Assembly (NCBI RefSeq): GCF_025548535.1
Contig: NZ_JAJLQW010000001.1
Location: forward strand, 310,001 to 374,000
Source of the DNA: Undibacterium sp. Jales W-56
GTDB taxonomy: Bacteria; Pseudomonadota; Gammaproteobacteria; Burkholderiales; Burkholderiaceae_D
DNA: 64,000 nt
Direction of reading: 5' to 3'
Shown: in pieces, positions 1 through 64,000 of the stretch
How the letters are laid out: the number at the start of each line of letters is the position of its first letter
Position numbering within the stretch: the first letter of the stretch is position 1
Made by a program: the position numbers and the translations under genes
The notes under the pieces: generated by a model
Told to the model about the DNA's origin: nothing
The model's database searches: none
The model's input: the letters and a program-made list of their open reading frames with translations, nothing else

Positions 1-250
1 CATGCAATGCCAGCGTCGATTGTCTTTTGCCTGCGTAAATAATGCCATTCAGGCTGCCGGTGTCGCGTGCGATCAAGTGGCCGTCGCTATCGAGTTCGAT
101 GATGAGATGGTGTGCGGCGATATGCGCATCGTCAAGGATTACCTCATTATCGTAAGCGCGTCCGATGCGGATGGGCAGTGCCGTAACCTGGTGGCGCTGG
201 ATCACGTCGCCATTGCGCGCCAGCACTTCGATGAAATAGGGCGCGCTCAT
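1..250 (-). CDS. FHA-domain protein, partial (cut by left edge)
   Basis: Reading leftwards from an ATG at 250-248, the frame stays open to the window edge for 83 residues. The N-terminus carries an FHA-like core: IRIGR at about residues 27-31, then N at 35, the LDDAHIAAHH strand-loop at about 39-48, and DTGSLNG near 63-69. FHA domains bind phosphothreonine peptides, so the protein may read Ser/Thr kinase signals. Its ATG overlaps the TGA of the upstream protease gene as ATGA, which implies translational coupling and a shared role. The C-terminal part is outside the window, so any additional domain is unknown. Confidence 0.75.
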   Translation of the reverse strand, partial: MSAPYFIEVLARNGDVIQRHQVTALPIRIGRAYDNEVILDDAHIAAHHLIIELDSDGHLIARDTGSLNGIIYAGKRQSTLALH

Positions 251-1644
251 TTTTTGCTCCCGCGCGACATCGCATCGAGGAAGCTGCGGCTGGTCTTCAT
301 CCCGTTTTCATAAGAGACGCCGGTCACATCCAGCCGGCTCTGTAAACTGGCTTTGGCTTCATCGGTGCTGGCAGTGAATAAGCTGAAGCTATATAAGCCG
401 ACAAACTTGCGATAGGCGCGAATGCAGAGCACCGCGCGCAATGGCAGGGTTTTGGTCGTCACAAACTGTTCGGTACAGGAGGCGCCGGTCTGCTGGCTGT
501 CTTTGCGATAGCCCATATTGTTGGCTTTGAACATACGGCTCGCCAGCACTGAAAAACGCAAGGTATCCAGCGTCTTGGTGGTCAGGTACTGGTGTCCCAT
601 GGAGACATGCCCGGTCTGTTGCGAGTCGGAGATAAAGATCGCCGATTCCATTTTGCAATTGATGCTGTCAACCGTAAAACCGACTTCGTCTTTGACATTC
701 GAATGTCCCCAGCAGCGCACCTGATCTGATTCGCGCACCGGGACCTGATACGGCCCCAGGTTCTTTTGTGTGAACGGCGCATCGAGCAGGCGCTCTATCA
801 TGCCGCGCTGATGTTCCAGCAATTGCTCGCCGATCAATGGATTAAAATCCTTGGGCGGCTTGCTTTGCTGCGCGACTTTTTTCAATAACTCTTGCCCGTA
901 TTTAATCGGCACCAAAAAACTGACTAGCTCGCCGTCCAGCCGCTTAGAGACATTCACGCCGGCGACCGCACCGTCGACATTGACGCTGGGACCGCCGCTC
1001 ATGCCGGAATTGATCGGGCCGGTAAACATCAGCTGATCATAAAAACTGCGGGTAATGACGCCGTTGTACGAACCTTCAGAGATCGCAAAGCCCAGGTCCA
1101 GGGGATTGCCCAGGGAGTACAGGTACTGCCCTTGAGTCAGCGGCGCCAGCGTGTCGGGAATCGTGAAAAAACCGCTGCCGTTGCGATTGATCCTGACCAC
1201 CGCCAGATCATGCAGCACATCGACCGCCAATAATTCGACCGGGCCGCGTTTGCCTTCGGTGTCGATATATTCACCGGCATAGACATCGGGGTCGAGCGCC
1301 ATTTGCGACACGACATGGTAATTGGTGAGGACCAGATTGCTGGTGCCGATCAGAAAGCCGGAGCCGACGGACGACTGGCTGCGCGCATTTTTCAGCAACA
1401 TGCGGATTTGCAATAAATCGGCCTTGGCTGAAGAGTACAGTTTCTGGGCGGCGGACGAGGGCGGCTGACGCACCGGACTGGCGTCGCCCTCGCTGGCAGC
1501 CGAGGCGGGCGGCGTGGTTTGAGCCGCCGCCAATGCATTCGTCAAGATAAGCAAACTGCTTAAACTCATTAAGCAACAATTTATTAAGTAATTTAAATGA
1601 CAACGCAAAATTGCCGGTTTTAAAAATCGCATGCGGTCTTTCAT
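247..1644 (-). CDS. Secreted trypsin-like serine protease (HtrA/DegP-type fold)
   Basis: 465 residues. An N-terminal hydrophobic stretch at about 18-40 ending in ALAAA looks like a signal peptide, placing the enzyme in the periplasm or envelope. The chymotrypsin-fold triad is visible: H110 in TNYHVV, D146 in LHDLAVV and S216 in GMSGGP. No PDZ domain is recognisable; the C-terminal 220 residues are of unknown type. It is the upstream partner of the FHA protein (ATGA overlap). Trypsin-like proteases next to FHA proteins occur in phospho-signalling and secretion-related clusters, but no substrate can be inferred here. Confidence 0.8.
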   Translation of the reverse strand: MKDRMRFLKPAILRCHLNYLINCCLMSLSSLLILTNALAAAQTTPPASAASEGDASPVRQPPSSAAQKLYSSAKADLLQIRMLLKNARSQSSVGSGFLIGTSNLVLTNYHVVSQMALDPDVYAGEYIDTEGKRGPVELLAVDVLHDLAVVRINRNGSGFFTIPDTLAPLTQGQYLYSLGNPLDLGFAISEGSYNGVITRSFYDQLMFTGPINSGMSGGPSVNVDGAVAGVNVSKRLDGELVSFLVPIKYGQELLKKVAQQSKPPKDFNPLIGEQLLEHQRGMIERLLDAPFTQKNLGPYQVPVRESDQVRCWGHSNVKDEVGFTVDSINCKMESAIFISDSQQTGHVSMGHQYLTTKTLDTLRFSVLASRMFKANNMGYRKDSQQTGASCTEQFVTTKTLPLRAVLCIRAYRKFVGLYSFSLFTASTDEAKASLQSRLDVTGVSYENGMKTSRSFLDAMSRGSKK

Positions 1645-1854
1645 TCATATTTTTTCGTTAACATTGCCGCTAGCATAACTTAATTGTTCGCCCGTACCCC
1701 GCCAGCATTAGCATTCCCGGATGATGCTGCCATAGAAATAGTTGCCGACCGTTGGATTTGTGCAGGATTTCCACAAAAAATGCCGGTACACCGCGCAAAA
1801 CTGGATTGACGGAATAGTATCGCCATACTAAAACGCAGCAATCGCGCACTCCAA

Positions 1855-1924
1855 TGCTAGAATGTGGCGCTTTGCGACCATCGGCAGACCCTTTTAATTG
1901 GTGTTTTTGTCACCATCTGGTGAC
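1855..1924 (+). promoter_or_regulatory. Putative yajC-secDF promoter and leader hairpin
   Basis: The 336-bp gap between the divergent protease and yajC holds no gene. An extended -10 (TG at 1855-1856, TAGAAT at 1858-1863) would give a leader of about 110 nt. A 6-bp hairpin GTCACC-ATCT-GGTGAC lies at 1909-1924. tgt and queA, which often precede yajC, are not upstream. The start site is an inference. Confidence 0.4.
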
Positions 1925-1980
1925 CTGATGTCGATTTGTTCTTGCCCTGCAGATAATTATTAAAATTTAAGGAATTCAAC

Positions 1981-2304
1981 GTGTTTATTTCCAATGCTTA
2001 TGCGCAATCAGGCCCTTTCGGTGGCGGTAGTGATCTGATGAGTTTTTTACCCATCATTTTGATGTTCGTCGTATTGTATTTTCTGATGATACGGCCTCAG
2101 ATGAAGCGTCAAAAAGAACAAAAATCCATGATGGAAGCCCTGGCGAAAAACGATGAAGTCGTTACCGCCGGCGGCGTCCTGGGCAAGGTCACCAAGGTGA
2201 CCGATGCCTACGTCACGCTCGAAGTCGCGAATGGCACTGAAATCGTGGTGCAAAAAGTGGCCGTTACCATGTTGCTGCCTAAGGGCACCATCAAAGCGAT
2301 CTGA
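1981..2304 (+). CDS. yajC: Sec translocase accessory subunit YajC
   Basis: 107 residues, of usual family length. A single membrane segment at about residues 17-37 (SFLPIILMFVVLYFLMIRP) is followed by the conserved RPQMKRQKE turn and a cytosolic domain with EVVTAGGVLGKV. YajC associates with SecDF at the SecYEG translocon in the inner membrane. The GTG start at 1981 is set by AAGGA about 8 nt upstream. It is first in yajC-secD-secF. Confidence 0.95.
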   Translation: MFISNAYAQSGPFGGGSDLMSFLPIILMFVVLYFLMIRPQMKRQKEQKSMMEALAKNDEVVTAGGVLGKVTKVTDAYVTLEVANGTEIVVQKVAVTMLLPKGTIKAI

Positions 2305-2380
2305 TCCTCTGATCCGGCGCAGCCTGCAATGTAGGCTGCGTTGCTCATTCAGCCCAGCTTTACTCTTATTCTGAACCGAT

Positions 2381-4246
2381 ATGAATCGCTATCCTCTCTG
2401 GAAGTATCTTCTCATTGTCATCGCCCTGATCTTCGGTGCGCTGTACACCGCACCGAATTTCTTTGGCGAATCGCCGGCTTTGCAAATCAGCAGCACCCGC
2501 TCTACGGTCAAGATCGACAGCAGCATGGTGGATCGCGTCGATCAAATCTTGAAAAAAGAAGCCATCGAATCGACCAGCCTGACCTATGAAAATAATGGCG
2601 TGGTCGGCACCGTGCGGGCGCGTTTCAAGGATACCGACGCGCAGTTCAAAGCCAAGTCTGTCATCGAAAAAGCGCTGAACCCGGATTTAGCCGAAGTGAT
2701 TTACGGCGTGGCGTTTAATCTCTCGCCCAATACCCCGAAATGGCTGCAAAGCTTGCATGCTTTCCCTATGTATCTCGGTCTCGATTTGCGCGGCGGCGTG
2801 CATTTCCTGATGCAGGTCGATACCAAAGCCGTGTTGAACAAACGTCTGCAAGGCCTGCAATCCTCGGTGCGTACCATATTGCGCGACAAGGAAGTGCGCC
2901 ATGCCGGTCTTTCCCGTGACGGTGATCTGATCAACGTTAAATTCCGCGATGCTGAGACCGTTGCCAAGGCAAAAAATATCCTCGGCAACCAGATGTCGGA
3001 TGTGAATCTGGTCGATACCAAGAATGCGGACAATACCGAATTCAATCTGCAAGTCAGCCTGAAGCCGGAAGCGCTGAAAGCCGCCATGACCGAAGGCGTG
3101 AAGCAAAACATCACGGCCCTGGCCAAGCGTGTCAATGAACTCGGTGTGGCCGAACCTATCATCCAGCAGCAGGGCGCAGACCGTATCGTGGTTGAATTGC
3201 CAGGTGTGCAGGATGTCGCCCGCGCCAAGGAAATCATCGGTCGTCAGGCCACGCTGGAAGTGCGTCTGGTGGATGAAAGCGTGATCGGTGTCGTCGATGA
3301 CAATACCGCGGTGCCTTTCGGTTCTGAAATGTTTAAAGTCGGTCGCGGCGGCCCGGCAATTTTGTACAAGGACCCGGTGATTACCGGCGACTATATTTCC
3401 GGTGCGTCGGCGAGTTTCGACCAGCATCAGCAACCGGTAGTCAGCATCGACCTGACCGGCGACGGCGGCCGCAAGATGCGCGAAGGCACGCGTGGCAAGA
3501 TCGGCAAGAAAATGGCGATCGTCTTGTTTGAAAAAGGCAAGGGCGAGCTGTTGACCGTCGCCACGATTCAGGAGGAATTAAGTTCGCGCTTCAATATCAC
3601 GGGCATGGGTTCGGCATCAGCTTCCGCTGACCTGGCCTTGTTGCTGCGCGCTGGTTCGCTGGCGGCACCGATGGATATCATTGAAGAGAGTACCGTCGGT
3701 CCGCAGTTGGGGGTAGAGAACATCAAGAAGGGCTTGAACTCGACGCTGTACGGCTTTATCGCTATCGGCATTTTCATGGCGGTTTATTACATGCTGTTTG
3801 GCGTATTCAGCGTCCTGGCCTTGTCGGTTAACTTGCTGTTGCTGGTGGCTATTCTGTCCTTGTTGCAAGCGACGCTGACATTGCCGGGGATGGCAGCGAT
3901 TGCGCTGGCGCTGGGTATGGCGATTGATGCCAACGTCCTGATCAATGAACGTATCCGCGAAGAACTACGGGGCGGCAGTACGCCGCAAGCCGCGATTGCC
4001 ACGGGTTTTGACCGTGCATGGGCGACGATTCTGGATTCCAACGTCACCACCCTGATCGTCGGTCTGGCCTTGCTGATGTTCGGCTCCGGTCCGATTAAAG
4101 CGTTTGCGATTGTGCATTGCCTGGGTATCGTGACCTCGATGTTCTCCGCGGTATTTGTGTCGCGCGGCGTCGTCAATCTCTGGTACGGACGTAAGAAGAA
4201 ACTGAATTCGATTGCGATCGGTCAGATCTGGAAACCGGCCGAATAG
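2381..4246 (+). CDS. secD: Protein translocase subunit SecD
   Basis: 621 residues, the normal SecD length. The N-terminal membrane helix is followed by a large periplasmic region containing the DLRGGVHFLMQVD motif near residue 135, and then the C-terminal RND-like bundle with the GMAIDANVLINERIREE signature near residues 510-526. SecD with SecF uses the proton gradient to pull exported proteins through SecYEG from the periplasmic side. The start follows yajC by 76 bp and secF follows by 46 bp, so all three are probably cotranscribed. Confidence 0.97.
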   Translation: MNRYPLWKYLLIVIALIFGALYTAPNFFGESPALQISSTRSTVKIDSSMVDRVDQILKKEAIESTSLTYENNGVVGTVRARFKDTDAQFKAKSVIEKALNPDLAEVIYGVAFNLSPNTPKWLQSLHAFPMYLGLDLRGGVHFLMQVDTKAVLNKRLQGLQSSVRTILRDKEVRHAGLSRDGDLINVKFRDAETVAKAKNILGNQMSDVNLVDTKNADNTEFNLQVSLKPEALKAAMTEGVKQNITALAKRVNELGVAEPIIQQQGADRIVVELPGVQDVARAKEIIGRQATLEVRLVDESVIGVVDDNTAVPFGSEMFKVGRGGPAILYKDPVITGDYISGASASFDQHQQPVVSIDLTGDGGRKMREGTRGKIGKKMAIVLFEKGKGELLTVATIQEELSSRFNITGMGSASASADLALLLRAGSLAAPMDIIEESTVGPQLGVENIKKGLNSTLYGFIAIGIFMAVYYMLFGVFSVLALSVNLLLLVAILSLLQATLTLPGMAAIALALGMAIDANVLINERIREELRGGSTPQAAIATGFDRAWATILDSNVTTLIVGLALLMFGSGPIKAFAIVHCLGIVTSMFSAVFVSRGVVNLWYGRKKKLNSIAIGQIWKPAE

Positions 4247-4292
4247 TTAACGACTCAGCGACTCAGCAGCGATAAGAATATAAGGATTCATC

Positions 4293-5231
4293 ATGGAATT
4301 ATTCCGTATTAAAAAAGACATACCGTTCATGCGCAATGCGCTGATCTTCAATGTCATCTCCGCATTGACATTTGTGGCAGCGGTGTTTTTCCTGTTGCAC
4401 AAGGGTTTGCATTTCTCGGTTGAATTTACCGGCGGTACGGTCATGGAAGTGACTTACCCAAAGCCGGCGAATGTCGATGCGATTCGTAACACCGTCGATA
4501 GCCTGGGCTATACCGATACGCCGGTACAGACTTTCGGCAAGGCGCAGGATGTGGTGATCCGCTTGCCTTTGCCGAAAGACGGCAACTTCACGCAACAGAC
4601 CGACAAGGTATTGCAGGCGCTTAAAACGCAGGATCCGGAAGTTAAGCTGCAGCGTACCGAGCTGGTCGGTGCCCAGGTCGGCGACGAACTGGCGCACGAT
4701 GGCTTGATGGCATTATTGATGGTGATTGCCGGTGTGGTGATTTATCTGGCGATTCGTTTTGAATGGAAATTTGCGGTGGCTGCGATTATCGCGAACTTGC
4801 ATGACGTGGTCATCATTCTGGGTTTCTTCGCTTTCTTCCAGTGGGAATTTAACTTGTCGGTATTGGCGGCGGTGCTGGCGGTGCTCGGTTATTCGGTCAA
4901 TGAATCGGTGGTTATTTTCGATCGTATCCGCGAAAACTTCCGCAAGCAGCGCAAGATGTCGGTGACCGAAGTCATCGACAATGCGATTACCAGCACCATT
5001 TCACGTACGGTGATCACCCACGGCTGTACCCAGATGATGGTGTTGTCGATGCTGTTTATCGGCGGTCCGACGCTGCACTATTTCGCGATTGCCCTGACCA
5101 TCGGTATCTGCTTCGGTATTTACTCTTCCGTCTTCGTCGCGGCGGCAATCGCCATGTGGTTAGGCGTCAAGCGTGAAGACCTGATCAAGCCTGTCAAAGA
5201 AAAAGACGATACGGACGGCGCGGTGGTCTGA
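4293..5231 (+). CDS. secF: Protein translocase subunit SecF
   Basis: 312 residues. The first membrane segment is at about 13-35, the FTGGTVMEV motif at about 44-52, and the six-helix core carries GYSVNESVVIFDRIRENFRK near residues 198-217, the SecF equivalent of the SecD signature. It forms the SecDF export motor in the inner membrane. AAGGA lies 6-7 nt before the ATG. It closes the operon; a strong hairpin terminator follows 70 bp downstream. Confidence 0.97.
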   Translation: MELFRIKKDIPFMRNALIFNVISALTFVAAVFFLLHKGLHFSVEFTGGTVMEVTYPKPANVDAIRNTVDSLGYTDTPVQTFGKAQDVVIRLPLPKDGNFTQQTDKVLQALKTQDPEVKLQRTELVGAQVGDELAHDGLMALLMVIAGVVIYLAIRFEWKFAVAAIIANLHDVVIILGFFAFFQWEFNLSVLAAVLAVLGYSVNESVVIFDRIRENFRKQRKMSVTEVIDNAITSTISRTVITHGCTQMMVLSMLFIGGPTLHYFAIALTIGICFGIYSSVFVAAAIAMWLGVKREDLIKPVKEKDDTDGAVV

Positions 5232-5302
5232 GGATCTCGGGTCCAAATTTCCCGCTCAGGTGTACTGAACCGGGTTGCATGTAACGAAAAGTATTAAAAG
5301 TC

Positions 5303-5330
5303 AAAGCCAGCCTATATGCTGGCTTTTTCT
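5303..5330 (+). terminator. Rho-independent terminator of yajC-secDF
   Basis: A perfect 9-bp stem AAAGCCAGC / GCTGGCTTT (5303-5311 with 5318-5326), a 6-nt loop and a T-rich tail, located just after secF. Confidence 0.9.
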
Positions 5331-5434
5331 TTGATAGCATGACGCTTTCTGAAATCTACGGCATTGACCGAATTTGTGCCGGATGTTGACCTTCGATCAG
5401 GCAATCATCGGCACTACCCTCTAGGCAAACAAGC

Positions 5435-6685
5435 ATGAGTAAATTAAGAACGGCGGTTATCGGATTAGGTATTGCGGCAGTCGCTGCAGGCGGCTATTAC
5501 ACATGGCGTAGCGGTAAGACCGATGCCGCTGACAAGACAGCCAGGACCACAGGTGCTGAGAATCGCCCGATCAGCGTGACCACAGCGCTGGCACAACGGC
5601 GCGACTATCCGGTTCGCTTAAGCGCCAATGGCATCGTTACTGCGCTCAATACGGTCGATATCCGCTCACAAATTACCAGCACAGTCGCCAGGGTGTATAT
5701 CAAGGAAGGCCAGTTTGTACGCGCCGGTGAATTGTTATTTACACTCGACAGCCGCCCCGATGAAGTCAATCTGGCCAAGGCGCAGGCGCAACTGGATAAG
5801 GATCAGGCCTCGCTGACTGACCTGCAACGCCAGTTGGCGCGCAGCAAAGATTTGTTCGATAAAAAATTCGTCGCGCAAAGTGTGCTGGACGCCAGCCAGA
5901 CCCAGGTCGATGCACAGGCCGCAGTGATTGCCTCCGACCGCGCTGCTATCAATGCAGCCAGGGTCGCACTCAGTTATAACCGCATCGTCGCGCCGGCTGC
6001 CGGGCGTACCGGCGTGATCAGCGTCTATCCCGGTTCGCTGGTGCAGGCGAATACCACGGCCACGCCTTTGGTCACGATCACCCAGATGGATCCGATTGCC
6101 ATCAGTTTCCCGCTGCCTCAGCGTAATTTACAAGATGCCCTGGAGAGCATGCAGCAGAGCGGTAATGCAGTAGCGGCGCAATTGCCGGATCGTCCCGAAC
6201 AGTTCAAAGGCCGCATGCAATTTGTCGACAATGTGGTGGATGCGGCGTCCGGCACAGTCAAGGCCAAAGCGGTGTTCGATAACAAGGGCTTGAAATTGTG
6301 GCCGGGCGCCTATGCAAATGTGGATCTGAGCGTGCGTACCCTGAAGGATGCCATCGTCATCCCTATGGAAGCGATGGTGGTCAGTCCCAAAGGCAGCATC
6401 GTCTACATCGTCGATGCCGACGGCAAAGCCGCATTGCGTCCCGTGACATTATTGAATGCAGCAGGCGCTGAAGCGGTCGTCCAAGGGATTGAGGCCGGGG
6501 CGAAAGTGATCGTCGATGGCAAGCAGAATCTGCGTCCCGGCAGTGTGATTCGCGAGCGTAATGTGGACAGTAAAAGCGCCGATAAAAAATCCGATAGCGC
6601 ACCTGGCCTGGCCGGTGCTGCCAATAAGCCAGCATCTCAGCCTAACCCCGCCACAGTCGCAGCCTCAGCAGCGAGCGCATCATGA
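5435..6685 (+). CDS. RND efflux periplasmic adaptor (membrane fusion protein)
   Basis: 416 residues. An N-terminal hydrophobic anchor or signal (about 5-23) is followed by the lipoyl/barrel-sandwich region (NGIVTALNTVDIRSQ and VYIKEGQFVRAGELLFTLD), a coiled-coil hairpin rich in Ala/Gln/Leu (about 110-165), and beta-barrel plus membrane-proximal domains (RIVAPAAGRTGVI, VIPMEAMVV). The Pro/Ala/Ser-rich C-tail looks disordered. It would bridge the RND pump to an outer-membrane channel; no channel gene is present here. The stop overlaps the start of the pump gene (ATGA). It resembles MdtA-type adaptors; the substrate cannot be read from sequence. Confidence 0.9.
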   Translation: MSKLRTAVIGLGIAAVAAGGYYTWRSGKTDAADKTARTTGAENRPISVTTALAQRRDYPVRLSANGIVTALNTVDIRSQITSTVARVYIKEGQFVRAGELLFTLDSRPDEVNLAKAQAQLDKDQASLTDLQRQLARSKDLFDKKFVAQSVLDASQTQVDAQAAVIASDRAAINAARVALSYNRIVAPAAGRTGVISVYPGSLVQANTTATPLVTITQMDPIAISFPLPQRNLQDALESMQQSGNAVAAQLPDRPEQFKGRMQFVDNVVDAASGTVKAKAVFDNKGLKLWPGAYANVDLSVRTLKDAIVIPMEAMVVSPKGSIVYIVDADGKAALRPVTLLNAAGAEAVVQGIEAGAKVIVDGKQNLRPGSVIRERNVDSKSADKKSDSAPGLAGAANKPASQPNPATVAASAASAS

Positions 6686-9600
6686 ATCTGTCGGAACTGT
6701 TTATTCGCCGTCCGGTGATGACGGTATTGCTGAATCTGTCGATCATCGTGGCGGGCGTCCTGGCCTATCGCTATATCCCGATTGCGGCACTGCCCAGTTA
6801 CGATACGCCCGTCATCAGCGTGAATGCCAATTTGCCCGGCGCCAGTCCTGAGACCATGGCGACCTCGGTCGCGTTGCCGCTGGAAAAACAATTCGCGACT
6901 ATCCCAGGCTTGTCCGTGATCAGTTCCAGCAATACGCTGGGCTCGACTTCGCTGACACTGGAATTCGATCAGAATCGCAAAATCGATGCCGCTGCGGTCG
7001 ATGTGCAGGCGGCCTTGTTGCGCGCACAGCGTTCGCTGCCGCAAGACATGACTTCGCCGCCGTCGTACCGTAAAGTGAATCCGGCTGATGCGCCGATTCT
7101 GTTCCTGGCGTTGACTTCGCCATCGCTGAGCTTGTCCGAATTGACGAGTTATGCCGAGCATCTGATTTCGCCTAGCCTGTCCACCCTGGATGGGGTGGCG
7201 CAGGTGAATATTTTCGGCATCAAACGTTATGCGGTGCGGGTGCGCGTGATGCCGGAGGCACTGGCAGCCCGCAATATTTCGCTCGACGAATTAGCGGCAA
7301 GCATCCGCGCCTCGAATGCGAATACGCCGGTCGGTACGCTGGAAGGCGATAAGCAGACCCTGACCCTGCTGGCGAATCGTCAATTGCAAAGCGCCGCAGA
7401 ATTTGCCGGTCTGATCGTCAGCAACAAAGGCGGCCAGGTGGTGCGTCTGCGCGATGTCGCCAAGATCGAAGACAGCTTTGAAACAGTGAAATCTTCCGCG
7501 AATTTCAACGGCGACAGCTCGATCACTTTGGCGATCCAGCGTCAGACCGATGCGAATACGGTCAAGGTGGTAGATGCGATTAAAGCGGCGTTACCGGCGT
7601 ATCAGGCGCAATTGCCCGCCTCCGTCAAAATCAGTCAGGTCAATGATCGCTCGGTCTCGATCCGGGATGCCTTGCATGATGTCAATTTAACTTTATTGCT
7701 GACGATATTTTTAGTCGTGATCGTGATTTTCTTGTTCTTGCGGCACATGGTCGCGACGATTATTCCGACTTTGTCATTGCCGGTCTCTCTGATCGGTGCC
7801 ATCAGCTTGCTGTGGGGTTTTGGCTATACGCTCGATAATATTTCACTGCTGGGCCTGACGCTGGCAGTTGGCCTGGTGGTCGATGATGCGATCGTGATGC
7901 TGGAAAATATCATGCGCCATGTCGAGGCGGGCGAGCCGCCGTTTAAAGCGGCCTTGCAGGGTTCGCGTGAAGTCGGCTTTACGATTATCTCGATCTCGAC
8001 TTCCCTGATTGCGGTATTCATTCCCATCTTCTTCATGCCGGGCGTGATCGGGCAGTTGTTCCATGAATTCGCCGTGATTGTCTCGCTGGCGATTGTGGCA
8101 TCGGCTTTCGTTTCGCTGACCCTGGTGCCGATGCTGGCAAGTCGCTTCCTGAAAAGCGAACATGACATGAAACCGCCTCCGCGTGCCATTGCAGGCTTGC
8201 TGCATGTGTTTGAGCGTAGTTTTAATGCATCCTTACATGCTTACACACGCGGCCTGGATCTGGCGCTGCGTCATCGCGGCGCGGTATTGCTGGTGGCGTT
8301 AGCGACCTTCATTGCCACAGCGTATATGTTTACCGTGATCCCGAAAGGATTTTTTCCTGAAGAGGATATCGGGCAAATCAGCGTATCGACGGAAGCAGCC
8401 GAAGACACCTCATTTCCAGCCATGGTGATTTTGCAGGATAAGGCCGCCAAGATCATTCGCGATGATCCGAACGTCTTGACGGCGACTTCGTTCAACGGCG
8501 GCGGCGGTTCGCAAAATACCGGTCGTATGTTTATCAACCTGAAGCCGCGCGACCAGCGCAAGCCGATGAAGCAAGTAGTCGATGGTTTGCGTAAAAAACT
8601 TAGTGAAGTGGCCGGTATTTCTGTGTTCCTGCGGCCTACCCAAAACCTGCAGCTGGGCGGCCGTCCGAGCAAGAGTCAGTATCAATACATCTTGCAAAGC
8701 GTGGAGGCGAGCGAGTTGAGCGACTGGTCGCTGAAATTGCAGGATAAGCTGCGGAATGATCCAGCCTTTAAAGACGTTACCACCGATTCTCAGCTCAAGG
8801 GTTTGCAAGCGTCGCTGAGCATCGACAGGGACCGAGCGAATGCGCTGGGCGTGCCGATGGACAGCGTGCGTTCCAGCTTGTACAGCGCATTCGGTGAGCG
8901 CCAGGTATCGACCATGTACACCAACGTGGACAGCTATCAGGTGATCATGGAATTGGCGCCCGACGCGAAGAAAGACGAGAGCGCGATCAACGCGATTTAT
9001 GTGCGCAGCAATACCGGCGCGCTGGTGCCTTTGTCGAGTTTTGCGACGATCAAACGCACAGTCGGGCCGACGTCGATCAATCACGTAGGGCAGTTGCAGG
9101 CGGTGACCGTGTCGTTCAACCTGTCGCCGGGAGCGGCGCTCGGTGATGCGACTAAAAAGATTGAGCAATACCGCGATGAGATTAAATTGCCGGCATCGAT
9201 CATCACCTCGTATGGCGGCGATGCGGCGGTGTTCAAGAATTCGCAATCGGGCCAGGTGGTGTTGATCGTCGCCGCCTTGCTGGTGATCTATGTCTTGCTC
9301 GGGGTTTTATATGAGAGCTATATCCATCCGCTGACGATTCTGGCTGGCTTGCCTTCGGCTGCGGTCGGCGCTTTGTTGATGCTGCAACTATTTGGCGAGG
9401 ACCTGACCTTGATCGCGACGATCGGTATCCTGCTGCTGATTGGTATCGTGAAGAAGAACGCCATCATGATGATTGACTTCGCACTCGATGCACAACGCCA
9501 TCACGGCATGACGCCGCCGGAAGCGATTCGCGAGGCATGTATCCAGCGTTTCCGCCCTATCATGATGACCACGCTGGCGGCCCTGGTCGGCGCCTTGCCG

Positions 9601-9768
9601 ATCGCTTTTGGTCTGGGTGCCGGTGCCGAATTACGTCAGCCTTTGGGTCTCGCGGTGGTCGGCGGACTGATCTTCTCGCAGGCGATTACTTTGTTCATCA
9701 CGCCGGTAATTTATCTGGCTTTGGATCGTTTCAGCGGTAAAGGGCCTATCGTCGGAGAGGCGCTGTAA
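6682..9768 (+). CDS. RND multidrug efflux permease (AcrB/MdtB-like)
   Basis: 1028 residues, standard for hydrophobe/amphiphile RND pumps. It begins with LSELFIRRPVMTVLLNLSII, has the TM4 motif GLVVDDAIVMLENIMRH near residue 395 with the paired acidic residues of the proton relay, and the second-half equivalent GIVKKNAIMMIDFAL near residue 923. It acts in the inner membrane as a proton-driven trimer with the adjacent adaptor. It is closest in feel to MdtB/MdtC/MuxB permeases, but a single permease is encoded, unlike the MdtB-MdtC pair. No local regulator gene is adjacent. Confidence 0.93.
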   Translation: MNLSELFIRRPVMTVLLNLSIIVAGVLAYRYIPIAALPSYDTPVISVNANLPGASPETMATSVALPLEKQFATIPGLSVISSSNTLGSTSLTLEFDQNRKIDAAAVDVQAALLRAQRSLPQDMTSPPSYRKVNPADAPILFLALTSPSLSLSELTSYAEHLISPSLSTLDGVAQVNIFGIKRYAVRVRVMPEALAARNISLDELAASIRASNANTPVGTLEGDKQTLTLLANRQLQSAAEFAGLIVSNKGGQVVRLRDVAKIEDSFETVKSSANFNGDSSITLAIQRQTDANTVKVVDAIKAALPAYQAQLPASVKISQVNDRSVSIRDALHDVNLTLLLTIFLVVIVIFLFLRHMVATIIPTLSLPVSLIGAISLLWGFGYTLDNISLLGLTLAVGLVVDDAIVMLENIMRHVEAGEPPFKAALQGSREVGFTIISISTSLIAVFIPIFFMPGVIGQLFHEFAVIVSLAIVASAFVSLTLVPMLASRFLKSEHDMKPPPRAIAGLLHVFERSFNASLHAYTRGLDLALRHRGAVLLVALATFIATAYMFTVIPKGFFPEEDIGQISVSTEAAEDTSFPAMVILQDKAAKIIRDDPNVLTATSFNGGGGSQNTGRMFINLKPRDQRKPMKQVVDGLRKKLSEVAGISVFLRPTQNLQLGGRPSKSQYQYILQSVEASELSDWSLKLQDKLRNDPAFKDVTTDSQLKGLQASLSIDRDRANALGVPMDSVRSSLYSAFGERQVSTMYTNVDSYQVIMELAPDAKKDESAINAIYVRSNTGALVPLSSFATIKRTVGPTSINHVGQLQAVTVSFNLSPGAALGDATKKIEQYRDEIKLPASIITSYGGDAAVFKNSQSGQVVLIVAALLVIYVLLGVLYESYIHPLTILAGLPSAAVGALLMLQLFGEDLTLIATIGILLLIGIVKKNAIMMIDFALDAQRHHGMTPPEAIREACIQRFRPIMMTTLAALVGALPIAFGLGAGAELRQPLGLAVVGGLIFSQAITLFITPVIYLALDRFSGKGPIVGEAL

Positions 9769-10078
9769 CCGGCATCCGTGCACTGCCTGGCGCTGTGGGC
9801 GATGGGCTGTGCACAGAGGTAATCAAGGATGTGGTAAAGGCTACAAAAACAATATACTCCCCTGAATTTTTGTAAAAATCGCCTTGTATCCGAATGTTTA
9901 TGGCGTGTTTTAAAATATACTGATAAGGAATATCTATTTCGGCAAAAATATTCTGGCTTGCGCAACAGCGGACTGATGATTCAGGCTGCGGTCAAGTTTG
10001 CTGTCGTCGTTATGTTGATTGAAGTCGCCTGCAACTTGTGCCGCGCTGACATGGACTTCTCTGAAGAATGGTCTGGGT
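9769..10078. other. Convergent intergenic region without a recognised gene
   Basis: 310 bp between the ends of the convergent RND permease and marR genes. Open frames here lack a ribosome-binding site and family resemblance. It is AT-rich around 9840-9950. No clear terminator hairpin was found. Confidence 0.5.
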
Positions 10079-10519
10079 TTACTTGTTGCCGATACGCCGG
10101 TTCAGGCTGGTTTTTAATTTCAGCAATGTTTTTTCCAAAGCGATAAAGTCTTGTTCGCTATAGTCGGTAAAGCGTTTTTCTCCGCTGGCCACAACCTGAG
10201 GGAAAACTTCATCAAATAGCGCTTCTCCTGCGGGACTTAATTTAATAAAAAGCTGACGGCGATCTTCGCCATTGCGGTCGCGCTGGATCAGGCCTTTTTG
10301 TTCGAGACGATCGAGCACGCCGGTCAGCGTACCCTTGGTGATCAGGGTTTTTTCACCGAGCTCTTTGCAGCTCATGCCGGCCGTGTTGCCGAGTGTCGCC
10401 ACGATATCGAATTGGGAATGCGTCAGCCCGAATTGGCGCACATTCAATGCCGAGGCGTGTTCAAACGCCTGCATGCATTCAGCCAGTAATCGTATGCTGC
10501 GCAGATAACGTTTGCCCAT
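10079..10519 (-). CDS. MarR-family transcriptional regulator
   Basis: 146 residues with a MarR winged helix: LTHSQFDIVATLGNTAGMS, then the recognition region LITKGTLTGVLDRLEQKGLI (about 58-78) and the wing with DRRQLFIKLSPAG. It should bind DNA as a dimer at a palindrome and respond to a small ligand or oxidation. It is last in a same-strand run (cytochrome b561, YceI, YceI, MarR), and the palindrome at 12544-12565 at the head of that run is a good candidate for its operator. Confidence 0.9.
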   Translation of the reverse strand: MGKRYLRSIRLLAECMQAFEHASALNVRQFGLTHSQFDIVATLGNTAGMSCKELGEKTLITKGTLTGVLDRLEQKGLIQRDRNGEDRRQLFIKLSPAGEALFDEVFPQVVASGEKRFTDYSEQDFIALEKTLLKLKTSLNRRIGNK

Positions 10520-10596
10520 AAATACCGTCGAGAAGAGTGTTGATTGGCCGAGCGTGGCCCGGCCAATTTACCTGCTGTGTTGCTACCGCGCTGAGA

Positions 10597-11169
10597 TTAG
10601 TCAGCCTTGATCGCTTCAACCTGGATGGACAGTTTGACTTCCGGTGCGAAGCCGTACGCGATACCGTAACTCATGCCGAAGTCAGTGCGTTTGAATTCTG
10701 CCGTTGCATCAGCGCCGCAGACTTCTTTTTTCAGCATTGGATGCTGAATGCATTTGAATTTGTTGATCGTCAAAGTCAAAGGCTTGGTTACGCCCAGCAT
10801 AGTGAACTCACCTTGCACCGACACCGGTGTATCGCCATTGAATTTGATCGATGTGCCTTTGTACGTCGCAGTCGGGAATTGAGCGACGTTGAACAACTCT
10901 TTGGACCTCGCGTGCTCATTCATTTTTTCATGGCCGAAATTGATCGAGGCCGTGTCGATCGTGATGTCCATGGTGCCGGTTTTGGCCGCACGGTCCAGCG
11001 TGATTTTGCCGCTGTTTCTATCGAACTTACCGCGCCATACGGACAGGCCGCCGAAGTGATCCGCCTCGAAACTTGGGTAGGTGTGGCTAGGATCAATCGT
11101 GTAGTTTTGTGCGAATACGGGCGCTGCGCCAAGGAGTAAGGCAACAGCGATAATTTGACGTAATTTCAT
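10597..11169 (-). CDS. YceI-family periplasmic lipid-binding protein
   Basis: 190 residues from the ATG at 11169, chosen because AAGGA lies 8 nt upstream and a clean signal peptide ([20 protein letters not shown]) follows; an upstream in-frame ATG at 11211 has neither. The mature part has the YceI start [18 protein letters not shown] and the end [20 protein letters not shown]. YceI proteins form a lipocalin-like barrel that binds isoprenoid/polyprenyl lipids. The two cysteines around [12 protein letters not shown] may be disulphide-bonded. It is paralogous to the next gene upstream. Confidence 0.9.
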
Positions 11170-11216
11170 GTGGGGAGTCCTTGTTGGTTTGGAGGTGGAT
11201 AGATGGATCAATGGGT

Positions 11217-11798
11217 TTATTGCGTTACAACGTGAAACTTAATTACTACTTCATCGGCTACCATGCCGGTGTCTTTCCATTCGCCTTCGCCGATATTGAA
11301 GGCCAGGCGTTTAATCGGGAGACTGCCATCAAACACCTGGCCGTTTCCTTCTTTCTTCACGGTCAGCGGGAAGCTCACATCGAGAACGCGTCCCTTGATC
11401 GTGAGTTTGCCGCTGACCTCCAATTTACTGGCGGCGCCTTGCTTCATCGCGGTGGAGACGAAGCTTGCCTTGGGAAATTGTGCGGTGTTGAACCATTCTT
11501 TTTTCAGCACTTCCTGATTGTATTGAGGATCGCCCAGATCGAAGCTGGCGAGATCGATTTCCACGCTGGCTTTGGATGCTTCCGGTTTGGCTGAGTCGTA
11601 GTCGATGTTGGCGCTGAATTTTTTGAACTTGGCATCGACCGGCACGTTCATTTGCTTGAAGATAATCGTGACGGCGCTTTTTGCATTGTCGAGTTTGACC
11701 AGCGCTGCGTAGGCCGGGATGGCGACGGCAGCGACCAGCGCCGCGATGCCTGAGGCGATTGCTGCTTTGCGTCGGGTGATCGATAGTGATGTGAACAT
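11217..11798 (-). CDS. YceI-family periplasmic protein, second copy
   Basis: 193 residues. An N-terminal signal peptide carrying [23 protein letters not shown] is followed by a YceI barrel: [22 protein letters not shown], the [16 protein letters not shown] motif typical of the family, and [24 protein letters not shown] at the end. It has diverged well from its neighbour, so this is an old duplication or a heterologous pair. It lies between cytochrome b561 and the other YceI gene, a common association in proteobacteria that suggests a shared redox/lipid-quinone function. Confidence 0.9.
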
Positions 11799-11838
11799 GA
11801 TGTTCCTTTAAGTGAATAGGCGGGGTGATCGGGTGGAT

Positions 11839-12378
11839 CTATCGGCCAGGCAGCATGCGTTGCAGCAGACCGTCTTTGTCGATGAAATGATGTTTCAGCG
11901 CGGCGACTACGTGCAGAATCACCAGCGCCAAAAGTACATTGGTTAACAGCTCATGCAGTTCTTTTAATACCGGTTTTAATTCGGGGCTGGGTCCGATGAT
12001 GGTGGGCAGTTGCACCAGGCCCAGATACACCACCGGATAACCTGCGGCGGAGGTATAGAAATAGCCTGACAGCGGCACTGCAAACATCAGTAAATACAGT
12101 GCGCCGTGAGTCAGGGCTGCGGCTTTTTTTTGCCACCTGGGCATGCTGTCCGGATACGCAGGGGCTTGACTCAGTAATCGGCTTAGCAGGCGCAAGGCAA
12201 CCAGACCCAGCACTGTCACGCCCAGCCATTTATGCCAGGAATAATATTGCAGCTTGGTCGGGCTGATTTTCATATCCGTCATGATGGTACCCAGGGTAAA
12301 AGCGGCAACAATCAAAAGCGCAATCAGCCAATGAAACACAATGCTCGTGAGGGGATAGCGCTGTGGTGTGGGCATCAT
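11839..12378 (-). CDS. Cytochrome b561 family di-haem membrane protein
   Basis: 179 residues from ATG 12378 (a second ATG follows at 12375), set by AGGAA just upstream; the longer reading to 12498 lacks a signal. Four membrane helices are predicted, with conserved histidines in FHWLIAL, SWHKWLG, LTHGALY and ELHELLTNVLLALVILHVVAALKHH that would ligate two b haems. The family transfers electrons across the inner membrane from quinol. It heads the b561-YceI-YceI-MarR run behind a palindromic operator. Confidence 0.9.
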   Translation of the reverse strand: MMPTPQRYPLTSIVFHWLIALLIVAAFTLGTIMTDMKISPTKLQYYSWHKWLGVTVLGLVALRLLSRLLSQAPAYPDSMPRWQKKAAALTHGALYLLMFAVPLSGYFYTSAAGYPVVYLGLVQLPTIIGPSPELKPVLKELHELLTNVLLALVILHVVAALKHHFIDKDGLLQRMLPGR

Positions 12379-12543
12379 AATTCCTGTCAAATAAGTTATT
12401 GCTGGACTTGCGAAAAGCCGCTCAGGCAGCGGCATCTGCTTGCCGTGCGGTTTGTTACGGTCTTTGCCGGTGCGTCTTGCCGGAACAATCTTGCGCAAGT
12501 CCCGATTAAGAAATTAATTAAATTAAATGCTGATTTCAAATTA

Positions 12544-12571
12544 ATTAGTTCGTATTAGAACTAATATAGCA
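12544..12571 (-). promoter_or_regulatory. Extended -10 promoter overlapped by MarR-type operator
   Basis: A perfect 8-bp inverted repeat ATTAGTTC-N6-GAACTAAT spans 12544-12565. Read on the minus strand, an extended -10 (TGC then TATATT, 12571 to 12563) sits directly on its edge, so the predicted start near 12556 lies inside the palindrome, the classic position for repression. The first downstream gene is cytochrome b561 (start 12378); the co-directional marR gene is the obvious candidate regulator. Confidence 0.6.
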
Positions 12572-12789
12572 AAAAAAGTTCAAGTTTGCAGAGACCGTCC
12601 AAAACAAGGTTTTAGCATAGTGTGCTTACTTGAACTTTTCCAGAGAAATTTTTCGTCTTCCCTGTAGACGCGATCGAGACGTGATCGTGCGAAAAAATCT
12701 TACGAATCAGCGTGATGCCCCATGCCAGACGCTAAACGCAAGCCCCTTGTCTGCCCGCCCAAGGCTGAAATCCGGTGGCGCACTGAGCA

Positions 12790-12825
12790 AGGCGCCGGAT
12801 CCCTGCCTTCGCCGGGACGACGAAT
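12790..12825. repeat. REP-like intergenic palindrome
   Basis: The stretch around 12800-12817 (TCCC-t-GC-CTTC-GC-c-GGGA) with its flanks resembles the very widespread intergenic palindromes that read CGGATCCCCGCC...GCGGGGATGACG in many proteobacteria. A single copy is visible in this window. Confidence 0.5.
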
Positions 12826-12877
12826 AAGTAGGCGCTCTTTAATTTCAGGGAATTCCTGCAGGGTGGTCCGATTTTCC

Positions 12878-14476
<1,599 letters not shown>

Positions 14477-14544
14477 TTACCATTAGCCGGTCTCGCTTAC
14501 ACCTGTTCTGGGGCCAGACTGAAAATGGGTTTGGCAGGTGACGA

Positions 14545-14553
14545 TGTTATAAT
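14545..14553 (+). promoter_or_regulatory. Extended -10 promoter of the GST gene
   Basis: TG-T-TATAAT at 14545-14553, a consensus extended -10 with no good -35. Transcription from about 14560 gives a leader of only about 20 nt before the ATG at 14581. Confidence 0.6.
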
Positions 14554-14580
14554 CCGGACGAATAAATTCACAAAGTGCCT

Positions 14581-15189
14581 ATGAAACTGATCGGTTCCCT
14601 CGCAAGTCCTTATGTAAGAAAAGTCCGTGTAGTTATGGCGGAAAAGAAGCTTGATTACAGTTTAGTGTTAGAAGATGTCTGGGTGCCAGATACGACTATC
14701 CAGCAATCGAATCCTTTGGGCAAAGTGCCTTGCCTGCTGATGGAAGATGGCGGCGCCATGTTCGATTCTCGTGTGATTGTCGAGTATCTGGATACCCTGA
14801 CTCCAGTCGGTAAGTTGATTCCGGTCAATGGCCGCGAACGTGCCGAAGTCAAATGCTGGGAAGCCCTGGCGGATGGCGTTGCCGATGCGGCGATCCTGAT
14901 TCGCCTGGAGAAAAATCAGCGTCCTGAAGCGCTGCAAAGTGCGGCCTGGATTGCGCGTCAGATGAGCAAAGTCACCGAGGGCTTGAAAACCATGTCCAGT
15001 GGCCTGGGTGAGTCGGCTTTTTGCTCAGGCACCCATTTGACGCTGGCCGATGTCAGTGTCGCCTGTACCCTGGATTGGCTGTCTTTCCGCTTCCCGGAAA
15101 TTGACTGGCGTGGCGATTATCCTAATTTAGCCAAGCTGCTCGATAAGTTGTCCGAGCGCCCGTCGTTTAAAGATAGCGTGCCTCAATAG
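14581..15189 (+). CDS. Glutathione S-transferase family protein (YibF-like)
   Basis: 202 residues. The thioredoxin-like N-domain starts MKLIGSLASPYVRKVRVVMAEKK, with the GKVPCLLMEDG cis-proline segment and DSRVIVEYLD glutathione-contact motif, followed by an all-helical C-domain with LTLADVSVACTLDWLSFR. The ATG at 14581 is preferred because the family starts at MKL; a GTG at 14575 is an in-frame alternative. It probably conjugates or transfers glutathione on an unknown substrate. It is convergent with bfr across a shared terminator. Confidence 0.9.
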   Translation: MKLIGSLASPYVRKVRVVMAEKKLDYSLVLEDVWVPDTTIQQSNPLGKVPCLLMEDGGAMFDSRVIVEYLDTLTPVGKLIPVNGRERAEVKCWEALADGVADAAILIRLEKNQRPEALQSAAWIARQMSKVTEGLKTMSSGLGESAFCSGTHLTLADVSVACTLDWLSFRFPEIDWRGDYPNLAKLLDKLSERPSFKDSVPQ

Positions 15190-15216
15190 CCACGATGGGC
15201 TGTAGTCGCTAAACGC

Positions 15217-15255
15217 AAAAAGGGATGAAAGCCGCAAGCTCTCATCCCTTTTTTA
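15217..15255. terminator. Bidirectional terminator between GST gene and bfr
   Basis: A-rich stem AAAAAGGGATGA pairs with TCATCCCTTTTT across a 13-nt loop, giving a T tract in both directions between the two convergent genes. Confidence 0.85.
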
Positions 15256-15274
15256 TTTAGTATCTGTGTCGCGT

Positions 15275-15751
15275 TTATTCGTTGTCCAGCATTTGCGCTT
15301 GCAGGTAGTTTTGCAAACCGATTTTTTCTATCAGCTCCAGCTGGGTTTCCAGCCAGTCGATGTGTTCTTCGGTGTCGTCGAGTATCGATTGAAATAAATC
15401 GCGTGACACATAGTCGCCAGCAGCTTCACAGCTTGCGATACCTTCCTTGACGGTTTTTTGCGCCGCATTTTCGAGTTTCAAATCGCAATGCAGCATCTCC
15501 GGCGCGTCTTCGCCGATCATCAGTTTGTGCAGTGCTTGCAGGTTAGGCAGGCCGCCCAGCATCAGGATGCGGTCGATTAATTTGTCGGCGTGCTTCATTT
15601 CGCCGATGGATTCCTGATATTCCTTCTTGGCGATTTTTTCAAAGCCCCAGTGCTTGTACATGCGCGCATGCAGGAAGTATTGATTGATCGCACTAAGCTC
15701 ATTGGTGAGCTGCGCATTGAGTAACTTGATTACTTTTGCGTCACCTTTCAT
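15275..15751 (-). CDS. bfr: Bacterioferritin
   Basis: 158 residues, exact family length, beginning [12 protein letters not shown]. It forms a 24-subunit cage that stores iron. Ferroxidase ligands E18, E51, H54, E94 and H130 and the haem ligand M52 are all present by position. The residue at 127, Glu in E. coli, is Thr here (DDTEEH), with Glu at 128 and 129. It sits next to the tonB/bfd cluster; Bfd supplies electrons for iron release from bacterioferritin, so the two are functionally linked. Confidence 0.96.
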
Positions 15752-15892
15752 GGAAACCTCGGATATGTTGGGAAATGAATCCTTAGTATAGATGTGCTGG
15801 GATCAGAATGGAAATGAAAAGCGAAAGCAATCGCCTGAGCGCCGCCTAATCAGGTGCTTCAGCCACTCAGAAGATAGGAAGGCAGCGTGGAA

Positions 15893-16555
15893 TTAGCTGT
15901 TTAGCGAAAAACTGATAGTGGCTGTCGCCAGCATCATCAAAGGTTTGCCATCTTCAATGTGCGGTTTAAAAAGGGCGCGCAAGATGGCAATCCGGGCGGC
16001 CTCATCAAGCCGATTGGAGCCAGATGATTGTTGGATTTCTACTTTTTCGGCCCGGCCTTTTTCGTTGACCAGCACACGCAAGGTAACTTTGCCTTCTTCA
16101 CCCATGCGTCTGGACAGTGGCGGATAGTCGGCCTGTGGTGCCTGAATATATTCGATACCCGTAATCAGTTTGGGTGCGTTGACCTTGCCGACTGGCGTTG
16201 CCGGCGCAGCATTGTCAGCGGGCGCCGCTAACTGTTGTGGCTCAGCAGGCGTGCTGGCGGTTTGTACGTTGGCGGTATTGACGGTCGCTACGGCAAGCTC
16301 TGGCATCGGTACCAGCACGGTAGGTGCATTGTTAAGCGCAGGTAGGGCGACGCTTGGTTTGGCAGCAGGTGGCGGCTGGGAAATCGGCACCATGCTGACC
16401 ATGATTTCTTTAGGAAGAACTTGTACGGCCTTTACCAGCAAACCATTTTTCAGCGCATACAGCAAGACCACATGCGCCAGCACGATGGCCAGGATAGGCA
16501 GTAAGCGGGTTGCAGGGCGAGGCGAAAACGTCGGGTAATCGGGGTTGAACATCAT
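15893..16555 (-). CDS. tonB: TonB-family energy transducer
   Basis: 220 residues from the ATG at 16555, seven nt after the bfd stop. A short cytosolic N-terminus is followed by a membrane helix (LLPILAIVLAHVVLLYALKNG), a Pro/Ala/Val-rich periplasmic spacer and a C-terminal TonB domain (DYPPLSRRMGEEGKVTLRVLVNEKG, then LDEAARIAILRALFKPH). TonB couples the proton gradient via ExbBD to outer-membrane receptors. exbB/exbD are not in the window. It is last in hemP-unknown-bfd-tonB and so is likely Fur-regulated. Confidence 0.9.
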   Translation of the reverse strand: MMFNPDYPTFSPRPATRLLPILAIVLAHVVLLYALKNGLLVKAVQVLPKEIMVSMVPISQPPPAAKPSVALPALNNAPTVLVPMPELAVATVNTANVQTASTPAEPQQLAAPADNAAPATPVGKVNAPKLITGIEYIQAPQADYPPLSRRMGEEGKVTLRVLVNEKGRAEKVEIQQSSGSNRLDEAARIAILRALFKPHIEDGKPLMMLATATISFSLNS

Positions 16556-16562
16556 GGCTCGC

Positions 16563-16832
16563 TTATGCCGCCAGTGCATCGTCTTGGAAGGCTGGCGTAA
16601 TAGGCGGGCGCTGAAAAATAATCGGGGTGACAGAGGCCATTGCATTGGCGTGATGAGGAATCTGGTTAGTGGTCTGGCATTCGCGCAAAATGCGGCGTGC
16701 GCAGCCAGCGCATTTGCCGCAGCAAGTGCCGACCTCAAGATGCGTGCGCAAATCTGCCATCGTGTTCAGACCCGATGCGACTGCATGACGCAGTTTTTTC
16801 TCTGAGACATTGTTGCAAACACAGACAATCAT
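16563..16832 (-). CDS. bfd: Bacterioferritin-associated ferredoxin (Bfd-like)
   Basis: 89 residues. It begins MIVCVCNNVSEKKL and has the four cysteines of the Bfd [2Fe-2S] site as CVC and CCGKC(AGC) around residues 4, 6 and 38-41. A low-complexity tail of about 30 residues is longer than in E. coli Bfd (64 residues). Bfd passes electrons to the bacterioferritin haem so that iron can be released, which fits bfr lying about 0.8 kb away on the same strand. Confidence 0.93.
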   Translation of the reverse strand: MIVCVCNNVSEKKLRHAVASGLNTMADLRTHLEVGTCCGKCAGCARRILRECQTTNQIPHHANAMASVTPIIFQRPPITPAFQDDALAA

Positions 16833-16849
16833 ATTATTCCTCTAAATCA

Positions 16850-17167
16850 TTAACGGCTACCGGCGACCAAGCGTTCAAACATACTCAAGCGCCCTTGTCT
16901 GGATAAGCTGTGCTCCACCAGCATCGCCCATTGCTCCGACAATTGCTGACATGTCGCTTTGAGCACGGGTCCCAGTTCAGGCAACTCTGCCAAAATCTTC
17001 AGATGTCGCTCAATCACCGAAGCGAGTTTTAAACAAGCGCCATGATCTTTATTCTGGCCTGTGCTGACGGTGTAATGGGACATCAGATGCAAGACCGCTG
17101 AAACAAGTAACTCTGGTTGATCCGCTTTGGCTGGCGTCTCAAAAAAATCCGGATTCGTGCTGAGCAT
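16850..17167 (-). CDS. Conserved small protein of the hemP-bfd cluster, function unknown
   Basis: 105 residues from the ATG at 17167, with AGGAG 6 nt upstream. No signal peptide or membrane segment; mostly helical by composition (AVLHLMSHY, LASVIERHLKIL, LGPVLKATCQQLSEQW). I do not recognise a family. Its place between hemP and bfd, same strand and short gaps, makes it a candidate iron- or haem-linked cytosolic protein. It contains His and Cys residues (HGACLKL, KATCQQ) that could bind metal or haem, but no defined motif is visible. Confidence 0.7.
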   Translation of the reverse strand: MLSTNPDFFETPAKADQPELLVSAVLHLMSHYTVSTGQNKDHGACLKLASVIERHLKILAELPELGPVLKATCQQLSEQWAMLVEHSLSRQGRLSMFERLVAGSR

Positions 17168-17279
17168 CAAACTCTCCTGATCGGGTGTCGGGCTCGCTTC
17201 GCATGCATTCCGCTTTGCTGGCTACATTGTTGAATCAAATACAAAGACTAACTATCCTCAAACCTTGCGAGGTGGCGAC

Positions 17280-17507
17280 TTACGCAGTGAGGATCAATTT
17301 GTTCAGTTGCGTAACGCGCAAGCGATAAATTTTTCCTTCGTGATCGATCTCTACTTCGCGCATTTCGCGCATCAGTTCCCGGCTTTTCAAGCGCGGTATC
17401 TGTTTGCCGTCGAGAGCAGTTCTGGCCGCGACATTGATGGAAGTCAGCGCCGCGTCGCTGACTGCAGTTTTTTCTTTGCTAGAAAATTCAGAGATGAAAT
17501 TCGCCAT
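17280..17507 (-). CDS. hemP: Hemin uptake protein HemP
   Basis: 75 residues, longer than the usual 45-65. The C-terminus has the HemP signature IDHEGKIYRLRVTQLNKLILT. HemP proteins are small, iron-regulated, and associated with haem uptake; in Burkholderia the HemP/HmuP type acts as a regulator needed for receptor expression. AGAGG precedes the ATG. A Fur box lies 19 bp upstream of the start, and three iron genes follow on the same strand. Confidence 0.88.
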   Translation of the reverse strand: MANFISEFSSKEKTAVSDAALTSINVAARTALDGKQIPRLKSRELMREMREVEIDHEGKIYRLRVTQLNKLILTA

Positions 17508-17525
17508 ATCTACCTCTTAAATATT

Positions 17526-17544
17526 AATGAGAACAATTCTTATT
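17526..17544 (-). promoter_or_regulatory. Fur box upstream of hemP
   Basis: AATGAGAACAATTCTTATT, a 19-bp near-palindrome (AATGAGAA / TTCTTATT, one mismatch) matching the Fur consensus seen at betaproteobacterial iron genes. It lies just upstream of the hemP start (17507), in position to block transcription of hemP-unknown-bfd-tonB when iron is plentiful. The rest of the 312-bp gap to 17819 holds no recognised gene. Confidence 0.75.
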
Positions 17545-17819
17545 TAGATTATTGGGCAAAATCTTCAGCTTTGCAAGCTTTTTTTGCGATGAGTTTTGAC
17601 AATGCCAATACGATCAGGCGGGCATCCGGCAATTAAGCTGTTTTTGAAATAGTTTTCAGCCCAAGTGAGCGCACCGGTCATCATTGGATTTGTCGTTCTA
17701 TGCTGTTGTTTTGACACTTTGTCGGAAAACGATGTTGAGAATTTTTATCGCGCAGTATGCTTTCTGCATGGCCTGATGCAGAAGATTCAGGCGACATCAA
17801 TCCATTAACGGAGAATCTT

Positions 17820-18473
17820 ATGCGTCGTCAATTGCTGCGTATCACAGCATTTAGCCTGGGCCTGTTATCCACACCGCTGGCATGCTGGGCGGGATCAGGC
17901 GATGCATCATCAACTGGCTCGATCAACATCAGTATTAATAAAGAACTGTTATCAAAGAATGTCCAGATTGAAAACCGTAAAAGCGATCTCACGTATGCCT
18001 TGGTACGCACTGCAGCTGGTGCTGATTCTATTTTTTATTGCGCTGCATCCGAGATCCGCAGTGTGGATAAGCTGAAGTCGGGGCGCAATGCCGATTTTTT
18101 ATGGTTTAAACAAAATGGTAAAACCTATCTGGTTCAGGATGCGGCGCTGTTAGCCAAGGCGAATGAAGCGCTTAAGGAGTTGGATCAAACCAGTCGCCAG
18201 ATGAGTCAATTAGGACTGGAAATGGGGGCAGACGGCGTCAGCATGGGCGCATTAGGGATCAAGATGGCCGCCACCGTATTCCAGAGCGAGACTGCCAAAA
18301 AAATGGATGCGCTCGGTAAAAAGATGGATGAAATGGGTAAGCAAATGGACCAGCGCGGCAAGAGGATGGACGCTTTGGGCAAGCAGCAAGAGAATGTGGC
18401 AGGCGCCGCAGAACCAGCCATCCGCGGCATCTTGCAGGAAGCGGTTAGCACCGGCAAAGCCACTGCATTGTAA
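17820..18473 (+). CDS. Periplasmic protein with C-terminal heptad repeats, function unknown
   Basis: 217 residues from the ATG at 17820, with GGAG about 7 nt upstream. A signal peptide (about 1-24, ending CWAGSG) is followed by a small domain with SIFYCAASEIRSVDKLKSG and FLWFKQNGKTYLVQD. The C-terminal half is charged and Met/Gly-rich, with four adjoining 7-residue repeats of the form MDxxGKx (MDALGKK, MDEMGKQ, MDQRGKR, MDALGKQ), which should form a helix or coiled coil. Similar repeats occur in proteins attached to M56/BlaR-type peptidases, but no peptidase domain is here. The function is not recognised. Confidence 0.75.
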   Translation: MRRQLLRITAFSLGLLSTPLACWAGSGDASSTGSINISINKELLSKNVQIENRKSDLTYALVRTAAGADSIFYCAASEIRSVDKLKSGRNADFLWFKQNGKTYLVQDAALLAKANEALKELDQTSRQMSQLGLEMGADGVSMGALGIKMAATVFQSETAKKMDALGKKMDEMGKQMDQRGKRMDALGKQQENVAGAAEPAIRGILQEAVSTGKATAL

Positions 18474-18493
18474 TTAATGCCGGTAGTCGCGAG

Positions 18494-18527
18494 ATCGCGG
18501 ACTATGAAGACAGTCCGCGATTTTTAT
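18494..18527. terminator. Terminator between the heptad-repeat gene and psd
   Basis: A 10-bp perfect stem ATCGCGGACT / AGTCCGCGAT with an 8-nt loop, then TTTTATTT on the plus strand. The psd stop codon lies in the tail. Confidence 0.85.
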
Positions 18528-19396
18528 TTAAAGGCCCTGGGCGTGTTGCCCATCATCTCGCCCATGCGGACCGGGCCCGCAGGTTGCCATGCCGGGTTGA
18601 AGTCCGCCGTGTTTTCCGGGAATAGCAGAACTACGGTGGAGCCTAATAAGAAACGGCCCATTTCCTCGCCCTTTTTGAGGACGATGTTTTGATCTGTATA
18701 GCGCCATTCGCGGACTTGTCTGGTGCGAGGCGGATTCACGATGCCGTGCCATACCGTCGCCATGCTGCCGACTATCGTCGCACCCACCAGCGTCAGTACA
18801 AATGGACCGTGCGCCGATTCAAAGACGCATACGACGCGCTCGTTACGGGCAAATAAACCGGGGACGCCGCGAGCCGTGACGGGGTTGACTGAGAACAGAT
18901 CGCCGGGAATATACATCATTCTGGTCAGGCGGCCATCGCAAGGCATGTGAATCCGGTGGTAATCGCGCGGACTCAGATAGATCGTGGCAAAGCTGCCTTT
19001 ATTAAAATGTGCTGCCAACTCTTTATCACCGCCGACTAGCGCCGTGGCTGAGTAATCATGTCCCTTGGCTTGAAAAATCTGTCCCTGCGCAATTGGCCCG
19101 AACTGGCTAATCGCCCCGTCCACCGGACATACCAGATCGGCATTTGCCAATGGGCGTGCATCCGCGCGCAGAGCGCGGGTGAAAAATTCATTGAAGCTGG
19201 CATAGCTGGCGATATCGGGATTGGCGGCTTCGTTCATATCGACTTGATATTTGCCGACAAACCAGCGTATCAGTTTGGTCGTCAGATCGCCGGCTTTGGC
19301 ATCCGCAATCAGGCTGCCGAATTCAGTCAGCGCTTTTTTCGGCATTAAATATTGAGGCAATACGGCGAGGCGATCGGACACGATAAATGATTCCAT
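18524..19396 (-). CDS. psd: Phosphatidylserine decarboxylase proenzyme
   Basis: 290 residues from the ATG at 19396, which matches the usual start MESFIVSDRLAVLPQYLMPK; an upstream in-frame ATG at 19498 would add 34 atypical residues. The LGST self-cleavage site (residues 251-254) generates the pyruvoyl group at Ser253. Asp in PVDGAISQFG and His in DYHRIHMP complete the maturation triad. It converts phosphatidylserine to phosphatidylethanolamine at the inner membrane. On the minus strand TATAAT lies at 19417-19412, giving an almost leaderless transcript if used, so the start is not fully settled. Confidence 0.93.
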   Translation of the reverse strand: MESFIVSDRLAVLPQYLMPKKALTEFGSLIADAKAGDLTTKLIRWFVGKYQVDMNEAANPDIASYASFNEFFTRALRADARPLANADLVCPVDGAISQFGPIAQGQIFQAKGHDYSATALVGGDKELAAHFNKGSFATIYLSPRDYHRIHMPCDGRLTRMMYIPGDLFSVNPVTARGVPGLFARNERVVCVFESAHGPFVLTLVGATIVGSMATVWHGIVNPPRTRQVREWRYTDQNIVLKKGEEMGRFLLGSTVVLLFPENTADFNPAWQPAGPVRMGEMMGNTPRAFK

Positions 19397-19554
19397 TAAA
19401 TAAGTGGGAGGATTATAGCGGTGACTGAGCAGAATGTGAGAGGAAAGCGATGTACTCTTCACAATCAATGTCATGCCTTTGTATTGGATATGCTGCATGA
19501 TGCGGCTAGTCAGAAGCGCATTGCCCTGATGGATATGTTTTGGCTAATTAGTTT

Positions 19555-19627
19555 TTAGCTAAAATCTATTGGATATTTAAAATTCATAGTGATATGCTTC
19601 GTTCCAATGTGGCTAAGTTAGTACTAT
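19555..19627 (+). promoter_or_regulatory. Putative OxyR-responsive promoter of ahpC
   Basis: TTAGCTAAAATCTAT at 19555-19569 fits the OxyR half-motif ATAGntnnnanCTAT at all but its first base; a weaker ATAG-containing half follows at 19586-19600. Downstream are TTCGTT (19598-19603) and, after 18 bp, TACTAT (19622-19627) as possible -35/-10. The site sits upstream of the -35, as for activated peroxide genes. Confidence 0.4.
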
Positions 19628-19664
19628 TTTGGCCACTCTTTACACCATCATCCAGGAGAAATTA

Positions 19665-20213
19665 ATGAAAACTGTAGGTCAAAAACTCGATGCATTCAGC
19701 GTACCGGCAGCTAAGCCAGGTTTTAACCATCATGAAGAAAACGGCGTATCCGCTTTTGAAACGATCACGGAAGCGTCTTTCCCAGGCAAATGGAAAATCA
19801 TTTACTTTTATCCGAAAGATTTCACCTTCGTCTGCCCGACTGAGATCGTTGAATTCGCTAAATTGACCAAAGATTTCGCTGAACGCGATGCGGTTTTGCT
19901 GGGCGGCTCTACCGACAATGAATTCTGCAAATTGGCCTGGCGCCGTGAGCACAAGGACCTGGATAAACTGAATCACCACGCATTCGGCGATTCCACCGGC
20001 TCTCTGGTCGATATGCTGGGCGTCCGCGATGTCAGCGCTGGCGTTGCATTGCGCGCGACTTTCATCGTTGATCCAGACAATGTCATTCAGCACGTTTCTG
20101 TGAACAACCTGAATGTCGGCCGTAACCCGACCGAAATCCTGCGCATTCTGGATGGTCTGCAAACCGATGAATTGTGCCCATGCAATCGCACAGTTGGCGG
20201 CGCTACACTGTAA
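19665..20213 (+). CDS. ahpC: Alkyl hydroperoxide reductase peroxiredoxin AhpC
   Basis: 182 residues from the ATG at 19665, set by CAGGAGAAATTA upstream. Peroxidatic Cys57 lies in DFTFVCPTE and the resolving cysteines in DELCPCNR near the C-terminus (171 and 173), a pattern of AhpC proteins that use AhpD rather than AhpF as reductant. It reduces organic peroxides and H2O2 in the cytosol. ahpD follows directly, as in Mycobacterium tuberculosis. The gene is preceded by an OxyR-like site. Confidence 0.95.
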   Translation: MKTVGQKLDAFSVPAAKPGFNHHEENGVSAFETITEASFPGKWKIIYFYPKDFTFVCPTEIVEFAKLTKDFAERDAVLLGGSTDNEFCKLAWRREHKDLDKLNHHAFGDSTGSLVDMLGVRDVSAGVALRATFIVDPDNVIQHVSVNNLNVGRNPTEILRILDGLQTDELCPCNRTVGGATL

Positions 20214-20251
20214 ATTTGTCGAGGACATTATTGTGTCCGCGCAAATAACTG

Positions 20252-20271
20252 AAACCCGCTGCGGCGGGTTT
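20252..20271 (+). terminator. Hairpin between ahpC and ahpD
   Basis: AAACCCGC-TGCG-GCGGGTTT then TT, a strong stem with a short T run. A smaller GGACA/TGTCC hairpin lies just before it (about 20223-20238). It may attenuate ahpD relative to ahpC. Confidence 0.65.
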
Positions 20272-20299
20272 TAAAATCACTGAATAATAGGAAAATACT

Positions 20300-20818
20300 A
20301 TGGAATTTTTAAATTCAATTAAAGATCTTATTCCTGATTATGCGAAAGACATTCGCCTGAACATCGACGGCACGATCGCCCGCTCCAGCCTGGAACCTGG
20401 TGTCGCGGTTGGTGCCGCATTGGCGGCAGCATTTGCGGCAAAAAGCAAGCCAATGATCGACGCCATCAAAGCGAGCGGGGCGCTTACCGAGCAAGAAATC
20501 AATGGCGCACTGACCGCCGCGTCCTTGATGGGAATGAACAATGCGTGGTATCCGTTTGTAGAAATGGCGGATGACGCCGATCTGAAAACCCAGGCGCCGC
20601 AACTTCGCATGAATGCGTATGCCACCAACGGCGGTGTCGATAAACGCAGTTTTGAAATCTTTGCCCTGGCCGCATCGATCGTCGGCAAATGTCATTTTTG
20701 CGTGAAAGCGCATTTTGAAACACTGCGTAAAGAAGGTTTGAGCACGACCCAATTACGGGATATCGGCCGTATCGCTGCCGTTATCAATGCCGCATCGCAG
20801 GTTATCGCCGCGGAGTAG
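20300..20818 (+). CDS. ahpD: Alkyl hydroperoxidase AhpD (carboxymuconolactone-decarboxylase fold)
   Basis: 172 residues, normal AhpD length. The catalytic CxxC-x3-H motif is present as C131-HF-C134 and H138 in VGKCHFCVKAHFE. AhpD relays electrons (from a lipoamide system in M. tuberculosis) to the disulphide of AhpC. A purine-rich AATAGGAAAATACT precedes the ATG. It is paired with ahpC and closed by its own terminator. Confidence 0.93.
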   Translation: MEFLNSIKDLIPDYAKDIRLNIDGTIARSSLEPGVAVGAALAAAFAAKSKPMIDAIKASGALTEQEINGALTAASLMGMNNAWYPFVEMADDADLKTQAPQLRMNAYATNGGVDKRSFEIFALAASIVGKCHFCVKAHFETLRKEGLSTTQLRDIGRIAAVINAASQVIAAE

Positions 20819-20850
20819 CTTTTCCGCAAACCGCTTGGATGAATATTAGC

Positions 20851-20881
20851 AATGGCAGTCCATCGGGCTGCCATTTTTTTT
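20851..20881 (+). terminator. Terminator after ahpD
   Basis: Stem AATGGCAG / CTGCCATT (20851-20858 with 20868-20875) followed by a run of T. Confidence 0.88.
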
Positions 20882-20909
20882 GATGTTGACGATAATGTTG
20901 CGTGCTTCT

Positions 20910-21719
20910 TTACTTACCATCGCCACGATTGCCCACATTTAAGAAGGGGATTGCACCGCCGGTTGTAGTCGGTAAGCGGCCATCCCATTTCTCAATCGCT
21001 TTTGCCTGGTTCTCCGTTTCACGCAGGCGCAGTAATTCTGGCGTGACTTGCTGGCGCTGCAAAGCCAGGGCTTCCGCTTCAGCGCGGGCACGCGAGATTT
21101 TTTGTTTGGCTTCAACGTCAATACGCTGCAAGTCGCGTTCCGCTTTCATCTTTAATTGATCCGCCGTGGTTTTCGCCTCGATCGCTTCGTTAAAAGTTTT
21201 GCTGAAATTAAAATTCACGATAGAGAATTCATCGACTACCAGGCCGTGGCGCGCCATCCGTTCACGCAAGGCGAGCACGATTTCATCGCGCACTTGAGAG
21301 CGGCGTGAGATCAGTTCTTCTGCGGTAAAGCGTGCGGTGACGGCTTTCACCGCTTCTTGCACGCTGGGGATAATGATGCGTTCGCCGGCTTCATTGCCCA
21401 GGTCGCGATACACCGATACGACCGCATCGGGACGGATGTGATAGTTGATCGCGATCTTGGTGTGCACAGTTTGTAAATCTTTGGACGCCGCATCGCCGTC
21501 GCCTTCGCCTTTTTGAATGGCGACGGAGACTTTATGCATGGTCTGAGCGATAGGCCAGACCAAGTGGATGCCTTCGCTATAGACCTCTTCCGAGGGTTTG
21601 CCGAAGGTCGTCAACACGCCGCGATAACCCGCCGGGATCGTGGCGAAAGGCGAGAGCGCAAACAGGAGCAACAGGATGACGATGAACGCAATAATTTTTG
21701 GCAGTTTCTGTGCAAGCAT
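20910..21719 (-). CDS. SPFH/prohibitin-family membrane protein
   Basis: 269 residues from the ATG at 21719 (AAGG about 10 nt upstream); an in-frame start at 21752 is possible. One N-terminal membrane helix (PKIIAFIVILLLLFALSPF) precedes an SPFH domain (GYRGVLTTFGKPSEEVYSEGIHLVWPI) and a long coiled coil rich in Ala/Glu/Arg (FNEAIEAKTTADQLKMKAERD and on). Such proteins form large rings in the inner membrane and scaffold proteases such as FtsH. It is the prohibitin type rather than the HflK/HflC pair, and stands alone. Confidence 0.88.
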   Translation of the reverse strand: MLAQKLPKIIAFIVILLLLFALSPFATIPAGYRGVLTTFGKPSEEVYSEGIHLVWPIAQTMHKVSVAIQKGEGDGDAASKDLQTVHTKIAINYHIRPDAVVSVYRDLGNEAGERIIIPSVQEAVKAVTARFTAEELISRRSQVRDEIVLALRERMARHGLVVDEFSIVNFNFSKTFNEAIEAKTTADQLKMKAERDLQRIDVEAKQKISRARAEAEALALQRQQVTPELLRLRETENQAKAIEKWDGRLPTTTGGAIPFLNVGNRGDGK

Positions 21720-21880
21720 GATGGTTTTACCTTGTTGTTTGAATAAAAACAAAGCAAGTGTAGGTGCTGGTACATGTTTGTGCCAGTGGATTCTAGCGGT
21801 AATCGCTGAGTCAATTCACCATTACGATTACTCCGTCATGCGCTGGCATTGCTACACGGGATGCCAGGCATCAAGCCAGG

Positions 21881-22831
21881 TCAGGCGATGTGATCTGAGG
21901 CAGATTTTGTGGAGGACTCTTCGATTGCCGATGATTTGCGTGAACCTGAACTCGGCTCCTGATACATCCATGGCAGCATGAACTTGGTCATCTCAGACGC
22001 CGCATGCACCGGCGATTTGGCCTGATGGGCGACGGCGCTGCAAATTGCTTCAATCAGGCACAGCGCCGCACCTTCAGAATTAGGCGACAACTGGCGGCGC
22101 GTCTGGGCGTACAAAGTCAGATTGGCAATCGAAGCCAGCGGCGAACTTGGAGCATCGGTCAAGGCTAGAATCGGTACGCCTTTTTCGCGTACCTGTTGCA
22201 GCAGCGTGATCACATCCTCGGCATAGCGCGGGAAGGTAATGCCGATCACCAGATCGCGTTCGGTATATTTGAATAACTGACGAGCCACATGCGACGGTCC
22301 GCCGGAGCCTATCGTCGATTGTATGGTCTGGCAAAACGGATCGAGTCCATGCGCCATCAATCCGCCGAGGAAGGCGCTCGCACCGTAGCCGACGATATAA
22401 ATGCGCTCGGCATTCAAAATCATCTTGACGGCCTGATTGCAGACCTCAGGCACCAGAGAGCGGCGCGTGGCTTCCAGATTGTTGAGATCTTCGTTGAGCG
22501 AACCGGCGATGATCTCGGTGCTGGTTGCCGGACGTTGCACTTCGCTGCGCAAGTTATCAATCGGTGCCAGCATCGCTTCAAAGCCGCACACCAATTCAGC
22601 ACGAAACTGCGGGTAGCCTTCAAAGCCCAACGCACGGGCAAAACGATTGGCGGTAGCGACCGAGATGCCAACCGCATTCGCCAACTCATCGATCGACATC
22701 GTTGCTGAGCGGAATACATTCGATAACACGTAATCAGCAGTTTTTCTGTGCGCCTTGGACAAGTGCATGTACACCTTGCCGATGCGGGTATTAACCGTAC
22801 CACCCAGCGCTTGGTTATCGAATCGATTCAT
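21881..22831 (-). CDS. RpiR/MurR-family transcriptional regulator
   Basis: 316 residues. N-terminal RpiR-type helix-turn-helix (about 20-85, with MSIDELANAVGISVATANRFARALGFEGYPQFR) and a C-terminal SIS sugar-phosphate-binding domain (about 130-260, with IYIVGYGASAFLGGLMAHGL and ITFPRYAEDVITLLQQVREKGVPILALTD). A Ser-rich tail follows. It should sense a phosphosugar; in related bacteria such proteins control central carbon genes. No sugar catabolic operon is adjacent, so the target is unknown. Confidence 0.9.
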   Translation of the reverse strand: MNRFDNQALGGTVNTRIGKVYMHLSKAHRKTADYVLSNVFRSATMSIDELANAVGISVATANRFARALGFEGYPQFRAELVCGFEAMLAPIDNLRSEVQRPATSTEIIAGSLNEDLNNLEATRRSLVPEVCNQAVKMILNAERIYIVGYGASAFLGGLMAHGLDPFCQTIQSTIGSGGPSHVARQLFKYTERDLVIGITFPRYAEDVITLLQQVREKGVPILALTDAPSSPLASIANLTLYAQTRRQLSPNSEGAALCLIEAICSAVAHQAKSPVHAASEMTKFMLPWMYQEPSSGSRKSSAIEESSTKSASDHIA

Positions 22832-23209
22832 AATCGGCGGTTATCTAAAGGGAGTGAAGAGGATTAACTGGCAAATAAAATGTAAATATAATTTCATCGT
22901 ACTAAATTGTAAAGAAATAAAATGCTTCAAAAAGTTGCTGAAATTTTATGCAGCATGGATTCTTGCATTTTGTTTCATCAAAATCGAATGAAATTGGGTA
23001 ATGGCAAAGAATATCGGGTTTCTATCGGGTTTTATTTTGAAATACCCTCTTATTGCTCAATTTTGTTAGTAAAACGATGAGAAATTCCAATCTTACGCTA
23101 CTTGATGCAAGATCGATATTTTGTATATACCCCTATCCAGTATATTTTAAATTCGCAATAAAAATATGCCGGATAAAGGATGTTTTGTATAAAAACAGGG
23201 GGAGTATAT
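22832..23209. other. AT-rich intergenic region upstream of the rpiR-like gene
   Basis: 378 bp, markedly AT-rich, between the rpiR-type gene (reading away) and the end of the glutamate-synthase-like gene. It must hold the rpiR promoter; no gene, terminator hairpin or named operator was recognised. Confidence 0.5.
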
Positions 23210-24829
23210 TTATTTGATCGGATGGAACGAGGCCGCTTGCGCCAGCGGCCAGTAGGTCGCGAATACTTCGGGCAGCTGGTTGAGCTGACCGGCATCCAGC
23301 AGCGCACCCGGATCCAGATACGGCAGCAGGCTGGATACCAGCTTGACCTGGTTGCCCGATACCCGCCGTACCAGATGATAAGGTTTGAGTTCTTCCGGGT
23401 GCTTTAAGCCGGTTGCCGCGATCAGTTCGGCTAGCGCCTTCAAGGTATTTTGATGAAAATGCGCAACCCGCTCCGCTTTGTCCGGTATAAACAGCGCACG
23501 CTGGCGCAGCGGGTCCTGGGTTGCCACGCCGGTCGGGCATTTGCCGGTATGACAGCTTTGCGATTGAATGCAGCCCAGCGCAAACATGAAGCCGCGTGCC
23601 GAATTGCACCAGTCGGCACCGAGCGCCAGAGTGCGGGCGATATCGAATGCGGTGATGATCTTGCCGGAAGCGCCGATTTTCACCTTATCGCGCAAATTGG
23701 TGCCGACCAACGCGTTATGCACCAGTAACAAGGCTTCCTGCAAAGGCACCCCGACATGGTCGGTGAACTCGACCGGCGCCGCACCGGTACCGCCTTCGGC
23801 ACCGTCGACCACGATAAAATCAGGCGTGATGCCGGTAGCCAGCATGGCTTTGACTATCCCGAAAAATTCCCAGGGATGACCCACCGCAAATTTAAATCCG
23901 GTCGGTTTGCCGCCGGACAGACGGCGTAATTTATCAATGAATTGCAGCATCTCTATCGGTGTGGAAAATGCCGAATGCGAGGCCGGTGAGACGCAATCCA
24001 CACCCGCCGGGACACCGCGTGCGGCGGCGATTTCTATCGTGACTTTGGCGCCGGGCAGCAAGCCGCCGTGACCGGGTTTGGCCCCTTGCGATAATTTCAG
24101 CTCGATCATTTTGACTTGCGGCAGCGTAGCGCTGGCGACAAAGCGTTCTTCCGAAAAATTGCCATCGGTAGTGCGGCAGCCGAAATAGCCGGAACCGATT
24201 TCCCATACCAGATCGCCGCCGGGTTCATCGCCATTTTCAGGTTGGTGATAACGGCTGATACTGCCTTCGCCGGTGTCGTGCATGAAGCGGCCTTTTTGCG
24301 CACCCTGGTTCAGGGCGCGGATCGCATTCGCCGATAAGGCGCCAAAACTCATCGCCGAGATATTAAACACGCTGGCAGAATAAGGCTGGGCGCGCCCGGC
24401 ACCGATGGTGATGCGGAAATCGTGCTTATCTACCTTGCTCGGCGTGATCGAGTGGTTGATCCACTCATAACCGGATTGGTACAAATCAAGCTGGGTGCCG
24501 AACGGACGCTTATCCAATTCCTGCTTGGCGCGTTGATACACAATCGAACGCTGATTGCGCGAGAAAGGATTGGCGGCGGTATCTTCTTCTAAAAAATACT
24601 GGCGTATCTCGGGGCGGATCGATTCAAAGAAAAACCGGAAATGCGCGATGATGGGATAGTTGCGCAAGATAGAGCGTTTGGTTTGCAGCAGGTCAGCAAC
24701 ACCAAGCGCCGTCAAACCACCGGAGAGTGCCACCAGCCACCAGCCCGCGTGGAACAGAAATCCTATGAACATCGACAACAAAAACACAAAGCTGGCAATG
24801 ATCAGGGTCAGGTAACGCGCAACATGCAT
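23210..24829 (-). CDS. FMN-binding glutamate synthase family protein, membrane-anchored
   Basis: 539 residues from the ATG at 24829 (GGAG 8 nt upstream). Two N-terminal membrane helices (about 4-45) precede a GltS-type FMN barrel: FNISAMSFGALSANAIRALNQGA, KPGHGGLLPG, DFIVVDGAEGGTGAAP, and a Cys-x5-Cys-x4-Cys [3Fe-4S] motif (CIQSQSCHTGKCPTG). The amidotransferase and linker domains of full glutamate synthase are missing. Such stand-alone proteins are common, but their reaction is uncertain. No gltD partner is nearby. Confidence 0.88.
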   Translation of the reverse strand: MHVARYLTLIIASFVFLLSMFIGFLFHAGWWLVALSGGLTALGVADLLQTKRSILRNYPIIAHFRFFFESIRPEIRQYFLEEDTAANPFSRNQRSIVYQRAKQELDKRPFGTQLDLYQSGYEWINHSITPSKVDKHDFRITIGAGRAQPYSASVFNISAMSFGALSANAIRALNQGAQKGRFMHDTGEGSISRYHQPENGDEPGGDLVWEIGSGYFGCRTTDGNFSEERFVASATLPQVKMIELKLSQGAKPGHGGLLPGAKVTIEIAAARGVPAGVDCVSPASHSAFSTPIEMLQFIDKLRRLSGGKPTGFKFAVGHPWEFFGIVKAMLATGITPDFIVVDGAEGGTGAAPVEFTDHVGVPLQEALLLVHNALVGTNLRDKVKIGASGKIITAFDIARTLALGADWCNSARGFMFALGCIQSQSCHTGKCPTGVATQDPLRQRALFIPDKAERVAHFHQNTLKALAELIAATGLKHPEELKPYHLVRRVSGNQVKLVSSLLPYLDPGALLDAGQLNQLPEVFATYWPLAQAASFHPIK

Positions 24830-24949
24830 GGTGTTCTCCGTTGATGGGCCAATCGGAGTGTACAACGACGTAGGCGAATCCAGCTAGTCCGACATACGGC
24901 GATGCTTTCGAAGCAGTGTCCGGTAGCTTAGCCGTATCGGAATAAGTGC

Positions 24950-25072
24950 GAGTATAAAAACCAACCCGCAAGCCGGGTGCGCCTGTTGGCACGAAATGCC
25001 TCTGAAAGCCGCATCCAGACTGCGGGTGGGATATCAATGACGTAAGCAGTTTTCTGTTTTGCCTAAGTTCTA
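24950..25072 (-). repeat. MITE-like element, copy C (truncated)
   Basis: Read on the minus strand from 25072, it starts TAGAACTTAGGCAAAAC, continues with AACTGCTTACGTCATTGAT and then the shared core (GATGCGGCTTTCAGAGGCAT, GCAGGCGCACC-like segment, CTTGCGGGTTGGTTTTTA). Similarity to the copies at 26238 and 34993 stops around 24950, so the distal third and the second terminal repeat are missing. Confidence 0.7.
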
Positions 25073-25141
25073 CCTAACAAAAAGTGCGCGCGTCTTGCCC
25101 GCATCTGGCCGGCATGCACGCTCTCCAGGGTCAAGCGCCGG

Positions 25142-25333
25142 CTAAGTGTAGAAGCGTGGCAGATGAATGCCCGGGACTATCCCGAATGCCGACAAAATAA
25201 TGGCGATCAACAGAATGATGAAGAGTACCCGGACGATCTGCGCTACCGGAGAGGGCAAGGGCAACATGCCTACCAGCCACCAAATCAGACCGAAGACAAC
25301 CAGATAAATAATAAGGTTGATGATCATGCTCAT
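25142..25333 (-). CDS. Small two-helix membrane protein
   Basis: 63 residues, almost entirely hydrophobic: helix 1 at about 3-24 (IINLIIYLVVFGLIWWLVGML) and helix 2 at about 33-55 (VRVLFIILLIAIILSAFGIV). It resembles the Thivi_2564-type family of tiny membrane proteins of unknown function. AGGAAAAAG lies about 8-11 nt upstream of ATGAGCATG. It lies between two inverted copies of the MITE-like element together with the next gene. Confidence 0.7.
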   Translation of the reverse strand: MSMIINLIIYLVVFGLIWWLVGMLPLPSPVAQIVRVLFIILLIAIILSAFGIVPGIHLPRFYT

Positions 25334-25369
25334 AGGTTTCTTTTTCCTGTTTTTAAAATATTGTGCTTA

Positions 25370-25407
25370 CCATTAAAAGCAGGAATCCTACTTAGAGGAT
25401 CCCTGCT
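25370..25407 (-). terminator. Terminator of the collagen-like lipoprotein gene
   Basis: On the minus strand the stem AGCAGGGATCC / GGATTCCTGCT (one G-U pair) ends in TTTTAATGG, 40 bp after the stop at 25447. Confidence 0.75.
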
Positions 25408-25446
25408 TGCACCATGAACCGGAAATATCACTTTCCGGCCACGGGC

Positions 25447-25752
25447 TTACTTAGGTACAACAATGACTGTGTCGCCTGTTTTGCCCGGAGTACCTGGCTC
25501 GCCTTTGGCGCCATCATAGCCAGGCATACCTTGTGCGCCAGGAGTTCCCGCAGGACCGGCAGCCCCGGCGGATGCCGGCGCACCTGTCGCGCCAGAGGCG
25601 CCGGTAGCACCGGTAGCACCAGCAGGACCAGGAACCGGTACAGGAACAGGAACGGCAACCGGAGTTTGCACAACAACCGGTTGAGTTGGACGATCGCAGG
25701 CAGACAACGCTACTGAGCCAATAAGTGCCAGCAACAGAATCGAAAATTTCAT
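25447..25752 (-). CDS. Collagen-like (Gly-X-Y) lipoprotein
   Basis: 101 residues. Signal peptide with lipobox LSAC (Cys19), so it is probably a lipoprotein. After a Val/Pro-rich spacer (PVVVQTPVAVPVPVPVP) comes a run of Gly-X-Y triplets, about 42-93 (GPAGATGATGASGATG and GEPGTPGKTGDT), broken once at GAPASAGAAG. Such repeats form trimeric collagen helices in some bacterial surface proteins. The tail VIVVPK is short and no binding head domain exists. The DNA is internally repetitive. Function unknown; a surface stalk or spacer is an inference. Confidence 0.85.
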   Translation of the reverse strand: MKFSILLLALIGSVALSACDRPTQPVVVQTPVAVPVPVPVPGPAGATGATGASGATGAPASAGAAGPAGTPGAQGMPGYDGAKGEPGTPGKTGDTVIVVPK

Positions 25753-26237
25753 GATAAATCCCTCAATTTAAAAATACAGTGGAAGCAAAGATTTCCGTGG
25801 AAGAGTCAAACTACAGCCGACGCCGCAACGGAATTTATTCACTACAGATGGTGTTGGCAGATCACCGGAGAATGTGAGCGTGAACTCTCACTCATCAAAT
25901 CCGGTCATACAGACAATGCGTAGCATGCGCTGATAATCTTTTGAGCTCTGTTGGTTAGCGAACATATCGAAACTAACTTTTGGCTTATATTGATCAAACC
26001 GGTAATAAAGAGTGATGGTTGTAGTTTGTTTGAATTGGAATTCGATTGATCCCGCTGCCGAGAGGTATGCGGGATTTTTTTGTGTTAAAAGGATGTGAGC
26101 CAGGAACAGCGAGGCCGGTTGTTGCAGATAAGTTGCAGGAAAGTTACGGAAATTTTGATGCCGGAGTTGGCAGCCAGGTGTTGCACCACGAATAAGCCCG
26201 CCAGCGAGATCGCCATCTTTGAGCTATGTGTTTTTAT
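25753..26237. other. Intergenic region, promoter side of the collagen-like gene
   Basis: 485 bp up to the MITE-like copy A. It must hold the lipoprotein promoter (minus strand). A plus-strand open frame starting at 26095 has no ribosome-binding site or family resemblance and runs into the repeat. A hairpin-like GATCCCGCTGCCGAGAG region (about 26048-26075) is weak. Nothing else is recognised. Confidence 0.5.
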
Positions 26238-26440
26238 TATGACTTGCGCAAAACGACAAACTGCTTACCATAATTCAGATTGAAACCGCATGCTAGATGC
26301 GGCTTTCAGAGGCATTTCATGCCAGCAGGCGCACCCAGCTTGCGGGTTCGTTTTTATGCTCACATTTCATGGAGCCAGTTTCCCTTGCTTTTTCTCTGTG
26401 TCTCGGCGGTGAGAATTTTTTGGTTTTTGCGTAAGACCTA
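26238..26440 (+). mobile_element. MITE-like element, copy A (full length)
   Basis: 203 bp. It begins TATGACTTGCGCAAAAC and ends GTTTTTGCGTAAGACCTA, imperfect terminal inverted repeats of each other. The inner part contains the shared core (GATGCGGCTTTCAGAGGCAT, then GCAGGCGCACCCAGCTTGCG) and a CTCTGTGTCTCGGCGGTGAG segment. It matches the copy at 34993 over its whole length and copy C over its first two thirds. No coding capacity for a transposase. Confidence 0.75.
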
Positions 26441-26491
26441 TTCATAAATCTGTTTGACTGAATGCGGATTTAAGCCGTCTATTTTTCTTAC

Positions 26492-27592
26492 TTAACTTGC
26501 CGTCGCACTGCTGATAATCCCACCGCCCAGACACACCTCGCCGTCATACAAGACCGCCGATTGGCCCGGCGTCACCGCCCATTGCGCCACATCGAAATTC
26601 AATGCGAAGCGGTCGTCTTGGGTTTGTAAGGTGCAGGCGATATCTGCCTGGCGATAGCGGGTTTTGGCCGAGAGCTGCATTTGGCTGGGCGCATGTCCGG
26701 CGATCCAGCTATTTTGCCCGGCTTCCAGTGCCGAAGACAGCAGCCAGGGGTGATCATGCCCTTGCACCACATACAGCGTATTGTTGACAATGTCTTTCTT
26801 CGCCACATACCAGGCATCGCTGCTGCCATCGGCATTTTGATGCGATTTGATGCCGCCGATGCCGATGCCTTTGCGCTGACCCAGTGTGTAAAAACTCAGG
26901 CCGACATGTTGGCCGACGATCTCGCCTTCCGGTGTTTTCATGTCGCCGGGTTGATAAGACAGGTAACGATTTAAGAATTCACGGAAAGGGCGCTCGCCGA
27001 TAAAGCAGATGCCGGTCGAATCTTTTTTCTTGGCATTCGGCAGTTGCAGTTGTTCGGCGATGTTACGTACCTCGGTTTTTTGAATTTCACCGAGAGGGAA
27101 CAAGGTCTTGCAGAGTTGCGCCTGATTCAGGCGATGCAGAAAATAGCTTTGATCTTTGCTGGCGTCGAGTGCTTTGAGCAATTGGAATTCGCCGTTGACC
27201 TCGCGCACGCGGGCGTAGTGACCGGTGGCGATGTAGTCGGCCCCGAGCTTCATCGCATGATCCAGGAAGGCTTTGAATTTGATCTCTGCATTGCACAGCA
27301 CGTCGGGATTCGGCGTGCGGCCGGCCTGGTATTCGCGCAGAAATTCGGCAAACACGCGGTCTTTGTATTCCGCTGCGAAATTCACCGCTTCGATATCGAC
27401 GCCGACTACATCCGCCACGCTGACGGCATCGATCCAGTCTTCGCGGGTCGAACAATATTCGGAGTCGTCGTCATCTTCCCAGTTCTTCATGAACAGGCCG
27501 ATGACTTCATAGCCCTGTTCTTTGAGCAGCCATGCTGAGACGGAGGAGTCGACGCCGCCTGACATGCCTATTACTACGCGTTTCTTTGTCAT
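26492..27592 (-). CDS. mnmA: tRNA-specific 2-thiouridylase MnmA
   Basis: 366 residues. PP-loop [10 protein letters not shown] at residues 9-18, catalytic Cys100 in [12 protein letters not shown] and Cys196 in STGICFIGE, the pair that carries the persulfide. It thiolates U34 of tRNA-Lys, -Glu and -Gln in the cytosol. It is followed 16 bp downstream from the Nudix gene nudJ on the same strand, the same neighbourhood as in E. coli. Confidence 0.97.
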
Positions 27593-27608
27593 ACAGTGCT
27601 TCTCTTTC

Positions 27609-28103
27609 TTATTCGTGGTCGTGCCTGGTTGCGCTTAATGCAGACGGATGCGTGTAGAGCAGGGACAGCGGTGCGCGTTGGCCCGCCAGATAGTCGTTCA
27701 CACATTGCATGACCAGAGGGCTGCGATGGCGCGCTTGCGATGCCAGCAATTCTGCCTGGCTCATCCAAACCGTACGCAGGATGCCGTGATCGAGGGCGCG
27801 CTGATGCGCTGCGCCCAACTCCCCGGCAAATGCAAAGCGCAAATAGGTGACTTGTTCCCCCGTTTTGGGCGACACATAGCGCGACAGATAGGTGCCGATC
27901 AATCCTGTCGGCGTGAAGTCGTGCGCGGTTTCTTCCAGCGTTTCGCGGATCACTGCTTGCTGCAGGGTTTCGTCGGGATCAAGATGGCCGGCCGGCTGGT
28001 TGATGCGCACGCCGTCTTCAGTCTCTTCTTCTATCATTAAAAATCGCTCATCGCGCGCAATAATCGCGGCAACCGTGACCGAGGGTTTCCAAATTCTTGA
28101 CAT
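27609..28103 (-). CDS. nudJ: Nudix hydrolase NudJ-like
   Basis: 164 residues from the ATG at 28103 (GAAAGAAG upstream); the frame extends only to a TTG four codons earlier. The Nudix box is G-x5-E-x7-RET-LEETA (residues about 39-60), with Thr where Gly is usual near the end. The C-terminal region has [10 protein letters not shown]. NudJ hydrolyses thiamine pyrophosphates and nucleoside phosphates. Its position directly upstream of mnmA supports orthology. Confidence 0.88.
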
Positions 28104-28549
28104 AGCTTCTTTCAATAAGTCCGGTATTTTACTTTGCCATCAAATATTGTGTGGCAAAGCAGCAAATCTGAGGCCGAATTAGCTAATGCAAATTTTATCT
28201 ATGGGCGTCTTTCATCGCGGATTGGCACCGGCATTTTTGATGATAAAAGAGGCATTAAATTTGGCGCATTCTTGGATAAAGCCTTATTTCAAGCGGGTTT
28301 TCATGCTAGTGTAGCGAACGCAATTTGCTCGCTATTGGTGCGCAGGTGGCGGGATTGAATACGGTATTTTGTATAAAAATGCAAAAAATAGAACGGTTGT
28401 GCTAAAAAACATTTTGCGTGTAATATCGTTGTCGAATATCAAATGTAAGATTCGGGTAAGAATCCAGGCAGGGCTGACAAGAGGATCTGTGCAGGGTCGG
28501 GTCCTGACCCGTGCTACCAATTTAAAACAAGCAACCAAGGAGCAAACCT
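28104..28549. promoter_or_regulatory. Divergent promoter region nudJ / pntAA
   Basis: 446 bp with no recognised gene. A weak pair TTGCGT-N17-TATCAA (about 28411-28439) reads towards pntAA. A perfect 6-bp hairpin CGGGTC-CT-GACCCG lies at 28498-28511, about 40 bp before the pntAA start, and could affect the leader RNA. Confidence 0.35.
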
Positions 28550-29665
28550 ATGAGAATCGGCATCCCCGCCGAGTCACGGCCGGGCGAGACGCGTGTCGCG
28601 GCGACCCCAGAGACCATCAAGAAGTATGTGACTGCCAAGCACCAGGTCATCGTGCAATCCGGCGCCGGTATCGCGGCGAGTATTACGGATGAGGCGTATC
28701 AGGCCGCCGGTGCGCAAATCGGCACTGCAGCGGATGCCTTCGGCGCAGAACTGCTGTTAAAGGTCAGGGCGCCGAGTGCAGACGAACGAGCACTGATCAA
28801 ATCCGGTACAGTTCTGGTCGGCATGCTCAACCCGTTTGATTCAGAGAATATTGCAGCCATGGCCGCACACGGCATTTCTGCATTCGCACTGGAAGCCGCT
28901 CCACGCATTACCCGCGCGCAGTCGCTGGACGTGCTCTCATCGCAAGCGAATATCGCCGGTTATAAAGCGGTGATGCTGGCGGCGAATACCTATCAGCGTT
29001 TCATGCCGATGTTGATGACGGCGGCGGGTACGGTCAAAGCCGCACGCGTCCTGATTATGGGCGTCGGCGTCGCCGGTCTGCAAGCGATTGCGACCGCTAA
29101 ACGTCTGGGTGCAGTGATTGAAGCATCGGACGTCCGTCCGCCGGTTAAAGAGCAAGTCGAATCGCTGGGCGCAAAATTTATCGATGTCCCTTACGAGACC
29201 GATGAAGAACGTGAAATCGCCAAGGGCGTCGGCGGCTATGCGCGTCCGATGCCGGCCGCATGGATGGAGCGTCAGGCAGCCTTGGTGCATGAGCGCGCCA
29301 AGCAAGCCGATATCATCATCACGACTGCGCTGATCCCCGGTCGCAAGGCCCCGGTGTTGATTTCCGAAGACACCGTCAAGGCGATGAAGCCGGGTTCTGT
29401 GATTGTCGATATGGCGGTCGAGCAGGGTGGTAATTGCCCGTTGTCCGAGCTGAACAAAACGGTCACCAGATACGGCGTACATATTATCGGCGAACCGAAC
29501 CTGGCCACGCTGGTGGCTGCCGACGCGTCTGCTTTGTACGCCCGCAACGTGCTGGATTTCTTAAAACTGATCATCGATAAAGATGCGGCTCTGGCGATCA
29601 ATAAAGAAGATGAAATCGTCGCTGCAACACTGATGTGCGCAGGCGGCGAAGTCTTAAGAAAATAA
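28550..29665 (+). CDS. pntAA: NAD(P) transhydrogenase subunit alpha part 1
   Basis: 371 residues, the soluble NAD(H)-binding dI component of the split-alpha type (as in Rhodospirillum). It starts MRIGIPAESRPGETRVAATPETI and has the Rossmann segment LIMGVGVAGLQAIATAKRLGAVIEASDVRP near residue 170 and the Q-loop-like VGGYARPMPAAWMERQ. With PntAB and PntB it moves hydride between NADH and NADP+ driven by protons. AAGGAG lies about 8 nt upstream. It is separated from pntAB by panD. Confidence 0.95.
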   Translation: MRIGIPAESRPGETRVAATPETIKKYVTAKHQVIVQSGAGIAASITDEAYQAAGAQIGTAADAFGAELLLKVRAPSADERALIKSGTVLVGMLNPFDSENIAAMAAHGISAFALEAAPRITRAQSLDVLSSQANIAGYKAVMLAANTYQRFMPMLMTAAGTVKAARVLIMGVGVAGLQAIATAKRLGAVIEASDVRPPVKEQVESLGAKFIDVPYETDEEREIAKGVGGYARPMPAAWMERQAALVHERAKQADIIITTALIPGRKAPVLISEDTVKAMKPGSVIVDMAVEQGGNCPLSELNKTVTRYGVHIIGEPNLATLVAADASALYARNVLDFLKLIIDKDAALAINKEDEIVAATLMCAGGEVLRK

Positions 29666-29738
29666 GCTCATCACCCGTAATAAGGCTAAAAAATTTTAGC
29701 CAGGATTTTTAGTAAATGTAATTGAAAGAAGAACGACC

Positions 29739-30101
29739 ATGCAAAGAAATATGCTCCGCGCCAAAATTCATCGCGCATCTGTGACCCAGTGCGATCTCCA
29801 CTACGAAGGTTCGTGTGGCATCGATGAAAATCTGCTCGACGCTGCCGATATCAAGGAGCACGAACAGATTGAGCTTTATAACGTTAACAACGGCGAACGC
29901 TTCTCCACTTATGTCATCAAAGGCAAGCGTGGCAGCGGCGAAATCTCGTTGAACGGCGCAGCAGCGCGTCGGGTACAGCTCGGCGATTTGATGATCATCT
30001 GCACCTATGCCCCGATGAGCGATGAAGAGGCCAGCAACTTTAAGCCGAAAGTCGTCTTCGTCGATGGCAAGAATCAAATGACCAGCCTCAAAGAATATTA
30101 A
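29739..30101 (+). CDS. panD: Aspartate 1-decarboxylase proenzyme
   Basis: 120 residues, normal length. The self-processing site Gly24-Ser25 lies in YEGSC; Ser25 becomes the pyruvoyl cofactor. Also conserved are the Lys in [10 protein letters not shown] and the YNVNNGERF and [16 protein letters not shown] segments. It makes beta-alanine for pantothenate and CoA synthesis. It sits 73 bp after pntAA and 53 bp before pntAB, inside the transhydrogenase operon, away from panB/panC. Confidence 0.96.
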
Positions 30102-30154
30102 TCCCGACGGTTTACTTTGCATGTCTCACCCAAATAAAGAAGAGAGAGGACATC

Positions 30155-30478
30155 ATGGAAGTTAGTCACACCCTCACCAACCTGATCATTTTTGTACTGG
30201 CGATTTATGTCGGTTACCACGTGGTCTGGACGGTTACCCCTGCATTGCATACGCCTTTGATGGCGGTGACCAATGCCATTTCCGCCATCATTATCGTGGG
30301 CGCGATGCTGGCTGCCGGCCTGACCGAAGGCCTGCTGGCGCAAGTCATGGGTACGGCGGCTGTCGCACTGGCGGCGGTCAATGTTTTCGGCGGATTCCTG
30401 GTCACTCAGCGCATGCTGGAGATGTTCAAGAAAAAAGAACCCAAAGCCAATGCTAACGCTGCTAAGGAGCCCAAATAA
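30155..30478 (+). CDS. pntAB: NAD(P) transhydrogenase subunit alpha part 2
   Basis: 107 residues. Three or four membrane helices ([64 protein letters not shown]) form the alpha-side dII domain of the proton channel. [11 protein letters not shown] is the conserved end before a Lys-rich tail. AGAGAGGACATC precedes the ATG. Its TAA overlaps the pntB ATG (TAATG). Confidence 0.95.
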
Positions 30479-31923
30479 TGAGTATGAATCTGGTCACGAT
30501 GTTGTACCTGATCGCCTCAGTGTGTTTTATTCAGGCGCTTAAAGGTTTGTCGCATCCGTCGACGGCGCGACGCGGCAATACCTTTGGCATGATAGGCATG
30601 GCGATTGCGGTAGTGACGACGATCGCCCTGATCGTCAAGCTGAAAAATGAAGCCTTTGGTTCCAGCCTCGGTTATGGCTTGGTACTACTCGGCGTGGTCG
30701 TCGGCGGCGGTATCGGCGCGACCCTGGCGAAGCGCGTTGAGATGACCAAGATGCCTGAGCTGGTCGCTGCGATGCACTCATTGATCGGCCTGGCGGCAGT
30801 CTGTATCGCGGTATCCGTGGTTGCCGAGCCATGGATTTTCAATATCACGACGCGCGATGCGGCGATCCCTTTCGGTAATCGCCTGGAATTGTTTATCGGT
30901 ACTTTTGTCGGCGCGATTACTTTCTCCGGTTCGGTGATCGCTTTCGGTAAATTATCGGGCAAGTACAAATTCCGCCTGTTCCAGGGCGCGCCGGTCAGCT
31001 TTCAGGGACAACATTTCCTGAACCTGATACTGGCGATTATGATGCTTGGTCTGGGTTTGATTTTTTGCTTCGCACCGGGTAACGCACCTGCCTGGCTGCC
31101 GTTCGTCTTGATGACAGCGATTGCTTTTATCCTAGGCGTCTTGATCATCATCCCTATCGGTGGCGCGGACATGCCGGTGGTGGTGTCGATGCTGAACAGT
31201 TATTCCGGCTGGGCCGCAGCGGGTATCGGCTTTTCACTGAATAACTCGATGCTGATTATTGCCGGTTCGCTGGTAGGTTCATCTGGCGCCATCTTGTCTT
31301 ACATCATGTGCAAGGCGATGAACCGTTCTTTCTTCAACGTCTTACTCGGCGGTTTCGGCGGTACCCCGACGGAAGCCGCCGCAGGTGGGCAGGCGCAACG
31401 CAATGTGAAGTCAGGTTCTGCCGATGATGTCGCTTTCTTGCTGGGGAATGCCGAGACGGTCATCATCGTTCCTGGTTACGGTCTGGCAGTGGCACGCGCC
31501 CAGCATGCGCTGAAAGAACTGACCGAGAAATTGACCCACAAAGGCATCACCGTCAAATACGCGATTCACCCAGTGGCAGGCCGCATGCCTGGTCACATGA
31601 ACGTGCTGCTGGCAGAAGCCGAAGTGCCGTATGACCAGGTATTCGAGATGGAGGACATCAACAGCGAATTCGGTCAGGCTGACGTGGTACTGGTGCTGGG
31701 TGCGAATGATGTGGTGAATCCTGCGGCGAAAGATCCTAAATCACCGATTGCCGGCATGCCGATTCTGGAAGCCTACAAAGCGAAAACGGTGATCGTCAAC
31801 AAGCGTTCCATGGCCTCCGGCTATGCGGGTCTGGACAATGAATTGTTCTACATGGATAAAACCATGATGGTGTTCGGCGACGCGAAAAAAGTGATTGAAG
31901 ATATGGTGAAAGCGGTTGAATAA
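30478..31923 (+). CDS. pntB: NAD(P) transhydrogenase subunit beta
   Basis: 481 residues. The N-terminal half is membrane-embedded (about eight helices, with IGGADMPVVVSMLNSYSGWAAAGIGF), and the C-terminal dIII domain binds NADP(H): VIIVPGYGLAVARAQHALKEL, HPVAGRMPGHMNVLLAEAEVPYD and the VLVLGANDVVNPAAK motif. It completes the proton-translocating enzyme in the inner membrane and is followed by a strong terminator. Confidence 0.97.
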   Translation: MSMNLVTMLYLIASVCFIQALKGLSHPSTARRGNTFGMIGMAIAVVTTIALIVKLKNEAFGSSLGYGLVLLGVVVGGGIGATLAKRVEMTKMPELVAAMHSLIGLAAVCIAVSVVAEPWIFNITTRDAAIPFGNRLELFIGTFVGAITFSGSVIAFGKLSGKYKFRLFQGAPVSFQGQHFLNLILAIMMLGLGLIFCFAPGNAPAWLPFVLMTAIAFILGVLIIIPIGGADMPVVVSMLNSYSGWAAAGIGFSLNNSMLIIAGSLVGSSGAILSYIMCKAMNRSFFNVLLGGFGGTPTEAAAGGQAQRNVKSGSADDVAFLLGNAETVIIVPGYGLAVARAQHALKELTEKLTHKGITVKYAIHPVAGRMPGHMNVLLAEAEVPYDQVFEMEDINSEFGQADVVLVLGANDVVNPAAKDPKSPIAGMPILEAYKAKTVIVNKRSMASGYAGLDNELFYMDKTMMVFGDAKKVIEDMVKAVE

Positions 31924-31956
31924 ACACTAGCATAAGCACTAGCTTCAGATCGCGCT

Positions 31957-31986
31957 AAAAACCACTCAGGCTTGAGTGGTTTTTCT
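31957..31986 (+). terminator. Terminator of the pnt operon
   Basis: Perfect 12-bp stem AAAAACCACTCA-GGCT-TGAGTGGTTTTT at 31957-31984, with the T run as tail. Confidence 0.92.
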
Positions 31987-32046
31987 ATTTACGCCACCGA
32001 TATTTCATCAGTAGTTAGAAATTAAAACGCAGATTCGCATGGCCGC

Positions 32047-32787
32047 TCAGTCATTAAACCTGACCGGTTGCATAAACCAGGCAAGGACACCCATGAGCAG
32101 CATGATCCCCGCCAGCCAGCTCAGATTGCGCCAGGGTTTGCCGCCGGTTTTGATGATGTCGAAACTCTCAATATAAACAGTTTCACAAGCACCGTTACCG
32201 GTATCTGTACGGGTGATGCTGGTGCCGCGCTTGAATGCAAAACCATGGTTGTGCGAGTATTCTGCGAGCTGACCGCGAAAGTGGATCTGGTCGCCAACTT
32301 GTACGCTGCGCATGATCTTTGCAAGTTGCGGACTATCGGTCAGCAAATGATTATTCGAGATTGCAGTCTGATCGAAAGCTGCAAAAGCGGCATTGGAGTC
32401 GGTACTGAAATTGCAGGTGAACTGGCCGCTGGAAAAATCGATATCCGCATACGACCCGCTGCGTACGTTATTGCCCCAGACTACGCAGAGGTCAACGATG
32501 TTCAGCTTGTCATTCCATTCGCGATGCAAGTAATCCCACCAGGTATTGGCATCATGTTTGCTGACTACCAAGCCGGTTAATTCATACTGGTATAGCGGCT
32601 GAACCTGGTAAGTGATGCCATTTGATTCTACGGAAAATGCGGCTTGTTTCAGCGGTATTTGAACCGGTTCTTCAAGCAATGACGCAGAGAGTTCGCTTGT
32701 CGGCGGTAAGGCGTGCATGCGCCAGAGCGAGACGCATAGCAAGATGAGGCTGGCAATCACCATCCATTTCAGCAGGCGTCGGATCAT
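32047..32787 (-). CDS. Conserved membrane protein of unknown function
   Basis: 246 residues. Membrane helices at about 9-27 (MVIASLILLCVSLWRM) and 221-241 (LSWLAGIMLLMGVLAWFM) bracket a periplasmic domain of about 190 residues. Recognisable patches are YQYELTGLVVSKHDANTWWDYLHREWNDKLNIVDLCVVWG and IHFRGQLAEYSHNHGFAF...RTDTGNGACETVYIESFDII, which look like an OB-fold-type domain. Two cysteines may pair in the periplasm. I do not recognise a named family. It is last in the strand run kinase, TssQ-like, this gene, with 54 bp before it. Confidence 0.7.
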   Translation of the reverse strand: MIRRLLKWMVIASLILLCVSLWRMHALPPTSELSASLLEEPVQIPLKQAAFSVESNGITYQVQPLYQYELTGLVVSKHDANTWWDYLHREWNDKLNIVDLCVVWGNNVRSGSYADIDFSSGQFTCNFSTDSNAAFAAFDQTAISNNHLLTDSPQLAKIMRSVQVGDQIHFRGQLAEYSHNHGFAFKRGTSITRTDTGNGACETVYIESFDIIKTGGKPWRNLSWLAGIMLLMGVLAWFMQPVRFND

Positions 32788-32841
32788 GATTGTCCAAGCA
32801 GTATCTGTGACAGATCGGCTGAGAATGAATCGGGCTCGATT

Positions 32842-33324
32842 TTATTCCGCCATCACTTGCTTATATACCGGTCCCCATTGCGGGTGGCCGACTTCACTTT
32901 TATTTAATTCGAAACTCGGGTCCGCCATCCGCGCCGAGCGGAATGCCTGCTTGCATGCCTCGATCCGGGCGCTGGTACAGAAAATGAAGGCAAGATATTT
33001 ATGTGCGAGTGCGGCGTCTTTCTTGACGGTGAAGCCGGAACTGAGCGCCAGGGTCAAGGATTTTTCTGCCTCTGTATATTGGGCATCTTCATATGAACGT
33101 ATGCCGGACAGCAAAGCTTTTTCACCTGGCCGGGCGGATAAATCGGATAGGCCAACCTGCGTTTCCGGTGCGGCACAGCCGGCCAGGATTACTATCAATC
33201 CTATGGTGCTTGCCATTGCACTCAGGGAGGTTTTACGCTGGCCGGTCGGCGTATTGGCCCAACGAATTTCCTGTCTATTCGGCGGCGATGCATGCGGTGA
33301 CGATTGCTTAAAATCTGTGGCCAA
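32842..33324 (-). CDS. tssQ: TssQ-family lipoprotein (T6SS-associated type)
   Basis: 160 residues if started at TTG 33324, where AAGGAG lies 7 nt upstream; the longer frame to 33408 has no such signal. A long basic N-terminus leads to a hydrophobic stretch and lipobox LAGC (Cys50). The mature part has a TPR-like repeat: LSGIRSYEDAQYTEAEKSLTLAL, DAALAHKYLAFIFCTS, CKQAFRSARMADPSFEL, ending GHPQWGPVY. This pattern matches lipoproteins annotated TssQ in betaproteobacterial type VI secretion clusters. The gene overlaps the kinase end by 17 bp. No other T6SS gene is nearby. Confidence 0.72.
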   Translation of the reverse strand: MATDFKQSSPHASPPNRQEIRWANTPTGQRKTSLSAMASTIGLIVILAGCAAPETQVGLSDLSARPGEKALLSGIRSYEDAQYTEAEKSLTLALSSGFTVKKDAALAHKYLAFIFCTSARIEACKQAFRSARMADPSFELNKSEVGHPQWGPVYKQVMAE

Positions 33325-34840
33325 CTTTATTCTCCTTATCTGCGCTGACTTCAATATTGACGGAATAGCTATCGTCGCCATTGCGGAATTCAATTTTATG
33401 CCTGCCAACGGCTAGATTTAACCTGGTCAGCGGTGGCGCTACTCCTTTGGCCTCGCCGTCGACATACACCTCACCCCAGGGCGAAACGGCGATTTGCACG
33501 GCACCAACTACCAGAGGGGCGGATGGTGCGGTAGCAGTCGCTGATGTCTTGGTTTTTTGCTGAGGCTTCGCTGCTACTGCATCGGTCTTGGCCTTTTTTT
33601 CCGGTGCAGTAACGGATGTAAGCGGCAAGTTGATAATTTCTTCTGAATCTTCTTTGACCGAGCTGCTAGCCGCGACGACAGAGTTTTCTGCTGCTGCCGG
33701 AGCTGGCAGCGGCGTGGTACTTGTCTCAACTGGTGTGACGCCAGTCGCGACGATTTGAGGTGCCGGGCGCATCCAGGACCATGCACCCACCGCGATTGCT
33801 ATCGTTAGACCAACGGCAATCAGCGCATGATTGATGCCTAGCTTTTTCTGCTCATTTTTCCTGCGGCGATCACCTGTCGAATTTGCCGCCGCGAGTTCTT
33901 TTTCTGCCCCGGGCTGCTGGATTTTCGCAATGATGCGGTCCGCTCTTTCCTTGGATAAAAAGCGATTCAAATCATTCGCCATATCCGATGCGCGGGCATA
34001 GCGATCAGCCGGTTTTTTTGCCAGCGCCTTGGCTGCAATGCGTGCCAGGCGCAAGGGCACATCGGTACGTATTTCTTGTGGCGGGATCGCCGGATCATGG
34101 GCAATTGCATGCAAAATCTGCTTGATACTGTCGCCCTTGAACGGCAGTTCGCCGCAAAGTAGCTGGTACAGTACGACGCCAAGAGAGAAGATGTCCGTGC
34201 GGGCATCAACCGATTCTCCGCGGGTCTGTTCTGGCGACATGTAATTCGGGGTGCCTAGCAGGCGTTGTTCAGAAAGATGGTCGTGACCCAGCGTGGCATC
34301 TCCATCCGACAATTGGCGGGAAGCGCTGGCAATCCCGAAATCCAGCACTTTAGGTGTCGCGCTGCCTGTAATAAAAATGTTGGCTGGTTTAATGTCGCGA
34401 TGGATGACGCCGTGTTCATGGGCATAATCGAGCGCATTCGCGGTACGGGCAATCATGTCGGCAATTTGCTTGTAGCTGAATTGATGACCGCCGGTCATTA
34501 AATCGCGCAGCTCTTTGCCTTCCAGATATTCCATGACGATGTAGAGCAAATCTCCCTCTTTGTCGGCGTCATATACCGTCACAATATTCGGATGATTCAG
34601 GCGACCGGCAGCGCGTGCTTCCTGGATGAAGTGTTTCTCAAATAATTGGCGCTGATTCGACGGTAATTGCGGGTTCAGGATCTTGATCGCAACTTTGCGA
34701 CCGATGAGAGGATCGCGAAACAGGTACACGATACCGACTGAGCCTTGCCCGATCTCACTCTCAAATACGAAGCGCCCAATACGCCCCTTAGGGACAGGAT
34801 TGGCATGTGGCAGGGGAGTGCGTAAAGTATCGGCGGTCAT
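33308..34840 (-). CDS. Membrane Ser/Thr protein kinase with C-terminal PEGA-like domain
   Basis: 510 residues. The kinase domain (about 23-290) is complete: glycine loop GQGSVGIVY, K53 in VAIKIL, catalytic HRDIKPANIF (D149), DFG (D167), and APE-like SPEQ. A single membrane helix at about 334-354 is followed by a Ser/Ala/Pro-rich linker and a C-terminal PEGA-type domain (VQIAVSPWGEVYVDGEAKGVAPP to the end) outside the membrane. It resembles PknB/PpkA-type kinases that phosphorylate FHA partners and trigger T6SS. Its neighbour is a TssQ-like lipoprotein. Confidence 0.9.
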   Translation of the reverse strand: MTADTLRTPLPHANPVPKGRIGRFVFESEIGQGSVGIVYLFRDPLIGRKVAIKILNPQLPSNQRQLFEKHFIQEARAAGRLNHPNIVTVYDADKEGDLLYIVMEYLEGKELRDLMTGGHQFSYKQIADMIARTANALDYAHEHGVIHRDIKPANIFITGSATPKVLDFGIASASRQLSDGDATLGHDHLSEQRLLGTPNYMSPEQTRGESVDARTDIFSLGVVLYQLLCGELPFKGDSIKQILHAIAHDPAIPPQEIRTDVPLRLARIAAKALAKKPADRYARASDMANDLNRFLSKERADRIIAKIQQPGAEKELAAANSTGDRRRKNEQKKLGINHALIAVGLTIAIAVGAWSWMRPAPQIVATGVTPVETSTTPLPAPAAAENSVVAASSSVKEDSEEIINLPLTSVTAPEKKAKTDAVAAKPQQKTKTSATATAPSAPLVVGAVQIAVSPWGEVYVDGEAKGVAPPLTRLNLAVGRHKIEFRNGDDSYSVNIEVSADKENKVGHRF

Positions 34841-34992
34841 GCCTTAGCATAACGCCAAAACAACTTTACTTCCAGCGATGAAACGAAATATGCGGGTGAT
34901 TTGTGGCTTAATTTGTAAGCGTCTGAAATTTCTTGTGATCCGTGTGCCGACTGTTAAAACCTAAGGCGGAAACAAGCAGGGAGTAATAAGAA

Positions 34993-35197
34993 TAGGACTT
35001 ACGCAAAAAAACGCTTGCCGCGATCTGGCATTGAGCCCGCAGGCTGCATGCGGCTTTCCGGGCCATTTCGTGCCGGCAGGCGCATCCAGCTTGCGGGTTC
35101 GTTTCATATCGGCATTCCATGGAGTTGCTTACTCTGGTTCTTCCTCTGTGTCTCGGTGCCTTGGTAGTGAGAGGTTTTGGTTTTTGTGTAAATCCTA
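34993..35197 (+). mobile_element. MITE-like element, copy B (full length)
   Basis: 205 bp. It starts TAGGACTTACGCAAAAA and ends GTTTTTGTGTAAATCCTA; the ends are inverted repeats with 15 of 18 matches. The shared core CATGCGGCTTTCCGGGCCAT, GCAGGCGCATCCAGCTTGCG and CTCTGTGTCTCGGTGCCTTG follow in the same order as copy A. The last segment reads in reverse as the TTKAPRHRG peptide often seen as a spurious ORF in repeats of many genomes. No transposase is encoded. Confidence 0.78.
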
Positions 35198-35228
35198 AAA
35201 AATAAGCCGCATGCAGGAACATGCGGCT
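35196..35228 (-). terminator. Terminator of the ocd-rocF operon
   Basis: On the minus strand a perfect 9-bp stem AGCCGCATG-TTCCTG-CATGCGGCT is followed by TATTTTTTAG. It lies 50 bp after the arginase stop, next to MITE-like copy B. Confidence 0.85.
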
Positions 35229-35277
35229 AACTCTGCTTATTGATGACAACTTGCAGGGATTTTTGTCAGCTAGGACA

Positions 35278-36189
35278 TCACATTCTGACCAAGGTGGATT
35301 TGCCAAATAGACTCTCGATCAGGTCAACGGCTAATACCGCAGTCTGGTTGCGTATATCGAGAGCCGGGTTCAGTTCTACCAGATCGAGTGAAGCCAGGCG
35401 GCCGCTATCGGCGATCATTTCCATGCACAATTGTGCCTCGCGATAAGTCGGGCCGCCCAATACCGCAGTCCCTACGCCTGGCGCGATATCCGGATCCAGA
35501 CAATCCATGTCGAAACTCACGTGCAGATGGGTGTTTTCATCCAGGCCTTCGAGCGCGCTATTCATGACGCTGCGCATGCCATGTTCATCGATATAACGCA
35601 TGTCGAATACTTGCATACCCATTTCATGGATGAATTTTTTCTCGCCGGCATCGACGCTGCGTATGCCTATCATGCGAATCTGGTCGGGCGACATTGCCGG
35701 TGAATGGCCGGCATAATGAATCAGTTGCTCAGGACCATGACCCATCAGGCAGGCGACCGGCATGCCGTGGATATTGCCGGTCGGGCTAATTGTCGATAAG
35801 TTACTGTCGGCGTGCGCATCGAACCACAAGACGCGCAGCTTCTTGCCATTCTTTTTGCAATGCTTGGCAATCGCGCTGATCGAGCCGATGGCTAAACAAT
35901 GATCGCCGCCCAGCATCATCGGCATGTGACCATCGTTGAGCGCCTGATCGACCGCATCAAATACCGCCTGATTCCAGTCAATCGCTTCTTTCAAATGACG
36001 CAAACCATTTACCGGCTGTTGCCAGGGATTGGCGGGACCATGCAAATTGCCGCGGTCAACGACGCGCAATTGCCTGGCTTCCAGCGCTTCTACTAAACCA
36101 GCGACGCGCAATGCGTCGGGACCCATGCCCGCACCTTTGACACTTGCTCCAACGTCGGTTGGAGCTCCAATTAAGGAAATGGTTTTCAT
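35278..36189 (-). CDS. rocF: Arginase
   Basis: 303 residues, typical length. The binuclear manganese site is complete: H97 in GGDHCLA, D124-H126-D128 in DAHADSN, and D227/D229 in SFDMDCLDPD. It hydrolyses arginine to ornithine and urea. The ornithine cyclodeaminase gene lies 18 bp upstream on the same strand, so arginine would go to ornithine and then proline. The divergent Lrp-type regulator is the probable control. Confidence 0.95.
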   Translation of the reverse strand: MKTISLIGAPTDVGASVKGAGMGPDALRVAGLVEALEARQLRVVDRGNLHGPANPWQQPVNGLRHLKEAIDWNQAVFDAVDQALNDGHMPMMLGGDHCLAIGSISAIAKHCKKNGKKLRVLWFDAHADSNLSTISPTGNIHGMPVACLMGHGPEQLIHYAGHSPAMSPDQIRMIGIRSVDAGEKKFIHEMGMQVFDMRYIDEHGMRSVMNSALEGLDENTHLHVSFDMDCLDPDIAPGVGTAVLGGPTYREAQLCMEMIADSGRLASLDLVELNPALDIRNQTAVLAVDLIESLFGKSTLVRM

Positions 36190-36207
36190 TCGGTTATTCG
36201 TTAAAAT

Positions 36208-37281
36208 TTAAGCGTTTATCGGTACAGCTGTTTTTGTTGTCATCGTGCTTGACGCGGCCGTCGATGATTGATCCACTGCCATGCCAAACAAATCTTTAGG
36301 ATTCAGTAATTCCGGTATCAGGTCCAAGATCGGAGAGCTCTTTTGCATGACGTATTTTTCCAGATAACGCATGGCAGAAAAGTCTTCTAATGCAAAGCCA
36401 ACCGAATCGAAGACGGTGACTTGTTTTTCGCTATGACGTCCTGCTGCACGGCCTGCCAGGACTTGCCACAATTCTGTGACAGCAAAATCTGCCGGCATTT
36501 GTTGCAGTTCGCCTTCGATACGACTTTGAGGCTCATATTCGACGACGACATGGGCATGTTTCAGGATATCTGCATGTAATTCGGTCTTGCCCGGGCAGTC
36601 GCCACCGACACCGTTGATATGCATGCCGTCGCCTATCATTTCAGGCAATAAAATCAAGGCATTGGTCTTGTCCGCAGTGACGGTTGTGACGATGTCGGCA
36701 CCTTGGACGGCCTCTGCCGTTGATCCAGCGCGAATAATACGCAAATTTGGATAAGCGCGCAGGTTCCTGATCAATTTATCCGTGGCTGCCGGATCGACAT
36801 CATACACGCGCAATTCTTGTATGCCGAGTAGGCAATGGAAGGCGATTGCCTGGAATTCACTCTGCGCACCATTGCCGATCAGGGCCATGCTGCGGCTGTC
36901 CGGGCGCGCCATGTATTTCGCCGCCAGCACCGAGGTGGCGGCAGTACGGATGGCGGTAGTCAAGGTTAATTCCGACAAAAGCTTGGGATATCCTGTATCC
37001 ACATCCGCCAATACGCCGAATGCTGTGACTGTCAGCAAGCCTTCCTGGGTATTTTTAGGATGTCCATTGACGTATTTGAATGAATATTGAGTGCCGTCAG
37101 AGATAGGCATTAATTCGATCACGCCAACATCCGAGTGGCTGGCCACGCGTGCGCATTTGTCGAATTGACTCCAGCGTAAATAATCTTCCTTGATCATGTC
37201 AGATAAGCGTGCAATCGCTGTTTCTACACTGACTTTTTTCAGGTGGGTTTGCATTTCCTGTGTGCCGATGAAGGTCACCAT
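36208..37281 (-). CDS. ocd: Ornithine cyclodeaminase
   Basis: 357 residues, with NAD-binding SMALIGNGAQSEFQAIAFHCLLGIQELRVYD (about 130-162) and the mu-crystallin/OCD core (FKYVNGHPKNTQEGLLTVTAFGVLADVDTGYP; GVGGDCPGKTELHADIL). It converts ornithine to proline plus ammonia. A Ser/Thr-rich tail of about 25 residues is poorly conserved. It forms a two-gene arginine/ornithine catabolic operon with rocF, preceded by a highly AT-rich divergent promoter. Confidence 0.93.
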   Translation of the reverse strand: MVTFIGTQEMQTHLKKVSVETAIARLSDMIKEDYLRWSQFDKCARVASHSDVGVIELMPISDGTQYSFKYVNGHPKNTQEGLLTVTAFGVLADVDTGYPKLLSELTLTTAIRTAATSVLAAKYMARPDSRSMALIGNGAQSEFQAIAFHCLLGIQELRVYDVDPAATDKLIRNLRAYPNLRIIRAGSTAEAVQGADIVTTVTADKTNALILLPEMIGDGMHINGVGGDCPGKTELHADILKHAHVVVEYEPQSRIEGELQQMPADFAVTELWQVLAGRAAGRHSEKQVTVFDSVGFALEDFSAMRYLEKYVMQKSSPILDLIPELLNPKDLFGMAVDQSSTAASSTMTTKTAVPINA

Positions 37282-37389
37282 GATGTTCTCCGTTGATTTT
37301 TTGGGATGCTGCCAGAACAGATTCGTGGCGATTTCTGCGCCTGAATCATTGCATGTCCTGTTATAAATTGTAGCGAATTGGCCGGAAAT

Positions 37390-37505
37390 TAGATTTCTAA
37401 ATAGAATATATAAAACAAATATTATGAAATATAATTTCTAATTAAGTTAATTTAATGATTTAAATTTCTAATTTTAATTAAATCATAAAATTATTAAATT
37501 TATGA
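37390..37505. promoter_or_regulatory. Very AT-rich divergent control region between ocd and the lrp-like gene
   Basis: From about 37390 to 37505 the sequence is almost entirely A and T, with repeated ATTTCTAA-type words (TAGATTTCTAAATAG, ATAATTTCTAATTAAG, AAATTTCTAATTTTAA). Repeated AT-rich words of this kind suit an Lrp-type wrapping protein controlling both directions. Confidence 0.5.
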
Positions 37506-37512
37506 GGACGTT

Positions 37513-37968
37513 ATGGATAACTATGATCGCAGCATATTGAAACATTTGCAGGACGACGGTCGCATGAGTAATTTGCAGTTGGCGGAACACATCCATCTGT
37601 CGCCGCCGCAAACCTTGCGCCGGGTTCGTACACTAGAAGAAAAGAAGGTCATCCGTGGCTATGTGGCGCAGGTGTCGGCCGAGGCGATTGGTCTTGGCGT
37701 GACGGCTTTTGTGAACTTATCGCTCGACCGGGAACAATTTCGTAATGTCCGTGAGGTCGAGCGCAACATCATGGCGTTTCCCGACATTATTGAATGCCAC
37801 ACGATTACCGGCGACTTTGACTATATCCTGAAGGTTGTGGCCCCCGATCTAAAGAGTCTCTCGCAGTTTTTGACGGACCGGTTGATGCAGGTGCCAGGCG
37901 TGGCTTCTTTACGTTCCATGATTTGCATGGAAGAGATTAAGCCGGTGAGTAGCTTACCGATTGCTTAG
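37513..37968 (+). CDS. Lrp/AsnC-family transcriptional regulator
   Basis: 151 residues. The N-terminal helix-turn-helix (YDRSILKHLQDDGRMSNLQLAEHIHLSPPQTLRRVRTLEEKKVIRGY) is followed by a RAM ligand-binding domain (CHTITGDFDYILKVVAPDLKSLSQFL...VPGVASLRSMICMEEIK). The HTH has PPQT where many have SPST/PPAT. It is divergent from ocd-rocF and probably activates them in response to an amino acid such as ornithine or arginine. GAGG precedes the ATG. Confidence 0.92.
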   Translation: MDNYDRSILKHLQDDGRMSNLQLAEHIHLSPPQTLRRVRTLEEKKVIRGYVAQVSAEAIGLGVTAFVNLSLDREQFRNVREVERNIMAFPDIIECHTITGDFDYILKVVAPDLKSLSQFLTDRLMQVPGVASLRSMICMEEIKPVSSLPIA

Positions 37969-38208
37969 CCAGTTGTTGCGCTACATTTCTGTCCGCGCTA
38001 AAAACATAGATCAGACTGTCGCAAAGATCCGTGTCGCCGCTATTGCATCTTCGGTTTGATTTTGTGTGACTCTGTTGTCGTGACTGATAGTGGATATCGC
38101 CATCATGTTGAACGCTCGTCATGATGTCATATGGCGGCAACGGTGTCAGACGATACAGCAGGAATAATAGGTAAATTTATCTGTCGTATTATAGAAATAT
38201 CAGCGCGT

Positions 38209-39348
38209 TTACAGGCTGGCAATATCGCCCCAAATATGGCGCATAGTGAATCGGACCGGCACCTGCTCGCGATGCAGTACTTCCCTGATCGACTGCAGAC
38301 TGCGCTGGGTATCTCGTCGGCCCGCTACCGCGAGCGGGGCGCCGCGCGGTCCTATCAGGGCATGCACATACGGTGTGGTGGTGGTGATGCCTTTTCCGGT
38401 AACGACACCGATTTCGCCATTTTCCAGGCGCACGAATGTGCCGATCGGGTAGGCTCCCAGCTCATGTATTAATGTGGCCACCAGCATGGTGTCAATCTTG
38501 CCCTTGCCCTCAACCAGAAAGTCGCGTAGGGCGGCATTTGGCAATAAGGATTTGCGGTAGCTACGGGCGCAAACCCGGGCGCAATAGCGATCTGCCAGGG
38601 AAATAATCTTGGCATTGAAGGGAATATCCGCACCGGATTTTTTTGCCGGATAACCGCTGCCATCTTCGTTCTCATGATGATGCATAATCCAGGACAGCCA
38701 ATCCTCATCGTTGATGCCGGCACTGCGTAACTGTTTGACGCTGGTTTCAGGGTGCTGCTGGATCATTTCTTGTTCTTCAGCCGTCAGGTTGTCGCTCTTG
38801 GCTTGTAATTTCTCCTGCTGCCTGAGCATGCTGATATTCATGGTCAATGCGGCAGCGGTCAACTGAACGATTTCTTCCGGATCTTTTTTTAAGGCACGTG
38901 CAACCAGGATGGCGACGACGGCAGTGTCAACGCAGTGTCGGCTGGCATACGTATCGTCCTGATTCAGCAGGATGCAGCCCAGCGCAACTTCCTGATCCAT
39001 AGAAACGGCGCTGCCGACATGCCTGGCAAGCGCCAGAAACTGTTCGCGCGCATTGGGTTCGCTGCTGATATTGTAGGAAATGCGGCGCAGCTCGGTGCGG
39101 ACATTGTTAATCATCCTTACTACGGACGGTTGTTCCACCTGTTTTTCTGCTTGCCGTTTGTCGCGTGTTGCGCTGTCTGCCTGGTTCAGGTCAGCAAATA
39201 AACCGCGTTCAATCAGTTCCGACACCTGATGGGTATTGGAAACTATGAATCCCTTACGCAGCAGTAAGGTGCCATCGCCGCCATACACGTCCCACTGCAA
39301 TGGCTGGCCTATGACAATATCGGAAATCGAGATGCGTCTTGCGGACAT
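38209..39348 (-). CDS. HD-GYP-domain protein with degenerate metal site
   Basis: 379 residues. A short N-terminal domain (about 1-55) precedes an HD-GYP domain: RHCVDTA (H138), EEQEMIQQHP (H199), IMHHHENEDGSGYP (H223-H225, GYP at 232-234) and IISLADRYCARVC. The central HD-x-GK motif, normally LLHDIGK, reads LTMNISM, so both the His and Asp metal ligands are replaced (M170, N171). A c-di-GMP phosphodiesterase role is therefore doubtful; a sensor or scaffold role is possible. It is monocistronic. Confidence 0.88.
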   Translation of the reverse strand: MSARRISISDIVIGQPLQWDVYGGDGTLLLRKGFIVSNTHQVSELIERGLFADLNQADSATRDKRQAEKQVEQPSVVRMINNVRTELRRISYNISSEPNAREQFLALARHVGSAVSMDQEVALGCILLNQDDTYASRHCVDTAVVAILVARALKKDPEEIVQLTAAALTMNISMLRQQEKLQAKSDNLTAEEQEMIQQHPETSVKQLRSAGINDEDWLSWIMHHHENEDGSGYPAKKSGADIPFNAKIISLADRYCARVCARSYRKSLLPNAALRDFLVEGKGKIDTMLVATLIHELGAYPIGTFVRLENGEIGVVTGKGITTTTPYVHALIGPRGAPLAVAGRRDTQRSLQSIREVLHREQVPVRFTMRHIWGDIASL

Positions 39349-39449
39349 GGCTTACCTCAGTCAAAACAATAAAGATCAAGTCGGGTTAGCTTTACTTGAA
39401 TCCAGTGCAAACTTTTCAGGTCCAGGCAATCTTGACTAGGGCTTGATTC

Positions 39450-39483
39450 ACTGAGCTTTGGCTCAGTCGATGATGACATCATC
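39450..39483. repeat. Two adjacent small inverted repeats
   Basis: ACTGAGC-TTTG-GCTCAGT at 39450-39467 and, two bases later, GATGATG-A-CATCATC at 39469-39483. Neither has a T tract, so they are not clear terminators. They lie between the HD-GYP promoter side and the ubiH end. Function unknown. Confidence 0.5.
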
Positions 39484-39597
39484 AATGTGTCGAGAGCGTG
39501 GACAACATCACTATTCAACCATGATTGATTATTATCCTAGCAGAAAATACCCTGCTTACGCTTCTTTAAGCCAAGTGATTGTTGCAATTGGGAACAC

Positions 39598-39627
39598 CGG
39601 TCGTTATTTTTGCGGTCGTTATTTTTG
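39598..39627. repeat. Tandem duplication of 15 bp
   Basis: CGGTCGTTATTTTTG occurs twice head to tail (39598-39612 and 39613-39627), abutting the ubiH stop codon. Confidence 0.8.
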
Positions 39628-39628
39628 T

Positions 39629-40807
39629 TTAACTGCGCCAGCCAAATATCATCTGCTCCGCCAGGATTTTTTTCGCAGGCTTGACGATATCCAGCAAGCC
39701 TAAGCCCAGACCCAGTGCCGATTGCGTCAGTGCGCCATCCGGAGCGCTGGCAAAGATTCTTGCCATTGTGTCGGTCAGCCGTATTGTGGCCTGGCGGTCG
39801 GTTTGCCGTTGTTGCAGGAAAAGCTGCAATTGCGCGCTGATATGATCATTGGACAGGTCTTGCCGCAGCGAAGGAGTCAGGCAGTTTGGCAAAATCGTCG
39901 CCAGAATTTTGGCATCGCGCAATCCCAGATTCAATCCTTGACCAGCGACCGGATGCAGGGTCTGCGCGGCATTGCCGATAGTCACGGTGCGGCGTGTCGC
40001 ATGAGCTTGCGCATTCAGACCCAGCGGGTAGGCATGGCGGGGCGAGGTGGTCAGGATGCGGCCCAGGCGCTCGCCAAACGCGACTTGCAAAGCCTGCTTA
40101 AACGACGTGTCATCCAGCGTCAACAATTGCTCCGCCATCGCCGGGCTGACACACCATACCAGGGCGTAGCCGTCTTCCTGCGGCAATAAAGCCAGCGGCC
40201 CTTGCTCTGTAAAGCGCTCGTAGGCTCGCTGTGCAATAGCCTGGCTGACTGTGATGCGGGAGAGGATCGCGGTTTGCCGGTAATCGTGGCTGCGTACCTT
40301 TTGCGTCTGATCCGCAAAGTTGCCGCCTTCGGCTTGTACCACGATGCCGGCAGTGATTTTGCTGCCATCTTGTAAGCTCAACGCGACCTTCTCGTCGAAT
40401 TCGTCCAATGCTGTCACCGTTGCCGGGCGCTTGATGCGAATGCCGCTGTGTTTGATGGCCTGCTGCAATGGCGCGATGATGTCGCCGTAACGTGCAACAT
40501 AACCGAGCGCAGGGATATGGTAGTCGCCGCTGTCAATCAGGCTGCGGCCAAAATGCCCGCGGCGCGATACATGGATTTGCCGGATGCTGGTAGCCTTAAT
40601 TGGCCATGCGTTGGCGCTGTGCAGAATTTGCCGGCTGCCGTAAGACAAGGCAATCGAGCGGGCATCCTGTTCGGCTTGAGCGCTGGTTTTGGCATCGAAC
40701 AAGACGATGCTCCCGGGTGCGACGCCTTGCTGGCAGAGCAGTAGCGCCAGTGTTTGGGCAACCGGGCCGGCACCGCAGATCGCGAGAGGAAAATCAATTG
40801 CGCTCAT
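39629..40807 (-). CDS. ubiH: 2-octaprenyl-6-methoxyphenol hydroxylase UbiH
   Basis: 392 residues. FAD-binding start LAICGAGPVAQTLALLL and the second FAD motif VTIGNAAQTLHPVAGQGLNLGLRDA, where GNAAQT is the UbiH form (VisC/UbiF usually have GDAAHT). It hydroxylates the ubiquinone ring in aerobic biosynthesis at the membrane. It overlaps the pepP stop (ATGA), reproducing the pepP-ubiH pair of gammaproteobacteria. Family paralogues are similar, so UbiH versus UbiI or UbiF is not absolutely fixed. Confidence 0.88.
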   Translation of the reverse strand: MSAIDFPLAICGAGPVAQTLALLLCQQGVAPGSIVLFDAKTSAQAEQDARSIALSYGSRQILHSANAWPIKATSIRQIHVSRRGHFGRSLIDSGDYHIPALGYVARYGDIIAPLQQAIKHSGIRIKRPATVTALDEFDEKVALSLQDGSKITAGIVVQAEGGNFADQTQKVRSHDYRQTAILSRITVSQAIAQRAYERFTEQGPLALLPQEDGYALVWCVSPAMAEQLLTLDDTSFKQALQVAFGERLGRILTTSPRHAYPLGLNAQAHATRRTVTIGNAAQTLHPVAGQGLNLGLRDAKILATILPNCLTPSLRQDLSNDHISAQLQLFLQQRQTDRQATIRLTDTMARIFASAPDGALTQSALGLGLGLLDIVKPAKKILAEQMIFGWRS

Positions 40808-42144
40808 CGCTTCATCACGCTTTCAATTTCAGCGATGGTTTTCGGCGTATCGCGACTCAGATTCAGATGGCCGTCTTGCGTGATCAGGATATCGTCTTCG
40901 ATACGGATGCCGATGTTCCAGAATTGTTCCGGCACGCCGGCTGCCGGACGCACGTAGATGCCAGGTTCGATCGTGATTACCATGCCTGCCTCTAATTGGC
41001 GATACGGTTTTTCATCGCCGATTTTTTCTGTTTCGCGATAAGCGCCTGCATCATGCACATCGAGGCCCAGCCAGTGCCCGGTACCATGCATGTAAAACTG
41101 GCGGAACGCCGCGCTGGCTATCGCGTCATCGACATGACCGACCTTGTTCCGGTCGAGCAATCCCGTGTCCAGCATGCCTTGTGTCAGCACCCGCACTGCG
41201 GCGTGGTGGCCGTCCATGTAGCGAGAGCCGGGATGCGCGCAATCCAGCGCTGCCTGTTGTGATGCCAGGACGATCTGGTACAGGATTTTTTGCGCTTCGC
41301 TGAATCGTCCGTTCGCTGGAAAAGTGCGCGTGATGTCGGATGCATAGCTATCGAATTCGCATCCCGCATCGATCAGGATCAGATCGCCATCCTTGATCTG
41401 CGCGTTATTGCTGCTGTAATGCAGGATGCAGGCATTCGCGCCGGTGGCGACGATAGAGCCATAGGCGGGCGCTTGTGAACCTTGCCGGCGAAATTCATGC
41501 AGCAACTCAGCTTCAAGTTCATATTCATAACGACCTGGCTGTGCCATCTGCATCGCGCGCGTATGTGCCGCGCCCGAGATGCTCGCTGCCTTTTGCATCA
41601 GTTCGATTTCGGACGCATCTTTACGCACGCGCATCTCGTTCAGCAGTTCGCGCACATCGATGGTGGTTGTGGGGGCGCTGATGCCGCTGCGGGACTTGGC
41701 GCGTACTGCGTCCATCCAGCCGTGCAAGCGTGTATCGAACTGCGGATCGCAGCCGCTGCTGTAGAACAGGTTGGGGGCATCGCCCAACAGAATCGGCAGT
41801 TCGCCGTCGAGTGCATCGATCGCGAAACTTGCATCGAAGCCAAAATGTTCGCGCGCAGCCGCAGGTCCGAAGCGAAAGCCATCCCAGATTTCTCGCTCCA
41901 TGTTTTTTTCGCGGCAGAACAAGATGCTGCGCTGTTCGCTGCCGTTAGCGATCAGCACGATCACTGCTTCCGGTTCAGTGAAGCCGGACAGATAATAAAA
42001 GTAGCTGTCATGCCTGAACGGAAAAAAATTATCGCTATTGCGCGTCATCTCGTGCGCAGTCGGGATAATGGCGATACCGCCGCCTTGTGCTTGCATCTGC
42101 GCCAGCAAATGGCGGCGACGCGCTTGATAGGAGACGATGTTCAT
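40804..42144 (-). CDS. pepP: Xaa-Pro aminopeptidase P
   Basis: 446 residues from the ATG at 42144 (MNIVSYQARRRHLLAQM); a longer frame starts at 42198 inside the end of the upstream gene. Creatinase-type N-domain, then the dinuclear Mn site: DAGCEFDSYASDITRTFP (two Asp), HGTGHWLGLDVHD (His), TIEPGIYV (Glu) and GIRIEDDILI (Glu). It removes N-terminal residues preceding proline. The downstream ubiH overlaps by 4 bp. Confidence 0.94.
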   Translation of the reverse strand: MNIVSYQARRRHLLAQMQAQGGGIAIIPTAHEMTRNSDNFFPFRHDSYFYYLSGFTEPEAVIVLIANGSEQRSILFCREKNMEREIWDGFRFGPAAAREHFGFDASFAIDALDGELPILLGDAPNLFYSSGCDPQFDTRLHGWMDAVRAKSRSGISAPTTTIDVRELLNEMRVRKDASEIELMQKAASISGAAHTRAMQMAQPGRYEYELEAELLHEFRRQGSQAPAYGSIVATGANACILHYSSNNAQIKDGDLILIDAGCEFDSYASDITRTFPANGRFSEAQKILYQIVLASQQAALDCAHPGSRYMDGHHAAVRVLTQGMLDTGLLDRNKVGHVDDAIASAAFRQFYMHGTGHWLGLDVHDAGAYRETEKIGDEKPYRQLEAGMVITIEPGIYVRPAAGVPEQFWNIGIRIEDDILITQDGHLNLSRDTPKTIAEIESVMKR

Positions 42145-42169
42145 CGTGTGAGCTTCATTCTGATCTTCA

Positions 42170-42907
42170 TCAATTCGTCGATGCATTGCCGGAGGCATGG
42201 AGCGGCGTATTCAGCGCGGCCAGCTGTTCCGGCGTGCCAAGATTGTGCCAGTCGCCGCGATACAGTTCGCCGCCCAGTTGGCCCCGGTCTGCGATCTCGC
42301 GTAGCAGCGGGCCGAGCTTGGCATAGCTGCCCGGTCTGATATCGGCAAAAATTTCAGGCCGGTACACGCCGATATTAGCGAAGGTGTATCTCGACGAGCC
42401 ATCGCTACTGTCGTTCGACAAGCCCATCAGGTTCATCGCAAAATCGCCTTCAGGGTGGAAGCTGGGGTTTTTTACCATGTACAGCCAGGCGACATCGCGT
42501 TGGTCCAGGGGATGCGGATTGCCCCACATATCATTGTCTTCGAGCGTATTTTTGCATTCTTCGAAATTGAAATGCGGGACATAGATATCGGATGAAACCA
42601 CCAGAAACGGCTGGTCACCGAGCAAGTGCAGGGCTTGCGCGATGCCGCCGGCAGTTTCCAGGGCGCGGGCTTCTGCTGAATACCTGACCTGCGCACCGAA
42701 CTTGCTGCCGTCGCCGATGGCCTCAACAATCATGTGGCCCAGATGCGCGTGGTTGATGACGATCTCGGTGATGCCTGCTTTCACCAGATTCAAAATATGC
42801 CAGACGATCAGCGGACGACCGCGCACTTTGAGCAAAGGTTTAGGACAGGTGTCGGTCAGCGGTCGCATGCGCTCGCCGCGACCTGCTGCTAATAACATGG
42901 CTTTCAT
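42170..42907 (-). CDS. murU: N-acetylmuramate alpha-1-phosphate uridylyltransferase MurU
   Basis: 245 residues from the ATG at 42907 (MKAMLLAAGRGERMRPLTDTCPKPLLKV), the nucleotidyltransferase signature. LVVSSDIYV and RYTFANIGVYRP are further sugar-nucleotide motifs. MurU makes UDP-MurNAc from MurNAc-1-phosphate in the fosfomycin-bypassing cell-wall recycling route. The amgK kinase lies 52 bp upstream on the same strand, which identifies it more firmly than sequence alone. Confidence 0.9.
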   Translation of the reverse strand: MKAMLLAAGRGERMRPLTDTCPKPLLKVRGRPLIVWHILNLVKAGITEIVINHAHLGHMIVEAIGDGSKFGAQVRYSAEARALETAGGIAQALHLLGDQPFLVVSSDIYVPHFNFEECKNTLEDNDMWGNPHPLDQRDVAWLYMVKNPSFHPEGDFAMNLMGLSNDSSDGSSRYTFANIGVYRPEIFADIRPGSYAKLGPLLREIADRGQLGGELYRGDWHNLGTPEQLAALNTPLHASGNASTN

Positions 42908-42959
42908 GGGCTTGTGATCTATTGTGGTGACGACGGTATTGGGAAAAGCCAACGCGGTT

Positions 42960-43982
42960 TTAAAATGTGTAGCCGAATGTCGGTGCGGTTTCCTGTATTT
43001 CATCCAGCAGGCGCAATAGAGGAATCAGCACATGGTAACGATTCGCGGTTTTGCGTACATACTCCATCACCAGCGGCATGTCGGCCAGATAATGGTCCTT
43101 GCCGTCGCGGTGCGACAGGCGGGCGAAGATGCCTAATACTTTCAGGTGGCGTTGCAGCCCCATGAATTCAAAATCCCGGTAGAAGCTATCGACATCGGTA
43201 TTTACCGGCAAACCGGCACGACGGGCTTTTTCCCAGTAGCGTATCGCCCAGTCGAGCACCATTTCTTCATCCCATTGGACGTAGGCATCGCGCAACAGCG
43301 ACACCAGATCGTAAGTCAGCGGCCCGTATAAAGCGCCCTGAAAATCCAGAATGCCGGGGTTGCCTTTATCCAGCACCATCAGGTTGCGCGAGTGGTAGTC
43401 GCGGTGGACGTAGACTTGCGGCTGCGCCATGATATTGGCGAGCAAGGCCTCAAATACCTTGTTCAGGCTCTCGGTTTGCGCAGCGCTCAAGGTCACGCCC
43501 AGATGTTTGGCGATATACCATTCAGGGAAAATCATCAGCTCGCGCAGCAGGAATTCCCGGTCGTATTCGGGCAATACTTCAGGCTGGCTTTGGGTTTGCA
43601 GCAGAATCAGGCTGTCGATAGCATCCATATACAGCTTATGCGCCGTATCGTGGTTCAGTGCATTGAAATAAGTCGTGCTGCCAAGGTCGGTCAGCAATAA
43701 CAAACCTTGTTCGACATCCTGGGCCAGGATGTCCGGCACCGACAAATTAATTTTTGCCAATAGTTCGGCAATCCGGATAAAAGGACGCACATCCTCTGCC
43801 GGCTGCGGCGCATCCATGACGATGTAAGTTTTGCCATTCTGGCCATCAATACGGAAATAACGGCGGAAACTGGCATCTTCAGACGCCGGGCGCAGGCTGT
43901 CGACTCTCAGGCTGGGACTGCTGATGCTGGCTAGCCAGGCGTGAATCGCGGACATACGTTGGTTTTCAGAGCTCGTGGACAT
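42960..43982 (-). CDS. amgK: Anomeric MurNAc/GlcNAc kinase AmgK
   Basis: 340 residues, aminoglycoside-phosphotransferase fold: EDASFRRYFRI near the start, then the catalytic VHRDYHSRNLMVL (Asp near residue 203) and GILDFQGALYGPLTYDLVSLLRDAYV. It phosphorylates MurNAc at the anomeric carbon, the step before MurU. Both are divergent from lptD, a conserved order in beta- and gammaproteobacteria lacking murQ-type recycling. Confidence 0.92.
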   Translation of the reverse strand: MSTSSENQRMSAIHAWLASISSPSLRVDSLRPASEDASFRRYFRIDGQNGKTYIVMDAPQPAEDVRPFIRIAELLAKINLSVPDILAQDVEQGLLLLTDLGSTTYFNALNHDTAHKLYMDAIDSLILLQTQSQPEVLPEYDREFLLRELMIFPEWYIAKHLGVTLSAAQTESLNKVFEALLANIMAQPQVYVHRDYHSRNLMVLDKGNPGILDFQGALYGPLTYDLVSLLRDAYVQWDEEMVLDWAIRYWEKARRAGLPVNTDVDSFYRDFEFMGLQRHLKVLGIFARLSHRDGKDHYLADMPLVMEYVRKTANRYHVLIPLLRLLDEIQETAPTFGYTF

Positions 43983-44082
43983 GATGGAATTGAATAAATT
44001 TTAGATAATGATTGAATATGGATTGCTTTGGCTCAGTTGACTTCTGCCAGGCAGCCGATCCTGGCGGCTCAATGTACGGAGG

Positions 44083-44199
44083 TTTCGGTCATTTCGCCCA
44101 TATCCCCTATAATAGGCGATTGATTTCGGGTGGAACGCCAGAACCGCAGCTAACTGCCGCTATGTAGCGGTACAGAACCGGCAATCTGAATTGCGTTCC
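44083..44199 (+). promoter_or_regulatory. lptD promoter and structured leader
   Basis: TATAAT at 44108-44113 with TTTCGG 19 bp upstream as a poor -35. The leader to 44254 would be about 135 nt. Within it GGAACGC (44132-44138) pairs perfectly with GCGTTCC (44193-44199), enclosing a perfect hairpin CCGCTA-TG-TAGCGG (44157-44170). The branched fold could regulate lptD or be a small RNA; nothing in it matches a riboswitch that I know. Confidence 0.4.
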
Positions 44200-44254
44200 G
44201 ATTGCTATTTTCGCCCGTATAAACGCCAAACAAGCTCCTTAGAATTCATATTAC

Positions 44255-46486
44255 ATGCGCCGGAAACCCGTATTATCTCACCCACAGCATTTGTTTCCTA
44301 CTATCTCCGCGATTGCTGTGTCGGCATTGTTCCCGGTCCAGGCATTCGCACAAACGCCGCCAGTCTTGCCCGCGCCAACCGCTGCCAGCAGCGGTAAGCC
44401 AGCCGAAGTGGTGATCAAAGGCGACAAAGAGCAACCAACCGTCCTGCGTGCCGAAAAAATATCGGGACGCCCGGAACGCTTTGTCGATTTTGATGATGAT
44501 GTCGAAGTCACTAAAGGCGATACTAAGCTGAATGCGGATAAGGCGACTTACACCAATCTCGACGATGAAGTCAAAGCGACCGGCAAGGTGCGTATGCAAA
44601 AGGCCGGAAATAACTACACCGGCGAAGCAATGCGCCTGCAGCTTGATTCCGGTATCGGTTTTGTTTTGAAGCCGAAATACAAATTAGTCAAAAATAATGC
44701 GCAGGGCAAAGCCGAGCGCATCGAGTTTGAGAGTGAAGAGCAGTCAACGGTGATTAATGGCACCTACAGCACATGCAGCAGCGATGATCCCGACTGGTAT
44801 CTGCAGTCGGATACGCTGAAGCTGGATACAGGACTGGACAGAGGGGTCGCCGGCAAGACGATAGTGTACTTCAAGGGCATCCCTATTCTGGCAACGCCAT
44901 CGCTGACTTTTCCTTTGTCCGGTGCGCGTCACTCCGGTTTATTGCCGCCGGTCTGGGGCGGCTCGTCTAAGGGCGGCCCTGAGCTGACCTTGCCTTATTA
45001 TTTCAATATCGCTCCCAACCGGGACCTGACGCTGTATCCAAAAATGATCACCCGGCGCGGCCTGCAGCTCGGCGCCGAGGTGCGCTACCTCGATGATAAT
45101 TTCTCCGGCACGACCACGATAGAAGGACTGGCGGATGACCGTCAGACTGATACCAATCGCTATGCCTTGACATCGATACATCAACAAAAACTGTTGCCGC
45201 AACTCGACTTTGCCTGGAATGTGAACACCGCGTCCGACGATAATTATGCCAGCGACTTTTCCAGCTCGATTACCAAGACGGCCCAGCGACTGTTGTTGCG
45301 CGACGTCAGCCTGACCTACTCGGGCTGGCTCGGTTACGCTGCTTTGCGCGCATCGAACTATCAGGTTTTACAGGATTTAACGGCGCCGATTACACGACCT
45401 TACGACCGTTTGCCGCAGTTGAATCTGCACGCAGAACAACATGACGTAAAAGGATTTGACTGGTCGGTTGACACGATCATCACGCGCTTCTGGCATCCGA
45501 CGCTGGTGCGCGGTGATCGCGCCGTGATTAATTCGCAGATGTCATATCCTATCGTGCAGCCGGGTTTCTTCATCGTTCCCAAACTGACATTCAATGCGGC
45601 GAATTATCACTTGACCAATCCTGGCGCAGGCCAGGATACGGATTTCCATCGCACTGTGCCGACGTTTTCCATCGACAGCGGCCTGGTGTTCGAGCGCCAA
45701 TCTAGTCTGCTGGGCAAGCCGGTGACGCAGACGCTGGAGCCGCGCCTGTTCTACGTCAAGACACCCTATCGCGATCAAAGTCAGTTCCCGAATTTTGACA
45801 GCGCGGTAGCCGATTTCAATTTCGCCCAGATTTTTAGCGAAAACCGGTTTACCGGGCAAGATCGTATCGGCGATTCGAACCAAATCACGGCGGCATTGAT
45901 TTCACGTTTTATCGAAGGAAACGGCGAGGAGCGTTTTAAAGTCGCGATCGGTCAGCGTTTTTACTTCAATACCCAGAGAGTCGTACTCGACAGTACCAGT
46001 AGTATCAGTCCGAGCCGCTCGGATTTATTATTGGCGGCTTCAGGCAAAATTTCCGATAAGATCAGTGCCGACATGGCATTGCAGATCAGTCAAACGGACA
46101 AACATTCGGTGCGCTCGAATTACGGTATACGCTGGCAGCCGGCGCAACAAACGGTATTGAATCTTGAATACCGCTATCAGCGCGACAGTCTGGAGCAACT
46201 CGATTTTTCTACCCAGTTACCTATCGGGAATCGCTGGTTCGTGGTTGGCAGAAGCAATTATTCCCTGCAGGATAAGAAGCTGGTCGATGGCCTGGCGGGT
46301 TTTGAATACAAAGATCCTTGCAATTGCTGGTCGTTCCGCATGGTCGGCCAGCGTTTTTCTACGACGACGCTGGCGAGCACCACAGCGTTTTTTATTCAGT
46401 TGGAATTGAACGGACTGGCCAGGCTGGGATCGAACCCGATAGACGTCCTAAAAAAGAATATTTCAGGTTATCAGCCGATAAATTAG
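44255..46486 (+). CDS. lptD: LPS-assembly protein LptD
   Basis: 743 residues. A signal peptide (about 1-33, ending QAFAQ) is followed by the OstA/LptA-like jellyroll (VTKGDTKLNADKATYTNLDDEVKATGKVRMQ), then a beta-barrel with TYSTCSSDDPDWYLQSDTLKL near residue 168 and KDPCNCWSFRMVGQRF near the C-terminus; the CSS and CNC cysteines are the conserved disulphide sites. LptD inserts LPS in the outer membrane with LptE. surA, its chaperone, follows 100 bp downstream. Confidence 0.96.
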   Translation: MRRKPVLSHPQHLFPTISAIAVSALFPVQAFAQTPPVLPAPTAASSGKPAEVVIKGDKEQPTVLRAEKISGRPERFVDFDDDVEVTKGDTKLNADKATYTNLDDEVKATGKVRMQKAGNNYTGEAMRLQLDSGIGFVLKPKYKLVKNNAQGKAERIEFESEEQSTVINGTYSTCSSDDPDWYLQSDTLKLDTGLDRGVAGKTIVYFKGIPILATPSLTFPLSGARHSGLLPPVWGGSSKGGPELTLPYYFNIAPNRDLTLYPKMITRRGLQLGAEVRYLDDNFSGTTTIEGLADDRQTDTNRYALTSIHQQKLLPQLDFAWNVNTASDDNYASDFSSSITKTAQRLLLRDVSLTYSGWLGYAALRASNYQVLQDLTAPITRPYDRLPQLNLHAEQHDVKGFDWSVDTIITRFWHPTLVRGDRAVINSQMSYPIVQPGFFIVPKLTFNAANYHLTNPGAGQDTDFHRTVPTFSIDSGLVFERQSSLLGKPVTQTLEPRLFYVKTPYRDQSQFPNFDSAVADFNFAQIFSENRFTGQDRIGDSNQITAALISRFIEGNGEERFKVAIGQRFYFNTQRVVLDSTSSISPSRSDLLLAASGKISDKISADMALQISQTDKHSVRSNYGIRWQPAQQTVLNLEYRYQRDSLEQLDFSTQLPIGNRWFVVGRSNYSLQDKKLVDGLAGFEYKDPCNCWSFRMVGQRFSTTTLASTTAFFIQLELNGLARLGSNPIDVLKKNISGYQPIN

Positions 46487-46588
46487 CGTATATTTCAGCT
46501 TTTGCTCAAACTATGCAGCAGTAAGTATTGGCAGGCAGCGCAGAACACCCGCGACTTCCCGCCAGTTTTAATATGGATTTGGATCACT

Positions 46589-47992
46589 ATGCGACACAAC
46601 TTGCACATGACACAACGCACTCTTCTCTCTGTTCTGGCTGTTTCAGCCACCATGTTTACTGCGGCACCGGTATGGGCGCAAAAAGTTGCCCCGGCGATTT
46701 CGCCGATCGCCCCGATTTTGCCGGTGAATCAAGCCAATAACCCGAATGAAAAAGGGCAATTGGTGAATAAGATCGTGGTCGTCGTTAATGAAGACGTGAT
46801 CACCAGCCAGGAACTGAACGAGCGCTTGCGCTCGGTGGAAAAGAGGCTGGCGGCACAGGGTACGGCATTGCCAAACCGGGCCGATCTGCAAAAACAATTG
46901 CTGGAACGCATGATTGTCGACCGTGCTCAATTGCAGTTGGCCAGAGAGAATGGCATGCGTGTCGACGACATCATGCTGGATCGCGCCATGGTGCGTCTGG
47001 CTGAACAAAACAAAATGTCGATCCAGGAATTCCGCAATCAGGTCGAGCGTGAAGGCACATCGTATGCGCGTTTCCGCGAGGAAGTCCGCGACGACATCAT
47101 GATGCAGCGCATCCGCGAACGCGAAGTCGATAGCAAAATCCAGGTCTCCGAGTCGGAAGTCGATAACTATCTGGCAGTAGAAGCCGCACCGGGTAAAGTG
47201 CCGCAAGAATTGAATTTGTCGCATATCCTGGTCCTGATCCCGGAAAACGCATCGGCCGAGCAAATCAATCAGCGTCGTTTGCGCGCCGAAGAAGTCATGA
47301 AAAAACTGCGCGCCGGCGAAGACTTTGCCAAGCTCGCGGTGACTTATTCCGATGCCAGCGAAGGCATCAAAGGCGGTGAGATCGGCTGGCGTGAACAAGA
47401 CCGCCTGCCGCAATTGTTTATCGATTCCCTCAATAAAATCAAAGTCGGTGAAGTGTCTGAAATCGTGCGCAGCCCGAATGGTTTTCACATCCTGAAGCTG
47501 ACTGGCAAACGCGATATCGCGAAAACCAAAGCCGACGGCACCGTAGTTCAGCAAACCCATGTGCGCCACATCCTGATCAAGCCCAGCCAGATCGTGACTG
47601 CCGCAGAAGCGCGCCGTAAGCTGGTGGAGTTAAAGCAGCGTCTCGACAATAAGGCCGCGACATTTGAAGAATTGGCGAAATTGTTTTCGAATGACGCCAC
47701 TGCATCTAAAGGCGGTGACTTAGGCTGGATCTATCCTGGTGATACCGTGCCGGAATTTGAGCAGGCGATGAATAAACTCGCGATCAATGAAGTCAGTGAT
47801 CCGGTTGAATCCTCATTTGGCCTGCATCTGATCCAGGTCACAGAACGTAAGACCGACGACGTCTCCAAAGAGCGTCAACGTCTGGTGGCCCGTCAGGCAG
47901 TGCGCGATCGCAAAGCCGATGAAGCCTTGCAGGACTGGTTGCGTCAATTGCGCGATCGCGCTTACGTCGAATTTCGCCTGGACGATAATTGA
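46589..47992 (+). CDS. surA: Periplasmic chaperone/peptidyl-prolyl isomerase SurA
   Basis: 467 residues from the ATG at 46589, chosen because it gives a direct signal peptide (to APVWA) with GGA upstream; a Met six codons later is possible. N-domain [22 protein letters not shown], then two parvulin domains, [15 protein letters not shown] and [14 protein letters not shown]. It escorts outer-membrane proteins, notably LptD, across the periplasm. Its stop overlaps the pdxA start (TTGA). Confidence 0.95.
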
Positions 47993-49017
47993 GTAAGAGA
48001 ATTGCCATCACGGTGGGGGAACCCGCCGGCATAGGCCCGGAGATTTCGCTCCGCGCTGCATGGCAATTGCGGAATGAAATCCGCCCGGTCCTGATAGGTG
48101 ACGCGGCCTATCTGGCGATGCTGGCGGGTGAGATCGATCCTGTCATCAAGCTGATGGGCGTTTCGCTGGAAGCCTTGCGCCACAGCGGCTTGCCGGGCTG
48201 CGGCACCGACCAGATCACCGTGATCGATTGCCCGCTGACTGCGCATGTCGTCGCAGGTCAACTGGATGCACGCAATGGCCGCGCGGTTTTGCACACCCTT
48301 GATGTTGCTATCGAGAGTGTACAGCAAGGCTGGTGCGACGCCATCGTGACCGCACCTTTGCAAAAAAGTACCATCAATGATGCAGGCGTCCCGTTCAGCG
48401 GACATACAGAATATTTCGCCGAAAAAACCAATACGGCCCAGGTCGTCATGATGCTGGCATGCGAGGCGTCGGCCCATTTGCCGCAAGCCTTGCGGGTGGC
48501 ATTGGCGACCACCCATCTGCCGTTGAAGGACGTCGCCGCCGCGATCAATTTCGATCATCTGCTGGCGACCGTCCAGATCATTGATCACGATTTACGCGAT
48601 AAATTCGGCTTGCCGCGACCAAGGATACTGGTCACGGGCCTGAATCCGCATGCCGGTGAAAACGGTTATCTGGGGCGTGAAGAAATCGACGTGATCAGCC
48701 CGGTTATCCAGCATGCGCAGAGCCTGGGCATGGATGTGCAAGGCCCTTATCCGGCAGACACCTTGTTCCAGCAAAAATATCTGCAAGATGCCGATTGCGT
48801 GCTGGCCATGTACCACGATCAGGGTTTGCCTGTACTGAAGCACGCGAGTTTCGGGATGGGCGTGAATATCACCCTGGGTTTGCCGCTGATCAGAACCTCA
48901 GTCGATCATGGCACTGCACTCGATCTGGCGGCGCTGGGTGTGGGGCGTGCCGAAGTCGGCAGTATGCTGGTGGCGATTCGCGTGGCTGCCAAGATGGCGC
49001 AGACCAGCGCTGCGTAA
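47989..49017 (+). CDS. pdxA: 4-hydroxythreonine-4-phosphate dehydrogenase PdxA
   Basis: 342 residues from a TTG start at 47989 that overlaps the surA TGA, so it is translationally coupled. The N-terminus [13 protein letters not shown] is diagnostic; metal-binding His are in [23 protein letters not shown] and [15 protein letters not shown]. It oxidises 4-phosphohydroxy-threonine in pyridoxal phosphate synthesis. The order surA-pdxA-rsmA is the classical E. coli one. Confidence 0.95.
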
Positions 49018-49142
49018 ATTTCTCCGATATCTGTATTCCTGAAAAACACAATTTGCAAGCGCCGCTGCGGATTCTGCGCTGATTGCCCATGCAATAGTTC
49101 ACGTATGTTTTACAATCGTGGCATTCAACCTATCGATACAAC

Positions 49143-49946
49143 ATGAAACACATACCTCGTAAGCGCTTCGGCCAGAACTTTTTGACGGATCAACTGGTTC
49201 TCAGCGACATCACCAGCGCCATCAAGCCCCAGCCTGATCAGACCATGGTCGAGATTGGTCCGGGTCTGGCGGCAATGACCCGATTATTGCTCGAAGGCTT
49301 GAGCCAGTTGCATGTCGTCGAACTCGATCGCGATCTGGTGGCACGACTCAAAAAAAACTTCGATCCCGCCAAACTCATCGTGCATGAGGGCGATGCCTTG
49401 CAATTTGATTTTTCGACGATTCCGGTGGCTGCCGGTAAAAAGCTGCGTGTGGTCGGCAATCTCCCGTATAACATTTCCAGCCCTTTGTTATTCCATCTGG
49501 CCGAGATCGCGCCGCTGGTCGAAGATCAGCATTTCATGCTACAAAAAGAAGTCGTCGAGCGCATGGTCGCTGAACCTGGCAGCAAAGCCTATGGGCGTTT
49601 ATCGGTGATGCTGCAATGGCGCTATCACATGGATTTATTATTCGTGGTGCCACCGACCGCATTTGATCCGCCGCCTAAAGTAGATTCCGCGATCGTGCGC
49701 ATGATCCCCAAAGCAGCGCCCCTGGAATGCCATGTCAAAATGCTGGAGCAGGTGGTAACCAAGGCATTTTCTCAGCGCCGTAAAGTGGTGCGCAATTGCG
49801 TTGCCGGCATGTTTACCGAGCAGCAATTGATTGAGGCTGGCGTGAATCCGCAAATGCGTCCGGAGACGATTCCTTTAGAGCAGTACGTGACTCTGGCACG
49901 CATGCTGGCAGCGCAGGCTAAACATAGCGCAGCGTCGCAGGCGTAA
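49143..49946 (+). CDS. rsmA: 16S rRNA dimethyladenosine transferase RsmA (KsgA)
   Basis: 267 residues. It begins [16 protein letters not shown] and contains the SAM site [15 protein letters not shown], acidic VVELDRDL, and the catalytic [14 protein letters not shown]. It dimethylates A1518 and A1519 of 16S rRNA late in small-subunit assembly. The C-terminal helical domain ([12 protein letters not shown]) is present. It closes lptD-surA-pdxA-rsmA. Confidence 0.97.
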
Positions 49947-50070
49947 TCGAGGTTAAATGCATACATTGATAAAGCCATCAATCTTGTAATAAATCCGCTA
50001 ATAAATTCAGCCTCAATTCGGTAAATTCAACACATCTGTTTTACTTTCATTATTCTTGCTTAAGGCAGCT

Positions 50071-51717
50071 ATGGATATCACCCGCACCGCAGAATGGCAG
50101 ACTCTGCTAGAACACAAGACCAGACTTGATACGCTGCATCTGCGCGATTTATTTGCAGCCGATCCAGCGCGCTTCCAGCATTTTTCGGCGGAGCTTGATG
50201 GTTTGCTGGTGGATTATTCCAAGCAAAGAATTGATGCCGAGGCCCTGCAAAGCCTGGTTAGCCTGGCCCGGCTCGCCAAGGTCGAGGATTGGCGTGATCG
50301 CATGTTTGCGGGAGAAAAAATCAATTTCAGTGAAGACCGTGCGGTCTTGCATACGGCGCTGCGCCATACGGCTTTTACCCCTTTTCCATCGGCCGGCAAC
50401 GACGTCATGCCGCTGGTGCGTGGCGTGCGCAAACAGATGCGCGACATCGTCGAGCGTGTGCGTAGCGGCTTGTGGCGCGGCTTTAAAGGCGATGCGATTC
50501 AGAACGTGGTGAACATCGGCATCGGCGGTTCCGACCTCGGCCCTAAATTGGCAACCCGCGCACTGTCGGCGCTGCAGCATCCCGGCCTGACTTTTTATTA
50601 TGTCTCGAATCTGGACAGTGCTCATCTCGCGCCTTTGCTGGAACAACTCGATCCGCGCACGACCTTGTTCATCGTCGCCTCCAAAACCTTTACAACGCAG
50701 GAAACCAGCATCAATGCGCATACCGCAAGGACCTGGCTGATGGCGGCGGCGATGGAGGAGTGGGCCGTTGCCAAGCATTTTATTGCGGTGACATCGAGCC
50801 CGGATAAAGCGCATGAATTCGGCATTCCCGATGCGAATATTTTGCAAATCTGGGATTGGGTCGGCGGGCGCTATTCCTTGTGGTCGGCAGTCGGTTTGTC
50901 GGTGGCGCTGGCGATCGGCATGAACGGTTTTGAGCGTCTGCTCGAAGGTGCCGAGACGATGGACCGCCATTTCCGCAGTGCGCCGCTGGAACATAATTTG
51001 CCGGTACTGCTGGCATTGATTTCGATCTGGAACACCAATTTTCTTGGCGCGGAAACCACGGCGATCTTGCCGTACAACGAATCGATCCGCCACTTGCCGG
51101 CTTTTTTGCAGCAACTCGAAATGGAATCCAATGGCAAGACGGTAGGGCGCGATGGCGAACCGCTGACCTGCCGCGCCAATCCTATCGTTTGGGGTGAAAT
51201 CGGCGTCAATGGCCAGCATGCTTTTTTCCAGTTATTGCATCAGGGCGGCTGGCTGATCCCTTGCGACTTCGTGGTGGCGGCCTCCAGCGATTATCCTTTG
51301 CCCGGACATCAGGCGCCTTTGCTGGCGAATTGCCTCGCCCAAAGCGCGGCACTGGCATTTGGCAAAACCGAACAGCAGGCGCGTGCCGAATTGTCCGCAG
51401 CGGGATTGGGCGAAACGAAAATCGCTGCCTTGCTACCGCATAAAGTATTTGCCGGTAATCAGCCATCCACCACCATCCTGATGCCGAATCTCGACCCGTT
51501 CCAGTTAGGCATGCTGTTAGCGCTGTATGAACACAAGGTATTTGTGCAGGGTGTGATCTGGGGTATTAATTCATTCGACCAATGGGGTGTCGAGCTTGGC
51601 AAGCAATTGGCGAACCGCTTACTGCCTGCGATCAAAGGCGATCAAGCCTACGACGCGCAGCTCGATACCTCGACCAGCGGCCTGATTGCCTACTTCCGCC
51701 GGCACGGCCATGTCTGA
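50071..51717 (+). CDS. pgi: Glucose-6-phosphate isomerase
   Basis: 548 residues from the ATG at 50071, with AAGG 6-7 nt upstream; an in-frame TTG at 50056 is less likely. Signatures: NIGIGGSDLGPKLATRAL, VASKTFTTQET, NGQHAFFQLLHQGG (catalytic His region) and GINSFDQWGVELGKQLA. It interconverts glucose-6-phosphate and fructose-6-phosphate. It stands alone after rsmA. Confidence 0.97.
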   Translation: MDITRTAEWQTLLEHKTRLDTLHLRDLFAADPARFQHFSAELDGLLVDYSKQRIDAEALQSLVSLARLAKVEDWRDRMFAGEKINFSEDRAVLHTALRHTAFTPFPSAGNDVMPLVRGVRKQMRDIVERVRSGLWRGFKGDAIQNVVNIGIGGSDLGPKLATRALSALQHPGLTFYYVSNLDSAHLAPLLEQLDPRTTLFIVASKTFTTQETSINAHTARTWLMAAAMEEWAVAKHFIAVTSSPDKAHEFGIPDANILQIWDWVGGRYSLWSAVGLSVALAIGMNGFERLLEGAETMDRHFRSAPLEHNLPVLLALISIWNTNFLGAETTAILPYNESIRHLPAFLQQLEMESNGKTVGRDGEPLTCRANPIVWGEIGVNGQHAFFQLLHQGGWLIPCDFVVAASSDYPLPGHQAPLLANCLAQSAALAFGKTEQQARAELSAAGLGETKIAALLPHKVFAGNQPSTTILMPNLDPFQLGMLLALYEHKVFVQGVIWGINSFDQWGVELGKQLANRLLPAIKGDQAYDAQLDTSTSGLIAYFRRHGHV

Positions 51718-51781
51718 AATCGGGTTAACTGAAAGCGTAAAAAGATTTAACAAGGTTTGACACAATTCAATTATTTCCATC

Positions 51782-51833
51782 GGGAAATTTTCATATAATT
51801 TATCGACGAATTATTCATCTATGAAAATTTCCC
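51782..51833 (+). promoter_or_regulatory. Promoter straddled by a perfect 14-bp inverted repeat
   Basis: GGGAAATTTTCATA (51782-51795) is repeated as its exact reverse complement at 51820-51833, 24 bp apart. TATAAT at 51794-51799 overlaps the left arm, with TTATTT 17 bp upstream as a weak -35. The arms thus flank the predicted start (about 51806), an arrangement suited to a dimeric or looping repressor of the micro-ORF. Confidence 0.6.
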
Positions 51834-51848
51834 CTGATCGGAGTCCTC

Positions 51849-51965
51849 ATGCTGGATGGAATTATCGGCGTTTTAAGCCTTGTGTTGATTGCGGGCTTGG
51901 TTGGTCTGGTAAAAATCATGAATAAGAACGCGGAGCAGCCGGCGGAAAAAACCTCGGATCAGTAA
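51849..51965 (+). CDS. 38-residue single-helix membrane peptide
   Basis: Starts MLDGIIGVLSLVLIAGLVGL, a single membrane helix (about 4-23), then VKIMNKN and a polar tail rich in Glu/Ala/Lys ending in SDQ. CGGAG lies 5 nt upstream of the ATG, there is a good -10 upstream and a terminator downstream, so it looks like a complete small gene. No family is recognised. The short basic-then-acidic tail would face the cytosol if the N-terminus is outside. Confidence 0.7.
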   Translation: MLDGIIGVLSLVLIAGLVGLVKIMNKNAEQPAEKTSDQ

Positions 51966-52057
51966 TCCTGACTAGCGTGCCAGCCAAATTGAATAGGTCA
52001 GGAAGATAGATGACAGTTGCGACCTCGTTACTTTAAATTTGACATGGCGAGAGATGT

Positions 52058-52085
52058 AAAAAAGGAGCCAGACGGCTCCTTTTTT
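52058..52085. terminator. Bidirectional terminator between micro-ORF and gloA
   Basis: Perfect 12-bp stem AAAAAAGGAGCC-AGAC-GGCTCCTTTTTT at 52058-52085, giving T tracts on both strands between convergent genes. Confidence 0.92.
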
Positions 52086-52129
52086 GTTGCTCAAATATCT
52101 GCAGCGTAGCGATCAGGATGCACCGGTAA

Positions 52130-52537
52130 CTACAGGCTGGTCGCCTGCTCAGCAGTTTTACGCTCTATCAATTCGATCTTATAGCCATCGGGATCTTGCA
52201 CAAATGCGATCACTGTTTTGCCGCCTTTGACCGGGCCTGCTTCGCGCGTGACATTGCCGCCATTCGCCTTGACGTCGGCGCAAGCCTGATAGGCATCCGG
52301 TACCGCAATCGCGATGTGGCCGTAGGCACTGCCCAAATCGTATTTATCTACCCCATAGTTATAGGTTAATTCCAGTTCGGCGTGTTCAGGATTGCTGCCA
52401 TAACCTAAAAACGCCAGGGTATATTGGTATTCAGGATTGTCGGATTGGCGCAGCAGCGTCATGCCCAGAATCCTGGTGTAAAAGTCGATGGAAGTCTGCA
52501 AATTGCCAACGCGCAGCATGGTGTGCAAAATACGCAT
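52130..52537 (-). CDS. gloA: Lactoylglutathione lyase (glyoxalase I)
   Basis: 135 residues. Metal ligands H5, E56, H74 and E122 are all at the E. coli positions ([30 protein letters not shown]), which indicates the Ni2+-type enzyme. It converts the methylglyoxal-glutathione hemithioacetal to S-lactoylglutathione. It is the last gene of the glyQ-to-gloA strand run. Confidence 0.95.
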
Positions 52538-52645
52538 GATGTTTTCCTTGTCTGATGATTGAATATACTAGGGGTAAGTATGATGGTGTATGGAACGATT
52601 GACTTTATGGGTATTGCGGATCAAGTCATTTAATGTAGATACTCC

Positions 52646-53560
52646 CTAAAAAACGGGAATATCGTGGAGCGCATGATGACGCAAAGCGTGTTTCGCTTGC
52701 TCGAATTCCGGGAATACCGACTGCACGGTTGCCCAGAATTGCGGACCATGATTCATCTCGCGCAGATGCGCAAGCTCATGCGCAATTACGTAGTCAATCA
52801 AGGTCGGTGAAAAATGGATCAGCCGCCAGTTTAGCCGGATCTTGCCTTGCGAGGTACAGGAGCCCCAGCGCGTCGCCGCTGCTGACAGGGACATCGAGTG
52901 ATAACTGACATCGAGCTTTTCTGCATAGACCGGCAAGCGTTCTAAAAATACCCGGCGCGCCTCTTGTTGCATCCAGGCTTGCACACGGTCTTTCAATTGC
53001 TGCTCGCCGGCATCCGCTGGCAGACTGATCCTGAGTTCGTCGCTGGCATTATCGAGCTCAATTCCCATCGCCTGGGTCGCCAGAATGCGCAAAGTCAGTT
53101 GCTTGCCAAGATAGGGTAATTTGGCGCCGTCTACCCATTGCATCTGCGGCTGCAACTGACGCGCATCGCGTTCGCGCCGTTCATTGAGTTTGGTGACGAT
53201 CCAGCGCCGCTTCTCTTGGATCGCCTGCTCGATATCGGCAATCGTGACCCAGCGCGGCGCGGTAATCCGCAAGCCATCTTCATTGATCAGGAAGCCGATC
53301 GTGCGGCGCTTGGAACGCAACAGCGTGTATTCCAGCCATTGCTCAGGCAGGCGTATCTGACGTTTATTCGGGGACTTGCTTGGCGGCGGAGGCAGCGGCA
53401 CCACCACGTTCGGTGGCGGTGTCTTTTTAAAGCGGGGTGCGGTGTAAGGTGAGTCAGTGGAGAGCGGCGATTCTGGATCGTCAACGCGATGGTCGGAAAA
53501 CAAATCCAGTTGCAGTAAAAACTGCAAAGGTTTCGCCAATAATGAAAAACATGATTTCAA
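52646..53560 (-). CDS. YgjP-type zinc metallopeptidase-like protein
   Basis: 304 residues from a TTG at 53560, with AGGAG about 10 nt upstream and no in-frame ATG nearby. A Pro/Ser-rich N-terminus (about 25-75) precedes the DUF45/WLM-type domain with RWGSCTSQGKIRLNWRLIHF and the zinc motif HELAH-x5-H (YVIAHELAHLREMNHGPQFW). Such proteins are presumed metalloproteases; the substrate is unknown. It follows plsC in the conserved glyQ-glyS-gmhB-plsC run. Confidence 0.87.
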   Translation of the reverse strand: MKSCFSLLAKPLQFLLQLDLFSDHRVDDPESPLSTDSPYTAPRFKKTPPPNVVVPLPPPPSKSPNKRQIRLPEQWLEYTLLRSKRRTIGFLINEDGLRITAPRWVTIADIEQAIQEKRRWIVTKLNERRERDARQLQPQMQWVDGAKLPYLGKQLTLRILATQAMGIELDNASDELRISLPADAGEQQLKDRVQAWMQQEARRVFLERLPVYAEKLDVSYHSMSLSAAATRWGSCTSQGKIRLNWRLIHFSPTLIDYVIAHELAHLREMNHGPQFWATVQSVFPEFEQAKHALRHHALHDIPVF

Positions 53561-53596
53561 TGCTTCAACTCTCCTGATTGATCAAGAGAGTCTTGA

Positions 53597-54337
53597 TCAA
53601 TTTTTTTGATAAACCTGCGGCGAGATAACGCGCATTTCGCCTTCTACCCAGGCTTCCACTTTTTGCATCAATTCCGCCGAACTCAAACCGTCCGGTGCAA
53701 TCGGTTTGCCGATCGAGACGGTAATCAGTCCCGGTGTTTTGATGAAAGAATTTTTGCCCCAGCATTCGCCGGAATTCATCGCAATCGGTACTACTGCGGT
53801 ATTGGTTTCTGTCGCCAGGCGAGTGCCGCCCAGTTTGTAGTTGCCTTTTTCGCCAACCCGGATTCGCGTACCTTCAGGGAACATAATAACCCATTGTCCG
53901 TCGGCAAGCCTGCGACGTCCGTGCTCAACCACTTGAGCGAATGCATCCTTGCCTTTGCTGCGGTCGATCGGAATCATGCGCATCAGGGAAATACCCCAGC
54001 CGAAAAAGGGAATATACGTAATCTCTTTTTTAAATACATAGACCAAAGGACGCGGCATGCAAGTCATGTAAAAAATCGTCTCCCACGCCGACTGATGCTT
54101 GGATAATAAAATCACCGGCTGATCGGGGAGATTCTCCATGCCTTTAATTTGATAGCGTATACCGCACACGACCTTGGCGAGCCAGATCACAAATACATTC
54201 CAGCGCGCCGTCCAGTAATAGCGTTTGTTGTAAGGCAGCGGTGCAAATAACAGGCATGCCATCGCCCAGACAACCGTCGCCACAGCCATCAAGCTGACAA
54301 ACAAAACCGAACGTAAAAAATAGGTAAAACGAAGCAT
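53597..54337 (-). CDS. plsC: 1-acyl-sn-glycerol-3-phosphate acyltransferase
   Basis: 246 residues. An N-terminal membrane segment (LRSVLFVSLMAVATVVWAMAC) precedes the acyltransferase motifs: SKHQSAWE, an H-x4-E version of the usual H-x4-D, and FPEGTRI. It would acylate lysophosphatidic acid to phosphatidic acid at the inner membrane. GGAG precedes the ATG. Being next to gmhB, the acceptor could instead be LPS-related, but the order is common in betaproteobacteria. Confidence 0.9.
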   Translation of the reverse strand: MLRFTYFLRSVLFVSLMAVATVVWAMACLLFAPLPYNKRYYWTARWNVFVIWLAKVVCGIRYQIKGMENLPDQPVILLSKHQSAWETIFYMTCMPRPLVYVFKKEITYIPFFGWGISLMRMIPIDRSKGKDAFAQVVEHGRRRLADGQWVIMFPEGTRIRVGEKGNYKLGGTRLATETNTAVVPIAMNSGECWGKNSFIKTPGLITVSIGKPIAPDGLSSAELMQKVEAWVEGEMRVISPQVYQKN

Positions 54338-54387
54338 CGTATCTCCAACAAGATAGCTAAGGATTAGCTACCGTCTCTTAAATGGGA

Positions 54388-54963
54388 TTAAACTGCCACA
54401 AAAAATTCAGCCGGCGCATTCTTTAAAAGGATATCCACCATCGACGCCAGATCAGGATAAATTTGTGTGCCGGGCGGCAAGCCGCCTTTGTCAAAGGTTT
54501 TTTTACCCTTACCGGATAACACCAGATGCGGCACGCATCCTTCCACAAATCCCGCCTGCAAATCGCGTAGCGAATCACCGACGTTATGCACACCTTTCAG
54601 GCTGATATCGTAGCGCTGGGCAATCTCGCGCAACATGCCTGACTTGGGTTTGCGGCAGTCGCAATTGTCATCCGCAATATGCGGGCAAAAGAACACCGCA
54701 TCGATTTCCGCGCCGACCTGCTGGGCGGCGTGATGCATTTTTTGATGAATCGCATTCAGCGTCGAAGTATCAAACAGCTTGCGTCCTACCCCGGATTGAT
54801 TGGTGGCGACTACCACCAGATAACCTGCCTGATTCAGCTTGGCAATCGCTTGCAGCGAACCGGGAATAGGATGCCATTCATCCGGCGATTTGATGAAAGT
54901 ATCGGAATCATGATTGATAACGCCATCGCGATCAAGGATGATCAGCTTATTCGTTTTTTCCAT
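54388..54963 (-). CDS. gmhB: D-glycero-beta-D-manno-heptose-1,7-bisphosphate 7-phosphatase
   Basis: 191 residues. HAD motif LDRDGVIN at residues 9-16, then NQSGVGR and the cysteine/histidine zinc loop CPHIADDNCDCRKPKSG, typical of GmhB. It removes the 7-phosphate in ADP-heptose synthesis for the LPS core. AAGGA precedes the ATG. It lies between glyS and plsC. Confidence 0.93.
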   Translation of the reverse strand: MEKTNKLIILDRDGVINHDSDTFIKSPDEWHPIPGSLQAIAKLNQAGYLVVVATNQSGVGRKLFDTSTLNAIHQKMHHAAQQVGAEIDAVFFCPHIADDNCDCRKPKSGMLREIAQRYDISLKGVHNVGDSLRDLQAGFVEGCVPHLVLSGKGKKTFDKGGLPPGTQIYPDLASMVDILLKNAPAEFFVAV

Positions 54964-54985
54964 GTGTATTCCTTTTCTGGTTTTA

Positions 54986-55026
54986 CCCCCCCTCTCGCTG
55001 GCGGGAGAGAGGTGTTGGGGTGAGGG
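54986..55026. repeat. Dispersed GC-rich intergenic repeat
   Basis: CCCCCCCTCTCGCTGGCGGG continuing AGAGAGG-TGTTGGGGTGAGGG is the familiar proteobacterial intergenic element with a CCTCTC/GAGAGG hairpin. It lies between glyS and gmhB. Confidence 0.55.
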
Positions 55027-55070
55027 AGTCCGTCAGCAGCGACTGCAATAGTTAGTAGCTACCGCAATCA

Positions 55071-57155
55071 TCATGCAGCCAGTTTGGAAATATCCGCCAC
55101 CTGATTTAACATGCCATGCAATTCATTCAGCAAGGCCAGGCGATTATTGCGCAAAGCCAGATCATCGGCATTCACCATCACGTCGTTGAAGAAGTGATCG
55201 ACCTCCGCGCGCAACGCGGCCAGGGTTTTCAGCGCTGCAGTGAAATCACCTCGGCCGAATGCAGCATCGACTTCCGGCTTGACCTTGGTCATCGCATGGT
55301 ACAAAGCCTGTTCCGCCGCTTCCTGCAACAAGCTGACCTGCACGGCGCCTGGCGTGCCTTCCGATTTTTTCAGGATATTCGTGATGCGCTTATTGGCGGC
55401 GGCCAGCGAAGCCGATTCCGGCATGGCAGCAAACGCCTGTACCGCTTGCAGACGCTCCACGATGGTGTCCAGCATGTCAGGATTTTGTGCGACTACGGCT
55501 TCGACTTCATTCTGGGCAAAACCTTTATCGCGTAACTGACCACGCAGGCGCTCATACATGAAGCTCAAGACATCTGCACTCGGGTCTTTAAAGTTGCTAT
55601 TGCCAGCAAATTGAGTCAGCGTATCGGCCAGTAAATGTTTGAGCGATAGCGGCAGGCGTTTTTCTACTAGCATGCGCAGCACGCCCAAGGCATGGCGACG
55701 CAGTGCAAACGGATCGCGGTCGCCGGTTGGCTGCAAGCCTATGCCCCAGATGCCGACCAGTGTTTCCAGTTTATCGGCCAGGGCTACGGCTGTCCCCGTT
55801 GTTGTCGCGGGCAAAGCATCGCCAGCGAAACGCGGTTGGTAATGCTCAGACGCGGCGGCGGCGACATCCGCATGTTCGCCATCATGCAACGCATAATACG
55901 TGCCCATGATGCCTTGTAACTCAGGGAATTCACCGACCATATCGGTCAGCAAATCGGCTTTCGCCAATAAGGCGCCGCGTTCTGCTAACGCGACATCGGT
56001 ACCCAAAGCCTGCGCTATTTTTCCCGCCAGTGATTGGACGCGTTGGGTGCGTTCCGCCTGACTGCCGAGCTTATTGTGATATACGACATTCGCCAGCATC
56101 GGCAGGCGTGCTTCCAAGGTTTTTTTCTTGTCTTGCTCAAAGAAGAATTTCGCATCGGACAGACGAGGACGTACCACGCGCTCATTGCCCTGAATGATAT
56201 GCTCAGGCGTAGCGGTTTCCAGATTCGAGACGATCAAAAAGCGGGAGCGCAGCTTGCCATTGGCATCGGTCAGGGCAAAGTATTTTTGATTGGTCTGCAT
56301 CGTCAGGATCAGGCATTCTTGCGGCACTGTCAGGAATTCATCTTCAAACTTGCATTCGTACACGACCGGCCATTCGACCAGGGCGGTGACTTCATCGAGC
56401 AGGGATTCGGGCATCAACACCTGATCGTCGCCTGCTTTCGCTAACAGAGCGGCGCGGATTTTTTCTTTGCGTTCGGTGACGTTGGCAATGACTTTGCCTT
56501 GGCTTACTAGCTTGGCTGCGTAGTCATCGGCGTGTGCAATGCTGATCTCACCTTCGGATAAAAAGCGATGACCCAGTGTCGTGCGATTGCTATTTAAGCC
56601 TAACAGCGACAGATTGATAATCTCGGCACCGTGTAGTGCAATGATGCGGTGTACAGGGCGCACAAAATGCACAGTCTCGCCATCCGGTCGTTGATAGCTC
56701 ATGACTTTAGGAATTGGCAAGTTGTTGATTGCAACTTCGAGCGCACCTGGGAAAACAATGCCGAGTTGTCCGCCGCTTACAGTTCGGCTGTAAAACAAGG
56801 TCTTACTCTTGCCATCGTCACGGTGTTCAAATTCTTCAATTTTTTCCTCCGGAATACCTAAGCCCTGGAGTTTTTTAAGCAATGCAGTAGTTGGTTTGCC
56901 ATCCTGATCAAGGCCAATGGAAACCGGCATAATTTTGATCGTTTCTTCCTTTTCCAAGGAAATAGGACGGACATGGGTAATTACAGCGGCAAGGCGTCGC
57001 GGGCTTGCGTACCAAGTTAACATTCCCTCTGAATCTACAAAGTCTAGTTTTTTTAGAGTGTCAAAAATACTTTGCGCAAAACTGGCACCCAATTTGGCTA
57101 GTGCCTTGGGCGGTAATTCTTCCGTGAATAGTTCTACTAATAGTGTTTGATTCAT
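55071..57155 (-). CDS. glyS: Glycyl-tRNA synthetase beta subunit
   Basis: 694 residues. It begins [21 protein letters not shown], has [18 protein letters not shown] and [12 protein letters not shown] segments, and a C-terminal DALR-like helical domain ([25 protein letters not shown]) for tRNA binding. With GlyQ it forms the alpha2beta2 enzyme charging tRNA-Gly. glyQ is upstream, separated by 125 bp containing an inverted repeat. Confidence 0.97.
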
Positions 57156-57199
57156 TTTTATCTCAATGGATTCTTTATTGATCTAAGCCGGCTTTATGT

Positions 57200-57275
57200 C
57201 TCAGCAGGGTGTGCCGTGTGCACCAATGTATGGAGCCCATCAACGGTGGCGCGCACGGCGCACCCTACCTATTTC
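57200..57275. repeat. Imperfect palindromic repeat between glyQ and glyS
   Basis: CAGGGTGTGCCGTGTGCACC and, inverted, GGTGGCGCGCACGGCGCACC flank about 23 bp. The arms resemble the dispersed GTAGGGTGCGCC-type element found between genes in many proteobacteria. It sits inside the glyQS operon, where it would fold in the mRNA. Confidence 0.6.
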
Positions 57276-57280
57276 GTTAC

Positions 57281-58228
57281 TTAGTCCACCAGCGCTGCTA
57301 TCGGCGCCGGTTTATGTCTGTCATCAGCCGCACACATAGGAAAACCCAGTTTCTCGCGCGAGGCGTAATATGCCGCCGCAACTGCACGCGACAGATTCCG
57401 AATCCGGCCGATGTATGCAGCGCGCTCAGTCACCGAGATCGCCCCGCGTGCATCCAGCAGATTGAAGGTGTGTGCGGCTTTCAGGATCATTTCATAGGCA
57501 GGCAAAGCCAGCGATTTTTCCGTTATGTCCAGCAGACGCTTGGCTTCGGCTTCGTAATTTGTGAACAGCGAGAACAGGAAATCGGTGTTCGAATATTCAA
57601 AATTGAAGGTCGATTGCTCGACTTCGTTTTGATGGAATACATCGCCATACGACAGGCGCACGGTCTTGCCGTTTTCTTCACGTTCGGTCCAGACCAGGTC
57701 GTAGACGTTTTCCACACCTTGCAAATACATTGCCAGACGTTCGATACCGTAAGTGATTTCACCCAGGATCGGTTTGCAATCGAGGCCGCCGACTTGCTGG
57801 AAGTACGTGAATTGCGTGACTTCCATGCCGTTCAGCCAGACTTCCCAGCCTAGTCCCCAGGCGCCCAGGGTCGGGTTTTCCCAGTCGTCTTCGACGAAGC
57901 GGATATCGTTTTGCCGCAAGTCCAGGCCCAGTGCCTTCAGCGAGCCGAGGTAGAGGTCGAGAATGTTTTCCGGCGCGGGCTTTAATACGACCTGGTATTG
58001 GTAATAGTGTTGCAGACGGTTAGGGTTTTCGCCATAACGACCATCCTTAGGGCGGCGGGACGGTTGCACATACGCAGCGCGCCAGGGCTCCGGTCCGATC
58101 GCCCGCAAGAAGGTGCCGGTATGCGAGGTGCCAGCGCCGACTTCCATGTCATAAGGCTGCAGCAAGGCGCAACCCTGGGCGTCCCAGTATTCTTGCAGTG
58201 TGAGGATGATTTGTTGAAATGTCAGCAT
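57281..58228 (-). CDS. glyQ: Glycyl-tRNA synthetase alpha subunit
   Basis: 315 residues from the ATG at 58228 ([20 protein letters not shown]), the standard start; the longer frame to 58282 is not conserved-looking. Class II motifs: [51 protein letters not shown] and [15 protein letters not shown]-type motif 3 ([21 protein letters not shown]). It catalyses glycine activation with GlyS. Confidence 0.97.
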
Positions 58229-58355
58229 GTTGGTGTTCCGCTCTTGATGATGGCGTTGGACGACGCAGAGTAAAGTTTGCACAACCTTAGATTTTAGCGG
58301 GTTTTAGGTCCGAGAGGCGAATTTGCTTGCGTAGAGGCGGCGTCATCAAACCCCG

Positions 58356-58396
58356 CAAAATAGAAGAGGCAGCAGCCGATCTGGGTGCCACCTCTT
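58356..58396 (-). terminator. Possible terminator of the DUF805 gene
   Basis: On the minus strand AAGAGG...CCTCTT (58396-58391 with 58369-58364) closes an imperfect GC-rich hairpin and is followed by CTATTTTGC. Confidence 0.45.
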
Positions 58397-58442
58397 AACT
58401 CAATTGCTGTGTGAAGCTTATATTGCTGTAGTTACATCGGTT

Positions 58443-58946
58443 TTACATCGTTTTTGGACAGGAACCATACTGGTTTTCTGCGGGATGGCTGTCGGACGCC
58501 AGGAACACAATAAGGATGATCCAGCCGACCACAGGGAGCAGGGCAATCAGCATCCACCGCGCACTGCGTCCGGTATCGTGCAATCGTCTTCCAGTTACCG
58601 CCAATCCCGGAATCAAGGTTCCCAACGCATACAAACCGCCGAGCAGTCCGGTGCTACTGCCAAAACTGGATGTGCCTGTAATATTGTCCACGATGGCAAG
58701 CCCAATGGAAATCAAAAAAGTGAACAGCAAATAGAACCAGTATTCCTTGCGGCGCGAGCGGCCATCGAAGATCGCGTATTTTTTTAGCGCCATGACGTAC
58801 CAGTCAAACGCATTGCCGGTGTCGTCGGCCAAGGTGGATGAGGCGGAGGCCGCTGCGGTTTTTGCTTGCGCTGCACCGCAGTGCGGGCAGGTGACAGCGG
58901 TTTCGTGGATTTCTTTACCGCAAGCTCGACAAAATACCATGCTCAT
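58443..58946 (-). CDS. Zinc-ribbon DUF805 membrane protein
   Basis: 167 residues. N-terminal zinc ribbon with two CxxC knuckles ([21 protein letters not shown]), a short Ala/Ser linker, then a DUF805 membrane domain: WYVMALKKYAIFDGRSRRKEYWFYLLF, four helices and TGRRLHDTGRSARWMLI. Its function is unknown. AAGGA precedes ATGAGCATGG. The ribbon is nearly identical to that of the next gene, joined there to a different membrane domain. Confidence 0.9.
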   Translation of the reverse strand: MSMVFCRACGKEIHETAVTCPHCGAAQAKTAAASASSTLADDTGNAFDWYVMALKKYAIFDGRSRRKEYWFYLLFTFLISIGLAIVDNITGTSSFGSSTGLLGGLYALGTLIPGLAVTGRRLHDTGRSARWMLIALLPVVGWIILIVFLASDSHPAENQYGSCPKTM

Positions 58947-59033
58947 TTTTTCTTCCTTAAATTAGATGTCTGAATGTGTGGACTGCACTATTTTTGCTGG
59001 CGCTTTTTGCAGAAATCGTCAGCATCTTTGATA

Positions 59034-59348
59034 TCAGGTCCAGAGATTGATTTTATTGCCTTCGCTATCGGTAAAACTGCCGGTAACGATGATAACGAAA
59101 TCAATTAATACCCAAATCCCGAAACCGCCGAGAGTGAGTATTTGCAGAATGCCGGTCCCGATTTTTCCTACATAGAACCGGTGTATGCCCAGAAAACCCA
59201 GAAAGAAGCACAGTAAGGCAGCAGGCAATATGCGTTTGTCTGTCGTGCTTTGGTTTGGTGGCGTTCCTTGTTGAGCGCCGCAATAGGGGCAGCTAAGCGC
59301 TGTCTCGTGTATTTCTTTTCCGCAGCCGCGACAAAAAACCATGCTCAT
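59034..59348 (-). CDS. Zinc-ribbon TM2-domain membrane protein
   Basis: 104 residues from the ATG at 59348, with AGGAG about 8 nt upstream. Zinc ribbon [21 protein letters not shown], then a TM2 domain: [48 protein letters not shown], two helices with the conserved GxHRFYxG turn. Function unknown. It is upstream of the DUF805 gene on the same strand (87 bp gap), so the two are probably cotranscribed. Confidence 0.9.
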
Positions 59349-59705
59349 TTGTTCTCCTGATCGATTGGTAATGGTAAAGACGCAAAGGGAAAACCTGCAA
59401 CGTCCATTTAAAGAGAAAGCAGATAGCATGGTTAGTATTGCTAATTTATCTTTCTACGCTAACAATTCTACGAGAGAACTTGTTACATTGAAACAGCCAG
59501 GTGGAAATATCTGTGTTTTTTCGTCAATTGATGATTTTGCCTGCCAGGGCCTGGTGAATTCAGGACTGTCGTTTTGCGGCATGATCGGATCACAAGTTGA
59601 ACTTGTGATATCGATCAATGTCCGATGAATGCTTTGCCATCAATGAGAGTGCAATGAGTATTCAACTGGATCGTGTCAATAACCGTGTAATGAATTGAGG
59701 TAGAA
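59349..59705. other. Divergent intergenic region without a confident gene
   Basis: 357 bp between the TM2 gene and the plus-strand secreted protein. A 66-codon frame at 59428-59628 (plus) lacks a good ribosome-binding site and family resemblance. Nothing else is recognised. Confidence 0.45.
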
Positions 59706-60485
59706 ATGGCTGTCAACCGTATATCAAAAATATCGTCCCTCGCTATCCTGTGGACTACGCTGTGCGCCAGCTCCACGCTGGCACATGCCGATGGCTTAAG
59801 CGACCTGAAAGCGGCACTCGCCAGATTGCAAGGCCCCGCCGCCGTCAAGGCAGTATTGGAGGCCAAGACCTGGAGCAAACAGGGCGAAGGTAAAGATGCA
59901 GAAGAAAAAAACGGCGTCGCCAATGTCTTCATCGAAGAAGGCCAACGCGGCTTGCACATTCATTACAGTAAAGAATTGCTGGCCAAACTCGATACCGAAG
60001 AACTTGCCAAAGAAAAAGATCCCAAAGTAAAGACACCGACCCTGTCTGCATTGAAGGAAATCAATTCCAGCGAGCTGCGTCCGCTGATCTATGCCGCAGG
60101 CAGCTTGTCGCGCGCAGTCGAGAAAGCGAATTTCAAAAGCGAAAAAGTCGATACCTTCAACGGCAAGCCAGCCCGTCTGTTGAGCTTTGATCTGTCGATC
60201 GACAAGATCAGCGAAAAAGACCGTAAATACGTCAAAAAATATGAAGGCAAACTCGATATCTGGGTCGCCGCCGACGGCACACCGCTGGCCAGTCGCCAGC
60301 ATGAAAGCGTATCCGGTCGCGCTTTTGTAGTGATCAGCTTTGAATCGACGAACGATGATGACCAAATCTATGCGCAAGTCGGCGAACGTTTAGTCACGAC
60401 CCGCAGAGAAAGCAAGAGCAGCGGATCGGGTGCCGGTGAGAGGGGCGAGTCGCGGACTGTCAAAACCTTGCAATTGCAGTCTTGA
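59706..60485 (+). CDS. Secreted protein of unknown function
   Basis: 259 residues with a signal peptide (about 1-28, ending STLAHADG). The mature protein is Lys/Glu/Ala-rich, with GLHIHYSKELLAKLDTEELAKEKD, FNGKPARLLSFDLSIDKISEKDRKYVKKYEGKLDIWVAADGTPLASRQHES and a Ser/Gly-rich tail. The latter stretch (reporting on a quantity, then IWVAADGTP) resembles outer-membrane lipoprotein-carrier-like beta domains, but I do not recognise a family. GAGG lies shortly upstream. It is monocistronic. Confidence 0.75.
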   Translation: MAVNRISKISSLAILWTTLCASSTLAHADGLSDLKAALARLQGPAAVKAVLEAKTWSKQGEGKDAEEKNGVANVFIEEGQRGLHIHYSKELLAKLDTEELAKEKDPKVKTPTLSALKEINSSELRPLIYAAGSLSRAVEKANFKSEKVDTFNGKPARLLSFDLSIDKISEKDRKYVKKYEGKLDIWVAADGTPLASRQHESVSGRAFVVISFESTNDDDQIYAQVGERLVTTRRESKSSGSGAGERGESRTVKTLQLQS

Positions 60486-60714
60486 AATTAGTCGGCGCTT
60501 TTTGTAAATTCAATTTACTCCGAAATGCGTTTGCTAGTGAGTAGATGGCATAGTTGAATCGTGTCAAATTGCCGATCAATTCTGTGAACGCATTGCGGCC
60601 GCTTAAGTGTGGACGCTGCTGGTCATCGCAATGAAATAATGGCCTTATGGTATTGAGGCGGACTACTTTTAGACAAAAGTCGGATTGACCTCTGATATTT
60701 TTAAGGAACTGAAC

Positions 60715-61110
60715 ATGCAAGCTCATCTCAGAATCGCCCGCCCGGTCAGCGACCTACAATTTGCCAAAACCATGTATTGCCAAGGATTGCAGCTAAGTGT
60801 CATCGGTGCGTTTGAGGATCATCAGGGATTCGATGGCGTCATGCTCGGTCGCGCTGGAATGCAGTATCACTTTGAATTCACCCATTGCAAAACACAGCCG
60901 GTGCGCGCGCAGCCGACAGCGGAAGATCTGATCGTATTTTATCTGCCGGATAATCACGAATGGATAACGAGCTGCGCGAGAATGCTGACAGCAGGATTTC
61001 AACAAGTCGCCGCATTCAATCCTTATTGGGATCTTAAGGGAAGAACTTTTGTTGATGCTGATGGATATCGTGTGGTATTGCAGAACGCGAGATGTGCGAT
61101 TATTGCGTGA
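60715..61110 (+). CDS. VOC-family (glyoxalase/bleomycin-resistance fold) protein
   Basis: 131 residues from the ATG at 60715 (AAGGA 7 nt upstream). beta-alpha-beta-beta-beta module: LRIARPVSDLQFAKTMYCQGLQLSVIGAFEDHQGFDGVMLGRAGMQYHFEFTHC, then ...DLKGRTFVDADGYRVVLQNA. Possible metal ligands are the His/Glu of YHFEFTH and the late region. Probably a small-molecule-modifying enzyme; the substrate is unknown. Confidence 0.85.
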   Translation: MQAHLRIARPVSDLQFAKTMYCQGLQLSVIGAFEDHQGFDGVMLGRAGMQYHFEFTHCKTQPVRAQPTAEDLIVFYLPDNHEWITSCARMLTAGFQQVAAFNPYWDLKGRTFVDADGYRVVLQNARCAIIA

Positions 61111-61186
61111 TGATTTGAAGTAGAAAGCGAACGACAACAATAACCAGTCTGGATTAAATTTAATTAATGAAAAATGAGGTAGGTAC

Positions 61187-62353
61187 ATGCAGATAAAAAA
61201 ATGCATCGTTCTTTTTTTCGGACTCGCTTTACTTTTCAGCGAGGTTTCTCAATCCTTGGCGCAAACGACGAGTCCGGTCGAATCACCGCAGTCGCAAAAT
61301 AAACTGACACAATCGGAAGTGCTGCTGGCAGAAAAAATTAATTTGCTGCTGCGAGAGAAGTGTGAGCAGGATAAATTTTCTGGTGCAATATTAATTACCA
61401 AAGGAGATCAGCTAGTCACCGAGGGTGTGTGCGGCCAGGCAAGCAAACGCTATCATGCCGCCAATAATATTGAGACTAAATTTAATATTGCGTCGATCGG
61501 GAAGATGTTCACGGCGGTCGCTATCGCGCAATTGATGGAAGCAGGCAAGCTTTCTTACGACGATAAATTGAGTCGCTATGTGGATGCAAGTTGGTATCCG
61601 AAGGATATTCTTGACAAAGTCACGATACGTCAGTTGTTATCGCACCGCTCCGGCTTTGGCGATATGCTTTCAGAGCATATTGTGTACGCGCCCTACATTA
61701 AATTAATCTTCCTGCGGGAGCTGTCAGATTACAAGTCTTTGTTACAGGGCGATAAACTGAAATTCGAACCAGATAGTAATTTTAATTACAGTAATACGGG
61801 GACTTTTTTATTGGGGCTGGTGATCGAGAAGGTTTCTGGAGAAAACTTCTTTAGCTATATTCGCGAGCATATCTATAAGCCTCTTGGTATGCTGAATTCC
61901 GATAGCTATTTTAGGGACGAGCCCGTGGACAATATCGCGACAGGCTATATGTCTACACCCAAGGCACCGGATTTTTCAAAAGAAAACAATTTTTATATTC
62001 CTCTCCGAGGTACTCCCTTTGGCGCAGGCTATTCGACGGTACATGATTTGTGGCGGTTCACCTCCGCACTACTTGCTGGGAAATTGATTAAAAATGATAC
62101 GCTTCAATTACATTGGACTGACTACAGCAATGGACAAAATCCCGGCGGTCGCCCTTATGGCCTTGGGTTTCAGGTCTGGAGTAGCGCTTTAGGGAAAGTG
62201 GTCGGACACTCTGGTAGTTTGCGAGGCGTTGCGGGTAACATGGCGATGTACTTAGATAGCGCTTACACCGTTATTGTCTTGTCGAATTATGACTCGTCCG
62301 GATATTTGCCCGAGCTGGTGGAGGACTTGATCAGTCAGGCGAACGGCAAATGA
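61187..62353 (+). CDS. Serine beta-lactamase-like hydrolase (class C/PBP type)
   Basis: 388 residues. Signal peptide about 1-26 (ending SLAQ). Active-site S103-IG-K106 in NIASIGKMFTA, Y201-S-N203 in NFNYSNTG and H341-SG in VVGHSGSLRG, the motifs of the AmpC/esterase/D-peptidase superfamily. It may be a D,D-peptidase, esterase or related enzyme; AmpC-type resistance is not implied, since KTG is replaced by HSG. Secreted to the periplasm. Monocistronic. Confidence 0.9.
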   Translation: MQIKKCIVLFFGLALLFSEVSQSLAQTTSPVESPQSQNKLTQSEVLLAEKINLLLREKCEQDKFSGAILITKGDQLVTEGVCGQASKRYHAANNIETKFNIASIGKMFTAVAIAQLMEAGKLSYDDKLSRYVDASWYPKDILDKVTIRQLLSHRSGFGDMLSEHIVYAPYIKLIFLRELSDYKSLLQGDKLKFEPDSNFNYSNTGTFLLGLVIEKVSGENFFSYIREHIYKPLGMLNSDSYFRDEPVDNIATGYMSTPKAPDFSKENNFYIPLRGTPFGAGYSTVHDLWRFTSALLAGKLIKNDTLQLHWTDYSNGQNPGGRPYGLGFQVWSSALGKVVGHSGSLRGVAGNMAMYLDSAYTVIVLSNYDSSGYLPELVEDLISQANGK

Positions 62354-62398
62354 GAGTGCTCCAGTACCTGAATCAAACCGAGTCAGCGCCATAACGAA

Positions 62399-62431
62399 AA
62401 AAGCCACTTGCGATCAATACAAATGGCTTTT
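62399..62431. terminator. Bidirectional terminator between hydrolase and leucine-dehydrogenase-type gene
   Basis: Stem AAAAGCCACTTG / CAAATGGCTTTT (one mismatch) with a 9-nt loop between two convergent genes, T-rich on both strands. Confidence 0.75.
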
Positions 62432-62491
62432 CAAAACTTTCGTTTTCACTGACTTACATTCGTCCAAATTCGCGGCGAACGATGCTCGTTA

Positions 62492-63523
62492 CTAACTCTT
62501 AAATTTCGCCTCGGCGATCCGGTCCGCCACAACGCTGGTTGGCAAGCCCTCTGCATCGGCACGGGCAAATACTTCTGCCAGGGTGTCGCCGATACGACGT
62601 ACATGCGCGTCCATGCCGTCTTCCGGCGTGTTCAGATATTCGTAGCAGACTTTGATGATGCCGCCGGCGTTGATGACGAAATCCGGTGCGTACAGGATGC
62701 CCTTTTGGCGGCAGGCTTCGCCGATGTCGGCAGTGGCTAGCTGGTTGTTGGCGGCACCGGCGACGATCCTGGCTTTCAGGCGCGATAGGGTGTCCGGGTT
62801 CAGGGTTGCGCCGAGCGCGCAGGGGGCGTAGATGTCGGCTTGCACATCGTAGATCGCATCGATACCGACGACGCTCGCTCCGAACTCTTCTTGCGCGTGT
62901 TTGAGTGCGGCCTGATCGATGTCCGCGACCACGAGTTTAGCGCCGGCTTCATGCAGGCGGCGGGCGTAGTCGTAGCCTACATGACCGAGACCTTGCAGCG
63001 CGACTGTCAGGCCGTCAAAGCTGTCGCGTTTGAGCTGGTGCTTCACCGCCGCCTGCGCGCCGACGAAGCAGCCGAGTGCGGTGTACGGCGACGGATCGCC
63101 ACGGTCACCGAGACCGGCGACGAATTTGGTTTTGCTGGCGACATTGGCCATGTCGGCTGGGCTGGTGCCGACATCTTCTGCGGTGACATAACGGCCGCCG
63201 AGGCGCTCCAGGGCTTCTCCCAGGGCTTCAAACAGGGCCGGTGTTTTGCCGGTTTTCGGGTTGCCGATGATGACGCTCTTGCCGCCGCCGATAGGCAGGC
63301 CGGCTACGGCGTTCTTATAGGTCATGCCGCGCGACAGGCGCAGTACGTCGCGTACCGCTTCGGCTTCGCTGGCGTAGTTCCACATGCGGCATCCACCCAT
63401 TGCCGGGCCGAGTTTCGTGTTGTGGACGGCGATGATGGCTTTGAGGCCGGATTTGGCTTCTGAGGCAAAGACGACTTGTTCGTGGTCGTCAAAATTGATT
63501 TCGTTAAATACAAAAGCGGTCAT
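62492..63523 (-). CDS. Leucine/branched-chain amino acid dehydrogenase
   Basis: 343 residues, shorter than glutamate dehydrogenase and matching the Leu/Phe/Val dehydrogenase size. Substrate domain with [33 protein letters not shown] (Lys70 and catalytic Lys82) and a Rossmann domain with [30 protein letters not shown]. It deaminates a branched-chain amino acid to the keto acid with NAD. The exact substrate is not fixed. It lies 240 bp from the CRISPR array, on the other strand. Confidence 0.9.
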
Positions 63524-63736
63524 GCTTATGGCTCCGCGCGGTGGTGATCATGTGTCCCGATAAGGCGAATGATGACGTGCCGCAAAAAAGTTGAGTTAAA
63601 AAATGGTCAGTCAGTACAGCAAGGTCTTGCTGGTCATGGGCAGCGATGTGGTGCTGCCGACAACGGGCGGTGATTGTGTCACGCGGGTGCGAGTATAGGC
63701 GATAGGGGGCGGAAACTCAAATGGCGAAATTATTAT

Positions 63737-63752
63737 GATAATGGTTATTATC
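63737..63752. promoter_or_regulatory. Perfect palindrome upstream of the CRISPR array
   Basis: GATAAT-GGTT-ATTATC. The words are Fur-like, but the 4-bp gap differs from the 1-bp gap of the Fur 7-1-7 core. It lies 9 bp before the first repeat, in the otherwise gene-free, AT-rich flank 63524-63761. Confidence 0.35.
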
Positions 63753-63761
63753 TTAGCGGAA

Positions 63762-64000
63762 GTTCCGGTCAGAGCACATATCCCAATCTGCTAAACTTCT
63801 TTTGTTCGCCGTTCTCGGATGGTTCAGGTTCCGGTCAGAGCACATATCCCAATCTGCTAAACTTTTGCTCTTTGCCGTGTCGATGCTGCGTCGGTTCCGG
63901 TCAGAGCACATATCCCAATCTGCTAAACTTGATGCTCGCCACGGAAGATCGTGACCTCAGTTCCGGTCAGAGCACATATCCCAATCTGCTAAACTATCCA
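63762..64000 (+). CRISPR. CRISPR array, left end (type II-C-like repeat)
   Basis: Four identical 36-bp repeats start at 63762, 63828, 63894 and 63960, a period of exactly 66, with three 30-bp unique spacers and the start of a fourth. The repeat begins GTTCCGGTCAGAGCACATAT and ends CCCAATCTGCTAAACT; there is no strong internal palindrome. Length and spacer size fit type II. The array continues beyond the right edge. No cas gene is in the 64 kb to the left. The repeat end TGC-TAAACT is a candidate extended -10 on the plus strand. Confidence 0.97.

Follow-up and report, generated by a model that had tools for sequence, protein, structure and literature searches.

Promoter-like repeat ends in a type II-C CRISPR-Cas9 locus of Undibacterium and related bacteria

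Can each repeat of a CRISPR array act as the promoter of the spacer that follows it? The question is raised by the end of a 64,000-nt stretch of the Undibacterium sp. Jales W-56 genome (the window, G000:C1:310001-374000), closed by four copies of the 36-nt repeat GTTCCGGTCAGAGCACATATCCCAATCTGCTAAACT that start at 63762, 63828, 63894 and 63960 with a 66-nt period. The initial annotation had described 36-bp repeats, 30-bp spacers and a repeat end TG-C-TAAACT, all of them confirmed in the window copies, and had likened this end to the extended -10 element of Neisseria meningitidis. The content of the locus, its orientation signals, the complementarity of repeat and tracrRNA and a -10-like conservation of the repeat end bear on the answer; the downstream region was covered as L012 (G000:C1:373001-388000 of the same assembly). 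We consider it likely, from the sequences compared here, that this is a complete type II-C locus whose repeat 3' ends are short sigma-70 promoters; promoter activity, start sites and acquisition at the 3' end are what we infer. The features of the window are as follows.

62492..63523, minus strand: Glu/Leu/Phe/Val dehydrogenase family gene, the upstream neighbour of the array, outside the CRISPR system
63524..63761, strand undefined: intergenic flank upstream of the array
63762..63797, plus strand: CRISPR repeat 1, intact; the 'extra' repeat, presumably the oldest
63789..63797, plus strand: putative extended -10 TGCTAAACT, nt 28-36 of repeat 1 (from sequence, conservation and shuffles)
63798..63827, plus strand: spacer 1
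63828..63863, plus strand: CRISPR repeat 2
63864..63893, plus strand: spacer 2
63894..63929, plus strand: CRISPR repeat 3
63930..63959, plus strand: spacer 3, identical to spacer 46 at 29 of 30 bases
63960..63995, plus strand: CRISPR repeat 4; the array continues beyond the window to repeat 53, ending at G000:C1:377229
63855-63863, 63921-63929 and 63987-63995, plus strand: the same putative TGCTAAACT element in repeats 2 to 4

The array and its cas genes

In the assembly, the full array comprises 53 repeats (G000:C1:373762-377229), 52 of them identical and both end repeats intact, and 50 of its 52 spacers are 30 nt long (one is 29 and one 31 nt). The extended -10 form TGnTAnnnT stands at the 3' end of 52 of the 53 repeats; among 100,000 shuffles of GTTCCGGTCAGAGCACATATCCCAATCTGCTAAACT 0.08% had this form in the terminal position and 1.8% had TAnnnT there. 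The sole variant, repeat 29 (G000:C1:375611-375646), carries T36->C and lacks the -7 T of the putative -10, which offers a natural promoter-knockout control for spacer 29. Spacers 3 (window 63930-63959) and 46 (G000:C1:376768-376797), which lie towards opposite ends of the array, differ at one base in 30, a likeness that reflects either one target acquired twice or a duplication followed by change. Just 5' of repeat 1, at 63737-63752, the sequence reads as the inverted repeat GATAAT-GGTT-ATTATC, reminiscent of a Fur box.

Downstream of the array, on the minus strand of L012:4300-8621, lie cas2 (108 aa), cas1 (309 aa) and cas9 (1,017 aa). These assignments come from NCBIfam models (TIGR01865 for Cas9, 654 bits; TIGR03639 and TIGR01573 for type II cas1 and cas2), with which the best PADLOC matches concur (cas2, type II cas1 and Cas9); Pfam matches in Cas9 (HNH_4, RuvC_III and Cas9_a; PF13395, PF18541) indicate HNH and RuvC domains, and the closest solved Cas9 chain by sequence scored 230 bits. 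Neither csn2 nor cas4 is present in the operon, cas2, cas1 and cas9 being the only plausible genes among the open reading frames listed between array and tracrRNA. A promoter-like TTGACT-N17-TATTAT for the tracrRNA (L012:8648-8676) lies upstream of cas9 in divergent orientation; it is followed by an anti-repeat and then, according to sequence and folding, by a 10-pair hairpin with a T run. Cofolding of repeat and tracrRNA pairs nt 9-29 without a break (21 pairs), together with nt 1-3, 5-6 and 31-32.

By its genes and predicted RNAs, the locus is a complete type II-C CRISPR-Cas9 system. This class had been proposed in the initial annotation along with a search of the next 10 kb for cas9 and a tracrRNA with an anti-repeat; both were found, with cas1 and cas2, within 5 kb of the array, and none of the type I or III cas genes named there as contrary evidence adjoins it. 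A type I or III array was rejected: the genome search gave just one further cas1 match, on contig C18, away from the locus. That contig holds a second CRISPR array (from L013:27, 60-nt period, 67 matching copies in family D2) and a cas1-like gene (C18:12385-13200); we take its repeat to be of type I-F. Among the genomes listed in the sampled order search, neither the two of the same genus nor the ten of the same family had a Cas9 match; the distribution of the type II-C locus may thus be patchy, and a horizontal move of the locus is possible because of these missing matches.

The plus-strand direction of the array, as first annotated, is upheld: the array and the tracrRNA are both predicted to be read on the plus strand, and the cas genes on the minus strand, because the tracrRNA signals (promoter-like site, anti-repeat and terminator) and the T run of a 13-pair terminator-like hairpin, which begins 8 nt beyond the last repeat, all lie on the plus strand.

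Putative repeat-end promoters: precedents and conservation

Promoters in every repeat are treated as general for II-C systems in passages of PMC12080349, PMC12638026 and PMC12814883, so that II-C repeat promoters are already published and this locus adds one more case. For N. meningitidis, an extended -10 at the repeat end and transcription from each repeat are described (passages of PMC7038990, PMC5006608 and PMC12638026), and the Neisseria repeat end given in the initial annotation, TGCTACAAT at nt 28-36, agrees with same-order loci of Neisseria type such as L138 and L143. The Neisseria type, as represented by the fetched loci L138, L142 and L143, resembles the present locus in its repeats and layout but differs in its Cas9 proteins (about 26-38% identical to this one, by segment) and repeat body (GTTCCGG... 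there, GTTGTAG... here), and the ends of the present repeat, as read from the sequence, are not mutual inverted repeats. The same nine-nucleotide extended -10 is noted for Clostridium cellulolyticum H10 in the sections of PMC7038990 on that system, where the array runs opposite to cas and crRNAs combine 23-26 spacer nt with 24-28 repeat nt; unlike ours, it is a Clostridium system, with crRNAs generated by internal promoters or by processing. Defluviimonas crRNAs hold 24-25 spacer nt, with 5' ends inside spacers as in C. cellulolyticum (excerpts of PMC7708072 and PMC7038990). The II-C locus of Bordetella pseudohinzii shares with the present one the cas9-cas1-cas2 content, a divergent putative tracrRNA, 36-nt repeats and 29-30-nt spacers, and its crRNAs were shown by RT-PCR, according to the part of PMC4624362 that deals with them.

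In the Undibacterium array, the 3' end of each repeat would act as an extended -10, TGCTAAACT, with no clear -35, and RNA polymerase would begin transcription some 6-9 nt into the spacer that follows. The crRNA would then have its 5' end from the outset and carry about 22-24 nt of spacer; the transcript would run through the next repeat, most of which would pair with the separately transcribed tracrRNA, and Cas9 would take the pair as its guide. New spacers probably enter at the cas-side (3') end, and because this site is far from any upstream leader, per-repeat promoters would spare the array a single 3.5-kb transcript.

The spacers themselves were searched against phage sequences (E limit 0.05), and all six records found match spacer 52 only, the best at 28 of 30 bases in Xanthomonas phage Pfeifenkraut. 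Spacer 52 (G000:C1:377164-377193), the nearest to cas2, matches phage primase genes, including that of Septimatrevirus PaMx42; the match is in keeping with recent acquisition on the cas side, where new spacers probably enter. The 3' flanks of its targets read TGCGGTC or TACGGTC, too few for a PAM. Spacer 11 contains a 23-base G+C-rich stretch that also occurs in other genomes of the order, and 22 bases of it recur in this genome with two mismatches; it was not accepted as a self-target. The first spacer base is T in 24 of 52 cases here and near-uniform over 1,388 close-family spacers.

Genome contigs scanned with this Cas9 contained 78 related loci, with 55-78% identity in the best segments; an array was found in 63 of them and not in 15. 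After removal of L031, L038 and L060 (incomplete consensus), the close loci, this genome and loci from the order-level search provided 50 distinct full repeats; the records are mostly betaproteobacterial (Undibacterium, Nitrosomonas, Rhodoferax, Limnohabitans, Diaphorobacter and others). In crRNA orientation, T31, A32, A34 and T36 are invariant, so that all 50 repeats end TAnAnT, and variation within the whole repeat is greatest at positions 28, 29 and 33; position 35 is C or A (C in 41 of 50), T occupies position 33 in three repeats, and nine further positions (1-4, 6, 16, 17, 20 and 21) are invariant. In a -10 box, T-12, A-11 and T-7 are the strongest positions. Invariant T31, A32 and T36 with variable neighbours are, on alignment, the pattern of a -10 box, in which A-9 would be fixed as well. 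The extended TG (nt 28-29), in contrast, is present in 17 of the 50 repeats and absent from 33, although the TAnAnT end is common to all; as a kept feature the TG is not general. Several close-family repeats (for example L023, L043 and L045) end GTCTAGACT, their nt 28-35 forming the palindrome GTCTAGAC around CTAG.

Pairing with the tracrRNA would explain little of this conservation. In 58 of 61 loci for which anti-repeat pairing was obtained, positions 16-27 are paired in 98-100% of cases, and positions 31, 32, 33, 34, 35 and 36 in 66, 60, 47, 19, 5 and 33%, respectively. Bases 31 and 32 may be kept in part by pairing, because they are paired in most of these loci and also in the cofold of the present one.

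A further 67 loci, taken around Cas9 hits in 399 genomes at the order level and 398 at the phylum level, widened the comparison (one is a short locus; one of the fetches covered regions of 27 of the 39 genomes above the family cut-off). Arrays were found in 50 of these loci and not in 17, and were oriented by the rule that the crRNA strand is opposite to cas9; the rule fails for the second, inverted array of L157, which was dropped by hand. Among the 89 distinct Pseudomonadota repeats pooled from both sets, 85 end TAnnnT, the exceptions being L123 (CAAAAT), L173 (TAAAAC), L179 (TATAAC) and L129 (a 37-nt repeat with TACAAT one base later), and TG stands at 28-29 in 35. Single linkage on nt 1-27 sorts the 89 repeats into seven clusters, one of which holds 62; the cluster-mean frequency of TAnnnT is 0.77 at the repeat end, at most 0.02 at other offsets on the plus strand and at most 0.14 on the other strand. 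In 2,000 rounds with one shuffled repeat per cluster, the mean was 0.15 and the highest value 3 of 7. The number of clusters, seven, is small, and they may all be related by descent. The initial proposal that an independent repeat family had kept only the promoter end therefore survives in part: the -10 hexamer ends repeats that otherwise differ, but a GTT-like start and the locus layout are common to the families, whose independence is therefore not clear, and the part that was kept is the hexamer and not the extended TG. The kept and non-kept parts of the element can now be separated, and a large, mostly betaproteobacterial Cas9 family joins the II-C systems with promoter-like repeats.

The oldest repeats offer a further view of the same end. 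Across 61 arrays of the close family, none of 60 last repeats is mutated, against 16 of 1,328 internal repeats and 26 of 49 first repeats (27 of 50 in a slightly wider count). Changes in first repeats number 84, 25, 7 and 1 over successive 9-nt quarters, the single one in the last quarter being T36->C in L020. The L066 copy has 16 changes up to nt 24 and none beyond, and the L017 copy 13 up to nt 17 and none beyond; a further L066 copy, 62 nt upstream, has a damaged hexamer (A32->T). In L051, L064 and L069, the exact consensus terminal hexamer stands precisely 30 nt upstream of the first recognisable repeat (in L051 it replaces a poor match at -71). These three arrays compare with 0.012 expected per offset, and the other 99 offsets together gave three hits over 50 arrays. 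In a wider remnant test, at least 6 of 9 bases matched in 5 of 50 arrays against 13 of 500 control offsets; the present array is one of the five with 6 of 9, although its match does not look like a remnant.

This decay pattern would be expected if the oldest repeat needed only its promoter end, serving spacer 1. It is support and not proof, because neutral truncation from the outer edge gives a similar gradient; as decisive proof it was rejected, since edge truncation fits and detection itself needs a surviving inner part. In line with the pattern, passages of PMC12080349 (Feussner et al. 2025) place most mutations of II-C extra repeats within nt 1-15 and propose a need for this repeat to retain its promoter function.

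Alternative accounts of the repeat end and of crRNA production

One alternative, which is possible but rather doubtful, is that most crRNAs arise when RNase III cleaves a long precursor, as in type II-A, and that internal promoters exist but contribute little. The 21 consecutive repeat:anti-repeat pairs should suit RNase III, a betaproteobacterial II-C array is reported in part of PMC4624362 to be transcribed and processed to mature crRNAs, and the II-C crRNAs described in passages of PMC7038990 and PMC7708072 hold 24 to 28 nt of repeat; because they carry just this much, 3' trimming of II-C crRNAs does occur. Processing and internal starts are nevertheless compatible, an untranslated 3.5-kb precursor would be awkward, and a two-hexamer scan found no plus-strand promoter in the upstream flank from L012:601 (window 63601) to the first repeat.

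The main rival to repeat promoters, although in our view an unlikely one, is a constraint from the integrase: the TAnAnT end would be kept by Cas1-Cas2 recognition at insertion, its likeness to a -10 would be incidental, and one promoter upstream of repeat 1 would serve the array. Such a constraint would account for the conservation of both repeat ends (nt 1-4 as well as 31, 32, 34 and 36) and for the intact last repeat, the presumed acquisition site, in 60 of 60 arrays, and the prevalence of C at position 35 (41 of 50) with T at 33 in only three of 50 repeats is unlike a strong -10. TAAACT itself matches TATAAT at 4 of 6 positions, C35 being a poor -10 base, and the two-hexamer scan of the array, in which the extended -10 is unmodelled, returned five sites against 6.2 expected, none with the repeat end as its -10. 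Against the integrase account, the same scan gave no plus-strand promoter-like site from L012:601 to the first repeat, initiation within each repeat is reported for N. meningitidis (Zhang et al., cited in passages of PMC7038990), and three Bacteroidota repeats, described below, end otherwise but hold TTG-N19-TAnnTTT at a fixed internal place.

Transcription of the array from the other strand, starting on the cas side and rendering the plus-strand end motif irrelevant, would place the usual site of a classical leader at the likely acquisition end, but is highly improbable and was rejected, given that the tracrRNA promoter-like site, anti-repeat and terminator and the T run of the post-array hairpin are all on the plus strand, that the tracrRNA terminator score points to the orientation opposite to cas9 for 41 of the 47 distant arrays in which an anti-repeat was hit (five against, one tie), and that two published II-C arrays, those of C. 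cellulolyticum and Defluviimonas, are read opposite to cas in the parts of PMC7038990 and PMC7708072 concerned. By a score of our own (-8 kcal/mol or lower within 120 nt), terminator-like hairpins follow 46 of 60 close-family arrays, whereas the flank that precedes repeat 1 has them in 10 of 49 cases.

Type II repeats of Bacteroidota

If promoters within the repeats hold the motif in place, a lineage with other promoters should carry another motif, because the preference of the polymerase, and not that of the integrase, is assumed to hold it. The Bacteroidetes promoter is given as TAnnTTTG, with TTG as its -33 element, in passages of PMC10309648 and PMC8092290. A Bacteroides uniformis repeat is printed in PMC5609589, in a section that names cas2 and cas1, not cas9, beside the array, and B. 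fragilis II-C repeats are given as 47 bp in part of PMC5704556. A query with the B. uniformis repeat found a Phocaeicola massiliensis record (L214) in which Cas9 and a type II Cas1 were confirmed; because it was located with that repeat, L214 is no independent test of the motif. Its Cas9 in turn led to Prevotella nigrescens (L217; cas9 and cas2 annotated) and Persicobacter psychrovividus (L218; cas9, cas1 and cas2). The following type II arrays have TTG-N19-TAnnTTT(G/C) at fixed places in the repeat.

L214:8925-9508: Phocaeicola massiliensis
L217:12020-17753: Prevotella nigrescens
L218:6562-7844: Persicobacter psychrovividus

All four repeats compared (Phocaeicola, Prevotella, Persicobacter and the published B. 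uniformis), three of which are 47 bp long, have TTG at nt 2-4 and the next element 19 nt on, namely TATCTTTG at 24-31 in Phocaeicola, Prevotella and B. uniformis and TACCTTTC at the same place in Persicobacter. Identity between the Phocaeicola and Prevotella repeats is 14/14 at nt 1-14, 4/8 at 15-22, 9/9 at 23-31, 3/12 at 32-43 and 4/4 at 44-47. In shuffles of each Bacteroidota repeat, TTG-N17-23-TAnnTTTG arose in 0.1-0.7%, and the form relaxed by the last G in 0.8-3.2%. The four repeats are, on alignment, related at their 5' ends and hence represent fewer than four independent cases. TAnnTTTG occurs in none of the 89 distinct Pseudomonadota repeats. The repeat of Pigmentibacter (Bdellovibrionota, L219) ends TGATATGCT, another extended -10 with a TAnnnT end.

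The conserved feature thus appears to change with the reported preference of the polymerase, because the Bacteroidota repeats carry the internal TTG-N19-TAnnTTT instead. That type II-C repeats are lineage-matched promoters, keeping whatever core promoter the host polymerase reads, is a proposition for which we see the odds as even. If repeat promoters do follow the host polymerase, this would account for the ability of II-C arrays to grow at an end remote from any leader; lineage matching could also explain the report of a promoter-less II-C repeat in Riemerella, whose sequence lies outside our comparison, and would be relevant to the behaviour of II-C loci that have been transferred to a new phylum. 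The occurrence of TTG-N19-TAnnTTT(G/C) inside Bacteroidota type II repeats is possibly new: TAnnTTTG in II-C repeats is not stated in the relevant passages of PMC10309648, PMC8092290, PMC5006608 and PMC5704556, which is no proof of novelty.

Among viral contigs, the Bacteroidota Cas9 queries found no relatives, and the two repeat patterns no match. Bacteroides phage BS162P1 (OP172706.1) carries, at a gene boundary (L216:601-634), a single piece that corresponds to nt 1-33 of the Bacteroidota repeat at 94% identity; it may represent a solitary repeat unit like those of anti-CRISPR RNAs, or just a promoter.
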